Positions 1 to 50,935 of a DNA stretch of 50,935 nucleotides are shown piece by piece. Each line of letters starts with the position of its first letter. Position 1 is the stretch's first letter. The DNA comes from Acetobacter sp. DsW_063. Its GTDB lineage: Bacteria > Pseudomonadota > Alphaproteobacteria > Acetobacterales > Acetobacteraceae. The translations under genes were made by a program, and so were the position numbers. The stretch is taken from positions 1 to 50,935 of the forward strand of contig NZ_JOPL01000070.1 in assembly GCF_002153745.1 (NCBI RefSeq), in the 5' to 3' direction. The notes under the pieces were generated by a model. That model saw nothing but the letters and a program-made list of their open reading frames with translations. It searched no databases and had not been told where the DNA came from.

Positions 1-58
1 TGCATTGCAGCAACGGCAGATCATCTCAAGACCTAACAGGCCCTAGTCCCGTGGTGCA

Positions 59-253
59 TCAGTCTCCGTCATATGCGGGTGAAACTCGGTATATTTCTTT
101 GTTATTCATAATAATTTCAAAATAATTTTGAAGAAATTCGTCGAATTTTCTCGACTTACTCCTGTCGGGCATAGTCGTATTTTCGTTGTGTTTTGATTTA
201 TCGAGCAAGCAATCTAATGCACGGTTGATAGCAGCAAACAACTCTCGAGTCAT
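59..253 (-). CDS. possible small protein, doubtful
   Basis: An open frame of 64 codons reading away from the first TonB receptor gene. The product would be hydrophilic with no recognised motif. No ribosome-binding site stands before the ATG, and base composition is AT-rich like the surrounding spacer. It may be a genuine small gene or chance. I list it only because nothing else occupies this stretch. Confidence 0.18.
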   Translation of the reverse strand: MTRELFAAINRALDCLLDKSKHNENTTMPDRSKSRKFDEFLQNYFEIIMNNKEIYRVSPAYDGD

Positions 254-364
254 TTTATGCGACCAATTCGCATTTACATCTTCGGCGCCGTGACGTAAGT
301 CACATTCAGAAACATTGCCTCGTAGGTGTTTTGTGCGAGTTCAAGAGAGAGGGCCGAGTTTCCG
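254..364. promoter_or_regulatory. upstream region of the TonB receptor gene
   Basis: Spacer before the receptor gene. It contains a small dyad at 290-303 (GTGAC, four-base spacer, GTCAC). I looked for a Fur box, expected for a siderophore receptor, and saw no convincing 19-bp match. A GAGAGAGGG ribosome-binding site lies about 12 nt before the chosen ATG at 365. Confidence 0.3.
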
Positions 365-2734
365 ATGAGTGATTTAATCCGACGTTGCGTCGCGCCGCTG
401 TCTGTCGCGGGGACTCTGTTTGCCCTGAGCCATGCTAATGCTTCGGATACCATCGGCGCTTCCGAACGAGAGGACGCCCCTGCCGACAGGTTGCACGAGA
501 AGAAAAATCAGAAAGCGCCCAGTGCCAGACGCAATTTCGAAAGCGGGGATGTAGAGAACCTGACCGTCAAAGGACATGGTTTCAACACCATGCATCAGAA
601 TCTCGGCCTGTCCAGAATGCCGCAGGACGTGCTTCATACGGCGCAGACGATCGACGTGGTGCCTCAGGAGCTGATGCGACAGCAGAACGTGAAATCTTTG
701 GATGAGGCGCTGCGCAATGTGCCGGGCGTGACATCATCGATCGGCGAAGGCGCCGGTGGGATGAACGGCGATCAGTTTCTTATCAGAGGTTTTCAGGCCC
801 AGAACGATATCTACGAAGATGGATTGAGGGATTTTGGTGTATATTCAAGAGATTCATTTAGCCTTGAGACGGTGTCCGTTATAAAGGGACCTTCGTCGGA
901 GGTGTTCGGCAACGGCACCACCGGCGGCGCCATTAATATGATCACGAAGTCACCCACGCTGGCGAACCGTTACGCTGCAGAATTTTCCGGAGGGTCGGGC
1001 AGTTATTATCGGGGAACGCTGGATGTCAACCAGAAGATAAATGATTCCACGGCTTTCCAACTTTCAGGCATGGGCGACGAACACAACGTCGTTGGCCGCG
1101 ATTATATTTATTCGCACCGTTGGGGCGTAGCGCCATCCATTGCCTTTGGATTGGGTAAACGTGCAACACTCGTGCTGCAGTATATGCATCAGTCGGAAAA
1201 CTCGGTTCCGGATTTCGGTGTTCCGGTGGTCACGAAGCCTGGAGCGGCCTACGGTCAACCGATCACTGCATATGGTATTCGCAGAACGAATTTCTATGGA
1301 ACGAACAATGATCAAAACGCCACAAACGACAATATGGAGACGGCTCGCTTTACCTATAAATTAAACGACCATATTACGTTTTATGATGATCTTCGGGGTG
1401 GTCAGTACTATCGCACCTTTGCAGCGTCAAAAGCTACGTGCGACACGACTTGCGTAGATAATTATTTTGATGGAAATGCGGCAAGCGCTCTTGTAGCTCG
1501 TTCGGGCCCCAACGGCGCTGGTAATGGGGCTGGCGCGGGCACGTATATGGCGCCGCTTCCCTACCAACAACAGAGCTGGTCCGTTCAAAACGTCGCCTCG
1601 ATGGTCGCGAATTTCAAAACTGGATTTTTGAAACACCAACTCGTGGCGGGCTTTGATCTCGAGCGTGTCAGCGACCGACGTGAACAGTCGACATATCTGA
1701 AGGCCAAACCCTATGCGAGTCTGGTCAGCCCTAATCCTTATGTAGGAAATCTTGGCCTCGTATCGGGCGATTCCAACCCCGGTGGATTAGTAAATCTGGG
1801 CGGAATCGGCGCGAAGGCCAACAGCAACGGCTATGGCTTTGACACCGGATTATTTCTATTTGACCAAATCTGGTTCACCGACTGGCTTTCGGTCAAAGGT
1901 GGTTTTCGTTGGGACCGCTGGCAGACTACGTACAATGTCACCGGAGGAGATGTCTCAAAATACCCCGACAAGCATTTTCATGACGTCAGCGGCGTATTCA
2001 ATCCCAACGTAAGCCTGATCGTCACTCCTGACAGCCACCAGACTTATTACTTTACGTGGGCCAGTTCGACGACGCCGATGGGGATGTACGTCACCAATGG
2101 CTCCGTTCCGATCCGGCCGGGCACGAATTCATTCGCCAGTCCGGAAAAAGCGCAGCTTTACGAAATTGGCGCGAAGTACAGCCTGTTCCATGATCGTATG
2201 GGCTTTACGGCTTCATTGTTCCGTCTGGATAAAGGTAATGCTCTCAATGCGGATCCTGTGACAGGTCAAATTGAAAGTTCCTCTGACAGGCAGCGTAACC
2301 AGGGTCTCGAGCTTTCTGCCGGAGGCGTCATCCTGCCGGGTTGGAACGTGACGGCGACGTATGCGCTGTACGATAGCGACACGACGTCATCAGCCACAGC
2401 CGCCAATCGAGGCAAGAACGTCCAGTATGTTCCCCATAATCAGGCGACGCTCTGGACCGCCTATAACGCGTTCTCCAGCAAGCCGTACAATTTCATGGTC
2501 GGCGGAGGCGTGACCTGGCGTCAGCATGTATGGCTCGATGCGGCCAATACAGTGCGCGCGCCAGCAAATCTTGACTTCAGCGCCGTCATTTCTCATCGCT
2601 TCAACGAGCACTGGAAAATTTCAATGAATGGTTACAACCTCGCCAATCGCTTGAATTATCAGAGCCTCTTCTCTAACCGCGTTACGCCGTCCGCAGGTCG
2701 CATGTTTCTGGGCGAACTGAGTATGATTTACTAA
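365..2734 (+). CDS. TonB-dependent siderophore receptor (Fiu/catecholate-like)
   Basis: An outer-membrane beta-barrel receptor of 789 residues that probably imports a ferric siderophore using TonB energy. The N-terminus (MSDLIRRC, then a hydrophobic stretch ending HANA) is a signal peptide. An in-frame ATG 39 nt further upstream is less likely because the purine-rich ribosome-binding site precedes 365. The plug domain follows, with the usual run from a QTIDVVPQE segment through NVPGV, the DGLRD loop and the KGPSSEVFG / GGAINM motifs. The rest is barrel with repeated aromatic-rich strands ending in Tyr. It resembles the Fiu and ferric-pseudobactin-like class rather than the other two receptors in the window. 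It is followed by a hairpin and stands alone. Ligand is not predictable. Confidence 0.9.
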   Translation: MSDLIRRCVAPLSVAGTLFALSHANASDTIGASEREDAPADRLHEKKNQKAPSARRNFESGDVENLTVKGHGFNTMHQNLGLSRMPQDVLHTAQTIDVVPQELMRQQNVKSLDEALRNVPGVTSSIGEGAGGMNGDQFLIRGFQAQNDIYEDGLRDFGVYSRDSFSLETVSVIKGPSSEVFGNGTTGGAINMITKSPTLANRYAAEFSGGSGSYYRGTLDVNQKINDSTAFQLSGMGDEHNVVGRDYIYSHRWGVAPSIAFGLGKRATLVLQYMHQSENSVPDFGVPVVTKPGAAYGQPITAYGIRRTNFYGTNNDQNATNDNMETARFTYKLNDHITFYDDLRGGQYYRTFAASKATCDTTCVDNYFDGNAASALVARSGPNGAGNGAGAGTYMAPLPYQQQSWSVQNVASMVANFKTGFLKHQLVAGFDLERVSDRREQSTYLKAKPYASLVSPNPYVGNLGLVSGDSNPGGLVNLGGIGAKANSNGYGFDTGLFLFDQIWFTDWLSVKGGFRWDRWQTTYNVTGGDVSKYPDKHFHDVSGVFNPNVSLIVTPDSHQTYYFTWASSTTPMGMYVTNGSVPIRPGTNSFASPEKAQLYEIGAKYSLFHDRMGFTASLFRLDKGNALNADPVTGQIESSSDRQRNQGLELSAGGVILPGWNVTATYALYDSDTTSSATAANRGKNVQYVPHNQATLWTAYNAFSSKPYNFMVGGGVTWRQHVWLDAANTVRAPANLDFSAVISHRFNEHWKISMNGYNLANRLNYQSLFSNRVTPSAGRMFLGELSMIY

Positions 2735-2751
2735 ACATTTAGTAATACGCA

Positions 2752-2779
2752 GTCGCGCGGCATATTGATTCCGCGCGAC
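2752..2779 (+). terminator. hairpin after the TonB receptor gene
   Basis: A perfect 9-bp stem (GTCGCGCGG with CCGCGCGAC) and a 10-nt loop, 17 nt after the receptor stop codon. Only a weak T-rich run follows (GTGTTTC), so it is a plausible but not classical Rho-independent terminator. A second imperfect 10-bp inverted repeat (2846-2855 with 2873-2882) lies between the converging genes. Confidence 0.5.
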
Positions 2780-2892
2780 GTCGTCGTGTTTCTATCTGAA
2801 GAAAATTTATTCTTTTCATTCAGGGCGTTCTGAACGAGTTTTTAAGGAAGCGTTCACGTCCGCCCGAGGCTCGAACGCCTCCTTGTCAAGGC

Positions 2893-4800
2893 TTACTTCT
2901 GCACCGGGACCTCGATCCAGCTTCCCTTCACATCAATGGAAATGGTCGCCGGTTTGTAAGAATCTTCTGACGCCAGAAAGATATTGTCCACATAAGTCTG
3001 CGGGTTTCGGTCGTAGAGAGGGAACCAGCTCGACTGGACCTGCACCATAATCCGATGGCCAGGCAAGAACGTGTGGTTCGTCATAGGCAACGGAAATTTG
3101 TACAATTGCGGGGTATTCGCCGGGACGGCCTCCGGTTTGTCGAAGCCGTTCCGATACCGGCCACGCAGGATGTCCGCGCTCACCATGAACTGATAACCGC
3201 CCATCTCCCGCTGGTCCGCGACCTCGTCAGGATAGACGTCGATCAACTTCACCACGAAATCGCCATCGGTTCCCGTCGTCGACGCCGTCAGATGCACGAG
3301 CGGTTCGCCGCGAAGGGTGACAGGCTGCGTCAACACCGGAGAGGTGAAGGTGGCGACGTCTGTTCGCGCTGTAACGTTGCGCTGGTCGGTCGCCAGCCAG
3401 TAAGGCCAGGGCGACCCCTCCACGCCCTTGGGGCGGATCGGCCGTGGAATATAGGGAACCGGGTGCGCGGGATCGGCGACGTAGTTCACGGGACTGGCGT
3501 CCGAACCCGGCGTGCTGAAGCCCAGCCCGTGGTTCGCCTGAAAATGCAAAGCTTCACAACCGGAGGCGCAGGCAGCTGGCGGCAACGCGTCCGTTGTCTC
3601 CCATACGTTGTCCCCGGTGCGGAAACGTGTGACGCGAGCAGGCAGAGGCGTCGTGGCGTCTTTCAGGTAGTGGGCAAGGAAAGGTTCAAGAACGTTCTTG
3701 CGAAAATAATAACCTGTGTCGGAACGCAGGGCCACCGGGCCCAATGTGCTCGCCGCCCTGATCTCTCCTCCGTGGTTCCACGGTCCCATGACCAGATAGA
3801 GGTTGGCGCTCGACGCGGGCGATCGATGGAGCGCGTAATAAGTCGCAAGTGCGCCGTAGATATCCTCCTGATCCCAGAGGCTGTGCACCAGCATGGTGGG
3901 GACCTTCAGGCCTTCGCTGGCGAGAATCTTGTCCATCGCCTGAGCCTGCCAGAAGGAATCGTAAGCAGGATGGGCGAGCAGGGCGCGGAAGAAGCCGATC
4001 TGCTCCATTCCGCGTGACTTGCCAACGGCGCCAGCCGAAACGCCATTCAGATAGAGATCGTACCCGTCGTATTGGCTGGCCCACCATTTTACGGTGTTCT
4101 TTGGCGTGCCGTCCTGCTCATAGACATATGGCAGCATTTCCTCGCGGAACGCACCGTTGTGGAACCAGTCGTCTCCCATCCACCCATCCACCATGGGGTT
4201 CATCGGCACAGAAACCTTCAGCGCTGGATGAGGGTGCACAAGTGCGGTCAGAGCGGTATAGCCGTCATAGGACACGCCAATCACGCCGACCTTGCCGTTA
4301 CTTTCGGGAACGTTGTGGATCAGCCATTCGATCGTGTCCCAGGTGTCGGTCGAATGATCGACCGACGTAGCGTTCAAGGGGCCGCGCATCGGGCGGTTCA
4401 TGACGTAACGCCCCTCGGACTCGTATTTTCCGCGCACGTCCTGCAGCACGCGGATATAGCCGCCGTCGAGGATGACGTCGGGCATGTTGTCATAACCCTG
4501 GAGGCTCGACGCTTCGTCCCCACTCGGCGTGCGCGCCGCCATCTTGTCCGCGCTGTAGGGCGTGCGGGTCATCAGCATACCGGCGTCGCGCGCGCCCTTG
4601 GGAATGATAATGATCGTGTGCAGCTTTACGCCGTCGCGCATCGGAATCATGACGTCGCGCCGGACGTAATTGAAACTTGAAGAATCGACCTTGAAAGTTT
4701 CTGGCATATCCGGAAATAGGCCGGTAGTCGGCGCGGCGAGCGCGGCAACGGGAAGCGCCTGCGTCGCCAGAAGAATTTTTAATATCGTGCGTATTTTCAT
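2893..4800 (-). CDS. alpha-amino acid ester hydrolase (CocE/NonD, X-Pro dipeptidyl-peptidase S15 family)
   Basis: A secreted serine hydrolase of 635 residues with a cleavable signal peptide (first ~22 residues, ending ALAA). It has the S15 alpha/beta-hydrolase core and a C-terminal jelly-roll domain. The nucleophile is Ser177 in GVSYDG. Asp310 in LWDQED and His343 in GPWNHGG complete the triad. The spacing matches the characterised Acetobacter turbidans enzyme (Ser205, Asp338, His370, from memory). The carboxylate cluster that binds the substrate alpha-amino group is also present: Asp211 in GDDWFH, and Glu312 and Asp313. This supports an ester or amide hydrolase for alpha-amino acyl compounds, the family that also acylates beta-lactam nuclei, rather than a generic CocE. 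It is monocistronic and divergent from the next gene. Confidence 0.88.
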   Translation of the reverse strand: MKIRTILKILLATQALPVAALAAPTTGLFPDMPETFKVDSSSFNYVRRDVMIPMRDGVKLHTIIIIPKGARDAGMLMTRTPYSADKMAARTPSGDEASSLQGYDNMPDVILDGGYIRVLQDVRGKYESEGRYVMNRPMRGPLNATSVDHSTDTWDTIEWLIHNVPESNGKVGVIGVSYDGYTALTALVHPHPALKVSVPMNPMVDGWMGDDWFHNGAFREEMLPYVYEQDGTPKNTVKWWASQYDGYDLYLNGVSAGAVGKSRGMEQIGFFRALLAHPAYDSFWQAQAMDKILASEGLKVPTMLVHSLWDQEDIYGALATYYALHRSPASSANLYLVMGPWNHGGEIRAASTLGPVALRSDTGYYFRKNVLEPFLAHYLKDATTPLPARVTRFRTGDNVWETTDALPPAACASGCEALHFQANHGLGFSTPGSDASPVNYVADPAHPVPYIPRPIRPKGVEGSPWPYWLATDQRNVTARTDVATFTSPVLTQPVTLRGEPLVHLTASTTGTDGDFVVKLIDVYPDEVADQREMGGYQFMVSADILRGRYRNGFDKPEAVPANTPQLYKFPLPMTNHTFLPGHRIMVQVQSSWFPLYDRNPQTYVDNIFLASEDSYKPATISIDVKGSWIEVPVQK

Positions 4801-5181
4801 GAACTGTATCCGGGAATGGCTGGAGAATGTGAAGACGATATGCCGCCCGCCCGCTCATTGACGGCTGGCTCCGCAGCTTCGTCGCGATGGTTGGAGAGCG
4901 GCGCTGACCTGTCCGAGCGGGCCACAGCGACGCGCGGATGGCTGGTCGGGTGTCGATGGCCGGAAGCTGGCAGGTCTGGCGGTTAGGGGGGGGGGATTAT
5001 GCGGGCACGACGTTCCCTCGAGTTACATTCGATCTCGAAACGATAAATGTGCTGCAAAAATATTGTCAAACTGCGGCGGGCGCCGATTTCGGACATTTCG
5101 CTTCACGGGGGAGCGCGGAGTCTGTTTTATGGCGGGCGACGCCGCTCTCAAGACGGCGCGTCTGACGCGTAAGGAAAAACG
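4801..5181. promoter_or_regulatory. divergent promoter region with a nine-G tract
   Basis: This 381-base spacer separates the start codons of the ester hydrolase and the lipoprotein hydrolase and must hold both promoters. No clean sigma-70 pair was found. A run of nine G residues lies at about 4986-4994, and several short dyads occur near 5140-5175 just before the AAGGA ribosome-binding site. Confidence 0.35.
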
Positions 5182-6450
5182 ATGCCACGCTCGTGTCCGC
5201 CCCCATCGCATATGAAAACTCCGCCCGGTTTGCTCAACGTCGCGACGACTGCTGTCGCGCTGACGCTGGCCGCCTGCTCCGGGTTGCCGGAAGCGCCCAA
5301 GTCTCCGCCGCAGGTAGCTGGTCAATTGACGTCTTCCGAGCCGCTTCCGGCTGCGGATGCGCTGTCCGAGGCAGGGACGTCGTTGCGCATCACTTATCTT
5401 TCCACCGATGGCGTGACCGGCTCCGGTCTCGTCCCTGTAACTGGGGAAGTGTTCATTCCGTCAGGGGCGCCGCCCGCAGGGGGGTGGCCCATCGTCGCAT
5501 GGGCGCATGGCACCGTAGGCGTCGCGGACTCGTGCGCGCCTTCGCAGAATCCGGTCACGCCTCGGAATCAGGCCTATCTTTCCGCATGGCTGCAGCGCGG
5601 ATTCGCGATCGTCGCGACCGATTACCAGGGTCTGGGAACACCCGGCCCCCATCCGTATCTGAACGCGCGCGCCGAAGCTTACAGCGTGCTCGATTCAGTG
5701 CGGGCGGCCCTTTCAGGCGTCAAGGGGCTGAGTAACAAGGTCATGATTGTCGGGCAGTCGCAGGGGGCTGGGGCTGCTTTCGCCGCAGCGGCCTATGCGC
5801 CCACCTATGCACCTACGCTCGGTGTAAAGGGGACAGTCGCGACCGGAATACCGTATATGAGTCCCCAGATCGTTCAGGCGATGCTGGCGAACATCACGAA
5901 GGCGCAACACGCCAAGAGCAAGGCGGCCAACGGCGGTCACGGGAAAGTTTCGCCGTCGGGCGAGGGTGACCCAACAGTTGTCTACGCTTTGTTGCTCGGC
6001 GCGTCGCAGGCGGCGCTCGATCCCGACTTCAAGCCGGAGACAGCGTTTACCCCGGCGGCTATGCCTTCGTTCCAGGCCGCGTCGCAGATGTGCATCGATC
6101 CTCTGTTCAAGCAGGTCGGTGCGGCGGGGCTGACGCCCGCAACGGCCTTCACGCCGGGATTCGCGCAGGCCCTGGCGCCAACTTTCCGCGCGATGGCGTA
6201 TCCGACGCTCAAGCTGGCTCAGCCGGTGTTCATCGGAACCGGAACCGCAGACAAGGACGTCTCCCCGGCGTCGCAACTCGCGCTCGTTCATGACGCGTGC
6301 GCAGCGGGCTCGACAGTGCAGGCGCATCTTTACAAGGGGCTGGCGCACTCTCCGACCTTGCTGGCGTCGCTGAAAGATTCTGCAGGTTTCACCGAGGCGG
6401 TGATGAACGACCGGCCGGTGGTCGCCGAGTGTACGCCGACGCCGAAATAG
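5182..6450 (+). CDS. lipoprotein alpha/beta hydrolase, secretory-lipase-like
   Basis: A 422-residue exported hydrolase. The start at 5182 is preferred because AAGGA lies 6 nt upstream; a second ATG at 5212 has no ribosome-binding site. A hydrophobic segment ends in the lipobox LAAC (Cys32), so the protein is probably lipid-anchored. The catalytic core shows AWAHG, the nucleophile elbow GQSQG (Ser193), an acidic residue in GTADKD and a late His in GLAHS, the usual Ser-Asp-His order. The layout resembles secretory lipases of the LIP type (PF03583), which attack acyl esters. Substrate is unknown. It is monocistronic; folE converges from the other side. Confidence 0.75.
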   Translation: MPRSCPPPSHMKTPPGLLNVATTAVALTLAACSGLPEAPKSPPQVAGQLTSSEPLPAADALSEAGTSLRITYLSTDGVTGSGLVPVTGEVFIPSGAPPAGGWPIVAWAHGTVGVADSCAPSQNPVTPRNQAYLSAWLQRGFAIVATDYQGLGTPGPHPYLNARAEAYSVLDSVRAALSGVKGLSNKVMIVGQSQGAGAAFAAAAYAPTYAPTLGVKGTVATGIPYMSPQIVQAMLANITKAQHAKSKAANGGHGKVSPSGEGDPTVVYALLLGASQAALDPDFKPETAFTPAAMPSFQAASQMCIDPLFKQVGAAGLTPATAFTPGFAQALAPTFRAMAYPTLKLAQPVFIGTGTADKDVSPASQLALVHDACAAGSTVQAHLYKGLAHSPTLLASLKDSAGFTEAVMNDRPVVAECTPTPK

Positions 6451-6805
6451 GCGAGCTTCCGGGCGAGGCGATTAAGCCCCGCCGCGCCCGGACTCAACTT
6501 GGGTGGTCAAAGCGCCCCCCTTCACATGGATTCGCTTGTTCAGGGGGATGAGGCGTTCTGAAATAATGAGATGGAGCATTTCTACTGAACCGGAGTTCTG
6601 TGGAAATGCTCTCGATTATAACGCAGAGCCAGAGGCTAGACGGTCTGCTGTCTGGCTGGTCGGACAGAGCTCTCACTATCTGACGTAGTTTCTTGACTTG
6701 CGTGGAAGACGCCAGGCCTTATTTCTTCGCCACTCTGCCCAGACACGCGCGAGCGGAGCGGTTTTTCCGATATGCCGGATGTCTTTTCTTGCGAGTGTCC
6801 GGGTC
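6451..6805. other. convergent spacer with stem-loops
   Basis: This 355-base gap lies between two convergent genes. A perfect 9-bp inverted repeat (GAGCATTTC 6574-6582 with GAAATGCTC 6603-6611) encloses a further GAAC/GTTC stem. A 7-bp repeat (CCGGGCG / CGCCCGG) lies just after the hydrolase stop. Open frames here have no ribosome-binding site or recognisable domain. Confidence 0.4.
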
Positions 6806-7429
6806 TCAGGCGGACAGTTCGCCAATGGTCGGGCGGTTGAGCATCGCCATCAGTTCCTTGCGCGTGTCCGAGTTCTCGCGGAACACGCCGAGCATCCGGC
6901 TGGTGACCATCGACACCCCGGGGCGGTGGACGCCGCGCGTCGTCATGCACTGGTGTCCGGCTTCGATGATCACGGCAGTGCCGTGGGGCTGCAGCACAGA
7001 GTCGATGGTGTTGGCGATCTGCGCCGTCAGCCGTTCTTGAATCTGAAAGCGACGGGCGTAGGCGTCCACCAGACGCGCCAGCTTGGAAATTCCGACCACG
7101 CGGCGGCGCGGCAGATAGGCGACGTGCGCGCGGCCGATGATCGGCGCCATGTGGTGTTCGCAATGGCTTTCGAAGCGGATATCGCGGAGCAGAACGATCT
7201 CGTCGTAATCCTCGACTTCCGAGAACGTGCGCTGCAGCAAGTCTTCGGGATTGACCGCGTAACCCTGAAAAAACTCCTCGTACGCACGGGCTACCCGGGA
7301 GGGCGTATCCAGAAGACCCTCGCGTTCCGGATCTTCTCCGGCCCAGCTGAGGAGCACGCGGACAGCCTGTTCAGCTTCCTCGCGGGTCGGGCGGCGTGTG
7401 TTCGGGGCGGGGGACGACGTATCGGCCAT
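6806..7429 (-). CDS. folE: GTP cyclohydrolase I (type IA)
   Basis: Converts GTP to 7,8-dihydroneopterin triphosphate, the first step of folate (and queuosine) synthesis; cytosolic. The 207-residue protein is of normal length. Zinc ligands are Cys90 and His93 in SHCEHH and Cys161 in GHQCMTTRG. Other family blocks include [19 protein letters not shown] and VGISKLAR. It is third in the minus-strand series metZ-apaG-folE, 93 nt after apaG, so it may be co-transcribed or have its own promoter. A GAAAGAAG ribosome-binding site is about 8 nt before the ATG. Confidence 0.97.
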
Positions 7430-7522
7430 TGGCGCAACTTCTTTCGGAAAATTCTCTTCACAGCGGAAGGCGCTGCGGCGTCTGTATGAAGGGGAAAAAT
7501 TGGGGACGTTAGGAGCGAAGGC

Positions 7523-7999
7523 TCAGTGAATGAGGCCCGACTGATAGGGGCTGTCCAGACTAAAGGTGGGAATGGAAATTTCGAAACCACGCCCGGTCGC
7601 GACCTCAACCATGTGATAGGCGCCGCGCATGATGCCGCTTGGCGTGTCGAGCGACGCACCGGATGTATATTCGAAACCCGAGCCGGATTCGATGACGGGT
7701 TGCTCGCCTACCACGCCTTCGCCGCGCACGTGCTCGACGTTGCCGCGTCCGTCGATGATCTCCCAAGACCGTTCGAGCAACTGCACCGACGTAGCGCCGT
7801 GGTTTTCTATTCGTATGCGATACGCCCAGCAGAAATTGTTGTCTTCAGGCTGGGACTGATCATCAAGCCAGAAAGCACGCACCTGTACACGCAGGCCCTG
7901 CGTCGTCGCCTCGTACGCAGGGAGCGCCGCGATCGCCTCGTTCAGCGCAGCTTCGGCCTCGGCAAACGGCTTCGGGGGCATTGGCGGCCGACCGGACAT
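7523..7999 (-). CDS. apaG: ApaG protein
   Basis: An ApaG-family protein of 158 residues with a fibronectin-III-like beta-sandwich. The family is linked to Co2+/Mg2+ tolerance, but its biochemical role is unsettled. Seen here are the blocks YRIRIENHG, WEIIDGRG, GEGVVGEQP and GIMRGAYHMV. The open frame extends 25 codons further upstream, but GGGAGGA sits about 7 nt before the Met at 7999, so this start is chosen. Compared with short ApaG proteins (~125 aa), it carries an extra acidic/alanine-rich N-terminal stretch. It lies between metZ and folE on the same strand. Confidence 0.93.
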   Translation of the reverse strand: MSGRPPMPPKPFAEAEAALNEAIAALPAYEATTQGLRVQVRAFWLDDQSQPEDNNFCWAYRIRIENHGATSVQLLERSWEIIDGRGNVEHVRGEGVVGEQPVIESGSGFEYTSGASLDTPSGIMRGAYHMVEVATGRGFEISIPTFSLDSPYQSGLIH

Positions 8000-8126
8000 G
8001 TCTGCTTCCTCCCTGATGACGACTTTCGGACGCTGTCGCGAGCCCGATAGGGGTTGCGATTGAAACGGGGCCATCGAACTCAGGTTCGACGACTACGCTC
8101 CAACCCTTTGCTTGCAGAACGTTCCT

Positions 8127-8158
8127 ATCCCCTTCCGCTCACTGTAGCCGAAGGGGAT
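8127..8158 (-). terminator. hairpin after metZ
   Basis: A perfect 9-bp stem (ATCCCCTTC 8127-8135 with GAAGGGGAT 8150-8158) lies just downstream of the metZ stop. A U-run is missing, so termination may be partial and allow read-through into apaG. Confidence 0.45.
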
Positions 8159-8169
8159 GCGTTCCGCGT

Positions 8170-9402
8170 TCAGGCGGTATGGCTCGCCTGTCCGAGCGCC
8201 GCAACGCCCCGTTGGAGATCGGCGACGAGATCGTCCGCATCTTCAAGCCCAACCGACAGCCGGATGGCGCCGTCGGAGATGCCGAGACGCGCGCGTTCTT
8301 CCGCGCCGATTTTCATATGGGTCGTGGTCGCCGGATGCGTCGCCAGAGAGCGGGCGTCGCCCAGATTGTTGGAGATCAGCACGACGCGCAGGGCGTTAAG
8401 GAACGCGAAAGCGCCCGCTGTCCCGCCCGCGACTTCGAACGCCACCAGCGAGCCGAAACCTGTCATCTGTCGTGCTGCGATCTCGTGCTGCGGGTGGTCT
8501 TTGCGACCCGGATACCGCACACCGATCACGCCGGGCGCGCTGGCGAGCCAGTCCGCGACGATCGCAGTGTTGCGGGTCATCGCGTCGACACGTAACCGGA
8601 GGGTCTCCAGACTCTTGAGCATCACCCACGCATTGAACGGCGACAGCGCATTGCCGGTGTTGCGGGTGAAGGGTTGCACAACCTCCTCGATCCATTGCTT
8701 TGACCCGAGAATAGCCCCCCCGAGTACGCGCCCCTGTCCGTCGATATGCTTAGTGCAGGAATAGACGACCACATCGGCGCCCAGAGTCAGGGGCTTCTGA
8801 TAGACGGGCGATGCGAATGCGTTGTCGACAATTACAATGGCGCCCGCTGCGTGCGCCCGATCGGCGATGGCGCGCAGGTCGAGGACGTCGAGCATCGGGT
8901 TCGACGGACTTTCAAGCAGCACGGCGGCAGTCGGCTGGCGCAGGGCTTCGCTCCATGCGTCCAGATCGCCGCCATCGACGAACACCGTCTCGACGCCGTA
9001 TTTCGGCAGGAGATTGGCGATGATCCAGTGGCAGGAGCCGAACAGGGCGCGAGAAGCGACGACGCGGTCGCCAGCTTTCACGTGCGCCAGCAGGGCGGAA
9101 GATACGGCTCCCATGCCGGTCGACGTGGCGATACAGGCGTCCGCGCCTTCAAGGTCGGCAAGGCGACGCTGCAGAGCGTCCACAGTTGGGTTGCCGAAGC
9201 GGGAGTATTGATAATGAACGGCGTCGCCGGTGAACGTGGCTGCGGCCTGCTCGGCGCTGTCGTAGGCAAAGCCGGAGGTGAGAAACAGCGCCTCGCTCGT
9301 CTCTCCGTAGGGAGAGCGTTCGACATTGGCGTGCAGCAGGCGGGTCGCCTCGCGCCATTCCTGCGAGACGTCAGGGGACCCGTTTGTGTCTGATGTGCTC
9401 AT
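8170..9402 (-). CDS. metZ: O-succinylhomoserine sulfhydrylase (trans-sulfuration PLP enzyme)
   Basis: A PLP-dependent enzyme of the Cys/Met metabolism family, 410 residues. It makes homocysteine from O-acyl-homoserine and sulfide. The cofactor lysine is Lys218 in SCTKHIDGQGR. Also visible are YQYSRFGNPT, TGMGAV, ESPSNPMLD, VDNAFASP, and near the C-terminus the LATHPATTTH and GLEDADDL blocks. The call over cystathionine gamma-synthase rests on the HIDGQGRVLGG signature and on the SAM-II riboswitch upstream. A GTG at 9507 is an alternative start, but those 35 extra residues look non-conserved, and AGGAAAG precedes 9402. The choice matters because the riboswitch ends at 9521. Confidence 0.9.
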   Translation of the reverse strand: MSTSDTNGSPDVSQEWREATRLLHANVERSPYGETSEALFLTSGFAYDSAEQAAATFTGDAVHYQYSRFGNPTVDALQRRLADLEGADACIATSTGMGAVSSALLAHVKAGDRVVASRALFGSCHWIIANLLPKYGVETVFVDGGDLDAWSEALRQPTAAVLLESPSNPMLDVLDLRAIADRAHAAGAIVIVDNAFASPVYQKPLTLGADVVVYSCTKHIDGQGRVLGGAILGSKQWIEEVVQPFTRNTGNALSPFNAWVMLKSLETLRLRVDAMTRNTAIVADWLASAPGVIGVRYPGRKDHPQHEIAARQMTGFGSLVAFEVAGGTAGAFAFLNALRVVLISNNLGDARSLATHPATTTHMKIGAEERARLGISDGAIRLSVGLEDADDLVADLQRGVAALGQASHTA

Positions 9403-9520
9403 CGCGGTCTCGGTTCTTTCCTGTCCTCCGCGCGGGACGGGTGAGGGAACCTGACGCGTTGTCGCCCCCACGCGGATCGTCGACCGTGGAAACCTTGTCG
9501 GACGCACTTGCCCGCCAACG

Positions 9521-9575
9521 CCTCTTTAGCGCGATTCTTTAGCCTCGCCGCAAGCCAGCCTAACAAATCGCGAGG
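9521..9575 (-). promoter_or_regulatory. SAM-II riboswitch
   Basis: Read on the minus strand, this 55-nt stretch has the SAM-II features in order. A P1 strand CCTCGC (9575-9570) is followed by the invariant GATTTG, then GGCTTGC in the loop. The P1 complement GCGAGG (9548-9543) follows, then CTAAAGAA, and finally the 3' pseudoknot strand GCTAAAGAGG (9530-9521). SAM-II elements are known in Alphaproteobacteria ahead of metA, metX and metZ and turn translation off when S-adenosylmethionine is plentiful. The terminal AAAGAGG could act as the ribosome-binding site for a GTG at 9507, or the switch could act at a distance on the ATG at 9402. Identified by eye from the consensus. Confidence 0.9.
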
Positions 9576-9605
9576 CCCTCTGCGCCATGGGCGGGAGGGA
9601 CGAGC

Positions 9606-9635
9606 CTTATCGCGGATCAGCCTTCGGTCCGTCAA
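9606..9635 (-). promoter_or_regulatory. sigma-70-type promoter of the metZ riboswitch transcript
   Basis: On the minus strand TTGACG (9635-9630) and GATAAG (9611-9606) are separated by 18 nt, a reasonable -35/-10 pair. Transcription would start near 9598, about 20 nt before the SAM-II aptamer, as expected for a riboswitch leader. Confidence 0.6.
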
Positions 9636-9639
9636 CCGG

Positions 9640-10146
9640 ATTAAGGGGCCGGGTGAGCATAGCTGCCGTGGCGATATCACGCCGTGCTTGGGGGCGGCGT
9701 ATGCCATTCGTCGGTCTCCAGCGCGCAATCAGGGCGCGGCGGCGCGGGAGCCTGCCTGACGCGCCATTCCGAATTGAGCGTCATTGTCGGCGCTGCGCAT
9801 ACGGACGGAGAAGGAGGCGTTATCGTCCGCAAGAGAACGGAGCGGATATTTTTTGGGGCAGATCGAAAAGCGTCGGGCGAGGAGCTCTGTTGCGGGCGCC
9901 TCGTCGGCAGACGCGCGCGCCGGGCTGGAAAAATGATTCTGCCGGGGGCGGGAGATAGAAACGCGTCAAGAACGCCAGTCCTGATCTTCTGAGTCGCCGA
10001 ATTGAGACGGGTATCGATCAACATCCCGTGATAAGTGCGGGCCCGGCATGGATCGGGAGGCGTTGCAATCGTGTCTCCGGCAAGGAGGTTCCTCCGCGTC
10101 GAGAACGATTGTCATCCACGGCGGGCGTGGCTATAGATCGGCCAAC
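9640..10146. other. spacer between metZ promoter and tRNA gene
   Basis: About 500 bases with overlapping open frames on both strands (for example 9677-10024 minus and 9684-9992 plus). They lack ribosome-binding sites, and their products are arginine-rich, as chance GC-rich frames are. I see no recognisable gene or RNA here. The tRNA promoter should lie at its right end. Confidence 0.35.
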
Positions 10147-10220
10147 GCGGGTGTAGTTCAATGGTAGAACGGCAGCTTCCCAAGCTGCATACGAGGGTTC
10201 GATTCCCTTCACCCGCTCCA
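10147..10220 (+). tRNA. tRNA-Gly(CCC)
   Basis: A complete 74-nt cloverleaf including an encoded CCA. The acceptor stem GCGGGTG pairs with CACCCGC. The D-arm contains GTTCAATGGTAGAAC. The anticodon stem GCAGC/GCTGC encloses the loop TTCCCAA, giving anticodon CCC (reads GGG). The T-arm is GAGGG-TTCGATT-CCCTT. It closely resembles bacterial tRNA-Gly(CCC). Confidence 0.97.
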
Positions 10221-10360
10221 GCGACACGCTGATATGGCCGCCTTCGCGACCACCGCCCCCCCCGGCTCGACAATTTGCGGTATTAACGTCATGCGCAGGC
10301 GCAACGTTGTGTCTCACGTATGATTTGAGCACATTACGCGCGAGACAACAGGAGCCTCTG

Positions 10361-10810
10361 ATGACCCGTCTATCCACGCATGTTCTCGCGGCGCTCGCCG
10401 TCGCCGCCGGACTGGCCTCAGTTTCCCCGGCGGCCCGCGCCGACCAGCCCGCCCCTGCTTCAAAGGGTGGTGAGACTGCGACAAGCGACAAGAACCCGAC
10501 CGGCACGAACCTCGCAGCCGCCACGGCTGCTCAGGTCGCTGAGATTTCTCCGGCCAACGTCGCGGGACTTCTAAACTACTGCGTTGAAACCGAGCAGGTT
10601 TCGCATGAAGACGGCGACGCCGTGCAGACCGCGCTGAACGCCAAGACCAACGCGGTGCCGACCGACCACGCTGGCAACATGGACTACGCCATCGGCACGG
10701 CGGGACAGTTCCTGGTCGGCGGCAAGGCGTCCACCCTTACGGGTCTGGATCAGCCGGCGCAGGGTAAGCTGTGCACGGTCGTTCTCGCCCGTTCGCGTTC
10801 CCTGATCTGA
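10361..10810 (+). CDS. DUF2501 family periplasmic protein (YjjA-like)
   Basis: A 149-residue exported protein. The ATG at 10361 follows AGGAG at about 7 nt and opens a clear signal peptide ending PAARADQ. The mature part contains the family pattern ISPANVAGLLNYC (Cys74) and a second Cys138 in GKLCTVV. This matches E. coli YjjA (AAGILEYC, then a late Cys), the prototype of DUF2501, whose function is unknown. The two cysteines probably form a disulfide. It is monocistronic, lies downstream of the tRNA and is closed by a strong hairpin. Confidence 0.8.
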   Translation: MTRLSTHVLAALAVAAGLASVSPAARADQPAPASKGGETATSDKNPTGTNLAAATAAQVAEISPANVAGLLNYCVETEQVSHEDGDAVQTALNAKTNAVPTDHAGNMDYAIGTAGQFLVGGKASTLTGLDQPAQGKLCTVVLARSRSLI

Positions 10811-10819
10811 GATCAGGTT

Positions 10820-10859
10820 TCTCTGCCGCAGCACCCTTTTTGAGGTGCTGCGGCAGAGA
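10820..10859. terminator. 16-bp hairpin between convergent genes
   Basis: A perfect 16-bp inverted repeat (10820-10835 with 10844-10859; arm begins TCTCTGCCGCAGCACC) with an 8-nt loop CTTTTTGA. It lies directly after the DUF2501 gene and 17 nt before the end of the converging cytochrome b561 gene. It probably blocks transcription in both directions, although no U-run follows. Confidence 0.7.
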
Positions 10860-10875
10860 CGTGTCTCGCTTGGGC

Positions 10876-11442
10876 CTAAGGGCTCTGACGAGGCAATACT
10901 CTCAAGATAACGCCGTCCCTGCGTATCGCTGCGTGCCAGATTGCAGCGCCAAGATGCAGCAAAAGCAGTGCATAAAGCACCCATTGCGCCGTCGAATGGA
11001 TATTCCACGCGATGTCGCCGCGCGCCTCGTCCTTAGCGAAGGACGGAAGCGGCACAATTCCGAAAAACGACATCGGGCGACCGTTCGCCGCCATCATATA
11101 GCCGCTCAATGGCATGATCAGCAGCGCGATATAAATCAGCCAGTGCGAGATCATGGCGGCAATTTCCAGAACTCGGCCGCCGCCCCCGGCGAACGGCTCG
11201 CGCCGCGAGATGCGAACGCCGATGCGCAGAAAGGTCAGAAGCAGTATCAGAAGGCCGACCGATTTGTGCCAGAACATCAATTGCGGATGCGTCATGAAGC
11301 CGGTCTGATCGTCCGGCGTCGCAGCGGCCACCCAGCCCAGCGCCATGACGGCCAATACCAAGGGGGCGCTCAGCCAGTGAAGCAGGATCAGCGTCGACGG
11401 ATAGCGTGTCGGCGCGTCTGAAGTCGGTAGAGTCGAGGGCAC
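10876..11442 (-). CDS. cytochrome b561 family protein
   Basis: An integral inner-membrane di-heme cytochrome of 188 residues with four hydrophobic helices (about residues 18-40, 60-75, 95-115 and 150-170). Candidate heme-ligand histidines are His22 in LLHWLS, His59 in WHKSVG, His149 in NIHST and His163 in LLHLG. Bacterial relatives transfer electrons from quinol or superoxide across the membrane. It stands alone, convergent with DUF2501, with the DUF1653 gene about 95 nt upstream on the same strand. Confidence 0.9.
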   Translation of the reverse strand: MPSTLPTSDAPTRYPSTLILLHWLSAPLVLAVMALGWVAAATPDDQTGFMTHPQLMFWHKSVGLLILLLTFLRIGVRISRREPFAGGGGRVLEIAAMISHWLIYIALLIMPLSGYMMAANGRPMSFFGIVPLPSFAKDEARGDIAWNIHSTAQWVLYALLLLHLGAAIWHAAIRRDGVILRVLPRQSP

Positions 11443-11537
11443 GTTGGTCTCTCCTCAAATCGGCGCGCAGTGGAGCAGACAGCGCGCCGACGCGTTACGC
11501 AACGCATTTCCGCACGGTCGGCTTTTTTCTGCAGAGT

Positions 11538-11798
11538 TCAGGGGGAGCTCTCTCCAGAGCCAGTCTCTTCAAGCAAGGCGAAACGGGGCTGTCCGTCGAC
11601 CGTCTCCAGCCACATTGAGAGAGGCCGCACCCATAGGCCGCCCTGCGTCTCGCTACGATAGACGACAAGCGGTTCTTCGGTTTCACTGTGCCGCGCCACG
11701 CCGAGCACGGTGTAGAAGCCGCCCTTGTAGTGACGGTACCGCCCTGGCGGCGCCAAGAGTTCTTCCTGCAAAATCAAATCGCTCCTATACGTTAACAC
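11538..11798 (-). CDS. DUF1653 domain protein
   Basis: A small soluble protein (up to 86 residues) of the DUF1653 family. The signature is PPGRYRHYKGG, then VLGVARHSET, EPLVVYR, GLWVRPLSMW and a final RF. Function is unknown. The open frame begins with GTG at 11798 but has no ribosome-binding site there. AGGAG lies about 10 nt before a TTG at 11771, so the real product may be 77 residues. It is divergent from the exported protein gene on the plus strand. Confidence 0.85.
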   Translation of the reverse strand: MLTYRSDLILQEELLAPPGRYRHYKGGFYTVLGVARHSETEEPLVVYRSETQGGLWVRPLSMWLETVDGQPRFALLEETGSGESSP

Positions 11799-11811
11799 CG
11801 CTATTGTAGCG

Positions 11812-12540
11812 TTGGCGCCGCGCCGTGGCGGCGCGAGACATTGCCGTCACCGGAGATTCAAGACGTTGTCAGACCTCCCATCGCGCCCTTCCACAACATC
11901 GTCTCCTCTCGCGCATCGTCCAGACGCCCAAGGTGGACGCAAGTTTGACATTCGTCGCGGGCTCCTCCTTTGCGCGACCGTCTTGTGCTGGGCGCCCGGT
12001 GGAGGAGCGATGGTCGCCGGGACGGCTGCAGCGGCCGTTCACCATCATAGTCGAGGTGCCGCGAAAAATGCTCCGACTGCGTCGGGAAAGCCGGTGCTCC
12101 TTAGCCAGCAGCCTGGGAGCGAACTCGACAAGCAGGCGCGCCTGCTCAACGCGGACGATATAGCAACCTCACTGCGACATCATCAGCCGCCGCTGGTTCT
12201 GATTGGCTCAGCCCCGTTGTCTACGCGCAAGGGTGAGATTGCGCTTTTTGTGCAGCTTCAGTCCGCAGCACTCTGCGGGTCGGCAGGATGCTCGACGGAT
12301 GTTTATCTGCATCGGGGCGATGACTGGATCAAGGTGCTCGATTCCATTAGCGGCGCCGTCAGCATACTGCCGCAGAGTCATGGCGGCATGTACGACATTA
12401 TTGTGGACGGGGATGACCGTTGGGTCTGGCGTGGCGGTAGTTATCAGGACACGGTGTCGGCCCCCCCGATAGGCAATCTGAGGGGCGAGATTAAGCGGTT
12501 CCAGGCTGAAAATGGCGTCAAGGACGACGGCGGGCATTAA
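11812..12540 (+). CDS. exported protein of unknown function
   Basis: I do not recognise the family. The longest frame has 242 codons from a TTG. A second TTG at 11866, preceded by GGAG at about 10 nt, is a better start. The product then has a basic stretch followed by a hydrophobic signal-like segment (RRGLLLCATVLCW to GTAAAAV) and a soluble domain. That domain has two close cysteines (CGSAGC) and an acidic, Trp-containing end (DGDDRWVWRGG). A periplasmic location is likely. It starts only bases from the divergent DUF1653 gene, so the promoters overlap. Confidence 0.6.
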   Translation: MAPRRGGARHCRHRRFKTLSDLPSRPSTTSSPLAHRPDAQGGRKFDIRRGLLLCATVLCWAPGGGAMVAGTAAAAVHHHSRGAAKNAPTASGKPVLLSQQPGSELDKQARLLNADDIATSLRHHQPPLVLIGSAPLSTRKGEIALFVQLQSAALCGSAGCSTDVYLHRGDDWIKVLDSISGAVSILPQSHGGMYDIIVDGDDRWVWRGGSYQDTVSAPPIGNLRGEIKRFQAENGVKDDGGH

Positions 12541-12667
12541 GACCGCCTCGCTCACCGATCATTGGGGGACTTACTTGTTCGACAATGCGGGCTGTTGAGC
12601 GGGCATACCGGCAAGGTCTCCAATCGGGAGTTTGTTCTGCTTGTGGCTGCAGCTTGGGCTGCGTCGT

Positions 12668-13222
12668 CTACAGAGTGTGGATCATGATGCGAAATGCAGT
12701 CGCAAAATGCACGCTCGCCGCATCGCTTGCCGCCTGATTCAACTGGATATCCACGTTGGGTTGGGACGTGAGATAGATTTGGCAAAACCCGTCCGTGACC
12801 TGTTCCCGGTGTCCTGTGACGCACGGGACGTGGCGCTGCATGAGCGCTTGTCGCAGCGTCGCTGTCCCGGCTCCGTCAGCAGAGATAAGTGCGTCGAAAG
12901 GGGTCTGCGCAATCTGCGCGAGGCTGACGGCGACCGGGCGCATTGAAAGGCTGCCTACCGTGAGCTCGCCGTCGAACTGGTCCACGATCTGGTTGGCTTC
13001 CCTCTCCGATCCAGGTGTGGCCTGATTGTAGACGACTGCGACGCGGATCGCCCCTTGCAGTGGCGGCTCAACGAAGTGCAGAGCCTGTCCCACGATCATG
13101 ATGTCTTTCGCATTCAGGGGTTCGGCGGCCGCCGCCCTGCACATGGCTGCGACCAGACACAGAACTGGCGGGAGAAGTGCGAGGCTTCTCAAGTACGAAA
13201 TGCGACGAAACAAATGCGGCAC
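12668..13222 (-). CDS. exported protein of unknown function
   Basis: A 184-residue protein starting with GTG and a good signal peptide (RRISYLRSLALLPPVLCLVAA, cleaved near ARAAAAE). The mature part alternates strands and helices (IRVAVVYN, FDALISADG, VPCVTGHREQ, VDIQLNQAA). This loosely recalls YfiR-type or substrate-binding-like periplasmic folds, but I cannot name a family. Two cysteines (VPCV, GFCQ) could pair. It converges with the preceding exported protein and lies downstream of thiE on the same strand. Confidence 0.6.
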   Translation of the reverse strand: MPHLFRRISYLRSLALLPPVLCLVAAMCRAAAAEPLNAKDIMIVGQALHFVEPPLQGAIRVAVVYNQATPGSEREANQIVDQFDGELTVGSLSMRPVAVSLAQIAQTPFDALISADGAGTATLRQALMQRHVPCVTGHREQVTDGFCQIYLTSQPNVDIQLNQAASDAASVHFATAFRIMIHTL

Positions 13223-13279
13223 GACTCTCAGCCCGGATCAGATATGGACATGATCGGTCATGCCTATTGAGGAACATTT

Positions 13280-13300
13280 AAGCGCGGTGATATCGCGCTT
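13280..13300 (-). terminator. hairpin at the end of the thi operon
   Basis: A perfect 7-bp stem (AAGCGCG / CGCGCTT) with a 7-nt loop abuts the thiE stop codon. It is the only terminator-like element after thiSGE, and it lacks a U-run. Confidence 0.4.
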
Positions 13301-13929
13301 CAGGCGCTCGGAAGCTGTGCTCCCTTCGCAGCCTGCAGCCACGCCTGAACCTGCCCTTCCGGGTCATCGGCAAGAATGAAGTCCGATACGGCCGCGACGG
13401 AGTCCGCCCCAGCGGCGAGGCATTCCGGCATTCTTGCCAGCGTGACGCCGCCGATCGCCACCAGCGGAACGTCGCCAGCCAGCTCCCGCCATTCGCCTAT
13501 ACGCGCGACGCCCTGCGGTCCGAACGCCATTTTCTTCAGGCGCGTGGGCCACACAGGCCCGAGGGCGACGTAATCGGGGCGCAGAGCTAGCGCCCGGTTC
13601 AATTCTTCATGGGAATGCGTGCTGACGCCAAGACGTATGCCAGCGGCCCGTAAAGCGCCAAGGTCCGCAGTATCGAGATCTTCCTGCCCAAGATGCACGT
13701 AATCCGCGCCGGTCTCAATCGCGATCCGCCAAAAGTCGTTGATGACGAGCGTCACGCCAAGCCTTCGCGCGGAAGCCAGTGCGGTCGCAATTTCCTCGCG
13801 CAGCGCGGTGTCGTCCATATCCTTGACGCGGAGCTGGATGAAGCGCGCTCCCGCGCCGCCCAGACGTTCGACCCAGAAAGCGCGATCGACGACTGAATAG
13901 ATTTCTTGCGGCAGTCTTCTTGTCATCAT
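13300..13929 (-). CDS. thiE: thiamine phosphate synthase
   Basis: Joins the thiazole phosphate and HMP pyrophosphate to thiamine phosphate; cytosolic TIM barrel of 209 residues. Seen are [48 protein letters not shown] and a phosphate-binding AIGGV near the C-terminus. The open frame extends far upstream, but that part is only thiG read in another frame. The ATGATGA junction with thiG (ATG at 13929 or 13926, thiG stop at 13928-13926) gives translational coupling. Confidence 0.94.
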
Positions 13930-14696
13930 GACAGGGCGGGCTTTCCAAGCAGCGGGGTCGAAGGCGCGGCCATGTCGCGGGCCTCCATCGGGTCGGCGAT
14001 CCGGGCAAGACGTCCAGCCTCGACGGCCAGACGAAACGCCCGTGCCATAGCTACGGGGTCGCCAGCCTTTGCGACGGCCGTGTTGATCAACACGGCGTCG
14101 TAGCCGAGTTCGAGCGCTTGTGTGGCGTGCGAGGGCAAGCCGATCCCCGCGTCGACGACGAGGGGGACGTCCGGGAAGTGCGCGCGCAGGGCGCGAAGGC
14201 CGAAGACATTGTTCAGGCCCTTGCCGGACCCGATCGGCGCGCCCCACGGCATCAACACCTCGCACCCGGCGGCGAGCAATCGTTCCGCCACGACGAGGTC
14301 CTCTGTCGTGTAGGGGAAAACCTTGAACCCTTCGGACGACAGGATGCGGGCTGCTTCGACCAGTCCGAACACGTCCGGCTGAAGCGTGTCGGACTCCCCG
14401 ATCACCTCCAGTTTCACCCAGTCGGTTTCGAACACTTCCCGGGCCATATGCGCGGTGGTCACTGCTTCCTTGACCGTATGGCATCCCGCCGTGTTGGGCA
14501 GCACAGGCGTTCCCAGATCGCGGATCAGGGACCAGAAAGCCTGACCTGCTCGCGAGCCGGCAGATTCCCGGCGCAAGGAGACGGTGACGAGACCGGCGTC
14601 GGCCGCGCGCACGGAGTCGGCGAGAATTTCCGGCGACGGGTACTGGGCTGTGCCCAGCATGAGGGGCGACGCCAATTCCGTTCCATAAAATAACAT
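13926..14696 (-). CDS. thiG: thiazole synthase
   Basis: Forms the thiazole ring of thiamine from deoxyxylulose phosphate, dehydroglycine or glycine imine, and ThiS thiocarboxylate. It has 256 residues, with the Schiff-base lysine at Lys95 in WVKLEVIGE. Other family blocks are [26 protein letters not shown] and [10 protein letters not shown]. The start at 14696 ([10 protein letters not shown]) lies 4 nt after the thiS stop; upstream in-frame codons belong to thiS in another frame. It sits between thiS and thiE and overlaps thiE. Confidence 0.96.
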
Positions 14697-14700
14697 AAGA

Positions 14701-14898
14701 TCAGCCGCCTTGCATCGGCGCGACGATTTCGACGCGCATACCGTCAACGATGTCCAGTCCGCAGCGGCGGGACCCGGGGATGAACTCGCCATCGACGGCG
14801 GTGGCGATTCTCGCGTCGCCGTAGCCCAGTTCGTCAATCAGCGCTGCGAGCGTTCGGGCGTTCACCACCCGCGCTTCGTCATTCACCACGATGTTCAT
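14701..14898 (-). CDS. thiS: sulfur carrier protein ThiS
   Basis: A ubiquitin-like sulfur carrier of 65 residues ending in the required Gly-Gly (PMQGG), which is adenylated and thiocarboxylated. [12 protein letters not shown] begins the first strand and [11 protein letters not shown] the last. The start at 14898 is chosen because GGAG lies 7 nt upstream; a further upstream codon adds nine unconserved residues. It is first in thiS-thiG-thiE. I looked for a THI-box (TPP riboswitch) upstream and saw none. Confidence 0.93.
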
Positions 14899-15668
14899 GC
14901 CAGATCTCCGTGTCGCTGATAGCACGTACGCACACTGATTTGGTTCGACTTGCGCGTGAACGCAAGCCGGAGCGGTCTGACGGTGCCGTTATGCTGGAAG
15001 CGCCGACGTGCGTTCCAACTGCGAAGTGGTGGCGTCGACGCGGTCGCGACGGCTTCATTTGGAGACTGCGCCGGGCCTTGATCGAGTTAAGGTTCGGCCG
15101 CCCAAGCCGCCGTCTCTGCGTGCGTGGGGTCCTTTGTGGGGCGGAGAGAAGATGCGCGGATGTTCGCGTGCGTGATCGTCTGGACCACATGATGGAACGC
15201 CGTTGAGCCGAGTTTCGGGGCCAAAGGGGGCGCGACAGCCTGCTGTCCACGAAACCGGTAGCAGGTCATGAGGGCATCGTGTTCACAGGAACTGACGATT
15301 TGGCGTGCCCGTAAGGACGTCCGATGGAAAGAAGTGCGTATTTGATTGAAGGTGCCCGGTATGTCCGTGGATCGTGATGACATTGTTTGATCGTGGATCG
15401 TTTTGGAAAAGAGATATTTCAAATAGAGGGAAGCATTGAAATGCTTTTTCAATGCAGGCGGCGTTAAATGTTGGAGCGTTGCCTGCCTGCTTGCTTGATT
15501 TTATGTGAATGCGACCAGATCATGAGCGTATTTATAAAAAAGTGCGCGAATCAATAATAATTGAGAAATATCACATACAAAATAATACAGTCGCCATTTC
15601 GGCGTATTCTCCCCTCTTCCTCCAGCAACGACGGTCGCTAGTGAAAGAGGGGAGGGGATTTAAGGGAC
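14899..15668. other. 770-base spacer upstream of thiS
   Basis: The left part (to about 15250) is GC-rich and should carry the thi promoter. A CTTGCG/CGCAAG stem lies near 14950-14970. The right part is AT-rich. A perfect 8-bp hairpin (GCATTGAA 15433-15440 with TTCAATGC 15448-15455) and an 8-bp inverted repeat (CCCCTCTT with AAGAGGGG, about 15612-15655) lie before the TonB receptor stop. The latter encloses an AGCGAC/GTTGCT stem and may terminate the receptor transcript. A 121-codon minus-strand frame (15087-15452) has no recognisable domain and is not called. Confidence 0.4.
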
Positions 15669-18116
15669 TCAGAACCCAGTCGATATCGTGCCTGTCATTG
15701 TAAAGCGGGGCACAAGCCAATACGTCGCACCGTTGCCGCCAGCCAGCGTCGTGCCGTCCATCAACGTGGTGGAGTGATTGTTGGTGCCGAACCCATAAGC
15801 GCCGCTACGTACGCGGGAATCCGTAAGATTGCTGAAATTCAAACGGAAAGTTGGGCTTTTGAGGTAACGCCAGGGCTTGAAGCGATAACCGAGCGAGATT
15901 GCGTCAGTGATATAGCCGGGCATCCGTTCGTCGCCGACAAGCGTGACAGATTGTGGGCCGACATATTTCAGCGTGAAATTGCCAAAGAAACGCCCGTCGT
16001 CGTAGGTCAGGCCGAAGCTGGTCGTCACGTGCGGGGCGCCCACGGCCTGCTTGCCCTTGGTGTTCAGATACGTGCTCTGGTAAGGCACGTTGCTGTCAAG
16101 CCTTGCGCTCAAATACTCAAAGCCAATGAACGGACTGATGTGGTGCCACGGGTGGGTGGCGAGCATCAGGTCGACGCCACGCGTGGTCTGGTTGCCTACA
16201 TTGACAGTGCTGGTCTGCGTGTCGCTGACCGCCACGGACATCAGGCGATTGGTGATGTTCATATTGAAGAAGGAGAGATCAACGATGAAATGATCGTCGT
16301 TGTAACGGTATCCGAGTTCCTCAGAGATGGAGTACTGAGGCTTGGGCAGTGTGCCCTGATAGTTCGGCGACAGGGCGTCCGGGCTGGGCTGCCGGAAATT
16401 GCCCTGCGCATTCACATAAATCTGGTGATGCGGATTGAACTGATAGCTGATCGACAGATGCGGCAGTGGGGATGTCAGGTTCATGCCGTAGCGACCTGAG
16501 TAGCTGTATCCGGAGCCGCCGCTGACGCCCACGCCACTGTAGGGGTCCCAGTAATTGGTCATGATGTATTTGAAGCCTGCGTTGATCACGAGGCGATCTT
16601 GCAGGTATTTGGCTACGTCTTCGATGAAGAGCGCGTGCAGATCATAGCCTGGATTGGTGTAATAGCTGTTGACGCGCCTGAGTTGACCATCGACCAACGT
16701 AAATGCCTGGGACGTCTCCGTGTTCGGGCTTGGGTTCGAGCCGTCCGCCCTCGTGTAGCTGGAGGGAATGCCGTAAGTCGTGGTGTAGTGCTCGAACCAG
16801 TACCCGAACGTCAGGTGATTGTGGCGGTCGACGTCAACGCCAAGTTTCGCCGTCACGCCCAGCTTCTGGTCCGCGTATTGCTGGTAGTACGACGTCAACC
16901 ATGTGTTGGGGTCGGTAATGGGCGTGCCATTGGACGTGTAGTATCCAGTAGCGCCCGCAGTGCCGCCGACCCGGCTGCTGGTCGCGCCGTTTCCATCCCA
17001 TCCGCGACCAAGATTGAAATAGGGAAGCAGGTCGAACGACACATGTTTCGTCAGGACGAAATGCTGTGGCGCCGACAGGAAAAGCTGGTTCCAGTGATCG
17101 ATATTGTTCTTCCAGTAACGATTGGCGTCGTCCGACGTGGGATCCCAGGTATTGATCTTGTTGTAATTAACGCCATTATGTTTCAGATCATAAAACTCAG
17201 CCGCCGTCGGCTTGTGGTCGATGGTGAAGTCTTCATAGTTCCACGAAATGAAGATGTCGTTGGTCGACCCGTTGGCCCACGTCTTCTTCATGCCGAAGTC
17301 GATATGCTTGCGCCAGTTGATACCAGACCCGAGCCAGGAGCGGGCGTGGGTGTTCGAAAACGAGAAGTAGCCCTTGACGCCGCTATGACCGATCTCGCCA
17401 CTTTCCAGGCGGATAAACTCGCGCGACATGTTGTTTGTGCCGTAGGAGAAATCCACCATGCCCCCGAATTTATCGGTGGGGGTGTGGGTCGTTTCGTCAA
17501 GTACGCCGCCTGCGGCGGCGGTGATAGGCATTTCGACACGCGAGGAGGAGGGCGTAATCGTAACGCTCTCAACGTTTTCTGCGTCCGCGTCCTCGTTGAG
17601 GTAATTGGCGGACGTCGCGGGCGCTCCGTTCAGAAGCAGGCCGATGTCAGAGTCCGTCAGGCCACGCGATTGAATATTTCCGCCCTGCATTCCCGACGTG
17701 TCCGCGACAGAAATGTTCATGCTTGGCGTGTTCTTCGCGATATCGAGGATGGTCGCCGTGGGCGAGATCATGTCGATATACTGCTTGCTGACCGTCTGCA
17801 CGTTGTTGGCGCTGGTCTCGACCCGCATCATGCCGCCGCCGACCTCCCGCGCATGACGGGAAACGGACACGCTGACGGACTCCGATCCCTTCGCGACGAC
17901 GTGTACAGGACGATGGGGCGCTGGCGCGACGGCTGCCGCCGGATTCCTCGCGGCGGCATGCGGCGTCGCGATGTGTCGTTTGTGACTCTTGCTTGTCGAC
18001 GTTGCAGCGTCGGCGCAGCCGACCCACACGAAACCTGCGCAGGCGAGGCCCGTTGTGCATGTGAGCAAGGATATAGCTGAAGGTCCGCGGCGCGGCCCTG
18101 CATTATGGTGAATCAT
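15669..18116 (-). CDS. TonB-dependent receptor (GGGMMR-type)
   Basis: An outer-membrane receptor of 815 residues. The start at 18116 is chosen because GGGGGGAG precedes it; the frame runs 11 codons further upstream. A signal sequence is followed by an Ala/His/Pro-rich linker and a plug that begins with EVGGGMMRVET. The plug continues through NTPSMNISV, QSRGL and AAAGGVLDE, and the barrel ends with Phe in STGF. The GGGMMR plug entry and the STGF end are shared with the receptor at 33668-36121, so the two are paralogues of a subfamily distinct from the siderophore receptor at 365. It lies next to the ScfR-like regulator gene. Substrate is unknown. Confidence 0.9.
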   Translation of the reverse strand: MIHHNAGPRRGPSAISLLTCTTGLACAGFVWVGCADAATSTSKSHKRHIATPHAAARNPAAAVAPAPHRPVHVVAKGSESVSVSVSRHAREVGGGMMRVETSANNVQTVSKQYIDMISPTATILDIAKNTPSMNISVADTSGMQGGNIQSRGLTDSDIGLLLNGAPATSANYLNEDADAENVESVTITPSSSRVEMPITAAAGGVLDETTHTPTDKFGGMVDFSYGTNNMSREFIRLESGEIGHSGVKGYFSFSNTHARSWLGSGINWRKHIDFGMKKTWANGSTNDIFISWNYEDFTIDHKPTAAEFYDLKHNGVNYNKINTWDPTSDDANRYWKNNIDHWNQLFLSAPQHFVLTKHVSFDLLPYFNLGRGWDGNGATSSRVGGTAGATGYYTSNGTPITDPNTWLTSYYQQYADQKLGVTAKLGVDVDRHNHLTFGYWFEHYTTTYGIPSSYTRADGSNPSPNTETSQAFTLVDGQLRRVNSYYTNPGYDLHALFIEDVAKYLQDRLVINAGFKYIMTNYWDPYSGVGVSGGSGYSYSGRYGMNLTSPLPHLSISYQFNPHHQIYVNAQGNFRQPSPDALSPNYQGTLPKPQYSISEELGYRYNDDHFIVDLSFFNMNITNRLMSVAVSDTQTSTVNVGNQTTRGVDLMLATHPWHHISPFIGFEYLSARLDSNVPYQSTYLNTKGKQAVGAPHVTTSFGLTYDDGRFFGNFTLKYVGPQSVTLVGDERMPGYITDAISLGYRFKPWRYLKSPTFRLNFSNLTDSRVRSGAYGFGTNNHSTTLMDGTTLAGGNGATYWLVPRFTMTGTISTGF

Positions 18117-18288
18117 GACTCCCCCCGGAGCGAAATGCTCGAACACCAATGCGCGTCCGCTTCATCCTCCCTCAGAAATGGTGCGACCGACGCTTTGCAG
18201 CGTTCGACTTTACAGGGCTGAAAGTCGCCAATCAATGCGTTCGTGGAATATTTCGGCGTTCCAACTTCGGGAGACGGGTAACGGAATA

Positions 18289-19836
18289 TTATTCCGGATT
18301 CGGAACCATATGGTAGGGAACCACGCCGCGCTCCTCGCCGCCGGCGTCGATTTGAAATCCGGCGGCCGGAAGGGCTCTGTGGCGGCAGTCGGTGCGTATG
18401 CAGGCCCGGCAACCGGGTCCGATTGGAATGATCATCCGTTCGTCGTCTAGGTTGAGGCCTGCGGAGTAGACGATATCCGACGCGTGCGAGATGGAGCAGC
18501 CGAGCACGACTGCGACGAGGCGCGGTCGGTCGAAATACGAAACGCCCGCGTGGCCGACCGTGCGGGCGACGTTGAGATACACGGCGTCGTCTGTCGTGCG
18601 CGACACCTGCACATGCAACTGGCCGGGCGCCGAAAAGCTGCGGAAGACGTTCCATTGCGAGCACAGGCCGCCGAAGCGCGAAAGGCTGAAGCGTGTAGCG
18701 CTGTGGCTCTTGAGGATATTGCCAGCGATGTCGGTCTTGATGAAATAGAAGGGGATTCCCTCTGCACCGGAACGCTGCAGGGTCGACAGACGGTGACAGA
18801 CCTGCTCGAAGCTGACGCCGAACTGACGCTGAAGTTGGTCCAGATCGTGCCGCTTCTCCAATGCGGAGTGTCTGAAGCGCTCGTAGGGCAGTAGCAATGC
18901 GCCTGCAAAATAGTTGCTCATGCCGACGCGCGCCAACCCGCGCGCGTCCGAACTGTTCAGGTGTGCGCGCTTGATCGCCCGGTCCAGCACGCGGGCATAG
19001 TCGAGGCGCCCCACGGCTTGCGCCATCCAGAATACGGCGCTTTCCGACGGGACGCCATCGGCGATGAAAAGCCTCTTGCCTCGCCGGTCAAGGCGCCAGA
19101 CTACGCCTTTGCGGTCGAGGTCCGTGTCTGTCACGACGCGTATTCCGTGTCGGTCCCGCAGGTAGCGGGCCAGATTGGCCGCCATCATTCCGTTCGAAAA
19201 GGCGCTTGATTCATAGAGGTCTTCGGCGGCGCGATCAGCCTCGTCGAAATAATTGTGTTCGTCATGCACCCAGTCGCCGACGGCTTCATAAGGAGGCGTC
19301 GTGGCGGGCTTGGCGTCTTCGTTTCCAGATTGGCGGTCGGAGAAAATGGACGGTGAACCAGATGCCCCAGCGCGTGTGGGAGAAAGCTGGGCATTGGGAG
19401 GCGAATGCGGATCGTTGGGTTTGAGGCTGCGCGGGATGGTGGCGTTGTCTGGCGCCGCATGCTCGCTCATCGCACGGAAGGAACGGTAGAGGGTTATGAA
19501 CCGATCGGCGAGGCCTGGCGCGGCCCGGACTGCGGCCTGAAGTTCCGCGGGACGGAGAGAGGCAGATTTGAAGAGGGGATCGCCGAGAATTTCGCGAAGC
19601 GCCTGGATTTGGCGAATTTCGTCGGTGTCGCCAAAATAGGCTTCCGAAACTTCGAAAATTTTGCAAAGTTTTAGCAGGAGCGGAGGCGGAATGGGGCGCT
19701 GATCGTTTTCGATCTGATTAAGGTAGCTGGCGGAAAGACCGAGTTCTTGAGCAAGCGCCTGTTGGGTCTGCCCGATACGACCACGTAACTCGCGTATTCG
19801 AGAACCTGCGAACACCTTATTTGCGCGACGGGTCAT
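18289..19836 (-). CDS. ScfR/RamB-type short-chain acyl transcriptional regulator (XRE HTH + IrrE-like + DUF2083)
   Basis: A 515-residue DNA-binding protein. Residues ~10-68 form an XRE helix-turn-helix (IRELRGRIGQTQQALA, then SASYLNQIENDQRP). A Pro/Ser-rich linker of roughly 60 residues, longer than I expect for the family, leads into an IrrE/ImmA-like region (NYFAGALLLPYERF, QRQFGVSFEQVCHRL) with no HExxH zinc motif. The C-terminal sensory part ends with the three-cysteine motif GPGCRACIRTDCRHRA. Relatives (RamB, ScfR, MccR) sense acetyl- or propionyl-level metabolites and control acetate, glyoxylate or methylcitrate genes. The acetyl-CoA synthetase gene lies divergently about 1.1 kb away, which fits. 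Confidence 0.85.
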   Translation of the reverse strand: MTRRANKVFAGSRIRELRGRIGQTQQALAQELGLSASYLNQIENDQRPIPPPLLLKLCKIFEVSEAYFGDTDEIRQIQALREILGDPLFKSASLRPAELQAAVRAAPGLADRFITLYRSFRAMSEHAAPDNATIPRSLKPNDPHSPPNAQLSPTRAGASGSPSIFSDRQSGNEDAKPATTPPYEAVGDWVHDEHNYFDEADRAAEDLYESSAFSNGMMAANLARYLRDRHGIRVVTDTDLDRKGVVWRLDRRGKRLFIADGVPSESAVFWMAQAVGRLDYARVLDRAIKRAHLNSSDARGLARVGMSNYFAGALLLPYERFRHSALEKRHDLDQLQRQFGVSFEQVCHRLSTLQRSGAEGIPFYFIKTDIAGNILKSHSATRFSLSRFGGLCSQWNVFRSFSAPGQLHVQVSRTTDDAVYLNVARTVGHAGVSYFDRPRLVAVVLGCSISHASDIVYSAGLNLDDERMIIPIGPGCRACIRTDCRHRALPAAGFQIDAGGEERGVVPYHMVPNPE

Positions 19837-20987
19837 CTTCGCATCCTTTGCAAAACGTTCTCTGATCCTCGCATTTATTCGCTCACTTTGCTATACCGTG
19901 CGCCATGCCCATGAGTATAGGATCAATAAGAGGATAGGCTAACACGTGTCGCAACTGTGGTGCGCTGCGAGGTTGGTATGTGTCCTGAAGGCGGCGAGTG
20001 GAGCGTATGGTGTTTGATGAGTTTGGGTATCGCGGGTGGCGCCGTTGACCAAATCTCGAGTGAGTGGAGGGTATGGTCGAAGGGCGATGCTTTCTCGGAG
20101 CTACGCTTCTCCGCTATGAGCAAGGCGTATTGATGGTGGTTATTTCGTAATAGGCAATGTGAATCTTCGCCTTATGGTTAGTGTCGCGAAAAATCACGTT
20201 TTTCGGAGATTTAATATTTACATACATTGTAAGTAATGGTTTTTGTTTTGTTGTTGGGGTGTGCGATTGATCTGCATTGCTCGGATTTTTGTCCGCAATC
20301 TGCGATATCGGCGTTGCGAGTGAGGGAAAATAATAATTCAGAAAATATATATGATATGCATGAGTCTTAGAGACTCTCTCCCCCCAATGTTAAGTTCTGG
20401 TCGGTTGCCGAATGTGTTGGGTAGAGGGGGCTGACTGCGTAGGTATGACTGCTTGGGGCGCGTATGCGAAGCCTTTGACTATGGTTTCCATTTTGAGAAA
20501 TGTACGGTACGTACCCCGCTGCAGATTCGTTGCGCTGAAATTCATTTTGCCGTTCAGCGGGTGTGTGGCGTGATCCTGTGTCTTTGGCATAAAATGATCG
20601 AAATTCATCAAGAAATCTTTATTATAATTCAGCGAAAATATCCCCGGCTCGATGGTGTTGTTCATGGTGACGCATTCGCTGGCTTTTTTCCTTGGAGGCG
20701 CGCGAAACGATTTACGTTTCGATATATATGATTATAAAAACAACAATAAATATGATAATTTTATCAAATTTCTACCTAATGCTGAATTTGGTTGCGTTCG
20801 GGCATGAGGCGCAAGAACCGTGCGCCACCTTGGGTGGCTGCGAGCACTGAGAAGCCGACTTCGTGAGCGTGGCTTTAGCCTGGTGAAAGAGGTAGATTTT
20901 GGAGAGCTAATCGCGTAAAATGTGTGTACGGAGCGGTATATAATAAAATAATGAAAAGCTCTTATACCCCAAACGGAGGTAATGTCG
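19837..20987. promoter_or_regulatory. 1.15-kb divergent spacer between the regulator and acs genes
   Basis: AT-rich sequence without a convincing gene. It holds a 16-base near-direct repeat, GAGTGGAG(C/G)GTATGGT, at 19996 and 20062. It also holds a perfect 7-bp hairpin (CGAAAAA 20187-20193 with TTTTTCG 20199-20205) and an imperfect ATTG..CGGA/TCCG..CAAT stem near 20275-20300. A TATAAT at 20939-20944, about 45 nt before the acs start, is a possible -10 with no good -35. Open frames at 20390-20665 (minus) and 20453-20731 (plus) overlap each other and show no domain. Confidence 0.4.
19846..19854. promoter_or_regulatory. RamB-like operator at the regulator's own start
   Basis: CTTTGCAAA lies 10 nt before the regulator ATG and overlaps its ribosome-binding site (AAAGGA on the minus strand). 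RamB of Corynebacterium is reported to bind a 13-mer ending AACTTTGCAAA; 11 of 13 positions agree here. Autorepression is inferred. Confidence 0.45.
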
Positions 20988-22943
20988 GTGCTCGACAATG
21001 TGCTCAGCCTGGTGTCGTCTAATCTGAACGACCTCGACGCTGAAAAAGTAGAGCGTGTTTCCGCGTTGCGCGCGCAGGCGGAAGGCCAGCCGGATCAATT
21101 CTGGCTCGAGCGCGCGCGCATGCTTGAGTGGGAAAAAACGCCGACAAAAGCGTCAAATTCCTCGTTTCTTGGAGACGTATCCATCCGCTGGTTCGAGGAT
21201 GGGCGCCTCAATGCGTCGTATAATTGCCTTGACCGCCATCTACGCGAGCGCGGGGATCAGGCGGCGTTGATCTGGCAGAGCGAAGACGCAAGCCATTCGC
21301 GCGTTCTCACCTATCGGGATCTGCACGCAGAGGTATGTCGTTTCGCAAATGCGCTACGTGCTCTCGGCGTGCAGCGCGGTGACCGAGTGGCGATCCATTT
21401 GCCGTTGGTGGTCGAAGGCGTGGTGGCGATGCTCGCCTGCGCGCGGATCGGCGCGATTCATGTCGTTCTGTTCGGAGGATTCTCGCCGGAAGGACTTGGT
21501 GAGCGGCTGGTCGACAGTGGAACGGTCGTTGTCGTGACGGCCGACGCCGGACGCCGTGGCGCGAAGCGTGTGCCTCATAAGACGGCGATCGACGCGGCGT
21601 TGAAACATGCAGGCACGATCTCAAGCGTTCGGAACGTGATTGTCGTTCGCGTCACCGGGGATGATGTCCCGATGAAAGAGGGGCGCGATCTCGAATATGC
21701 TGCTATCACTGAAGGCGCGTCGACGGAGTGCGCTCCGGAAACGATGGCGGCTGAAGATACGCTTTTCCTGCTTTATACTTCGGGAAGCACAGGCAAACCG
21801 AAGGCGATGCTGCATACCACCGGCGGTTATCTGGTGTGGGCGGCCTATACCATGGACATCACCTTCGCGCCGGAACCGGGAACGACCCACTGGTGCACGG
21901 CGGATATCGCATGGATCACCGGGCATACCTATGTCGTCTACGGCCCGTTGCTGAATGGCGGCACTACTCTGATTTACGAAGGGCTTCCGTCCTACCCTCA
22001 ACCGGGGCGCTGGTGGGACATTATCGACAGGCACAATGTTTCCGGGCTCTTCACTGCCCCGACGGCCATCCGCTCGCTGATGCGTGAAGGCGACGGCGTG
22101 CCGACTCAATACTCGCTGAAGTCGCTGCGCCGTCTCGGCTCGGCTGGCGAGCCGATCAGTCCGGACGCATGGGACTGGTTCCATCAGGTCGTTGGCCGTG
22201 GCGAGTGCCCCTTCATTGACGTCTGGTTCCAGACCGAGACGGGCGGTTTCATGCTCGGGCCCGTGGCGGGCGCGCAGCATCTGAAACCGGGATGGGCGAC
22301 GACTCCTTTGCCGGGACTGAAGGCGGTGCTGACGAACGAGAAAGGCGAACTGATAGAAGGAAACGGAGAAGCCGAGGGTTGTCTATGCTTTGCCGGGTCC
22401 TGGCCCGGTCAGGCACGGACGATTTGGGGCGATCACGGACGCTTCCGACAGACATATTTCAGCTTCAGCGAGGGGCTGTACTTTGCTGGCGACGGCGCGC
22501 GCCGCGATGCTGACGGGTATTACCTCATCACCGGGCGCATGGACGACGTCATCAACGTATCAGGTCATCGTATCGGCACGGCGGAGATCGAGGACGCTGT
22601 GGCGACGGATCACTCCGTGGCGGAAGCGGCGGCCGTTGGCGTCAATCACGATCTGAAGGGGCAGGGTATTGTCGTGTTCGTTGTGGCGCGGAGCGATAAA
22701 GTCAGGCCACCGTCAACCAAGCTGACGAATGTGATCAGGGAGCGCGTCGGGCCATACGCGGCGCCGGAAAAAATCTTTCTCGTCGCCGATCTTCCCAAGA
22801 CGCGTTCAGGTAAAATCGTCAGGCGACTTCTCAGGAAAATCGCGTCGGGCGAAACGGAAGCCCTTGGCGATCTTTCGTCGCTTTCCGACCCTTCGATCCT
22901 GCCTGGATTGATCGAGGAAGTTCGCGCCCAAAGCGCGCAGTGA
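20988..22943 (+). CDS. acs: acetyl-CoA synthetase (AMP-forming acyl-CoA ligase)
   Basis: Activates acetate (possibly propionate) to acyl-CoA through an acyl-AMP; about 651 residues. GGAGGT ends 2 nt before an ATG at 20982 but 8 nt before a GTG at 20988, so the GTG is taken as the start. The P-loop-like motif is LLYTSGSTGKPKAM, the adenylate motif VWFQTETGG, the hinge YYLITGRMDD, and the acetylatable lysine is in TRSGKIVRRLL (about residue 609). The motif usually reads WWQTETGG; the second Trp, recalled to shape the acetyl pocket, is Phe here. It is divergent from the ScfR/RamB-type regulator and followed by terminator-like hairpins. Confidence 0.92.
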   Translation: MLDNVLSLVSSNLNDLDAEKVERVSALRAQAEGQPDQFWLERARMLEWEKTPTKASNSSFLGDVSIRWFEDGRLNASYNCLDRHLRERGDQAALIWQSEDASHSRVLTYRDLHAEVCRFANALRALGVQRGDRVAIHLPLVVEGVVAMLACARIGAIHVVLFGGFSPEGLGERLVDSGTVVVVTADAGRRGAKRVPHKTAIDAALKHAGTISSVRNVIVVRVTGDDVPMKEGRDLEYAAITEGASTECAPETMAAEDTLFLLYTSGSTGKPKAMLHTTGGYLVWAAYTMDITFAPEPGTTHWCTADIAWITGHTYVVYGPLLNGGTTLIYEGLPSYPQPGRWWDIIDRHNVSGLFTAPTAIRSLMREGDGVPTQYSLKSLRRLGSAGEPISPDAWDWFHQVVGRGECPFIDVWFQTETGGFMLGPVAGAQHLKPGWATTPLPGLKAVLTNEKGELIEGNGEAEGCLCFAGSWPGQARTIWGDHGRFRQTYFSFSEGLYFAGDGARRDADGYYLITGRMDDVINVSGHRIGTAEIEDAVATDHSVAEAAAVGVNHDLKGQGIVVFVVARSDKVRPPSTKLTNVIRERVGPYAAPEKIFLVADLPKTRSGKIVRRLLRKIASGETEALGDLSSLSDPSILPGLIEEVRAQSAQ

Positions 22944-22964
22944 GTGAAGTCTTCTGGTGTTGTT

Positions 22965-23003
22965 GACGTAACGTTGCTCTTCGTTACGTCTTTGCTAAGA
23001 CGT
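22965..23003 (+). terminator. two mutually exclusive hairpins after acs
   Basis: A perfect 9-bp hairpin (GACGTAACG 22965-22973 with CGTTACGTC 22982-22990) is followed by TTTGCT and could terminate acs. Its right arm also belongs to a 7-bp hairpin (ACGTCTT 22986-22992 with AAGACGT 22997-23003). The two cannot form together. Confidence 0.5.
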
Positions 23004-23014
23004 TATTAATGGCT

Positions 23015-23047
23015 CGAAGTGACGATGCGACCGGTATCGTCACTTCG
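23015..23047 (+). promoter_or_regulatory. 12-bp leader hairpin reaching the ribosome-binding site
   Basis: CGAAGTGACGAT (23015-23026) pairs perfectly with ATCGTCACTTCG (23036-23047) around a 9-nt loop. The last G of the stem is the first base of GGAG (23047-23050), the ribosome-binding site of the small gene at 23059, so the stem could limit its translation. Confidence 0.5.
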
Positions 23048-23058
23048 GAGCTTACAGC

Positions 23059-23322
23059 ATGTCTTCCTCGATTTCTGGTCTTTCCGGTTCGGCGTTGAGC
23101 AGTCTCTACGGCGCAGGATCTTCCTCGGCGTCGTCTTCAGGCGCATCATCCAGTTCGGGAACGAGTTCGTCACAAGACACCACGACGGTGACGACGAATG
23201 CTGACGGATCCATCACGACAACCGTCACGGATTCTCAGGGCGACATTATTTCCGAAACAACTACAGGCGCGTCGAAGACTGCGTCCAGCGCCGATAGTTC
23301 CGCGCTCGATATCACCGCCTGA
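23059..23322 (+). CDS. small Ser/Thr-rich protein of unknown function
   Basis: An 87-residue low-complexity protein. The N-terminal half is nearly all Ser, Gly and Ala. The middle contains the beta-like segment TTVTTNADGSITTTVTDSQG, and the end is again Ser/Thr-rich. There is no signal peptide, cysteine or charge cluster. GGAG 8 nt before the ATG supports translation. The DGSITTTVTDSQG pattern recalls short alphaproteobacterial proteins with unfolded flanks, but I know no assigned function. It follows acs after a structured leader. Confidence 0.6.
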   Translation: MSSSISGLSGSALSSLYGAGSSSASSSGASSSSGTSSSQDTTTVTTNADGSITTTVTDSQGDIISETTTGASKTASSADSSALDITA

Positions 23323-23397
23323 TCTTTATCGGTTCTGGATGTGGTTAAGCTGCATCTGAATGCTTTAGCTGAACCATCTCCCTGATGAGATCACAGT

Positions 23398-23435
23398 AAA
23401 AGGCCCTTAGAAACGCATGTTTCGAGGGGCCTTTT
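23398..23435 (+). terminator. Rho-independent terminator, probably bidirectional
   Basis: AAAAGGCCC (23398-23406) pairs with GGGCCTTTT (23427-23435), with an inner GAAAC/GTTTC stem. T-rich sequence on both sides lets it end transcripts from either direction. Confidence 0.8.
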
Positions 23436-23490
23436 GTTTGCGAACGAGGCAGCTGTGTCATTCGGCTTCTTATGGCCGTTTGAAAACAGA

Positions 23491-23521
23491 AAGGCCGCCA
23501 ACCCGGGAGGTTGGCGGCCTT
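23491..23521 (-). terminator. terminator of rplM-rpsI
   Basis: A perfect 13-bp stem (AAGGCCGCCAACC with its complement) and a 5-nt loop, followed on the minus strand by TTTCTGTTTTC. This is a classical Rho-independent terminator 33 nt after rpsI. Confidence 0.9.
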
Positions 23522-23553
23522 GTCTGAAACTTCCGATATGAGCCGGAAGCAGA

Positions 23554-24045
23554 TCAGCGCTTGCTGAACTGGAAGGAGCGGCGGGCCTTGGCCTTACCGT
23601 ACTTCTTACGCTCGACCTGACGGGAGTCACGGGTCAGGAACCCGGCTGCCTTCAGGATGCCGCGAAGGCCGGGTTCGTAATGGGTCAGCGCGCGGCTGAT
23701 GCCATGACGAACCGCGCCAGCCTGACCGGACAGTCCGCCGCCGGTGACGGTGCAGACGACGTCGAACTGGTTGTAGCGGTCAGCCACAAGGAAGGGCTGG
23801 GTCAGCAGCATGCGCAGCACGGGGCGTGCGAAATACGTGACCACCGGGCGGCCGTTGACGGTGATGTCGCCTTTGCCGGGCTTGATCCACACGCGAGCGA
23901 CGGCGTCCTTGCGGCGGCCGGTCGCGTAGGAGCGACCCTGCGCGTCGCGCTTTACTTCATACACGGGGGCTTCCGAAGCGAGTGTCGCCGGGGCGATGTC
24001 CTTCAGATCGGCCAGTGTGCCGGTGCGTTCCAGAGTTTCGGACAT
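23554..24045 (-). CDS. rpsI: 30S ribosomal protein S9
   Basis: A small-subunit protein of 163 residues. The family core reads [18 protein letters not shown], then [22 protein letters not shown] and [20 protein letters not shown]. The basic C-terminal tail FQFSKR reaches the P-site tRNA. The roughly 35-residue N-terminal extension before the core is usual in Alphaproteobacteria. It lies 5 nt after rplM, the standard pair. Confidence 0.98.
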
Positions 24046-24050
24046 AGTGA

Positions 24051-24530
24051 TCAGACCCCACTCTTCGCGATGGCGGTGTTCTTGCGGTTCATCGCCGCGA
24101 CATCCAGTTTCACCGGCTGCTGCCCGTCATGAGGGTGCTCGGCTCCGGCGTAGACATGCAGGTTGCGCATCTGGGCGCGCTGCAGCGGGCCGCGCGTGAT
24201 CATACGCTCGACAGCCTTCTCAACGACCTGACCCGGGTTCTTGCCGGTCAGACGCTGGGTGATGGTGCGTTCCTTGATGCCGCCCGGATACCCGGTGTGG
24301 TAGTGGAACAGCTTCTGCCCAACCTTGTCGCCGGTCAGCTTGATCTTCTCGGCGTTGACGACGACGACGTGATCGCCGCAATCGACATGGGGGGTGAACT
24401 GCGGCTTGTGCTTGCCGCGTAGACGCTGGGCGATGATGGCGGCGAGCCGACCGAGAACGAGGCCTTCGGCGTCGATCAGGATCCAGTTCTTCGTCACCTC
24501 CGCGGGCTTGAGCGAGAGGGTGGTCTTCAT
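24051..24530 (-). CDS. rplM: 50S ribosomal protein L13
   Basis: A large-subunit protein of 159 residues. Seen are [51 protein letters not shown]-like [20 protein letters not shown] and the C-terminal HPHDGQQP. It is the first gene of rplM-rpsI. The leader lies in the spacer to the right. Confidence 0.98.
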
Positions 24531-24897
24531 TGGTCGTATGTCCGTCCAGAAATCTTGATCGGTTCGGGTGGCGCGTTATGCGCACGGACACGGGCTTCGT
24601 CAAGCACGTTCATAAGGAGTGATGGAGTTTTTTGGGTTTGTTCGCCGTTTTTCAGGGTTTTTTGATTGCGGTAACATGATACCGCTTTTTCCGTTTCGAC
24701 TGTCCCTGTCTGGAAAAGCCCGGTCGCCACGGCGTCAGCAGGCTGATCCCGAAGCCCAGCGCCTTGTTTTATAACGTATGACAACCTCTCCGGGGTGTCG
24801 GTCGACGCTCATGCTGTTACCTAGGGGGGTTCGCTTGCGCCTGTGTCGATTCCGGTTTGCGGGTTGTCGACGTCGAATCGTCATTTAAGGACCAGAT
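24531..24897. promoter_or_regulatory. divergent spacer upstream of rplM
   Basis: About 370 bases carrying the rplM-rpsI promoter and leader (minus) and the promoter of the 24898 gene (plus). A minus-strand 85-codon frame (24527-24784) overlaps the rplM start and has no recognised domain; I treat it as leader. The stretch 24625-24665 is unusually rich in T runs on the plus strand. Confidence 0.35.
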
Positions 24898-26424
24898 ATG
24901 ATGCAACCCCGCGTCCTCATAGCTTCTTCCGCGGTTCTCGCCGTTGTTTTGCTTGGCGGCGGCGGAGCAGCCTGGGTATGGGCGCAGCGTGTTGCGGACG
25001 CCCGGCTGGACGCTGCTCTGGCGCAGTTTCGCACGCAACTGCCCCCCGGGAGCGAGTTGACTTACCGGCAGGCCACGGGACTGCCTCTCGGGCATGGCGC
25101 GCGATTGAAGGATGTCACACTCAGGGAAGGGGGGGGGATTTTCACCGCGTCCACGCTGGAGGCGCTCGGCGTTTCCGCGCCTGACGCTGGAACGAAAGCG
25201 CCGCCGCGATTCGATCATCTGATCGCTTACGACGGGCGACTGAAGGCGCCGTCTCTGGAAGTCATGTTCAAGCGCCTTGCGGTCGACCAGTTGCAGACGC
25301 CGATGCAGGATGAGTCGTTGGAGGAGCTGATTTTCGGGCATGGGGAGTTGTCCGAGTTGTCGATAAAGCCCGCCGGGGTGCTGGCTGACTTCGCTATCAA
25401 GGCTGCGTCGATCGACAATTTTGGCGTTGGTAAGACATCGCGGCTGGATATCGCCGACTTCGTATTCCACGGATACGCGACGCCCGCGCGTCAGATCACG
25501 TTCGCGCATCTCGCAGTGGATGGCCAGGATATCGCGTCGCGCGTCAATGGCGGCCTCGGCGCCAGACTTCCGCCCCACGAGGGCGACAGCGGCCTGCGTC
25601 TGGACGACCTGAAGCTGGACGGAGAAGCAGACGGCGTCCCGGGTAAAATGCAGGCGTTTCTTTCATTGAAACGGTTGGTCGAGCACGCAAGGACAAACGG
25701 CCTGAAGAGCAACGCCAGGGTGACGGTCGATCACCTGCTGATCTGGCCGTCGGCGCCCCATTTCGAGATTCTGAAGGAACTGGGCTATTCGTCGCTGGAC
25801 GCTTCGATCGCTGCGAACGTGCTTATCGACAGTCGTGCGCGTACGGCGAACGTCAAGAATTTCGACCTGACCGCGCCGGGGGCCGGGCGCCTTACTATCA
25901 GTGAAGACCTGAGCGAGATGGATATGCCGAGCGTCCTCGACCTTGGGGGCGCAGGCGTGACAGGCGCGAAGGTTAACCGTCTTGATATTGGCTGGCGCGA
26001 CGAGGGGCTGGTGAATCGGGCGATCACTCGATCGGCCGTGGCTCAGGGCGTCGATCCGGACGCCTATCTCTCGGCGCTGAAGCGTTCGTTGGCCCCAGCC
26101 GGGGCTGAGCCGGACAGTATGGGTGCGCAGTTGGCTCAATACCTGCAGTCGCCGGACAAGGGAACGCTGCGGATATCGCTGGCGCCGCCTCAGCCGTTGC
26201 CGCTGATCGCAGTCATTGCTGCGCTGCCGATGGCGCTTTCGTCCGGCGGGTCCTCCGAGTTGGTTCAATCCATGGGACTCATGGTTCACGCGCCCACAGG
26301 TAGCGGTAAGGGGGAAAAGGCGCCGGACGCGACGATGGGCGGCGATGGCGACGCGGCCGACGCCACGGACGAGGTTCCGCCCGATGCGCTTTCCGCACCG
26401 TCCAAGGCGGCGCCGCGTCCATGA
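24898..26424 (+). CDS. membrane-anchored envelope protein of unknown function
   Basis: A 508-residue protein with one N-terminal hydrophobic segment (RVLIASSAVLAVVLLGGGGA), probably an uncleaved anchor. It is followed by a large domain with many short amphipathic strands and repeated LxxLxxxG-type units, and a disordered acidic/proline tail. The arrangement recalls AsmA-like or DUF2125/DUF945-type periplasmic proteins, but I cannot assign one. The stop overlaps the next gene by 4 nt (ATGA), so the two are co-translated. Confidence 0.65.
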   Translation: MMQPRVLIASSAVLAVVLLGGGGAAWVWAQRVADARLDAALAQFRTQLPPGSELTYRQATGLPLGHGARLKDVTLREGGGIFTASTLEALGVSAPDAGTKAPPRFDHLIAYDGRLKAPSLEVMFKRLAVDQLQTPMQDESLEELIFGHGELSELSIKPAGVLADFAIKAASIDNFGVGKTSRLDIADFVFHGYATPARQITFAHLAVDGQDIASRVNGGLGARLPPHEGDSGLRLDDLKLDGEADGVPGKMQAFLSLKRLVEHARTNGLKSNARVTVDHLLIWPSAPHFEILKELGYSSLDASIAANVLIDSRARTANVKNFDLTAPGAGRLTISEDLSEMDMPSVLDLGGAGVTGAKVNRLDIGWRDEGLVNRAITRSAVAQGVDPDAYLSALKRSLAPAGAEPDSMGAQLAQYLQSPDKGTLRISLAPPQPLPLIAVIAALPMALSSGGSSELVQSMGLMVHAPTGSGKGEKAPDATMGGDGDAADATDEVPPDALSAPSKAAPRP

Positions 26425-27314
26425 ACGGAGGAGCGGTTCATGTCATCGGCGCGGGCGGGCGTTCTGGCGCGGCGCTATGTAAGGCGCTGCTCGCGCAGGG
26501 GCGAGCCGTTGTGCCCGTGGTCCGGGACGACGAGCGCTATCGGCGCGGGTTAGCGCGCGCGGGCGTGGCCCCGGCGGGTGAGGGCGTGCTGCGAGAGGCT
26601 CGGTTCGCGGATCTCGAAGCGTCTCTTCCGCCGTTGCGCCGTGCGCTTGCCGATGCGACGACTGTCGTTTGCACCGCGCATGCGCGTAATGTTCCGGTCG
26701 TTCTTTCCTGCATGCCTGAGCGTGCGCAACTGGTGTGTCTTGGCAGCACGCGGAAGTTCACCCGCTGGCCTGATGCTCATGGCGATGGGGTGTTGCGCGG
26801 TGAACGAGCACTGCTGGAGTCTGGCCGTCCCGGTGTCATCCTGCACCCGACGATGATCTATGGAGCAGAAGGCGAGAACAACGTGCAGCGTCTCGCCGCG
26901 CTCTTGCGGCTTTTGCCTGTTGTGCCGCTTCCTGCTGGCGGGCGAGCATTGGTGCAGCCGATTCATCAGAGTGACGTCACGGCGAGCGTTCTGGCGGCGA
27001 TCGACATCGACTGGCGCGGGCCGAAAGCCATCGTGATCGCGGGCGCCGCGCCTGTTTCCTATCGCGACTTCGTCCGGATGGTGGCGGACGCGGCGGGCGT
27101 CCGGCGTCGACCAGTGCTGTCCGTGCCCGCTGCGCCTCTGATCGCCCTGGCAGGCGTGACGCGGGCAATTCCCGGTGCGCCGGATATCGGCGGAGCCGAA
27201 GTCCGAAGGCTGCTTGAAGATAAGGCGTTCAACGTCACGGAGATGCGCGAGCGTTTGGGCGTCACGCCGCTGGCGCTGCAGGAGGGGCTGGAGCGCCTGT
27301 TTGGTGGTCCGTGA
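26421..27314 (+). CDS. NAD(P)-binding protein, NDUFA9/NmrA-like atypical SDR
   Basis: A 297-residue Rossmann protein. The dinucleotide loop is VIGAGGRSG (residues 8-16). The Tyr-Lys catalytic pair of classical SDRs is absent, but HPTMIYG sits in the usual place, as in the complex-I NDUFA9 / NmrA-like atypical group. A C-terminal half (VQPIHQSDVTASV, FVRMVADAAG) resembles the epimerase substrate domain. It may sense or bind NAD(P)H or act as an assembly factor. It is coupled by an ATGA overlap to the upstream envelope protein. Confidence 0.75.
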   Translation: MNGGAVHVIGAGGRSGAALCKALLAQGRAVVPVVRDDERYRRGLARAGVAPAGEGVLREARFADLEASLPPLRRALADATTVVCTAHARNVPVVLSCMPERAQLVCLGSTRKFTRWPDAHGDGVLRGERALLESGRPGVILHPTMIYGAEGENNVQRLAALLRLLPVVPLPAGGRALVQPIHQSDVTASVLAAIDIDWRGPKAIVIAGAAPVSYRDFVRMVADAAGVRRRPVLSVPAAPLIALAGVTRAIPGAPDIGGAEVRRLLEDKAFNVTEMRERLGVTPLALQEGLERLFGGP

Positions 27315-27332
27315 GGCGAAGGGCGATGCTCA

Positions 27333-27357
27333 CCGCGCTAACCGTTGCCGAGCGCGG
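27333..27357 (+). terminator. hairpin after the SDR gene
   Basis: A perfect 7-bp stem (CCGCGCT with AGCGCGG) and an 11-nt loop, followed by CTTATTTGCGATTT. It is a likely terminator of the two-gene transcript. Confidence 0.55.
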
Positions 27358-27688
27358 CTTATTTGCGATTTGATTTTGTATGGTGGCGCATTTATCGGTA
27401 ATGATATTTTTGAAAATTTATTGCCGGTTGTAGCTTTTTTCATTTTATTCCGAGATGTTGCTCCGACGATTGAAAGATCGTTTGAATGACTGCGCACGCT
27501 GCCACTCATGAGTGGGAGTGTTTCATTATAGAAACTAATTCCTATCCACTCGTGCCGGTTAATGGACAAAGTTCCTTATACTTGGTCGCTGAGAGCCTTT
27601 GCGTCCGATCAGTGAATGCTCTTGGTTGGTTACTGTATAAAAAATGACGGCGTAAATTGTGAAAATCACGCTCTTGGTAGGCAGAAAA
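27358..27688. other. AT-rich convergent spacer
   Basis: About 330 bases between convergent genes. It contains a 14-bp perfect palindrome CCACTCATGAGTGG (27502-27515) and a small GTTTC/GAAAC stem just after it. No gene is visible. The composition is much richer in A and T than the flanking genes. Confidence 0.35.
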
Positions 27689-29317
27689 TCACAACGTCTC
27701 GTGCGTGATGCGCCCTCCCACGATGGTCAGGACGCTCTGAAGTGAAGGGAGGTCGTCGGGATCAACTGTGAACGGGTTCGCGGAAAGCGCCGTAAGGTCG
27801 GCGTAGGCGCCCTCGACTATCCGCCCCTCATCCCGGTTGCGTCCCGCGGCGTAGGCCGCGCCTTCGGTATAGGCGTGAAACGCTTCCGGGAATGTTATCG
27901 CCTGCCGTGTCACCCACCCGGCGTCGGCGGGCGCTCCGAGCGGACGACGCAGCACTGCCTTACGGATGCCCTGCTTCGGATCAAGCGGCACTATGGGCCA
28001 GTCGGTGCCAAATGCGAGCCTGGCCCCCGTATCCAGAAGGGCGCGCATCGGAAAGGCGTTTTGCAGGCGTTGCGCTCCGACGCGAGCTTCCCACACACCT
28101 TCCATGCCCATCCAGACGTCGGATGGCGCGATCATGACAGGCTGCATGCTCGCGATGGCGCCGATGCGAGAAAAGCGATCAATATCATTCTGGTAGGGTA
28201 ACTCGACGTGCTCTACGCGCGGCCGCAGACGATGCGATAGCGGCCCGGCGGCTTCAATGGCGTCCAGAGAAAGGGCGATGGCGCCGGGACCGATGGCGTG
28301 GGTCCATGTGGTGAAGCCTGCTTCCATGCCGCGACGGACGGCGTCGATATAGGGTTCTTTCTCCCACAGCAGTGAGCCGGTCAGATCCGGTCGATCAGCA
28401 TAGCCATCCGGCATGGATCCGGTATGGGATTCAAGCACGCCGTCGAGGAAGAATTTCAGCCCGTCGATGCGGAGCATATCCGTGTCATAGGCTGCGCGCA
28501 GCGCAACTGCGTCGCGCAGTCTCGCTTCCGCCATTGAGGGCGGCGCGATTTCCGTCATCATGCCAATCCGGATAGGGAGTTTTCCGGACAACTCCAGATC
28601 GTGCAGCATGGGCAGGAGCGATTCGTCGAAGGCTGCGCTCTGCATCCGGGTCACGCCGCAACGCGCCGCTTCCTGAAACGCTAAATCGAGGCCGCGTCGC
28701 CGATCCTGTTCATTTGCAGCGGGCATGTGGCGGCGGACCAGATCAACGGCGTGCTCCTTGAGCCAGCCCGAGGGGGAACCGTCAGGGCGGCGGACGATCT
28801 CGCCGTTCGGCGGATCGGGAGTCTCGGCGGTGATTCCCGCAATTTCGAGAGCGCGGCTGTTGGCCCAGGCCGCGTGCGCCATGGCGGAAACAAGCAGGAC
28901 CGGCCGGTTGGGAGAGACCGCGTCCAGCATCGCACGGTCGAAGACACCGCCGGGCAGGTCAGGGTAGCCGTAGCTCCATTCGAGCCCGTATATCCAGGGC
29001 GCGTCCGGAGTGGCGGCGGCGCGCGCCGCAACACGTTCCACGATCTCTTGCATGCTACGGGCGTCGCGAAGACCTACCGCAGAGAGGTATTCCGCCGCCA
29101 TTAACACATGAACGTGCACGTCAATGAAGCCGGGCATCAGGAACATGCCGTCCAGATTTCGAATAGTCGTCTCAGGGCGGCATAAGGCGCGGATCTCTTC
29201 CGTCGGGCCGATATGGACGATGCGTCCATTGGATATCCCAACGGCAGCTCCGATCAGGGGCAGGGTGTGCGATCCTGTATGAACCGTGGCGTTGAGAAGG
29301 GCCAGGTCGAGCGTCAT
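27689..29317 (-). CDS. YtcJ-type metal-dependent amidohydrolase
   Basis: A cytosolic TIM-barrel hydrolase of 542 residues from the amidohydrolase-3 group. Metal ligands His68 and His70 lie in FIDVHVH. The bridging lysine is in DGLKFFLDG, two further histidines in WTHAIG and RVEHVE, and the catalytic Asp in FGTDWPI. Members cleave C-N bonds in N-acyl, formamide or cyclic amide compounds; the substrate cannot be read from the sequence. GGGGAAC precedes the ATG. It is divergent from the ArgE-like gene and opens the accessory region with the lyase at its far end. Confidence 0.85.
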   Translation of the reverse strand: MTLDLALLNATVHTGSHTLPLIGAAVGISNGRIVHIGPTEEIRALCRPETTIRNLDGMFLMPGFIDVHVHVLMAAEYLSAVGLRDARSMQEIVERVAARAAATPDAPWIYGLEWSYGYPDLPGGVFDRAMLDAVSPNRPVLLVSAMAHAAWANSRALEIAGITAETPDPPNGEIVRRPDGSPSGWLKEHAVDLVRRHMPAANEQDRRRGLDLAFQEAARCGVTRMQSAAFDESLLPMLHDLELSGKLPIRIGMMTEIAPPSMAEARLRDAVALRAAYDTDMLRIDGLKFFLDGVLESHTGSMPDGYADRPDLTGSLLWEKEPYIDAVRRGMEAGFTTWTHAIGPGAIALSLDAIEAAGPLSHRLRPRVEHVELPYQNDIDRFSRIGAIASMQPVMIAPSDVWMGMEGVWEARVGAQRLQNAFPMRALLDTGARLAFGTDWPIVPLDPKQGIRKAVLRRPLGAPADAGWVTRQAITFPEAFHAYTEGAAYAAGRNRDEGRIVEGAYADLTALSANPFTVDPDDLPSLQSVLTIVGGRITHETL

Positions 29318-29787
29318 GCCTGTGTTCCCCGAAGATAAAGCTTAAGCCCCTTGCGTGCGTCGCGCCCGCTCTCCGGGGTCTGCGTGAGCCTGAGCGATCC
29401 GCATTTCAGGCTCGTATGTGGCCTTGGTTGTATAAGCTTATCGTGACAGCGCCAATCGGGCCGTAATGGGCGACGTCGTCAGAGTGGCGAGCGCGCCAAA
29501 CATTTGGACGATGCGGAAATGCCCTTGCCTGATCCGGATCGTTTGCTGTTATAGAAATGAAGATCGGAACCTGCTCGTTTTCCGCGATTTAAAGCCTTGA
29601 ACAAGGATTGATCGTTTCGTAGGCGTTGGCGCTTATTTTGGCGGCGTTGGCTAGGCGCAGGCGTGTCTCCGCCTCGGAAGTTTCGATGCGTGGGCAATGG
29701 GGGTTGCGTGCATTCTGCCCCGTGCGGCTATGGCCGCACCGGGCGTCGGGGCTCCGGCGCGCCAATGATGTCATGTGAGGCGGCGCG
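29318..29787. promoter_or_regulatory. divergent promoter region of amidohydrolase and ArgE-like genes
   Basis: This 470-base spacer holds both promoters. Two AAGCTT-centred dyads lie about 95 bp apart (near 29337 and 29431, the latter inside ATAAGCTTAT). They may be regulator sites for the nearby LysR protein, though this is weak. No gene was seen. Confidence 0.35.
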
Positions 29788-30957
29788 ATGGAGACGGAGC
29801 ACTCGGATCGGAACACAGCGGCAGGAACGGTGACGTTGCTGGAACGTCTCGTCGCGTTTCCGACTGTATGTCGTCACGATAATCTGGAATTGATCGACTG
29901 GCTCGCCGCCACGCTGACGGAGGCGGGCGCGCGCGTGGAAATCGTTCCGGGGGACGAACCGGGGCGCGCGGGGCTTATCGCAAGCGTCGGTCCTGATCGT
30001 CCGGATGGCCTCGTGTTGTCTGCTCATAGCGACGTGGTGCCCGTCGAAGGGCAGCCATGGACCACCGATCCGTTCTGTCTGACAGAGGCCGACGGCAAGT
30101 TGTTCGGACGCGGCTCAAGCGACATGAAAGGGTTTTTAGCCTGCGCCGTCACGGCGATCCGCGACGCGGCGGCGCGACCGTCCTTGGCTCGGCCGCTGCA
30201 TCTCGCCGTTTCCTATGATGAAGAAATCGGTTGTGTCGGCGTTCATTCGTTGTTGCGACGATTGCGGGAGCGGGAGTTCGCCGCCGCCGGGTGCGTGGTT
30301 GGCGAACCGACCGGGTTAAGGGTCGCTGTCGCGCACAAGGGGAAAGTCGCGGCGCGGATTACGTGTCATGGACAGGCTGCGCATTCGGCCAATCCTGCAC
30401 TGGGTCGCAACGCAATTCTTATGGCTTCGCACATGATTTCCGAAATCGAGGCGATACAGGCGGATATGATCGCGAACGGAAGGCAGGACGCCATGTTCGA
30501 GACGCCGCACAACACCGCGCAGGTTGGGCTTATATCCGGCGGTGTGGCGCTGAATATCGTGCCCGATTTGTGTAACGTTGACTTCGAGATGCGGCTTTTG
30601 CCCGGAGACGCATCAGACGTCTGGATCGAGCGTCTGCGGCGGCAGGCAGAGCGCGTTCAGTGCGAGTTTCCGGGCGGTAGAATCGAGATCGAGGTCATTA
30701 ACGCATACCCGGGCCTCAAGGCCGAGACGGGCTCTGCGACAGGCGCGCTTGTGCTGGCCGCTGCAGGACGTAATGACGTCGTAACTGTGGGATTCGGGAC
30801 GGAAGCCGGGCTGTTTCAGGAAAAACTTGGTCTGGACACGATCATATGTGGTCCGGGGTCGATAGATCGTGCGCACAAGGCGGACGAATACGTCACGCGT
30901 GGCGAACTGGCCGGGTGCGAGAGGTTCCTGTCGAAGCTTGTTGATGCGCTTGTCTGA
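29788..30957 (+). CDS. argE: ArgE-type N-acyl-amino-acid deacylase (acetylornithine deacetylase family, M20)
   Basis: A di-zinc M20 metallohydrolase of 389 residues that removes an N-acyl group from an amino acid. Metal ligands are His80 (SAHSD), Asp112 (GSSDMKG), Glu146 (DEE), Glu173 (GEPT) and a His near the C-terminus (RAHKADEY). Asp82 and Glu145 are the usual catalytic pair. The dimerisation domain carries the HSANPALGRNA block. Its setting among amidohydrolase, DUF1028, RidA and LysR genes suggests a catabolic N-acyl-amino-acid substrate rather than, or in addition to, the arginine pathway. TGAGG precedes the ATG. It faces the LysR gene with 10 nt between stops. Confidence 0.85.
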   Translation: METEHSDRNTAAGTVTLLERLVAFPTVCRHDNLELIDWLAATLTEAGARVEIVPGDEPGRAGLIASVGPDRPDGLVLSAHSDVVPVEGQPWTTDPFCLTEADGKLFGRGSSDMKGFLACAVTAIRDAAARPSLARPLHLAVSYDEEIGCVGVHSLLRRLREREFAAAGCVVGEPTGLRVAVAHKGKVAARITCHGQAAHSANPALGRNAILMASHMISEIEAIQADMIANGRQDAMFETPHNTAQVGLISGGVALNIVPDLCNVDFEMRLLPGDASDVWIERLRRQAERVQCEFPGGRIEIEVINAYPGLKAETGSATGALVLAAAGRNDVVTVGFGTEAGLFQEKLGLDTIICGPGSIDRAHKADEYVTRGELAGCERFLSKLVDALV

Positions 30958-30967
30958 AAGAAACGCG

Positions 30968-31885
30968 TCAGTCGCTGCCAGGCAATTTTTTTCCAGCGAG
31001 CAGCTTGCGGCACACATCGAGAACAGCGCGGCAACGGGCGGTCCGTCGCACTCCGGAGATCGTCGCTATGCCGTAGCGCAGCGGGCGGACGTCGTCTTTC
31101 AGGGCGAGGTAGGCCAGCGCTCTCCCGTCCAGCGCCGCCTTGTTGCGTGGTCGGGCGTTCGCCAGTCCGTAACCGTCGCCGCGCGCTACAAGGCTGCGAA
31201 CAACGTCGATACTGCCGAAACGTCCGGCGATTTTCGGCGACAGAGTCTGCTGACTGAACAGGCCGAGGAAGTAGTCACGCGACAGAGGCAGGTCGAGAAG
31301 GAGAAAGGGCTCGTCGATCAGTTCAGACAGCGAAACGGATTTGCGGCGCGCAAGCCTGTGTGTGGTCGACACCATGACAAAGGGGGGCAGGGTGGCCAGC
31401 GGTTCGAACTGAACGTCCGGCGGGGTGTTGAGATCGTAGGCGAGGCATGCGGAAATTTCCCCTCGTCGCAGACGGTCCACAAGTTCGGCATGGTGCCCGG
31501 CGCTGACGAGAAGCCGTGCGGCCGGATGATGGTTTTCAAACGACTGCAACAGTTCCGGGACGATCAGCGAGTACAGCGTCGTCATGCAGCCGATTTCGAC
31601 CTGACCATTGATCCGGTTGGACAGACCAGCTGCTTCGGCGTCGAATTCCTGTGCATGAAGCAGAAGGCTTTGCGCTTCCCGAAGAAAGCTCTGGCCTTCC
31701 GGCGTCAACGACAATCCGGCGGCGTGATGGCGGATAAAAAGTGGAATGTTGAAAGCCGCTTCCAGTTGGGAAATGGCTGCGGATATGGACGGCTGCGAAA
31801 TGTTGACCTGTCGCGAGGCTGCTGTGATCGAGCCAGTTTCAGCAGCCGCCACGAAATATTCAATTTGTCTCAGGGTGAACCGCAT
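30968..31885 (-). CDS. LysR-family transcriptional regulator
   Basis: A DNA-binding regulator of 305 residues. The N-terminal winged HTH is MRFTLRQIEYFVAAAETGSI then SQPSISAAISQLE, followed by a periplasmic-binding-like effector domain. The frame extends 34 codons upstream, but CGGAG lies 7 nt before the Met at 31885, so that start is chosen. It is divergent from the DUF1028 gene with only 60 bp between starts, the typical LysR arrangement, so it probably controls DUF1028 and perhaps the flanking catabolic genes in response to their substrate. Confidence 0.92.
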   Translation of the reverse strand: MRFTLRQIEYFVAAAETGSITAASRQVNISQPSISAAISQLEAAFNIPLFIRHHAAGLSLTPEGQSFLREAQSLLLHAQEFDAEAAGLSNRINGQVEIGCMTTLYSLIVPELLQSFENHHPAARLLVSAGHHAELVDRLRRGEISACLAYDLNTPPDVQFEPLATLPPFVMVSTTHRLARRKSVSLSELIDEPFLLLDLPLSRDYFLGLFSQQTLSPKIAGRFGSIDVVRSLVARGDGYGLANARPRNKAALDGRALAYLALKDDVRPLRYGIATISGVRRTARCRAVLDVCRKLLAGKKLPGSD

Positions 31886-31945
31886 GGAGTTGCTCCGAAC
31901 GGTCCATCGGGCATGCCGACACCCGTCAATAGAGAGGTATAGAGA

Positions 31946-32623
31946 ATGACGTTTTCCATTGTCGCCCGATGTGAGCGTACGGGTCAATTCGGCGTCGCCG
32001 TCGTTTCGTCATCGCCGGCGGTCGCGGCGCGATGCGCTTTCGCTCGCGCGGGAGTTGGCGCCGTGACGACCCAGAACGTCACCGATCCACGCCTGGGGCC
32101 GAAAGCTCTCGATTTTATCGCAGAGGGATTGTCGGCGGCCGCTGCCCGCGATCGGGTGTCTGCGGCGGCGACCTATGCTGAATTCAGGCAGGTGACCATC
32201 GTGGATGGAAATGGCGAGGGGGCGATATGGTCGGGGGGGCGGACCCTTGGCGTGAACGCGGAAGCTCTGGCGTCTAACGTCGTGTCCGCAGGTAACCTTT
32301 TGGCGAATGACGGCGTCCCGGCAGCGATCGTTGCGGCCTTTGTCGCGTCCGACCCTGAACAGGAGTTGGCTGAAAGGGTTCTACTTGCTTTGGAGGCTGG
32401 CTTGGCTGCGGGCGGCGAAGCAGGCCCCGTGCACTCGGCGGGATTGCAGATCGTCGAGGGGGAGGTGTGGCCGTTGGTGGACTTGCGGATCGACTGGTCA
32501 GAGGCGCCTGTCGCTGATCTGCGCGGCTTGTGGGAGCTGTGGCGACCGCAAATGCGCGATTATCTTAGTCGCGCGCTGAATCCGCTGGGCGCCCCGTCCT
32601 ATGGGGTGCCCGGCGACGAATGA
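31946..32623 (+). CDS. DUF1028 family protein (Ntn-hydrolase-like)
   Basis: A 225-residue protein with the DUF1028 signature: MTFSIVARCERTGQFGVAVVSSSPAVAARC, then VGAVTTQNVTDP and a central IVDGNGEGAIWSG. The fold is related to N-terminal-nucleophile hydrolases and the proteasome beta subunit. In other bacteria the family often sits next to RidA, ArgE-like and amidohydrolase genes, as here, but no reaction is firmly assigned. It is divergent from LysR and followed by RidA about 280 nt later. Confidence 0.88.
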   Translation: MTFSIVARCERTGQFGVAVVSSSPAVAARCAFARAGVGAVTTQNVTDPRLGPKALDFIAEGLSAAAARDRVSAAATYAEFRQVTIVDGNGEGAIWSGGRTLGVNAEALASNVVSAGNLLANDGVPAAIVAAFVASDPEQELAERVLLALEAGLAAGGEAGPVHSAGLQIVEGEVWPLVDLRIDWSEAPVADLRGLWELWRPQMRDYLSRALNPLGAPSYGVPGDE

Positions 32624-32902
32624 ATGAATTTTGTAAAAAATTGTTATTTCGAAATTTACATCGAATTTTCTGATGATAGGCATCGGTAGTCCTTGCTTGG
32701 TCAGAACGATGCGCAACCCTACTGTTCGGATGTTCCGGGCGTCACGCCCGCGCGTTGGCGGCGTATCGCCGGGACACCGTGGCTGTGACGGAGGCGGTGG
32801 TTACTGCTTCGTCAGGCTCGCTTGCCGGGCTGCGTCTGAGACTGTTCAGGTTTAGGCAAGGCGTTCCTGATGAGAGCGTCACTGTCAGGGAAAGACAAGA
32901 GT

Positions 32903-33310
32903 ATGATTCACAAACGCATCCGTCCGTTCAATACGAAAGCCACCTACCCGGAGCAGAGCCTTGATAACGATCTCTGCCAGGCGGTGGTGGCTGGCAAGAC
33001 CATCTATCTGCGCGGGCAGGTTCCTCAGGATCTTGATACGCGCGAAAATGTCGCGGTGGGCGATCCGGAGGGGCAGGCGGAGAAGGTGATGCAGAATATC
33101 GAGTTGCTGCTGCGCGAATGTGGAGCGGAACTCGCGCATATCTGCAAGGTGACAGTGTATCTGACCGATATCCGCCATCGCGAAACGACCTACCGTGTGC
33201 TTGGCAAGTGGATGAAGGGCGTATTTCCGGTTTTCACTGGGCTCGTCGTCGTGGCTCTTGCTCGGCCAGAATGGTTGATTGAGGTGGACGTAATTGCCGA
33301 GCTTCCATAA
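32903..33310 (+). CDS. RidA/YjgF-family protein
   Basis: A 135-residue RidA-family protein. Relatives hydrolyse reactive enamines and imines (such as 2-aminoacrylate) to keto acids and ammonia. IYLRGQVPQD, AEKVMQNIELLLRECGA, KVTVYLTDI and the terminal VVVALARPEWLIEVDVIAELP are visible; the Arg in ALARPEW fits the substrate-carboxylate arginine. Starts at 32870 and 32903 are both possible; AAGG precedes the first, GGGAAAG the second. In this cluster it could clear an imine formed by deamination. Confidence 0.88.
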   Translation: MIHKRIRPFNTKATYPEQSLDNDLCQAVVAGKTIYLRGQVPQDLDTRENVAVGDPEGQAEKVMQNIELLLRECGAELAHICKVTVYLTDIRHRETTYRVLGKWMKGVFPVFTGLVVVALARPEWLIEVDVIAELP

Positions 33311-33667
33311 TCGCGAACGTAGTATTGTATATACAATGCGATGAGTGATTTGTGGTGATCGTCGGCGTTTATCCCATCCAATTTGAGTTCAATTGCGTGG
33401 GCTGATTTCCGGCTCAAAAAGGCGAGTATGGCCCGGCGTCGTCGGCTGCTGAACGTCCCGCGTCTCGCGGGGATTTTGGTGAGTGTTGTAAGATCGCAAC
33501 ATTCAATTTTTGTTCCGAAAATGTTTTGAATTTGGCTTGTCGCCCACATTCCGTATATGCAACCATAATCAATAATGGTTAGCGTCTTTCGGGGCGACGT
33601 TTGCGACGCCGCATGCGGCAGGACATAACTGGCGCATTGGGGCGTCGTGGTGAGGAGTTGCGGCGAG
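33311..33667. promoter_or_regulatory. upstream region of the third TonB receptor
   Basis: A 357-base AT-richer spacer. Besides the palindrome at 33324 it contains AACCAT (33561-33566) facing ATGGTT (33575-33580) and a 12-bp palindrome GCCGCATGCGGC at 33608-33619. A minus-strand 188-codon frame (33190-33756) crosses it but has no domain and runs into RidA and the receptor. Confidence 0.4.
33324..33337. promoter_or_regulatory. 14-bp perfect palindrome, probable operator
   Basis: ATTGTATATACAAT lies 14 bp after the RidA stop and well ahead of the TonB receptor gene. TTGTAT-n-ATACAA resembles GntR/FadR-type operators. Its regulator is not in the window as far as I can see. Confidence 0.45.
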
Positions 33668-36121
33668 ATGATCAAACACACGACATGCCTTACCGGCTGC
33701 GTGGCGGTTTCAGCGATTTTGGCGATCGCGCTCGCAGGGACGGCGGGAGCCGCCACACGAGCCCATCATCGCGGGTCATCAGGCGCTGGCGCGGCGGCGA
33801 GTTCAGTAACTTCTCCGCGCAATGGGGCTGCAGCGGCGCCGGTAAAGCGGGCGCCGACCGTTTTTAACGCGGCCGGAACAGAGGCCGTTGCGGCCGTTGG
33901 GCACAGGCATGTCTCGGGCGGGGGCATGATGCGCGCGGAAACTGCGGCGAAGGCGGTCAGCACGGTTACGCACGAATATATCGCGAAGCAGTCTCCCGCA
34001 TCCAATGCTCTGGCGCTGATTCAAATGGCCCCGGGCGCGAACGTAGCCATGGGCGATCCGTTCGGCGTCAGCGATGAATCGATGATCACCGTGCGCGGCA
34101 TGAACCAGCAGCAGATCGGATACACCTTCGAAGGTGCGCCGATGAACGATCCCGACGATTACACGCCGAATTCCTCGGAATGGATCGATTCCGAAAACAT
34201 GGACAATGTGCAGTTGCAGCAGGGGTCGGGCGAGTTGAACTCTCCCCTCACGAACTCTGCTGGCGGCATCATGGCCGTGAATATGCGCAATCCGAAATAC
34301 GAGCATGGCGGCGAACTCGACGTCAGCTACGGCACGCATCAGCTTAATCGACAGTTCATCCGTTATGACACCGGTGAAATCGGCCATAGCGGCGTTCGTG
34401 CGTTCGCATCCTACTCCAATCTTTCCGGCAAGGCGTGGCGTGGTCCCGGGCGAAACAACCGACGTCACATGGATTTCAAAGCGATCAAGGAGTGGGGCAA
34501 CAGTTTCATTTCTGTCGCTGGATCCTACAACAATGAGAACACGGCCTACTATCCGACCTACGATTCCGTCAGTCAGTGGAATCAGGAGGGATTGAGCCAC
34601 AATTTCTCGGGCACGTATAACGTTAACGACGCCAGCTACAACGGTTTGAACAGCTACTATAAGTTCTATCAGACCAACTGGGCTGACATTCTGATCAGCG
34701 CACCGATGCATTTCGAGGCGAGCCCGAAGCTGACTTTCGACGTTTCGCCGTATGTCTATCACGGAAGCGGCGCTTACCCGTTCGGCGCCGGCAGCCTTTC
34801 GAACGGCGCAGGCGATTACGGTGGTCTGCTGGCGATCAATGGCTCCAACTACAACGGAACCGGCACGACTGGCGCGTCGATCGCGACCGGCAACGCTGCT
34901 ACCTATAGCACCGCGCAAGGCGAAGCCATTAACGCAATGTATAACTGGCTCGGCACCGAAGGGTATGCTGGCCTTAATTCGTCGGTGAAATACAAGACCA
35001 AACACAACGAGCTGACGTTCGGTTGGTGGTTCGGTTACACCGATATGCAGGCTCTCGAGCCTTTCTCCGCGCTGACTGCGACCGGTCAGGCCGCCAACTT
35101 CGATGGTCGCTACAATCTGAAGCTGACAGACGGCACGCTTTTGAGCGAGCAGTCGTACCACACGATCACCATGACCAATATGCTCTATATCGGCGATCAG
35201 GTGACGCTCCTCAATGATCGCCTGCATATTTCGGCAGGTTTCAAGGAAGCGATGATCTCGCGTGACGGCACGTTCGGGCAGCCTGTCGAGGGGTATTACA
35301 AGGTGGGCTACAATACGGCAGAGCCATTGCCGCGGATGTCGATCGATTACCACATCAATCCGAATGTCATGGTTTTCGCCAGCGTCAACACCAACTTTCG
35401 CACGCCGGTCGGAACGGCGATGTATAACGCTTACGACAATCCCTGGAATGGATCGCAGATCACCACAGGCAATACAAAGCTGAAAAACGAATACAGCATC
35501 GTCGAAGAAGTCGGCGCGCGGTATTCCGGCAGCCTTGGAAACGCATCCATCACCGGGTTCAATTACAACTTCACCAACCATCAGGTGAACGCCTATAACG
35601 GCGCGAACCCCCTCCCTGTCGCGATGAACGTCGGCGGCATGACGATCCGAGGCGTGGACGCCCAAATGGGCCTGCGTCCATGGCATCACTTCTCGCCTTA
35701 CGCCTCCGGTGAGTACCTCTACGCTACGACCGATAACAACATTCCCGACTCTGACGGAACTTATCTGAACACAAAGGGAAAGATCGCGCCGTCTGCGCCG
35801 CGTTGGCAGGCGTCCGTCGCGCTCAACTATGACGACGGCACGATGTTCGGCAGTGTGACGCTTCGCTATGTCGACAAGCAATACAGCACCTACACGAATG
35901 ACGAGCAGATCAAGGGTTACAAGCAGGTCGACATGATGATCGGCGCGCGGATGAAGAAGATCGGGTTCATGAAGTCTCCTTCTATTCGTTTGAATATTAT
36001 CAATCTGGCCGATCACCATTATCTGTCGGGCGTGTATTCGCCGGGGACGACCGCTGGCACAGCGCAGCTTCTCGCTGCGCCAAATTTCGCCTGTCTGGCG
36101 ACCTTCAGCACTGGGTTCTGA
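33668..36121 (+). CDS. TonB-dependent receptor (GGGMMR-type)
   Basis: An outer-membrane receptor of 817 residues. GAGGAG about 10 nt upstream supports the ATG at 33668; the signal peptide ends near GTAGAA. An Ala/His-rich linker precedes the plug, which opens with SGGGMMRAET and continues through QMAPGANV, TVRGMNQQQIG, EGAPMND and NSAGGIMAVN. The barrel ends with STGF. It is a paralogue of the receptor at 15669-18116. The position before an MFS transporter and a lyase, 3' of RidA, suggests it brings the island's substrate across the outer membrane (inference). Confidence 0.9.
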   Translation: MIKHTTCLTGCVAVSAILAIALAGTAGAATRAHHRGSSGAGAAASSVTSPRNGAAAAPVKRAPTVFNAAGTEAVAAVGHRHVSGGGMMRAETAAKAVSTVTHEYIAKQSPASNALALIQMAPGANVAMGDPFGVSDESMITVRGMNQQQIGYTFEGAPMNDPDDYTPNSSEWIDSENMDNVQLQQGSGELNSPLTNSAGGIMAVNMRNPKYEHGGELDVSYGTHQLNRQFIRYDTGEIGHSGVRAFASYSNLSGKAWRGPGRNNRRHMDFKAIKEWGNSFISVAGSYNNENTAYYPTYDSVSQWNQEGLSHNFSGTYNVNDASYNGLNSYYKFYQTNWADILISAPMHFEASPKLTFDVSPYVYHGSGAYPFGAGSLSNGAGDYGGLLAINGSNYNGTGTTGASIATGNAATYSTAQGEAINAMYNWLGTEGYAGLNSSVKYKTKHNELTFGWWFGYTDMQALEPFSALTATGQAANFDGRYNLKLTDGTLLSEQSYHTITMTNMLYIGDQVTLLNDRLHISAGFKEAMISRDGTFGQPVEGYYKVGYNTAEPLPRMSIDYHINPNVMVFASVNTNFRTPVGTAMYNAYDNPWNGSQITTGNTKLKNEYSIVEEVGARYSGSLGNASITGFNYNFTNHQVNAYNGANPLPVAMNVGGMTIRGVDAQMGLRPWHHFSPYASGEYLYATTDNNIPDSDGTYLNTKGKIAPSAPRWQASVALNYDDGTMFGSVTLRYVDKQYSTYTNDEQIKGYKQVDMMIGARMKKIGFMKSPSIRLNIINLADHHYLSGVYSPGTTAGTAQLLAAPNFACLATFSTGF

Positions 36122-36142
36122 TAGTCGATCCGCATTCAGACA

Positions 36143-36162
36143 GGGCGTGATCGATCGCGCCC
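36143..36162 (+). terminator. near-palindromic hairpin after the receptor gene
   Basis: GGGCGTGATC faces GATCGCGCCC, a 20-base palindrome with one wobble, 22 nt after the receptor stop and before the MFS gene. It may attenuate transcription between them. Confidence 0.35.
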
Positions 36163-36214
36163 GTGTTCCGCAGAAAATCGACTTTCTTACCGCTAACTCG
36201 GGAGTGATATCCGC

Positions 36215-37420
36215 ATGACGATGGATAGTTATGCGGAGTTTCTCTCTGAGACCTCTGTAAACGCTTCGGCTGACTCCCCGGCGGGGGCTGTTTTGCCGCT
36301 GCCGGTCTTGATTGGCGCCTGTATCGGCTCAGGCACGGCGCATCTCGTCTCCTCGGCGATGCCGTTTCAGGTCGACGCGTTGATGACGGGCGTCAATTTT
36401 TCAGCGACGGACTCAGGATGGTTCGGTTTTTTTGAGATCATCGCTCTGTCGCTGACGATGATCGCCCTGTCGCGCCTGCATCGCCCACTCCCGCCGGTCG
36501 TGACCGCCGTAGCCGGAGCGGCCCTTGGCGCAATCGCGAACATACTGCTCTTCAGTGTTGCGCGCTCGACGCTCGCCTGCTGGGGGTGCGCAATTCTGAT
36601 CGGCGTCGCATCAGGATCTTTGGCGCGCTCTTATATTCAGGCAGTCTCCGCGTCGCGCAATGTCGATCGCGTGTATTCGATTGCTAGCGGCGGCGGCCTG
36701 ATCGTCATAGTCGGGGCGATATCGCTGGTGCCTCTGGCGACGCATCTATGCGGTCCTTTAGGGGCTTTTCTCGCTTTTTGCGCACCAATGCTGGTCGCAA
36801 CGCCGTTACTGCTGATGCTCCGCAAGGCCCCGCACGCGGCGGCGGCCCATGAACGCGCTCGGCTGCGTCTTAGCGCGGGCGGAGTGGCGCTGGTCGTCAT
36901 GTGGACACTGTCGTCGCTTGGTCAAAGTGTTGCATGGTCGTTCGCCGGGCGTGTCGGCGCCCATTTGGCGTTGAGTGAAAAATTCATCGTCACCCTGTCA
37001 TCTGTCGGAATCATCGCTGGCGTGCTTGGCAGTTTCGGCGGCGCCGTCATCGCGACGATGCTGCCGCGTTCCGTCGTGTTGCTTACCAGCCTGGTGGGCG
37101 TCGCGGCGGCTTGTTTCTTTTCCTGCGCAGCCTGGGGCCCATGGAGCTACGCCATAGCCATTACGGGATTCTGGGTGTTTTCGATGCTGTCTTACGCTTA
37201 TCTGCTGGGGAGCGCCGCCTCTCTTGATGACACCGGCAAGGCGGGGACCTTGTGCAGTGGCATGGACAGGCTTGGATTCGCTTTGGGCGCCCCGCTCGGC
37301 GGATTGGTCGTGGATCACGGCAGCTTTCTGACTCTGGCGCTGATGGCCGCCGTGGTTGCCGGACTTGCGATTCCGTTCTGCTATCCTGTGCTGCATCGAG
37401 AACTTCGCGCAGCCCTCTGA
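36215..37420 (+). CDS. MFS transporter
   Basis: An inner-membrane major-facilitator transporter of 401 residues with about 12 hydrophobic helices, starting around residue 27 after a polar N-terminus. A central basic loop (RKAPHAAAAHERARLR) separates the two halves. Classical sugar- or drug-subfamily signatures are not clear. It lies between the TonB receptor and the MIO-less lyase, all on the plus strand with 93 and 126 nt gaps, so it may move the same compound across the inner membrane. GGGAG precedes the ATG by about 10 nt. Confidence 0.85.
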   Translation: MTMDSYAEFLSETSVNASADSPAGAVLPLPVLIGACIGSGTAHLVSSAMPFQVDALMTGVNFSATDSGWFGFFEIIALSLTMIALSRLHRPLPPVVTAVAGAALGAIANILLFSVARSTLACWGCAILIGVASGSLARSYIQAVSASRNVDRVYSIASGGGLIVIVGAISLVPLATHLCGPLGAFLAFCAPMLVATPLLLMLRKAPHAAAAHERARLRLSAGGVALVVMWTLSSLGQSVAWSFAGRVGAHLALSEKFIVTLSSVGIIAGVLGSFGGAVIATMLPRSVVLLTSLVGVAAACFFSCAAWGPWSYAIAITGFWVFSMLSYAYLLGSAASLDDTGKAGTLCSGMDRLGFALGAPLGGLVVDHGSFLTLALMAAVVAGLAIPFCYPVLHRELRAAL

Positions 37421-37546
37421 ACGCCGTCTGGAGCCGTAACCATTCACGGACATGGCGCCAGCTTATCGTTTTGGCGAGCATCCTGATCCGACTGAATGAT
37501 TCCGTTCGCTCGGATAATACTCTGACGCCTGCAAGGAATTCCTCTC

Positions 37547-39079
37547 ATGCCGCACACCCATGCATCGTCCGATGGCGTGATCGAACTGAGGGAAAGTCTG
37601 CGTTGGCGCGACGTCGCCGCGGTCGCAGAGGGAAAGCGCGTGATCCTTTCAGCGGCAGCGCTCGCACGCGTGACTGCCGGAGACGACCGCCGTCGCGCCA
37701 TCGTCGCCAGCGGCGACCGGGTTTATGGCGTCACGACAGGGGTCGGCGCGTTGTCCGAAGTCGTCGTCTCGCGGGAAGCTCAAAGCGCGCTGTCTCACAA
37801 CATCCTGCGTAGCCACGCCGTGGGCGTTGGCGCGCCACTGCCGCCTGTCGAAACGCGAGCGATCATGGTCGCTGCGGTCAATAATTTTGCGCACGGACGA
37901 TCAGGTGTCCGCCCCGTTGTCGTTGCGCAGATTCTCGACCTTCTGAACGCAGGCTGCACGCCGTCGGTCCCGAGAGACGGATCGGTCGGTTACCTGACCC
38001 ACATGGCGCATATCGCTCTCACACTGGTGGGGGAGGGGGCGGCTGTGTTGCCCGGCGAAGATCGGGAAACGGAGGGCGTCGCCGCGCTTGCGCGGATCGG
38101 CAGGGAACCGTTGTGCCTGGAGGCGAAGGAAGGGCTGTCGCTCGTCAACGGCACGCCATGCGCCACGGGGATGGGCGCGCTTCTGCTGGCGCGGCTGGAG
38201 CGGTGGCTCGACTGGGCGGACGCTATTGCGGCCCTGACATTCGAGTGTCTGGAAGGGCAGGACGTAATTTTTCGGTCTGAATCCACGACTTTGCGCGTGC
38301 GCCCCGGCATGGAACTTGTCGCCGCGCGCATGGCGAAGCTTCTGGAGGGTTCGGTGCGGATCGAGGCAGCCCGCGGCAAGCGCACACAAGATGCGCTCAG
38401 CTTACGGACCATTCCGCACCTTCATGGCGCAGTCAGGGACGTCTGGACGAATGCGGCGGATTGCGTGGATCGGGAACTGGCGAGCGTCACGGACAATCCG
38501 GCGCTTCTTGACGGCGCCGATGGACCGTTCGCCATGTCAGAGGCGCACGCGGTCAGTCCGGATATAGGACTGGCTTTTGATCAACTCGGCGTCGCTATTG
38601 CGGAACTGGGGATGATGTCGGAGCGTCGTCTTGATCGGATGCTCAACCCGCTGCTGAGTGGACTGCCCGCTTTTCTGGCGGGGGCGTCTGGTGCGGAATC
38701 AGGCTTCATGATCGCGCAGTACACGGCCTCTGCGCTTGTTTCGGCCAATCGTCGCGACGGACTCCCGGCCAGTCTGGACGGAGGCGTCACGTCGGCATTG
38801 CAGGAAGACATGCTGTGTCACGCAACCGCGGCCGTCATGAAAGCTCAGGCGATTCTCGATCGAACCGCGTTGATTCTGACGATCGAACTGCTAGCAGCGG
38901 CGCAGGCCTGCGACCTGGTCGGGTGTGCAGAGGCCTTGGCTCCGCGCACTCGTCTGATATTTGAGTTCGTTCGAAGCGGCGTCGCCCGGTATGCCGACGA
39001 CAGGCCGCTGGCCGGAGATATCGCCGGGATGAAAGCACGTCTCGGGGAGACGCCTGTGGCGACGATCGTCCCGGAGTGA
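37547..39079 (+). CDS. histidine/aromatic ammonia-lyase superfamily protein lacking the MIO tripeptide
   Basis: A 510-residue all-helical protein of the HAL/PAL/TAL fold. Family residues (HutH numbering in parentheses) are Tyr60 (Tyr53) in YGVTTGVG, His90 (His83) in LRSHAVGVG, Asn201 (Asn195) in LVNGT, Arg287 (Arg283) in QDALSLR and Glu420 (Glu414) in LQED. The active-site loop, normally GSVG-ASG-DLAPLAHM, reads GSVG-YLTHMAHI (145-156): the three residues that cyclise to MIO are missing without breaking the frame. HutH Tyr280 is Leu284. Ordinary ammonia elimination is therefore unlikely; an onium or other lyase activity, as in ergothionase, or a different reaction is possible. AAGGA precedes the ATG. 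Confidence 0.85.
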   Translation: MPHTHASSDGVIELRESLRWRDVAAVAEGKRVILSAAALARVTAGDDRRRAIVASGDRVYGVTTGVGALSEVVVSREAQSALSHNILRSHAVGVGAPLPPVETRAIMVAAVNNFAHGRSGVRPVVVAQILDLLNAGCTPSVPRDGSVGYLTHMAHIALTLVGEGAAVLPGEDRETEGVAALARIGREPLCLEAKEGLSLVNGTPCATGMGALLLARLERWLDWADAIAALTFECLEGQDVIFRSESTTLRVRPGMELVAARMAKLLEGSVRIEAARGKRTQDALSLRTIPHLHGAVRDVWTNAADCVDRELASVTDNPALLDGADGPFAMSEAHAVSPDIGLAFDQLGVAIAELGMMSERRLDRMLNPLLSGLPAFLAGASGAESGFMIAQYTASALVSANRRDGLPASLDGGVTSALQEDMLCHATAAVMKAQAILDRTALILTIELLAAAQACDLVGCAEALAPRTRLIFEFVRSGVARYADDRPLAGDIAGMKARLGETPVATIVPE

Positions 39080-39099
39080 CGCCTCCGGGACAGGCCTCG

Positions 39100-41645
<2,546 letters not shown>

Positions 41646-42023
41646 TCAGTGCTGCGTGGCGTCGGGCGCAGGCGTAGCGGGCGCGGTGGTCGCAGGAGAC
41701 GCCGCTGCAGGGACGGTAGCGCTCGACGCAGGCGTCGCCTGGGTCGACGTGGTCTGTGCGGGAGTTGCGAGAATGTCGTGACCGCCGCCCGTGACCGCGC
41801 CGCGGTTGATGACCGCGAGCGTCAGGGACAGCACCATGAAGAGCGCCGCGAGAATGGAGGTGGATCGCGTCAGCAGGTTGGCCGTGCCGCGTCCTGACAT
41901 GAAGGCGCCCATGCCCTGCGAGTTGCCGATGCCCAGACCGCCGCCCTCGCTACGCTGAATGAGCACCGTCCCGATGAGGGCGATGGTGACGAAAAGATGC
42001 AGGACGAGCAGGGCGGTGGTCAT
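41646..42023 (-). CDS. secG: preprotein translocase subunit SecG
   Basis: A 125-residue inner-membrane subunit of SecYEG. Two transmembrane segments (LLVLHLFVTIALIGTVLIQ and ILAALFMVLSLTLAVI) flank the conserved cytosolic loop RSEGGGLGIGNSQGMGAFMSGRGTANLLTRST. The C-terminal Ala/Thr/Pro-rich tail is low complexity, as in other Alphaproteobacteria. It lies between tpiA and pyrG on the minus strand. Confidence 0.95.
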   Translation of the reverse strand: MTTALLVLHLFVTIALIGTVLIQRSEGGGLGIGNSQGMGAFMSGRGTANLLTRSTSILAALFMVLSLTLAVINRGAVTGGGHDILATPAQTTSTQATPASSATVPAAASPATTAPATPAPDATQH

Positions 42024-42076
42024 GGAGTATCCGGTTCGAAATTAAACGGTCCGCACGGCCTTGCGGCCGACGGGCG

Positions 42077-42826
42077 TCAGGCGCCCGGCGCGGCGTGGAT
42101 GATGGACAGGAACGCGTCCGGCTTCAGGCTGGCGCCGCCGACAAGCGCGCCCCCTACGTTGGGGATAGCCAGAATCGATCCGGCGTTCCCAGCATCGACC
42201 GAACCACCATACAGAATCCGGAGAGTTTTTCCACTCTCGTTGAACTGGCGCACCAGTTCAGCGCGGATGAAGCCCACAGTCGCCTCAATATCTTCGCTGG
42301 TCGCGGCGAGGCCGGTGCCGATCGCCCAGACCGGCTCATAGGCGACGACGCCGGTGAAACCGTCCGGCAGCGAACCCTTGATCTGCCAGCCGAGGACGCT
42401 TTCCGTCTCCCCGCTCTGTCGCTGATCTTCGGTCTCTCCGATGCAGACGATTGGCGTCAGCCCGGCCTTGGCGGCGGCGACGGCTTTCTCGCGCACTGTC
42501 TCGTCGATCTCGCCATGATCGCGACGACGCTCCGAATGCCCGAGGATAACGTAAGAGGCGCCCGCGTCCGAGAGCATCTCGGGAGAGGTGTCGCCCGTGT
42601 GCGCGCCGCGCTCCGCCTTGTGGCAATCTTGCGCACCCAGAGCGACGGGCGCGCCTTCAAGCTGAGAGCCGACTAACGCTAACTGGGTGAAGGGCGGGCA
42701 GATCGCGACGTCAACGCCAGCGGCGGGTTTCTCGCGCAATCCGTCCAGGAGCGCATTGACGCGGGCGGCGGAGTCGGCGCGCAGGCCGTTCATCTTCCAG
42801 TTCCCGACAACGAGTGGCCTGCTCAT
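42077..42826 (-). CDS. tpiA: triosephosphate isomerase
   Basis: Interconverts glyceraldehyde-3-phosphate and dihydroxyacetone phosphate; 249-residue TIM barrel. Catalytic residues are Lys in VVGNWKMN, His in LGHSERR and Glu in VAYEPVWAIGTG; the phosphate loop LYGGSVD is present. The start at 42826 is chosen over a codon 36 nt upstream because GGAGGGGAG precedes it. It is first in tpiA-secG-pyrG-kdsA and divergent from ppiD. Confidence 0.97.
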   Translation of the reverse strand: MSRPLVVGNWKMNGLRADSAARVNALLDGLREKPAAGVDVAICPPFTQLALVGSQLEGAPVALGAQDCHKAERGAHTGDTSPEMLSDAGASYVILGHSERRRDHGEIDETVREKAVAAAKAGLTPIVCIGETEDQRQSGETESVLGWQIKGSLPDGFTGVVAYEPVWAIGTGLAATSEDIEATVGFIRAELVRQFNESGKTLRILYGGSVDAGNAGSILAIPNVGGALVGGASLKPDAFLSIIHAAPGA

Positions 42827-43104
42827 CCGACGTCTCCCCTCCGCGCGCTCGTTTTCTGGCACGCCTGTCTTTCCCGCGTTCCGTTTTTCCGCGCGTCACG
42901 TTTGTTCGACAATGCGTAATCCACTGCGGCGCGATCGGGCAAGCCGGGGGTAAATGCGCGCCGCCTGAACTTGTGGCGCAGATCATAAGCCCCGCTTCTG
43001 GTCAACGGGGCGAGGGATGAATAAGGTGCGCCGCCCGGACGCTTCGCGTCATCGCAAGCCGTCCGGCATCCTTGATACGTCAAACCGCCCGGACTGCTTC
43101 CCTT

Positions 43105-45048
43105 ATGATCTCGTTCCTGCGCCGTTTCGTCGTCGACTCATGGGTCGGCCGGGTCCTCGCTCTGGTGATCTTCATCGCATTCGTCACCTGGGGTGTGGGC
43201 GACGTGATCAGCAATCTCGGAGATGATCCGTCCGTCGCCGCCAGCGTAGGGTCGCGCAAGATTTCCTCTCGCGAACTGGCGACGGCGCTGCAGGCCGAAC
43301 TGCCGCAGATGGCGCAGCGCATGGGTGCGCCCGACATAAAAAACCTTCCGCCCCAGTTCCGTAATCAGATGGCGCAGCAGGTGCTGCAACGGCTGATCGG
43401 TCAGGCGCAGGTGCTGGAAGCAGGAGCGGCGATGGGTCTCGTGGTCCCCGATTCCGCCGTCCGCGAGGAAATTTTCGCGATGCCCTACTTCAAGGGCAAA
43501 GATGGAAAGTTCGACCGCAAATTGTTCGACTCGCGTATGGCGCAGGCGGGCATGACCGAGCAGCGCCTGATCGGTCTCGTGCGCGACGACCTCGCCGGTC
43601 GTGGCGTGCTCGACGCTGCTCTCTCCGGCGCTCATGTCCCCGACGTGCTGGTGCGCCGGACATATGGCTTTGAGACGGAGACGCGTGTTCTGGACGTGCT
43701 TCACATTCCGTTCGCGTCCGAACCCACGCCGCAGGACCCCGACGAGGCTACTCTGCGGCGGTTCTATACGAACCATCCGTGGCTGTTCGTGAGCCCGGAA
43801 CTCCGTCACGCCAGAGTTGTCGTCCTGTCGCCCGACACGGTTGCGTCCACCGTGTCTGCGACCGATGAGGAAATGCACCGCCTCTATGACGCCCAGAAAG
43901 AGCGGTTCCATCTGCCGGAGCTACGCAGCGTTCAACTGGTGACGGCGCCCGACGAGACGCAGGCGCAGGCGATCGCCACCGTATGGCGCGGGGGGGCGAC
44001 CTGGGCGCAGGTACAGACGGCGGCGAAGGACAGCGCCGCCGTGGAGTTCGACGATGCGCGCGAAAGCAGCCTGCCGTCGGAGGCTCTGCAGAAGCTGGTT
44101 TTCTCGGCTCCGGCCGACACGGTGCAGGGGCCTGTGAAGGTCGATACCGGCTGGGTGGTCTTCCATGTGGTCAAGGTCACGCCGCCCAAGGATACGAGCT
44201 TTGACGATGCAAAGGCTTCTCTGAAAGATCAGATCGTCAAGGCGCGCGCGCCGGAGACGGTGAACGCCAACGTGAAGAAGCTGCAGGACGCGATTGCCGG
44301 AGGCGGACTCGACGCGATTCCTTCCGACCTCGGGGCGGCCGCCGCTGCGGGCACGCTGGATTCCACCGGCATGACGAAGGACGGCGAGCCTGCGCCTCTG
44401 CCCGCGTCGGGTCCGCTTCGGGACGCCGTCGTGGCGCGCATTTTCTCGCAGGCGAAAGGCGCGCCTCCCACACTGACGGAAGCGACCGCTCCGGCGAAGC
44501 AGGGGCAGCCGGGCCAGTCGCTTGGCTGGTACGCCGTCTCAGTCGACGACGTGACGGCGAGCCAGCCGGTGCCGTTCGATCAGGCCCGCGCTCGTGTTCT
44601 TGCAACGTGGCGTGACGAAGCGCGCAGGCATGCGGCAGACGAGCAGGCTACGGGCCTTTATCTGGCGGCTCAGCAGCAGGGCGGCATTGCAGCCGTGGCG
44701 CCCACGGGCGCCGACCTCAAGAAGGGTGTCTTCGCGTCGCGCGCGCGGCCGCCGGAAGGACTGCCTGAGGATTTGGCGCAGACGGTGCTGAGAATGCCTG
44801 CCGGGCGTAGCGTCATGGGAGAAGATGCGGAAAGCTACATCGTCGTGACCGCGACGGCCGTGCAGCATCCTGATCCCGCCGCCGACTCACTCGGGTTCGG
44901 GCGCGTTCGCGACGGATTGACCGACTCGCTGACGTCAGATCTGACCGGGGTGCTGACCAGGTCGCTGGGCGAGCGTTACAAGGCGAAGATTGCTCCCGCC
45001 GGGGTGAAGGCGGCGCTTGATATGGCGGGCTTTGGAGACGGCTCCTGA
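43105..45048 (+). CDS. ppiD: membrane-anchored peptidyl-prolyl isomerase (PpiD/SurA-like)
   Basis: A periplasmic folding helper of 647 residues fixed by one N-terminal membrane helix (LALVIFIAFVTWGVGDVI). A SurA-N-like region (ELATALQAELPQMAQRM, QVLQRLIGQAQVLEAGA) leads to a parvulin-type PPIase stretch (SSLPSEALQKLVFSAPADTV, VDTGWVVFHVVKV) and a C-terminal SurA-N-like repeat. The ATG at 43105 begins the conserved MISFLRR; an upstream TTG frame (43072) is less likely. Neither start has a strong ribosome-binding site. Its stop overlaps the trpE start (TGATG). Confidence 0.9.
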   Translation: MISFLRRFVVDSWVGRVLALVIFIAFVTWGVGDVISNLGDDPSVAASVGSRKISSRELATALQAELPQMAQRMGAPDIKNLPPQFRNQMAQQVLQRLIGQAQVLEAGAAMGLVVPDSAVREEIFAMPYFKGKDGKFDRKLFDSRMAQAGMTEQRLIGLVRDDLAGRGVLDAALSGAHVPDVLVRRTYGFETETRVLDVLHIPFASEPTPQDPDEATLRRFYTNHPWLFVSPELRHARVVVLSPDTVASTVSATDEEMHRLYDAQKERFHLPELRSVQLVTAPDETQAQAIATVWRGGATWAQVQTAAKDSAAVEFDDARESSLPSEALQKLVFSAPADTVQGPVKVDTGWVVFHVVKVTPPKDTSFDDAKASLKDQIVKARAPETVNANVKKLQDAIAGGGLDAIPSDLGAAAAAGTLDSTGMTKDGEPAPLPASGPLRDAVVARIFSQAKGAPPTLTEATAPAKQGQPGQSLGWYAVSVDDVTASQPVPFDQARARVLATWRDEARRHAADEQATGLYLAAQQQGGIAAVAPTGADLKKGVFASRARPPEGLPEDLAQTVLRMPAGRSVMGEDAESYIVVTATAVQHPDPAADSLGFGRVRDGLTDSLTSDLTGVLTRSLGERYKAKIAPAGVKAALDMAGFGDGS

Positions 45049-46580
45049 TGCGTTTGACGAGCTTTTCTTCTCCCACCCGTGTCGAGTGCGCGGAGGCCTG
45101 GGGACGAGGCGAGGCCACGGTGATCTACGCCGTGGAAGCGGCGGACCTGTTGACGCCGGTCGCCGCCTACATGCGTCTTGTCGCATTGAACCGGCAGGGC
45201 GGACGCAACACGCTGCTGCTTGAATCGGTTGAAGGCGGCGTATCGCGCGGGCGCTATTCCGTGATCGCGCTTGAGCCCGATCTCGTATGGCGCTGCCACG
45301 ACGGAAAAGCCTCCATCAATCGGACGCCGGGCGTCGATCCGGAGGCGTTCGCGCCGCTGGAGACCGCGCCGCTGGACAGTCTTCGAGCACTGATCCATGA
45401 GAGCCGTCTTGAGTTGCAGGACGGATTGCCCCCGATGACGGCGGGGCTGTTCGGATATCTCGGCTACGACATGGTTCGCCAGATGGAGCGGCTGCCTGAC
45501 GCGCCGCCCGACGATCTCGGATTGCCCGAGGCGATCCTCATGCGGCCGGGTCTGTTTGCGATCTTCGACTCGGTGACTGACGAACTGATCCTCGCAGCGC
45601 CAATTCGTCCCACCGATGGTTCGACGGCCGAAGCCGCATTTGATCGCGCAGAGGGTCTGATCGCCCGCGCGCGGGCCAGTCTCGCCGCCCCTCTGACGCC
45701 GCCGCAAGATACGCATGTCAGCGCCATCCAGCCGCCGCGTTCGACGTTTTCGGCGGCGGAATTTGAGGCGATCGTCGCGCGTATTCAGGAATATATCGCT
45801 GCCGGCGATGCGTTCCAGGTTGTGCCTAGTCAGCGCTTCACTACGGAATTCGGGCTGCCGTCACTGTCGCTTTATCGCGCGTTGCGGCGCGTCAATCCGG
45901 CGCCGTTTCTGTTCCACCTCGATTTTGGCGGGTTCTCTCTGGTTGGATCGTCGCCGGAAATTCTGGTTCGTCTGCGCGACGGCAAGATGACGGTGCGTCC
46001 ACTGGCGGGAACCCGCCCGCGCGGTGCGGACGCCGCGGAAGATCTGCGCCTTGAACAGGATCTGCTCGCTGATGAGAAGGAGCGGGCGGAGCATCTGATG
46101 TTGATCGACCTTGGGCGTAACGACGTTGGACGTGTCGCGGCGCCAGGATCGGTGAAGGTCACGGAGAGTTTCGTGATCGAGCGTTTCAGTCACGTCATGC
46201 ACATATCATCGACGGTCGAAGGCGTGCTTCGTCCCGAACTGGAGGCGCTCGATGCGCTGGTCGCTGCGTTTCCGGCAGGGACTCTGACTGGGGCGCCGAA
46301 GATCAGAGCTATGGAGATTATCGACGAGGTCGAGCGCTCACGACGTGCGACCTATGCCGGTTGCATCGGGTATTTCGGTGCGGGCGGGGACATGGATACG
46401 TGCATTGGCCTGCGCATGGCGGTGGTCAAGGACGGGAAGATGCACGTTCAGGCCGGATGTGGCGTCGTCGCGGACAGCGTGCCGAAGCTGGAGCGTGAGG
46501 AGACAGAGCACAAGGCGCGCGCTCTGTTCCGTGCTGCTGATGAGGCCGTGCGCGTCGCCATGCGAAACAGGGGCGACTGA
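45048..46580 (+). CDS. trpE: anthranilate synthase component I
   Basis: Makes anthranilate from chorismate with glutamine-derived ammonia; first step of tryptophan synthesis. The 510-residue protein has the LLLES feedback-site motif near residue 61, and the C-terminal chorismate-binding half with VVPSQRF, SPEILVRL, LAGTRPRG, EHLMLIDLGRNDVGRV, TLTGAPKIRAMEII and QAGCGVVADS. The start overlaps the ppiD stop by one base, so it is translationally coupled; no trp leader peptide or attenuator is visible. The partner trpG is not adjacent downstream. Confidence 0.97.
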   Translation: MRLTSFSSPTRVECAEAWGRGEATVIYAVEAADLLTPVAAYMRLVALNRQGGRNTLLLESVEGGVSRGRYSVIALEPDLVWRCHDGKASINRTPGVDPEAFAPLETAPLDSLRALIHESRLELQDGLPPMTAGLFGYLGYDMVRQMERLPDAPPDDLGLPEAILMRPGLFAIFDSVTDELILAAPIRPTDGSTAEAAFDRAEGLIARARASLAAPLTPPQDTHVSAIQPPRSTFSAAEFEAIVARIQEYIAAGDAFQVVPSQRFTTEFGLPSLSLYRALRRVNPAPFLFHLDFGGFSLVGSSPEILVRLRDGKMTVRPLAGTRPRGADAAEDLRLEQDLLADEKERAEHLMLIDLGRNDVGRVAAPGSVKVTESFVIERFSHVMHISSTVEGVLRPELEALDALVAAFPAGTLTGAPKIRAMEIIDEVERSRRATYAGCIGYFGAGGDMDTCIGLRMAVVKDGKMHVQAGCGVVADSVPKLEREETEHKARALFRAADEAVRVAMRNRGD

Positions 46581-47096
46581 GAATAGGTTCATATGAGGGC
46601 CGGAGCGCGCTTTCGGCGGTTGTTTCTGGTCCCTCGCCGAAAAAACGAGCCCCAGAGTTACTTGCCTCGCAATAGAAGCCGTCTCTGTTTTTATTTTAGT
46701 AAGGCGTTGGGCAGAATTTTCTTAGCCAACAGGCTTTATGCCGCGCATGGGTTGGGTTGAGCGGATCATTTTAGGGTAGTTGATAAGAATAAAAAATGTT
46801 GATGGGTGAGGTGATACTCACGTTTTAAACCCATGAAGTTTTAGAGAGAGCCATCAAAGGCTTGAGTCGCAGCGTTTTGCCAAATTTCACAGTGACAAAC
46901 TCAAGCCAACCTTCGTAATTCTGCGCGCTTCGTGTAGATTTTCGTCCGGTTTGACTGGCGGAACGCCGCATTGCTTTTTGTGTTTGCATCGATACAGGCA
47001 CAATGAGTGTATTTCCGTATTGTAGCTTTCGGTACTGTGGTAATGGCGAGCGTAAGCGCATGTCGCGCAGGTTCAATCGAAGATTGAGGTTCTATC
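46581..47096. other. spacer downstream of trpE
   Basis: About 515 bases. An 8-bp hairpin (TTTCGGCG 46611-46618 with CGCCGAAA 46635-46642) may end trpE transcription. A nested dyad (ATGGGT..ACCCAT around GTGAG..CTCAC, 46802-46834) ends in GTTTTA. A minus-strand 83-codon frame (46825-47076) is translated without a recognisable domain and is not called. The rest appears empty. Confidence 0.35.
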
Positions 47097-47657
47097 GTGC
47101 CCGTCACGCTTGGCGATCTTGGTCCGCGCATATGCATTCTGGGACCGTCCAATAGCGGTAAATCGACGCTCGCGGACATGATCGCCCGCTCTCGGGGACA
47201 TGCGCCAATTCATCTTGATCAACTTTATCACATGCTTAATACGGATTGGCGCCCGAGGCCTGTCGAAGAATTCGTGACCCTTCACGATGCGGCAATCGCT
47301 GATGAGCGTTGGGTCATGGATGGAAATTACTCCAGGTGCATGCAGCAGCGTTTTGCCCGTTCTACCGGGGTGATTTTGCTTGATGTTTCAACTGTGACCA
47401 GTCTGGTCCGCTATCTTCGTCGATCATGGGGGAAGCGCGATCGTATTGGTGGACTGGATGGTGGGGCGGACAGCGTCAAATGGGATATGATTCGTCATAT
47501 CGCCGGTGCAGGAAGAGAAAACAGGAGACGCTATCGGTCTATATTGGCGGGGGTATCCACGCCGACGATTGAACTGACGTCGTCGCGCCAGATAACTCGC
47601 TTCTGCCAGCAGGAAGGGCTCTCGCGGGGGAACGTAGTCGCCGAACTTCTTAGCTGA
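47097..47657 (+). CDS. P-loop kinase-like protein (adenylate-kinase/FlaR-like)
   Basis: A 186-residue nucleotide-binding protein. The Walker A motif is GPSNSGKST (16-24); HLDQLY, WVMDGNYS and a Walker-B-like VILLDVS follow, then an Arg-rich lid (RRSWGKRDR). The layout matches the group annotated as DNA topology modulation FlaR or adenylate-kinase-related proteins, whose substrate is unclear. GAGG lies 7 nt before the GTG start. It is monocistronic. Confidence 0.8.
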   Translation: MPVTLGDLGPRICILGPSNSGKSTLADMIARSRGHAPIHLDQLYHMLNTDWRPRPVEEFVTLHDAAIADERWVMDGNYSRCMQQRFARSTGVILLDVSTVTSLVRYLRRSWGKRDRIGGLDGGADSVKWDMIRHIAGAGRENRRRYRSILAGVSTPTIELTSSRQITRFCQQEGLSRGNVVAELLS

Positions 47658-47977
47658 TGGCTGGTGATGATCCTGCTCGTGATTGTGACGTCACTGTGCA
47701 GCCGTGTGCATGGTGATTCGTATATCTTTTGATCAGAGATTTTTTTGCGGGAACTGACTTTGAGAAAGTTGATTGCCGAATTTGTGATTTTCCTTACAAA
47801 TTCTATGAAAATTTGTGAAGAGTTGTCTCTTGCGCGAACAATTGGACGACAGTGCGCACTTGTTATCAAATCGCGTGGATATATTTTCTCTTTATTTTTA
47901 CTGATCGTCGCCGCGAGAAAATTTCCTTCGTATTTATATAAAATCGTAGATGGCGGAAGTTTTGGTCAGCAAACGCT
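47658..47977. other. AT-rich convergent spacer
   Basis: About 320 bases between the P-loop gene and the TetR gene. It contains the 10-bp palindrome GTGACGTCAC near 47688 and several T runs. No gene is recognised. Confidence 0.35.
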
Positions 47978-48604
47978 CTATGCGGGTGATAGCAAGTCGG
48001 ATTGCAGTTCCATTACCAACCGAAGAATCGGAACAAGAGGCTGCTTCCCGTCGATGCGAATCCACTCGTCGAGTGCAGTTCGAAAGGCTGCTATCCCTGA
48101 ACGTGCGGCGACACGCGCCGAGAGCGCCCGGTCGTCTGATGGCGGTAGCCGTCGAGACAGGGCATTGGCGAGGCTGTCCTCCCACTGCGCGTATTTCCTC
48201 AGGCTGACAGGCTGAAGCGCAGGCGTGTGTTCGATGAGCACGACGAAAGCCAGCGCCTTCGCTTCAGTAGGCGCAATGTGAGGAATCACAGCTTCCAGCG
48301 CATGCCTTATCAACGTTTGAGCGGAACACCCGTCGGGACAGGCGTCCACCGTGGCTGCCAGAACCGACGTCATCTGCAACGTCCAGGCGGTGACGATGTC
48401 TGCCTTGGTCGGGAAATACCGAAACAGCGTTCGTCGTGAAATTCCCGCTGTGGCTGCTATTTCATCCACAGTCGTCTCATCAAAGCCCTGACTGGAGAGC
48501 AGGGACATCGCGGCGTCTACAAGCGCATCGTGCGTTTCGATGCGACGTTGTTCACGTCGGGATAGTGGGGACTCAGGTGACGAGGGCAAAATCTGTGGCT
48601 CCAT
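47978..48604 (-). CDS. TetR-family transcriptional regulator
   Basis: A 208-residue repressor-like protein. The N-terminal HTH (about residues 44-68) is TVDEIAATAGISRRTLFRYFPTKADIV, and the C-terminal part is the ligand domain of the MftR-like group. The ATG at 48604 starts MEPQILPSS; 28 upstream codons in frame look unconserved. No strong ribosome-binding site is visible. It is divergent from the Rieske oxygenase gene with about 500 bp between, so that gene is the obvious candidate target. Confidence 0.88.
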   Translation of the reverse strand: MEPQILPSSPESPLSRREQRRIETHDALVDAAMSLLSSQGFDETTVDEIAATAGISRRTLFRYFPTKADIVTAWTLQMTSVLAATVDACPDGCSAQTLIRHALEAVIPHIAPTEAKALAFVVLIEHTPALQPVSLRKYAQWEDSLANALSRRLPPSDDRALSARVAARSGIAAFRTALDEWIRIDGKQPLVPILRLVMELQSDLLSPA

Positions 48605-49107
48605 GGTGGTCGTTCTTTTGAAACGCTGTCGTTCGTCTCGAAAGGCTGCGTGCGAAAAACCGCAGTCAACGGCCAGCGAGAATATCATGTGCTAACGGAG
48701 CGGGATTGCTCGGTGACACGGCGTCGAAGCGCGCCATAAAATTAACTCCTCTCTTACTGCGCTACTGCGGGTGATGGGCTGTAGAATTGGTCACCTGTTT
48801 AGGCGTCGCCCGAATGGGGCAGCTGTTCAGGTTAAAGCGTCGGGCTGGCGGCGTGTCTATGCAACAATTCGTTTGTCGGGACATCTGTCAATCGCGCCCC
48901 TGAGCAGGGTCTGCGGCCCTCCCCCGAATCTCGATGGTCTATATTTTTACTGCGGCCCAAATTTATAGATAAGTATTTTCGACAGTGAGCAAGGTGGAAA
49001 GCTTTTCTGTAAGATCTCTTCTCTTTCTGGCATGAAGTGGGCAAGTTTCTGCTACGATCACTACCGTAACGATCAACAAGGCAGGCCGATATCCTCAGGG
49101 GGCGCCA
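48605..49107. promoter_or_regulatory. divergent region between TetR and Rieske oxygenase genes
   Basis: About 500 bases. Next to the TetR start a 19-bp near-direct repeat begins with GTCGTTC at 48609 and 48628 and includes GAAA(C/G)GCT; it may be the operator. Around 48780-48840, CACCTGTTTAGG and CAGCTGTTCAGG are near repeats in a stretch that recalls insertion-sequence ends. AGGGGGC precedes the oxygenase ATG. Confidence 0.4.
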
Positions 49108-50160
49108 ATGTCAGCAACGCTTCAGTCCTCGCCGTCGAGTGCGCCTCTGTTGCCGAGAGGCTGCACTTTCGAGCCAGCCGACTGGCGCATACTCGCCGGC
49201 TGCTGGCATCCCGTAGCGCTGGTTCGTGACATCGGAGCCAAGCCGCTGGGTGTGACCCTGCTGGATGCCCCCCTCGTGGTCTATAGGGCCGGCAAGGAAA
49301 TCGTGATCGCCGACGATCTCTGCCCACATCGCGGCGTGCCCCTTAGTATGGGCGTCGGCGATGGGGAAACCGTAGCCTGCGCTTATCACGGGTTCCGGTT
49401 TGGGGAGGGGGGGCGTTGCGTTCGCGTGCCGGCGCATCCAGACAGCGGCATCCCGAAGAAGCTGAATCTGAAGACGTACCCTGCTGTTCAGCGCTACGGG
49501 CTGATATGGACCTGCCTTGCGCATGAAGGTGTCGCGACTATTCCTCCAATGCCGCATTGGGAGGATGAGGGGTTCCAGCGGATTACCTGCCCCTCGATCG
49601 ACATCGCAGGCTTTGCGGGGCGACAGGTGGAGGGGTTTCTCGACGTTGCGCATTTCGCCTTCGTCCATACGGAGACGTTTGCCGACCCGGAGAACCCTGT
49701 CGTGCCGTCATATACACCGAAGTTGACAGAGGACGGGTTCGAGGCCGAGTGCCGCAGCAGCGTGGGCAATTACCCGATCGGCCACTCCGATTGGCGATTG
49801 CCGGGATTTGAATGGTTGCGGCATTTTCGTCTGCATACGCCCTTCACCGCCACGCTGGAGATACATTTCCCTCGCGACGGGAGATTGGTCATTATGAACG
49901 CGGCATCGCCTGTCTCCGCGCGCATGACGAGAATGTTCGCGCCGATTTGCAGGAATTTCGATACGGATCAGTCTGTCGATGCAGTCTATGAGTTCAATCG
50001 GCGCGTATTCGAGGAAGATCGAGCGCTTGTTGAAGCGCAAAAGCCTGAAAATCTCCCGCTCGACATCGCTCTGGAAGCGCATGTGATGGCTGATCGCAGT
50101 TCAATCGCTTACCGTCGATCATTGAGAGCGATGGGCTTAAGCTACTTTTTCACCGCTTGA
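49108..50160 (+). CDS. Rieske non-heme iron oxygenase (vanillate-demethylase-like)
   Basis: An aromatic ring-hydroxylating or O-demethylating oxygenase subunit of 350 residues. The Rieske [2Fe-2S] cluster binds Cys72/His74 in CPHRG and Cys91/His94 in CAYHG. The catalytic iron site is EGFLDVAHFAFVH: His182 and His187, with the bridging Asp179. Electrons would come from a separate ferredoxin reductase, which is not next door. The class acts on methoxylated aromatics and similar substrates. Control by the divergent TetR protein is likely. Confidence 0.9.
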   Translation: MSATLQSSPSSAPLLPRGCTFEPADWRILAGCWHPVALVRDIGAKPLGVTLLDAPLVVYRAGKEIVIADDLCPHRGVPLSMGVGDGETVACAYHGFRFGEGGRCVRVPAHPDSGIPKKLNLKTYPAVQRYGLIWTCLAHEGVATIPPMPHWEDEGFQRITCPSIDIAGFAGRQVEGFLDVAHFAFVHTETFADPENPVVPSYTPKLTEDGFEAECRSSVGNYPIGHSDWRLPGFEWLRHFRLHTPFTATLEIHFPRDGRLVIMNAASPVSARMTRMFAPICRNFDTDQSVDAVYEFNRRVFEEDRALVEAQKPENLPLDIALEAHVMADRSSIAYRRSLRAMGLSYFFTA

Positions 50161-50331
50161 CGTGCGCCATTGCGATGTGTGCGATTTCGGCGATTTTCTG
50201 AAAAGGTAGTTTTTGAATTGGGAGGCGTTTTTACGCAAAGACACTTTTATTCTATTATACAAAAATGAATGTTATTTTAAAAAGTATACTCCAAGAATAA
50301 TTGTGTTTCTATGTGATAATTTTGCGCGTTG
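50161..50331. other. AT-rich spacer
   Basis: Very AT-rich sequence downstream of the oxygenase gene and of the pseudogene on the other strand. No gene is seen. Confidence 0.4.
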
Positions 50332-50667
50332 TCAGTCCTGAAATACTGCTCGGACATCAGAGCCTTGAAAACGGCGAAAAAGATTGTGGTGTCCTATGCA
50401 CGCACTGAGCGGCGGGCTGCTCATTGAGCCATTGCCACTTTGGCATGTCGAGTAAGGAAACATCAGAGTAAGACGGAGGACGGCGTTGTCTTGGGTATCG
50501 CTTCCCTAACCAATGACAATAGCCTCCGTGTCGTCGCGTAAGACAGCGCCGCACCAGATGCTTGCGTAAGCCCTCATAGTGATCGAGCCAATTAGAGTGG
50601 TATTCTCGGCAATGAAGCCTGCGTGCGGTGAAATCTCTGGGGTTCGGCCGTCAAGTTCGTGGAGCAT
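50332..50667 (-). pseudogene. gamma-carbonic anhydrase-like (left-handed beta-helix) pseudogene
   Basis: GGAG lies 6 nt before an ATG at 50667. The frame then reads a textbook gamma-carbonic anhydrase start: MLHELDGRTP, ISPHAGFIAENTTLIGSIT, ASIWCGAVLRDD, then IVIG. A TAG (50508-50506) falls where the family has the Glu of IGEG, and the frame resumes as GSDTQDNAVLRL, the usual S-x-x-QDNAVL block. After that the sequence decays; only ACIGHHNL resembles a later helix turn, and the next in-frame stop comes at 50332. The intact family is about 170-180 residues, so the gene is both interrupted and short, and the zinc histidines cannot be placed. Confidence 0.8.
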
Positions 50668-50935
50668 CCGTCACTCCGCATCGGCGCTTTCGTCCGGAGG
50701 ACAATCTTTACGCACGGATTGAAGCTATTTGAAGAAAAGCGGCGCCGACGACCTGGGAATCCTGTAGCCTCAGGATGAGAATCTGCCGCTGCTCTGATTG
50801 GTTGAAAATAGAGGTAGAAAGTGGATCGCGAAAAACTCTGACGACCCTGGTGAGGTCCTGTGTTCTAGGCTCAGGACTCATTCTTTAAGATAGAAGATGA
50901 AGGATGCGGCGATGTGGATTGCGGACATGAATGTA
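50668..50935. other. right-edge region, possibly an insertion-sequence end
   Basis: No gene is recognised. Two TCCTG-n-CAGGA dyads lie at 50760-50775 and 50856-50876, the second extended to GTCCTG/CAGGAC. The last 40 bases could start a plus-strand open frame that leaves the window, which would fit an insertion sequence beginning near 50855. Too little is visible to decide. Confidence 0.3.

Follow-up and report, generated by a model that had tools for sequence, protein, structure and literature searches.

A lyase gene of Acetobacter sp. DsW_063 encodes a member of the histidase superfamily that has lost the Ala-Ser-Gly triad from which the MIO group is formed. Judged from sequence and genomic context, the protein is most probably a MIO-free hercynine (histidine betaine) trimethylamine-lyase producing urocanate, a reading to which we assign a probability of roughly 57%. 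The gene lies in a stretch of 50,935 nucleotides, hereafter called the window, which corresponds to contig C16 of a 3.03-Mb assembly (G000) that is 69% complete. One protein of this genome shares 97% identity with a protein of Acetobacter sacchari, consistent with an acetic acid bacterium or a close relative. The relatives of the lyase form a clade of MIO-less lyases, referred to here by the loop motif GSxGY, that stands apart from ergothionase within the superfamily. We would give even odds to a broader proposal, namely that this clade is another MIO-free group besides ergothionase, with a Tyr standing in for the MIO loop and helping to cage a trimethylammonium group, that through it many Alpha-, Beta- and Gammaproteobacteria possess a so far undescribed branch of the hut pathway leading from hercynine to urocanate, and that it replaces HutH entirely in some acetic acid bacteria.

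In a profile search the encoded protein matched the full PF00221 family (Lyase_aromatic) with 450 bits over residues 18-476, and the reading frame listed in Table 1 thus bears out the HutH-superfamily identity given in a preliminary description of this DNA. The score against the HutH model TIGR01225, 407.6 bits, is below the equivalog cut-off of 539.15 and does not classify the protein as HutH. The active-site loop, GSVGYLTHMAHI, reads GSVG-Y-LTHMAHI, compared with GSVG-ASGD-LAPLAHM where the triad is present. The segment running from GSVG to the GEG that follows it comprises 20 residues, versus 23 in the HutH of the same genome; ASGD has given way to Y, with three residues fewer and the reading frame kept, as the preliminary description had claimed. 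The loop therefore lacks the triad characteristic of HutH and resembles ergothionase in this respect, and because Ala-Ser-Gly is missing no MIO is expected. Two further ASG strings, at residues 54-56 and 380-382, both fall outside the active-site loop, which contains none at any other position; in the alignment neither string is invariant among relatives, and the second is common to a few of them. A sequencing error or a pseudogene was considered and rejected, since the same loop is found in a 94% identical homologue and in all 119 other listed relatives. The identical loop of the close homologue in particular makes a sequencing error very unlikely.

Table 1. Features of the lyase locus and of the ergothioneine-utilization operon in the same genome (window coordinates unless a locus is named)
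Feature	Position	Strand	Remarks
Palindrome TTGTATATACAA, predicted HutC-type operator	33325..33336	.	Lies 311 bp ahead of the TonB start codon as listed
TonB-dependent outer-membrane receptor	33647..36121	+	First of the TonB-MFS-lyase run; Plug and beta-barrel Pfam domains
MFS transporter	36215..37420	+	Directly upstream of the lyase; MFS_1 31.4 bits, just below the Pfam cut-off of 33.4
MIO-less HutH/PAL-superfamily lyase (GSxGY clade)	37547..39079	+	510 aa, ATG start
Codons G145-S-V-G-Y149, shortened loop	37979..37993	+	Read from sequence; Y149 in place of HutH A142-S143-G144-D145
Leu284 codon, place of HutH Tyr280	38396..38398	+	L in 26/26 GSxGY rows
Tyr392 codon, candidate part of an aromatic cage	38720..38722	+	Y in 26/26 GSxGY rows
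Glu420 codon (HutH Glu414)	38804..38806	+	E in 71/71 rows
Complete ergothioneine-utilization (ert) operon	L086:6168-14456 (G000:C147)	.	Thiourocanate hydratase, thiohydantoin desulfurase, ErtE, ErtD, ergothionase-type lyase (CAD loop, L003), MFS transporter

The shortened loop is a property of a widespread clade. A search of 5.8 billion proteins recovered 4968 relatives among 7998 scored candidates, and all 120 that were listed read GSVGY without ASG in the loop. Scanning of genomes yielded at least 594 stretches encoding a relative; the best 80 of these were kept as loci, every one of which carries GS[VA]GY, and their hosts are Alpha-, Beta- and Gammaproteobacteria. Many proteins of the clade are labeled histidine ammonia-lyase or HAL/PAL/TAL family ammonia-lyase by NCBI and JGI. 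In a tree of 71 chosen rows, the GSxGY proteins form one group (support 100/100) and the ergothionase-like rows a separate one (100/98), with L003, a second PF00221 protein of the window genome whose best PDB match is ergothionase (6s7j), serving as a stand-in for 6s7j; some branches are long, and the rows cover GSxGY, HutH, other MIO-type and ergothionase-like proteins, with PAL/TAL and 6s7j outside the set.

Within a sample of 160 genomes from the organism's own family, GSxGY proteins with a PF00221 match were seen in two, the window genome and G162, a 282-bit match in G135 having been left out. Two PF00221 matches near 500 bits have ASG, and in five at 375-438 bits the loop is one residue short of the HutH length. 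Of the 29 fetched matches scoring above these (L088-L116), 26 have the MIO triad and the other three are unclassified. Loops one residue shorter than in HutH (GSVGAADL, GSVGASDL, GSIGAGDL and others) also occur in many PF00221 homologues of L003 (P0138-P0240), which indicates that MIO-less lyases of unassigned function are common. Three of these homologues (P0189, P0203 and P0235) have an additional cyclic-nucleotide-binding domain, PF00027. Two Acetobacteraceae lyases, at L118:6617-9175 (loop GSIGAGD) and L121:8764-11319 (loop GSVGEAD), each adjoin a 333-aa gene, and the products of these two genes have similar N-termini.

The remainder of the pocket has been selectively conserved. By alignment, residues Y60, H90, N201, Q281, L284, R287 and E420 of the window lyase correspond to positions 53, 83, 195, 277, 280, 283 and 414 of Pseudomonas putida HutH, whose numbering we take to be anchored on S143; PDB titles name Y280, F329 and D145 as HutH residues. 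In the 71-row alignment Y60, H90, N201, Q281, R287 and E420 are invariant in all 26 GSxGY rows, and the loop position of Y149 is Y in those 26 rows and A in all 16 HutH rows. The column of HutH Tyr280 holds Y in 21/21 MIO rows (including 16/16 HutH rows) and, among 24 ergothionase-like rows, L in 23 and V in one; with Leu284, the window lyase lacks the tyrosine of HutH. These results agree with the earlier statement that Tyr60, His90, Asn201, Arg287 and Glu420 stay in place while the Tyr280 position is Leu. The column of Tyr392 holds V in 16/16 HutH rows and K in 23/24 ergothionase-like rows, and this tyrosine is not unique to the GSxGY clade, as it is also found in 3/5 other MIO-type rows. 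Overall, the clade has kept residues on the carboxylate and imidazole sides of the substrate and changed those on the amine side.

HutH proteins (TIGR01225; P. putida HAL 1b8f, Thermoplasma acidophilum HAL 7tqr) share fold and length with the window lyase, the equivalents of Y53, H83, N195, Q277, R283 and E414, and the association with HutC and the hut pathway, but differ in having the ASG triad and MIO, a loop three residues longer that lacks the counterpart of Tyr149, Tyr280 instead of Leu284, and a score on the other side of the HutH cut-off. Tyrosine and phenylalanine ammonia-lyases and aminomutases (3kdy, 2o6y) also have the same fold, and the positions of Tyr60, Asn201 and Arg287 match in the 3kdy alignment; unlike the window lyase, however, these enzymes carry MIO, and 3kdy has Gln at the Glu420 position.

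Genomic context connects the clade with the hut genes. Neighboring genes were counted by tblastn with reference proteins over the 80 loci, requiring at least 33% identity over 55% of the reference. A HutC-like gene is present in 61 loci, and two representative HutC-like proteins score 301.5 and 267.5 bits, over the HutC equivalog cut-off of 220. Catabolic hut genes occur in 28 loci (HutF in 24, HutI in 24, HutU in 23, HutG in 17 and HutD in 15), and 69 have either a catabolic hut or a HutC-like gene within 10 kb, although the figures of 61/80 and 69/80 are not independent counts because related loci, such as those of one genus, share descent. Neither kind of gene was found in the stretch examined at the other 11 loci. 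Also common are genes for a polar-amino-acid ABC transporter (ATPase in 62 loci, permease in 60, substrate-binding protein in 60), with the ATPase gene directly upstream of the lyase gene on the same strand in 60/80. A true HutH is encoded near the lyase in 18 loci. Gene arrangements differ among Rhizobiaceae, Kaistia, Labrys, Nitrospirillum, Caballeronia/Trinickia and Gluconobacter; in the Caballeronia locus L025, for example, the lyase is followed by hutU-D-I-F-G. At three gammaproteobacterial loci (L018, L056 and L059), the lyase comes after a short conserved gene (about 130 aa), and no hut gene was found nearby.

In some acetic acid bacteria the lyase occupies the place of HutH itself. The cluster of Gluconobacter sp. 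Dm-62 (L076) has the order TonB, hutI, hutF, hutG, hutD, hutC, lyase, MFS, hutU, TonB. The Gluconobacter assembly G001 contains no protein over the HutH cut-off, the only matches being the GSxGY lyase (437.7 bits) and an ergothionase-type lyase (188.6 bits). From one TonB gene to hutI, the Gluconobacter cluster is repeated in G162, a genome 99% complete, with 56-94% identity gene by gene; there the GSxGY lyase is the sole PF00221 match, and a true HutH was not found in that genome. In G081, a congener of G162, hutU adjoins a true HutH with ASG. Thus, in Gluconobacter sp. Dm-62 and G162 the lyase takes the place of HutH in a complete hut cluster.

The neighbors of the lyase in the window resemble parts of these clusters. 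The window MFS protein is 48% identical over 364 aa to that of the Gluconobacter cluster, which is itself over the Pfam cut-off, and an MFS homologue adjoins the lyase in both Gluconobacter sp. Dm-62 and G162. Similarly, the window TonB receptor shares 37-38% identity with both TonB receptors bordering the Gluconobacter hut-lyase cluster. A search of the window ORFs at 23-42 kb revealed no hut gene, and the hut link of the window consists of one predicted operator together with the evidence from relatives. Elsewhere in the genome, hutG-F-I-C lie on contig C149 and hutU-hutH on C147, and a single HutC (272.7 bits) is over the cut-off. Further upstream in the window, positions 27689-33310 hold an apparent catabolic cluster (Amidohydro_3, M20 hydrolase, LysR regulator, DUF1028 and RidA), for which the Gluconobacter and G162 clusters showed no homologues. 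At 24898-27314 lie two neighboring ORFs (508 and 297 aa) that gave no significant Pfam match.

The predicted HutC-type operator upstream of the TonB-MFS-lyase run would make this run part of the hut regulon. The argument is based on the stricter published form, TTGTMTAKACAA, which is found at exactly two places in the window assembly, one being the window site and the other located 114 bp ahead of the hutU match of hutU-hutH; these two sites are a lower bound because the assembly is 69% complete. The reversed control of this pattern has no site in the same assembly. The window site fits the published HutC-subfamily consensus NyGTMTAKACNy (PMC4494728) and the published form TGTA-N2-TACA (PMC12977541). 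Both TTGTMTAKACAA sites of G162 lie within its hut-lyase cluster. In the 160 family genomes, 26 contain the pattern, with 33 sites versus 15 for the reversed control (hand count), so the pattern is enriched, yet single chance sites do arise; nine of the 33 are within 6 kb of hutU or hutH, one is the window site and 23 are others. Looser patterns are less discriminating. A loose palindrome occurs within 400 bp in only 6/61 of the HutC-like loci and 73 times in total over the 80 loci, moderately above the 47 of a simple shuffle, and TGTANNTACA is not enriched in the window genome (4 sites versus 18 for the reversed control). The choice of pattern was not blind, because the window site had been seen beforehand with a looser one, but the consensus and the sites at hutU, in Gluconobacter and in G162 are independent of that prior sighting.

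Taken together, the proximity to hut or HutC-like genes at 69/80 loci, the replacement of HutH and the shared HutC-type operators point to urocanate as the product. The substrate is probably other than histidine, since most carriers possess a normal HutH as well. The search of carrier genomes covered 40 of the 80 loci and, with L009 set aside, 39 genomes. A HutH over the cut-off is present in 37 of them, the exceptions being G001 and G033, in which HutH is in pieces, and a HutU match above 900 bits is present in 38, with two pieces in G033. In this last genome (Rhizobium; loci L066 and L145), the true HutH, HutU, ErtA and ErtD each match in pieces, perhaps through assembly frameshifts. On the simplest reading of these data, the product is urocanate and the substrate is a histidine altered solely in its amine. 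Loss of the MIO group, which activates the amine, fits a substrate whose amine already leaves well, and hercynine meets all of these conditions.

The proposed reaction would begin with hercynine (N-alpha-trimethyl-L-histidine), which the TonB receptor and the MFS protein may import. By analogy with HutH and TAL, Tyr60 would presumably act as the base, Arg287 and Asn201 would hold the carboxylate, and His90 and Glu420 would hold the imidazole. Tyr149 and Tyr392 might line a cage for the trimethylammonium group. Removal of the beta proton and expulsion of trimethylamine would yield urocanate, the quaternary amine probably leaving well enough without MIO, as for ergothionase. Urocanate could then enter the normal hut pathway through HutU, HutI, HutF and HutG.

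Ergothionase is itself a MIO-less member with the same fold (6s7j; PMC13405746). Like the GSxGY clade, ergothionase (Treponema denticola 6s7j/6s7q and related proteins) belongs to the superfamily, has HutH Tyr280 replaced and keeps the equivalent of Glu414, and its chemistry, the elimination of trimethylamine, is probably the same. The two differ in other respects. The ergothionase-type loop is one residue shorter than that of HutH and the GSxGY loop three shorter, the T. denticola loop (SSIGEGDITTLSHI, with SSIGEGD) being of another kind than GSVGY; 23/24 ergothionase-like rows have Lys at the position of Tyr392, and 20/24 have no Asn at that of Asn201. In the cases that were read, ergothionase-type lyases sit in ert rather than hut clusters. 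Among 39 PDB matches of the window lyase, 6s7j ranks 17th, with 137 bits versus 255.5 for a histidase.

The window genome carries an ergothionase-type lyase of its own. L003, with loop GSIGCADVGLMSHI, matches 6s7j with 185.9 bits, versus 135.9 for its next PDB match, and lies in a complete ert operon whose thiourocanate hydratase, thiohydantoin desulfurase, ErtD and ErtE are all over their NCBIfam cut-offs. Contig C147 carries both urocanase-type genes of the genome, one of them within this operon, and thiourocanate hydratase is absent from the window, in keeping with the earlier observation that no thiourocanate-degradation genes are visible there. Two window neighbors considered as ert genes were rejected: the M20 protein (29788-30957) reaches 459.5 bits with the acetylornithine deacetylase model (cut-off 412), and the amidohydrolase (27689-29317) is over no cut-off. 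Across the 80 loci, tblastn references for the ergothionase-type lyase and thiourocanate hydratase, the query set not including ErtD, ErtE or the desulfurase, were the best match nowhere. A thiourocanate-hydratase-like score was obtained in 13/39 carrier genomes, and in all eight of these that were fetched an ergothionase-type lyase lies beside the thiourocanate-hydratase-like gene and away from the GSxGY gene; the ergothionase-type lyases of two Burkholderia carriers have the T. denticola-like loop GSIGEADITILSHV. Given a genome with a true HutH and a complete ert operon with its own ergothionase-type lyase, the name ergothionase is unsupported for the window lyase, and ergothionase as its family is rejected in view of the separate clade and different loop. 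Of the preliminary reading, the idea of a betaine or onium substrate has held up and now appears likely, but the kinship with ergothionase has not, and the context ties the gene to the hut pathway and urocanate.

Several other functions can be weighed against this background. A divergent ergothionase, acting on ergothioneine or on an oxidized or methylated derivative such as ergothioneine sulfonate, would also work without MIO in the same fold, and Rhizobiaceae carry the GSxGY clade; a bacterial ergothioneine sulfonate pathway from Agrobacterium radiobacter is cited in PMC13405746. We regard this as improbable, since the clade and loop are separate, carriers have an ergothionase-type lyase of their own in ert clusters, and the partners of the GSxGY lyase are ordinary hut genes. 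The same pocket and hut context would also suit a lyase that converts another amine-modified imidazole amino acid, such as N,N-dimethylhistidine or a ring-methylated histidine betaine, into urocanate or a close analog. Directly downstream of the lyase in 19/80 loci is a gene resembling those of N-methyl amino-acid oxidases, which would be expected if methylated histidines are degraded and counts for the hercynine reading as well; its product, similar to the FAD amine oxidases that act on N-methyltryptophan or sarcosine, may demethylate N-methylated histidines, and the gene lies about 1.5 kb from the lyase start (L027, L034, L046 and others). A substrate of this other kind is unlikely. Trimethylamine is a better leaving group than tertiary or secondary amines, and a ring-methylated substrate would need an altered HutU, yet the partner in Gluconobacter is an ordinary HutU (967 bits, cut-off 375).

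The replacement of HutH in Gluconobacter would also be explained if the protein were a genuine histidine ammonia-lyase, deaminating L-histidine in the absence of MIO; the clade protein is the sole PF00221 protein found in Gluconobacter sp. Dm-62 and G162 that could start the hut pathway. This seems quite unlikely, given that it would be redundant with the normal HutH of 37/39 carriers, that MIO and Tyr280 were lost together, and that histidases without MIO are almost inactive. The missing active-site cofactor and the occurrence of a true HutH nearby in 18/80 loci might instead suggest a pseudoenzyme or regulatory subunit, for instance one forming mixed tetramers with HutH. That is highly improbable for a protein whose catalytic and substrate residues are invariant in 26/26 rows, which has its own transporter, and which occurs in hut clusters where HutH was not found.

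A hercynine trimethylamine-lyase would be of interest beyond this genome. Hercynine is described as an ergothioneine precursor made from histidine by fungi and bacteria (PMC7653990). In the open-access literature that was searched, neither a route of hercynine breakdown nor any account of a hercynine lyase or the GSxGY clade was found. Many sequences annotated as histidase probably are not, and if the hercynine reading is true, many histidine ammonia-lyase entries are misnamed. The same reading would provide a breakdown route for hercynine and a further bacterial source of trimethylamine. HutH, ergothionase and the GSxGY clade would then offer a natural comparison of three enzymes with one fold, from which it might be learned when MIO is dispensable.
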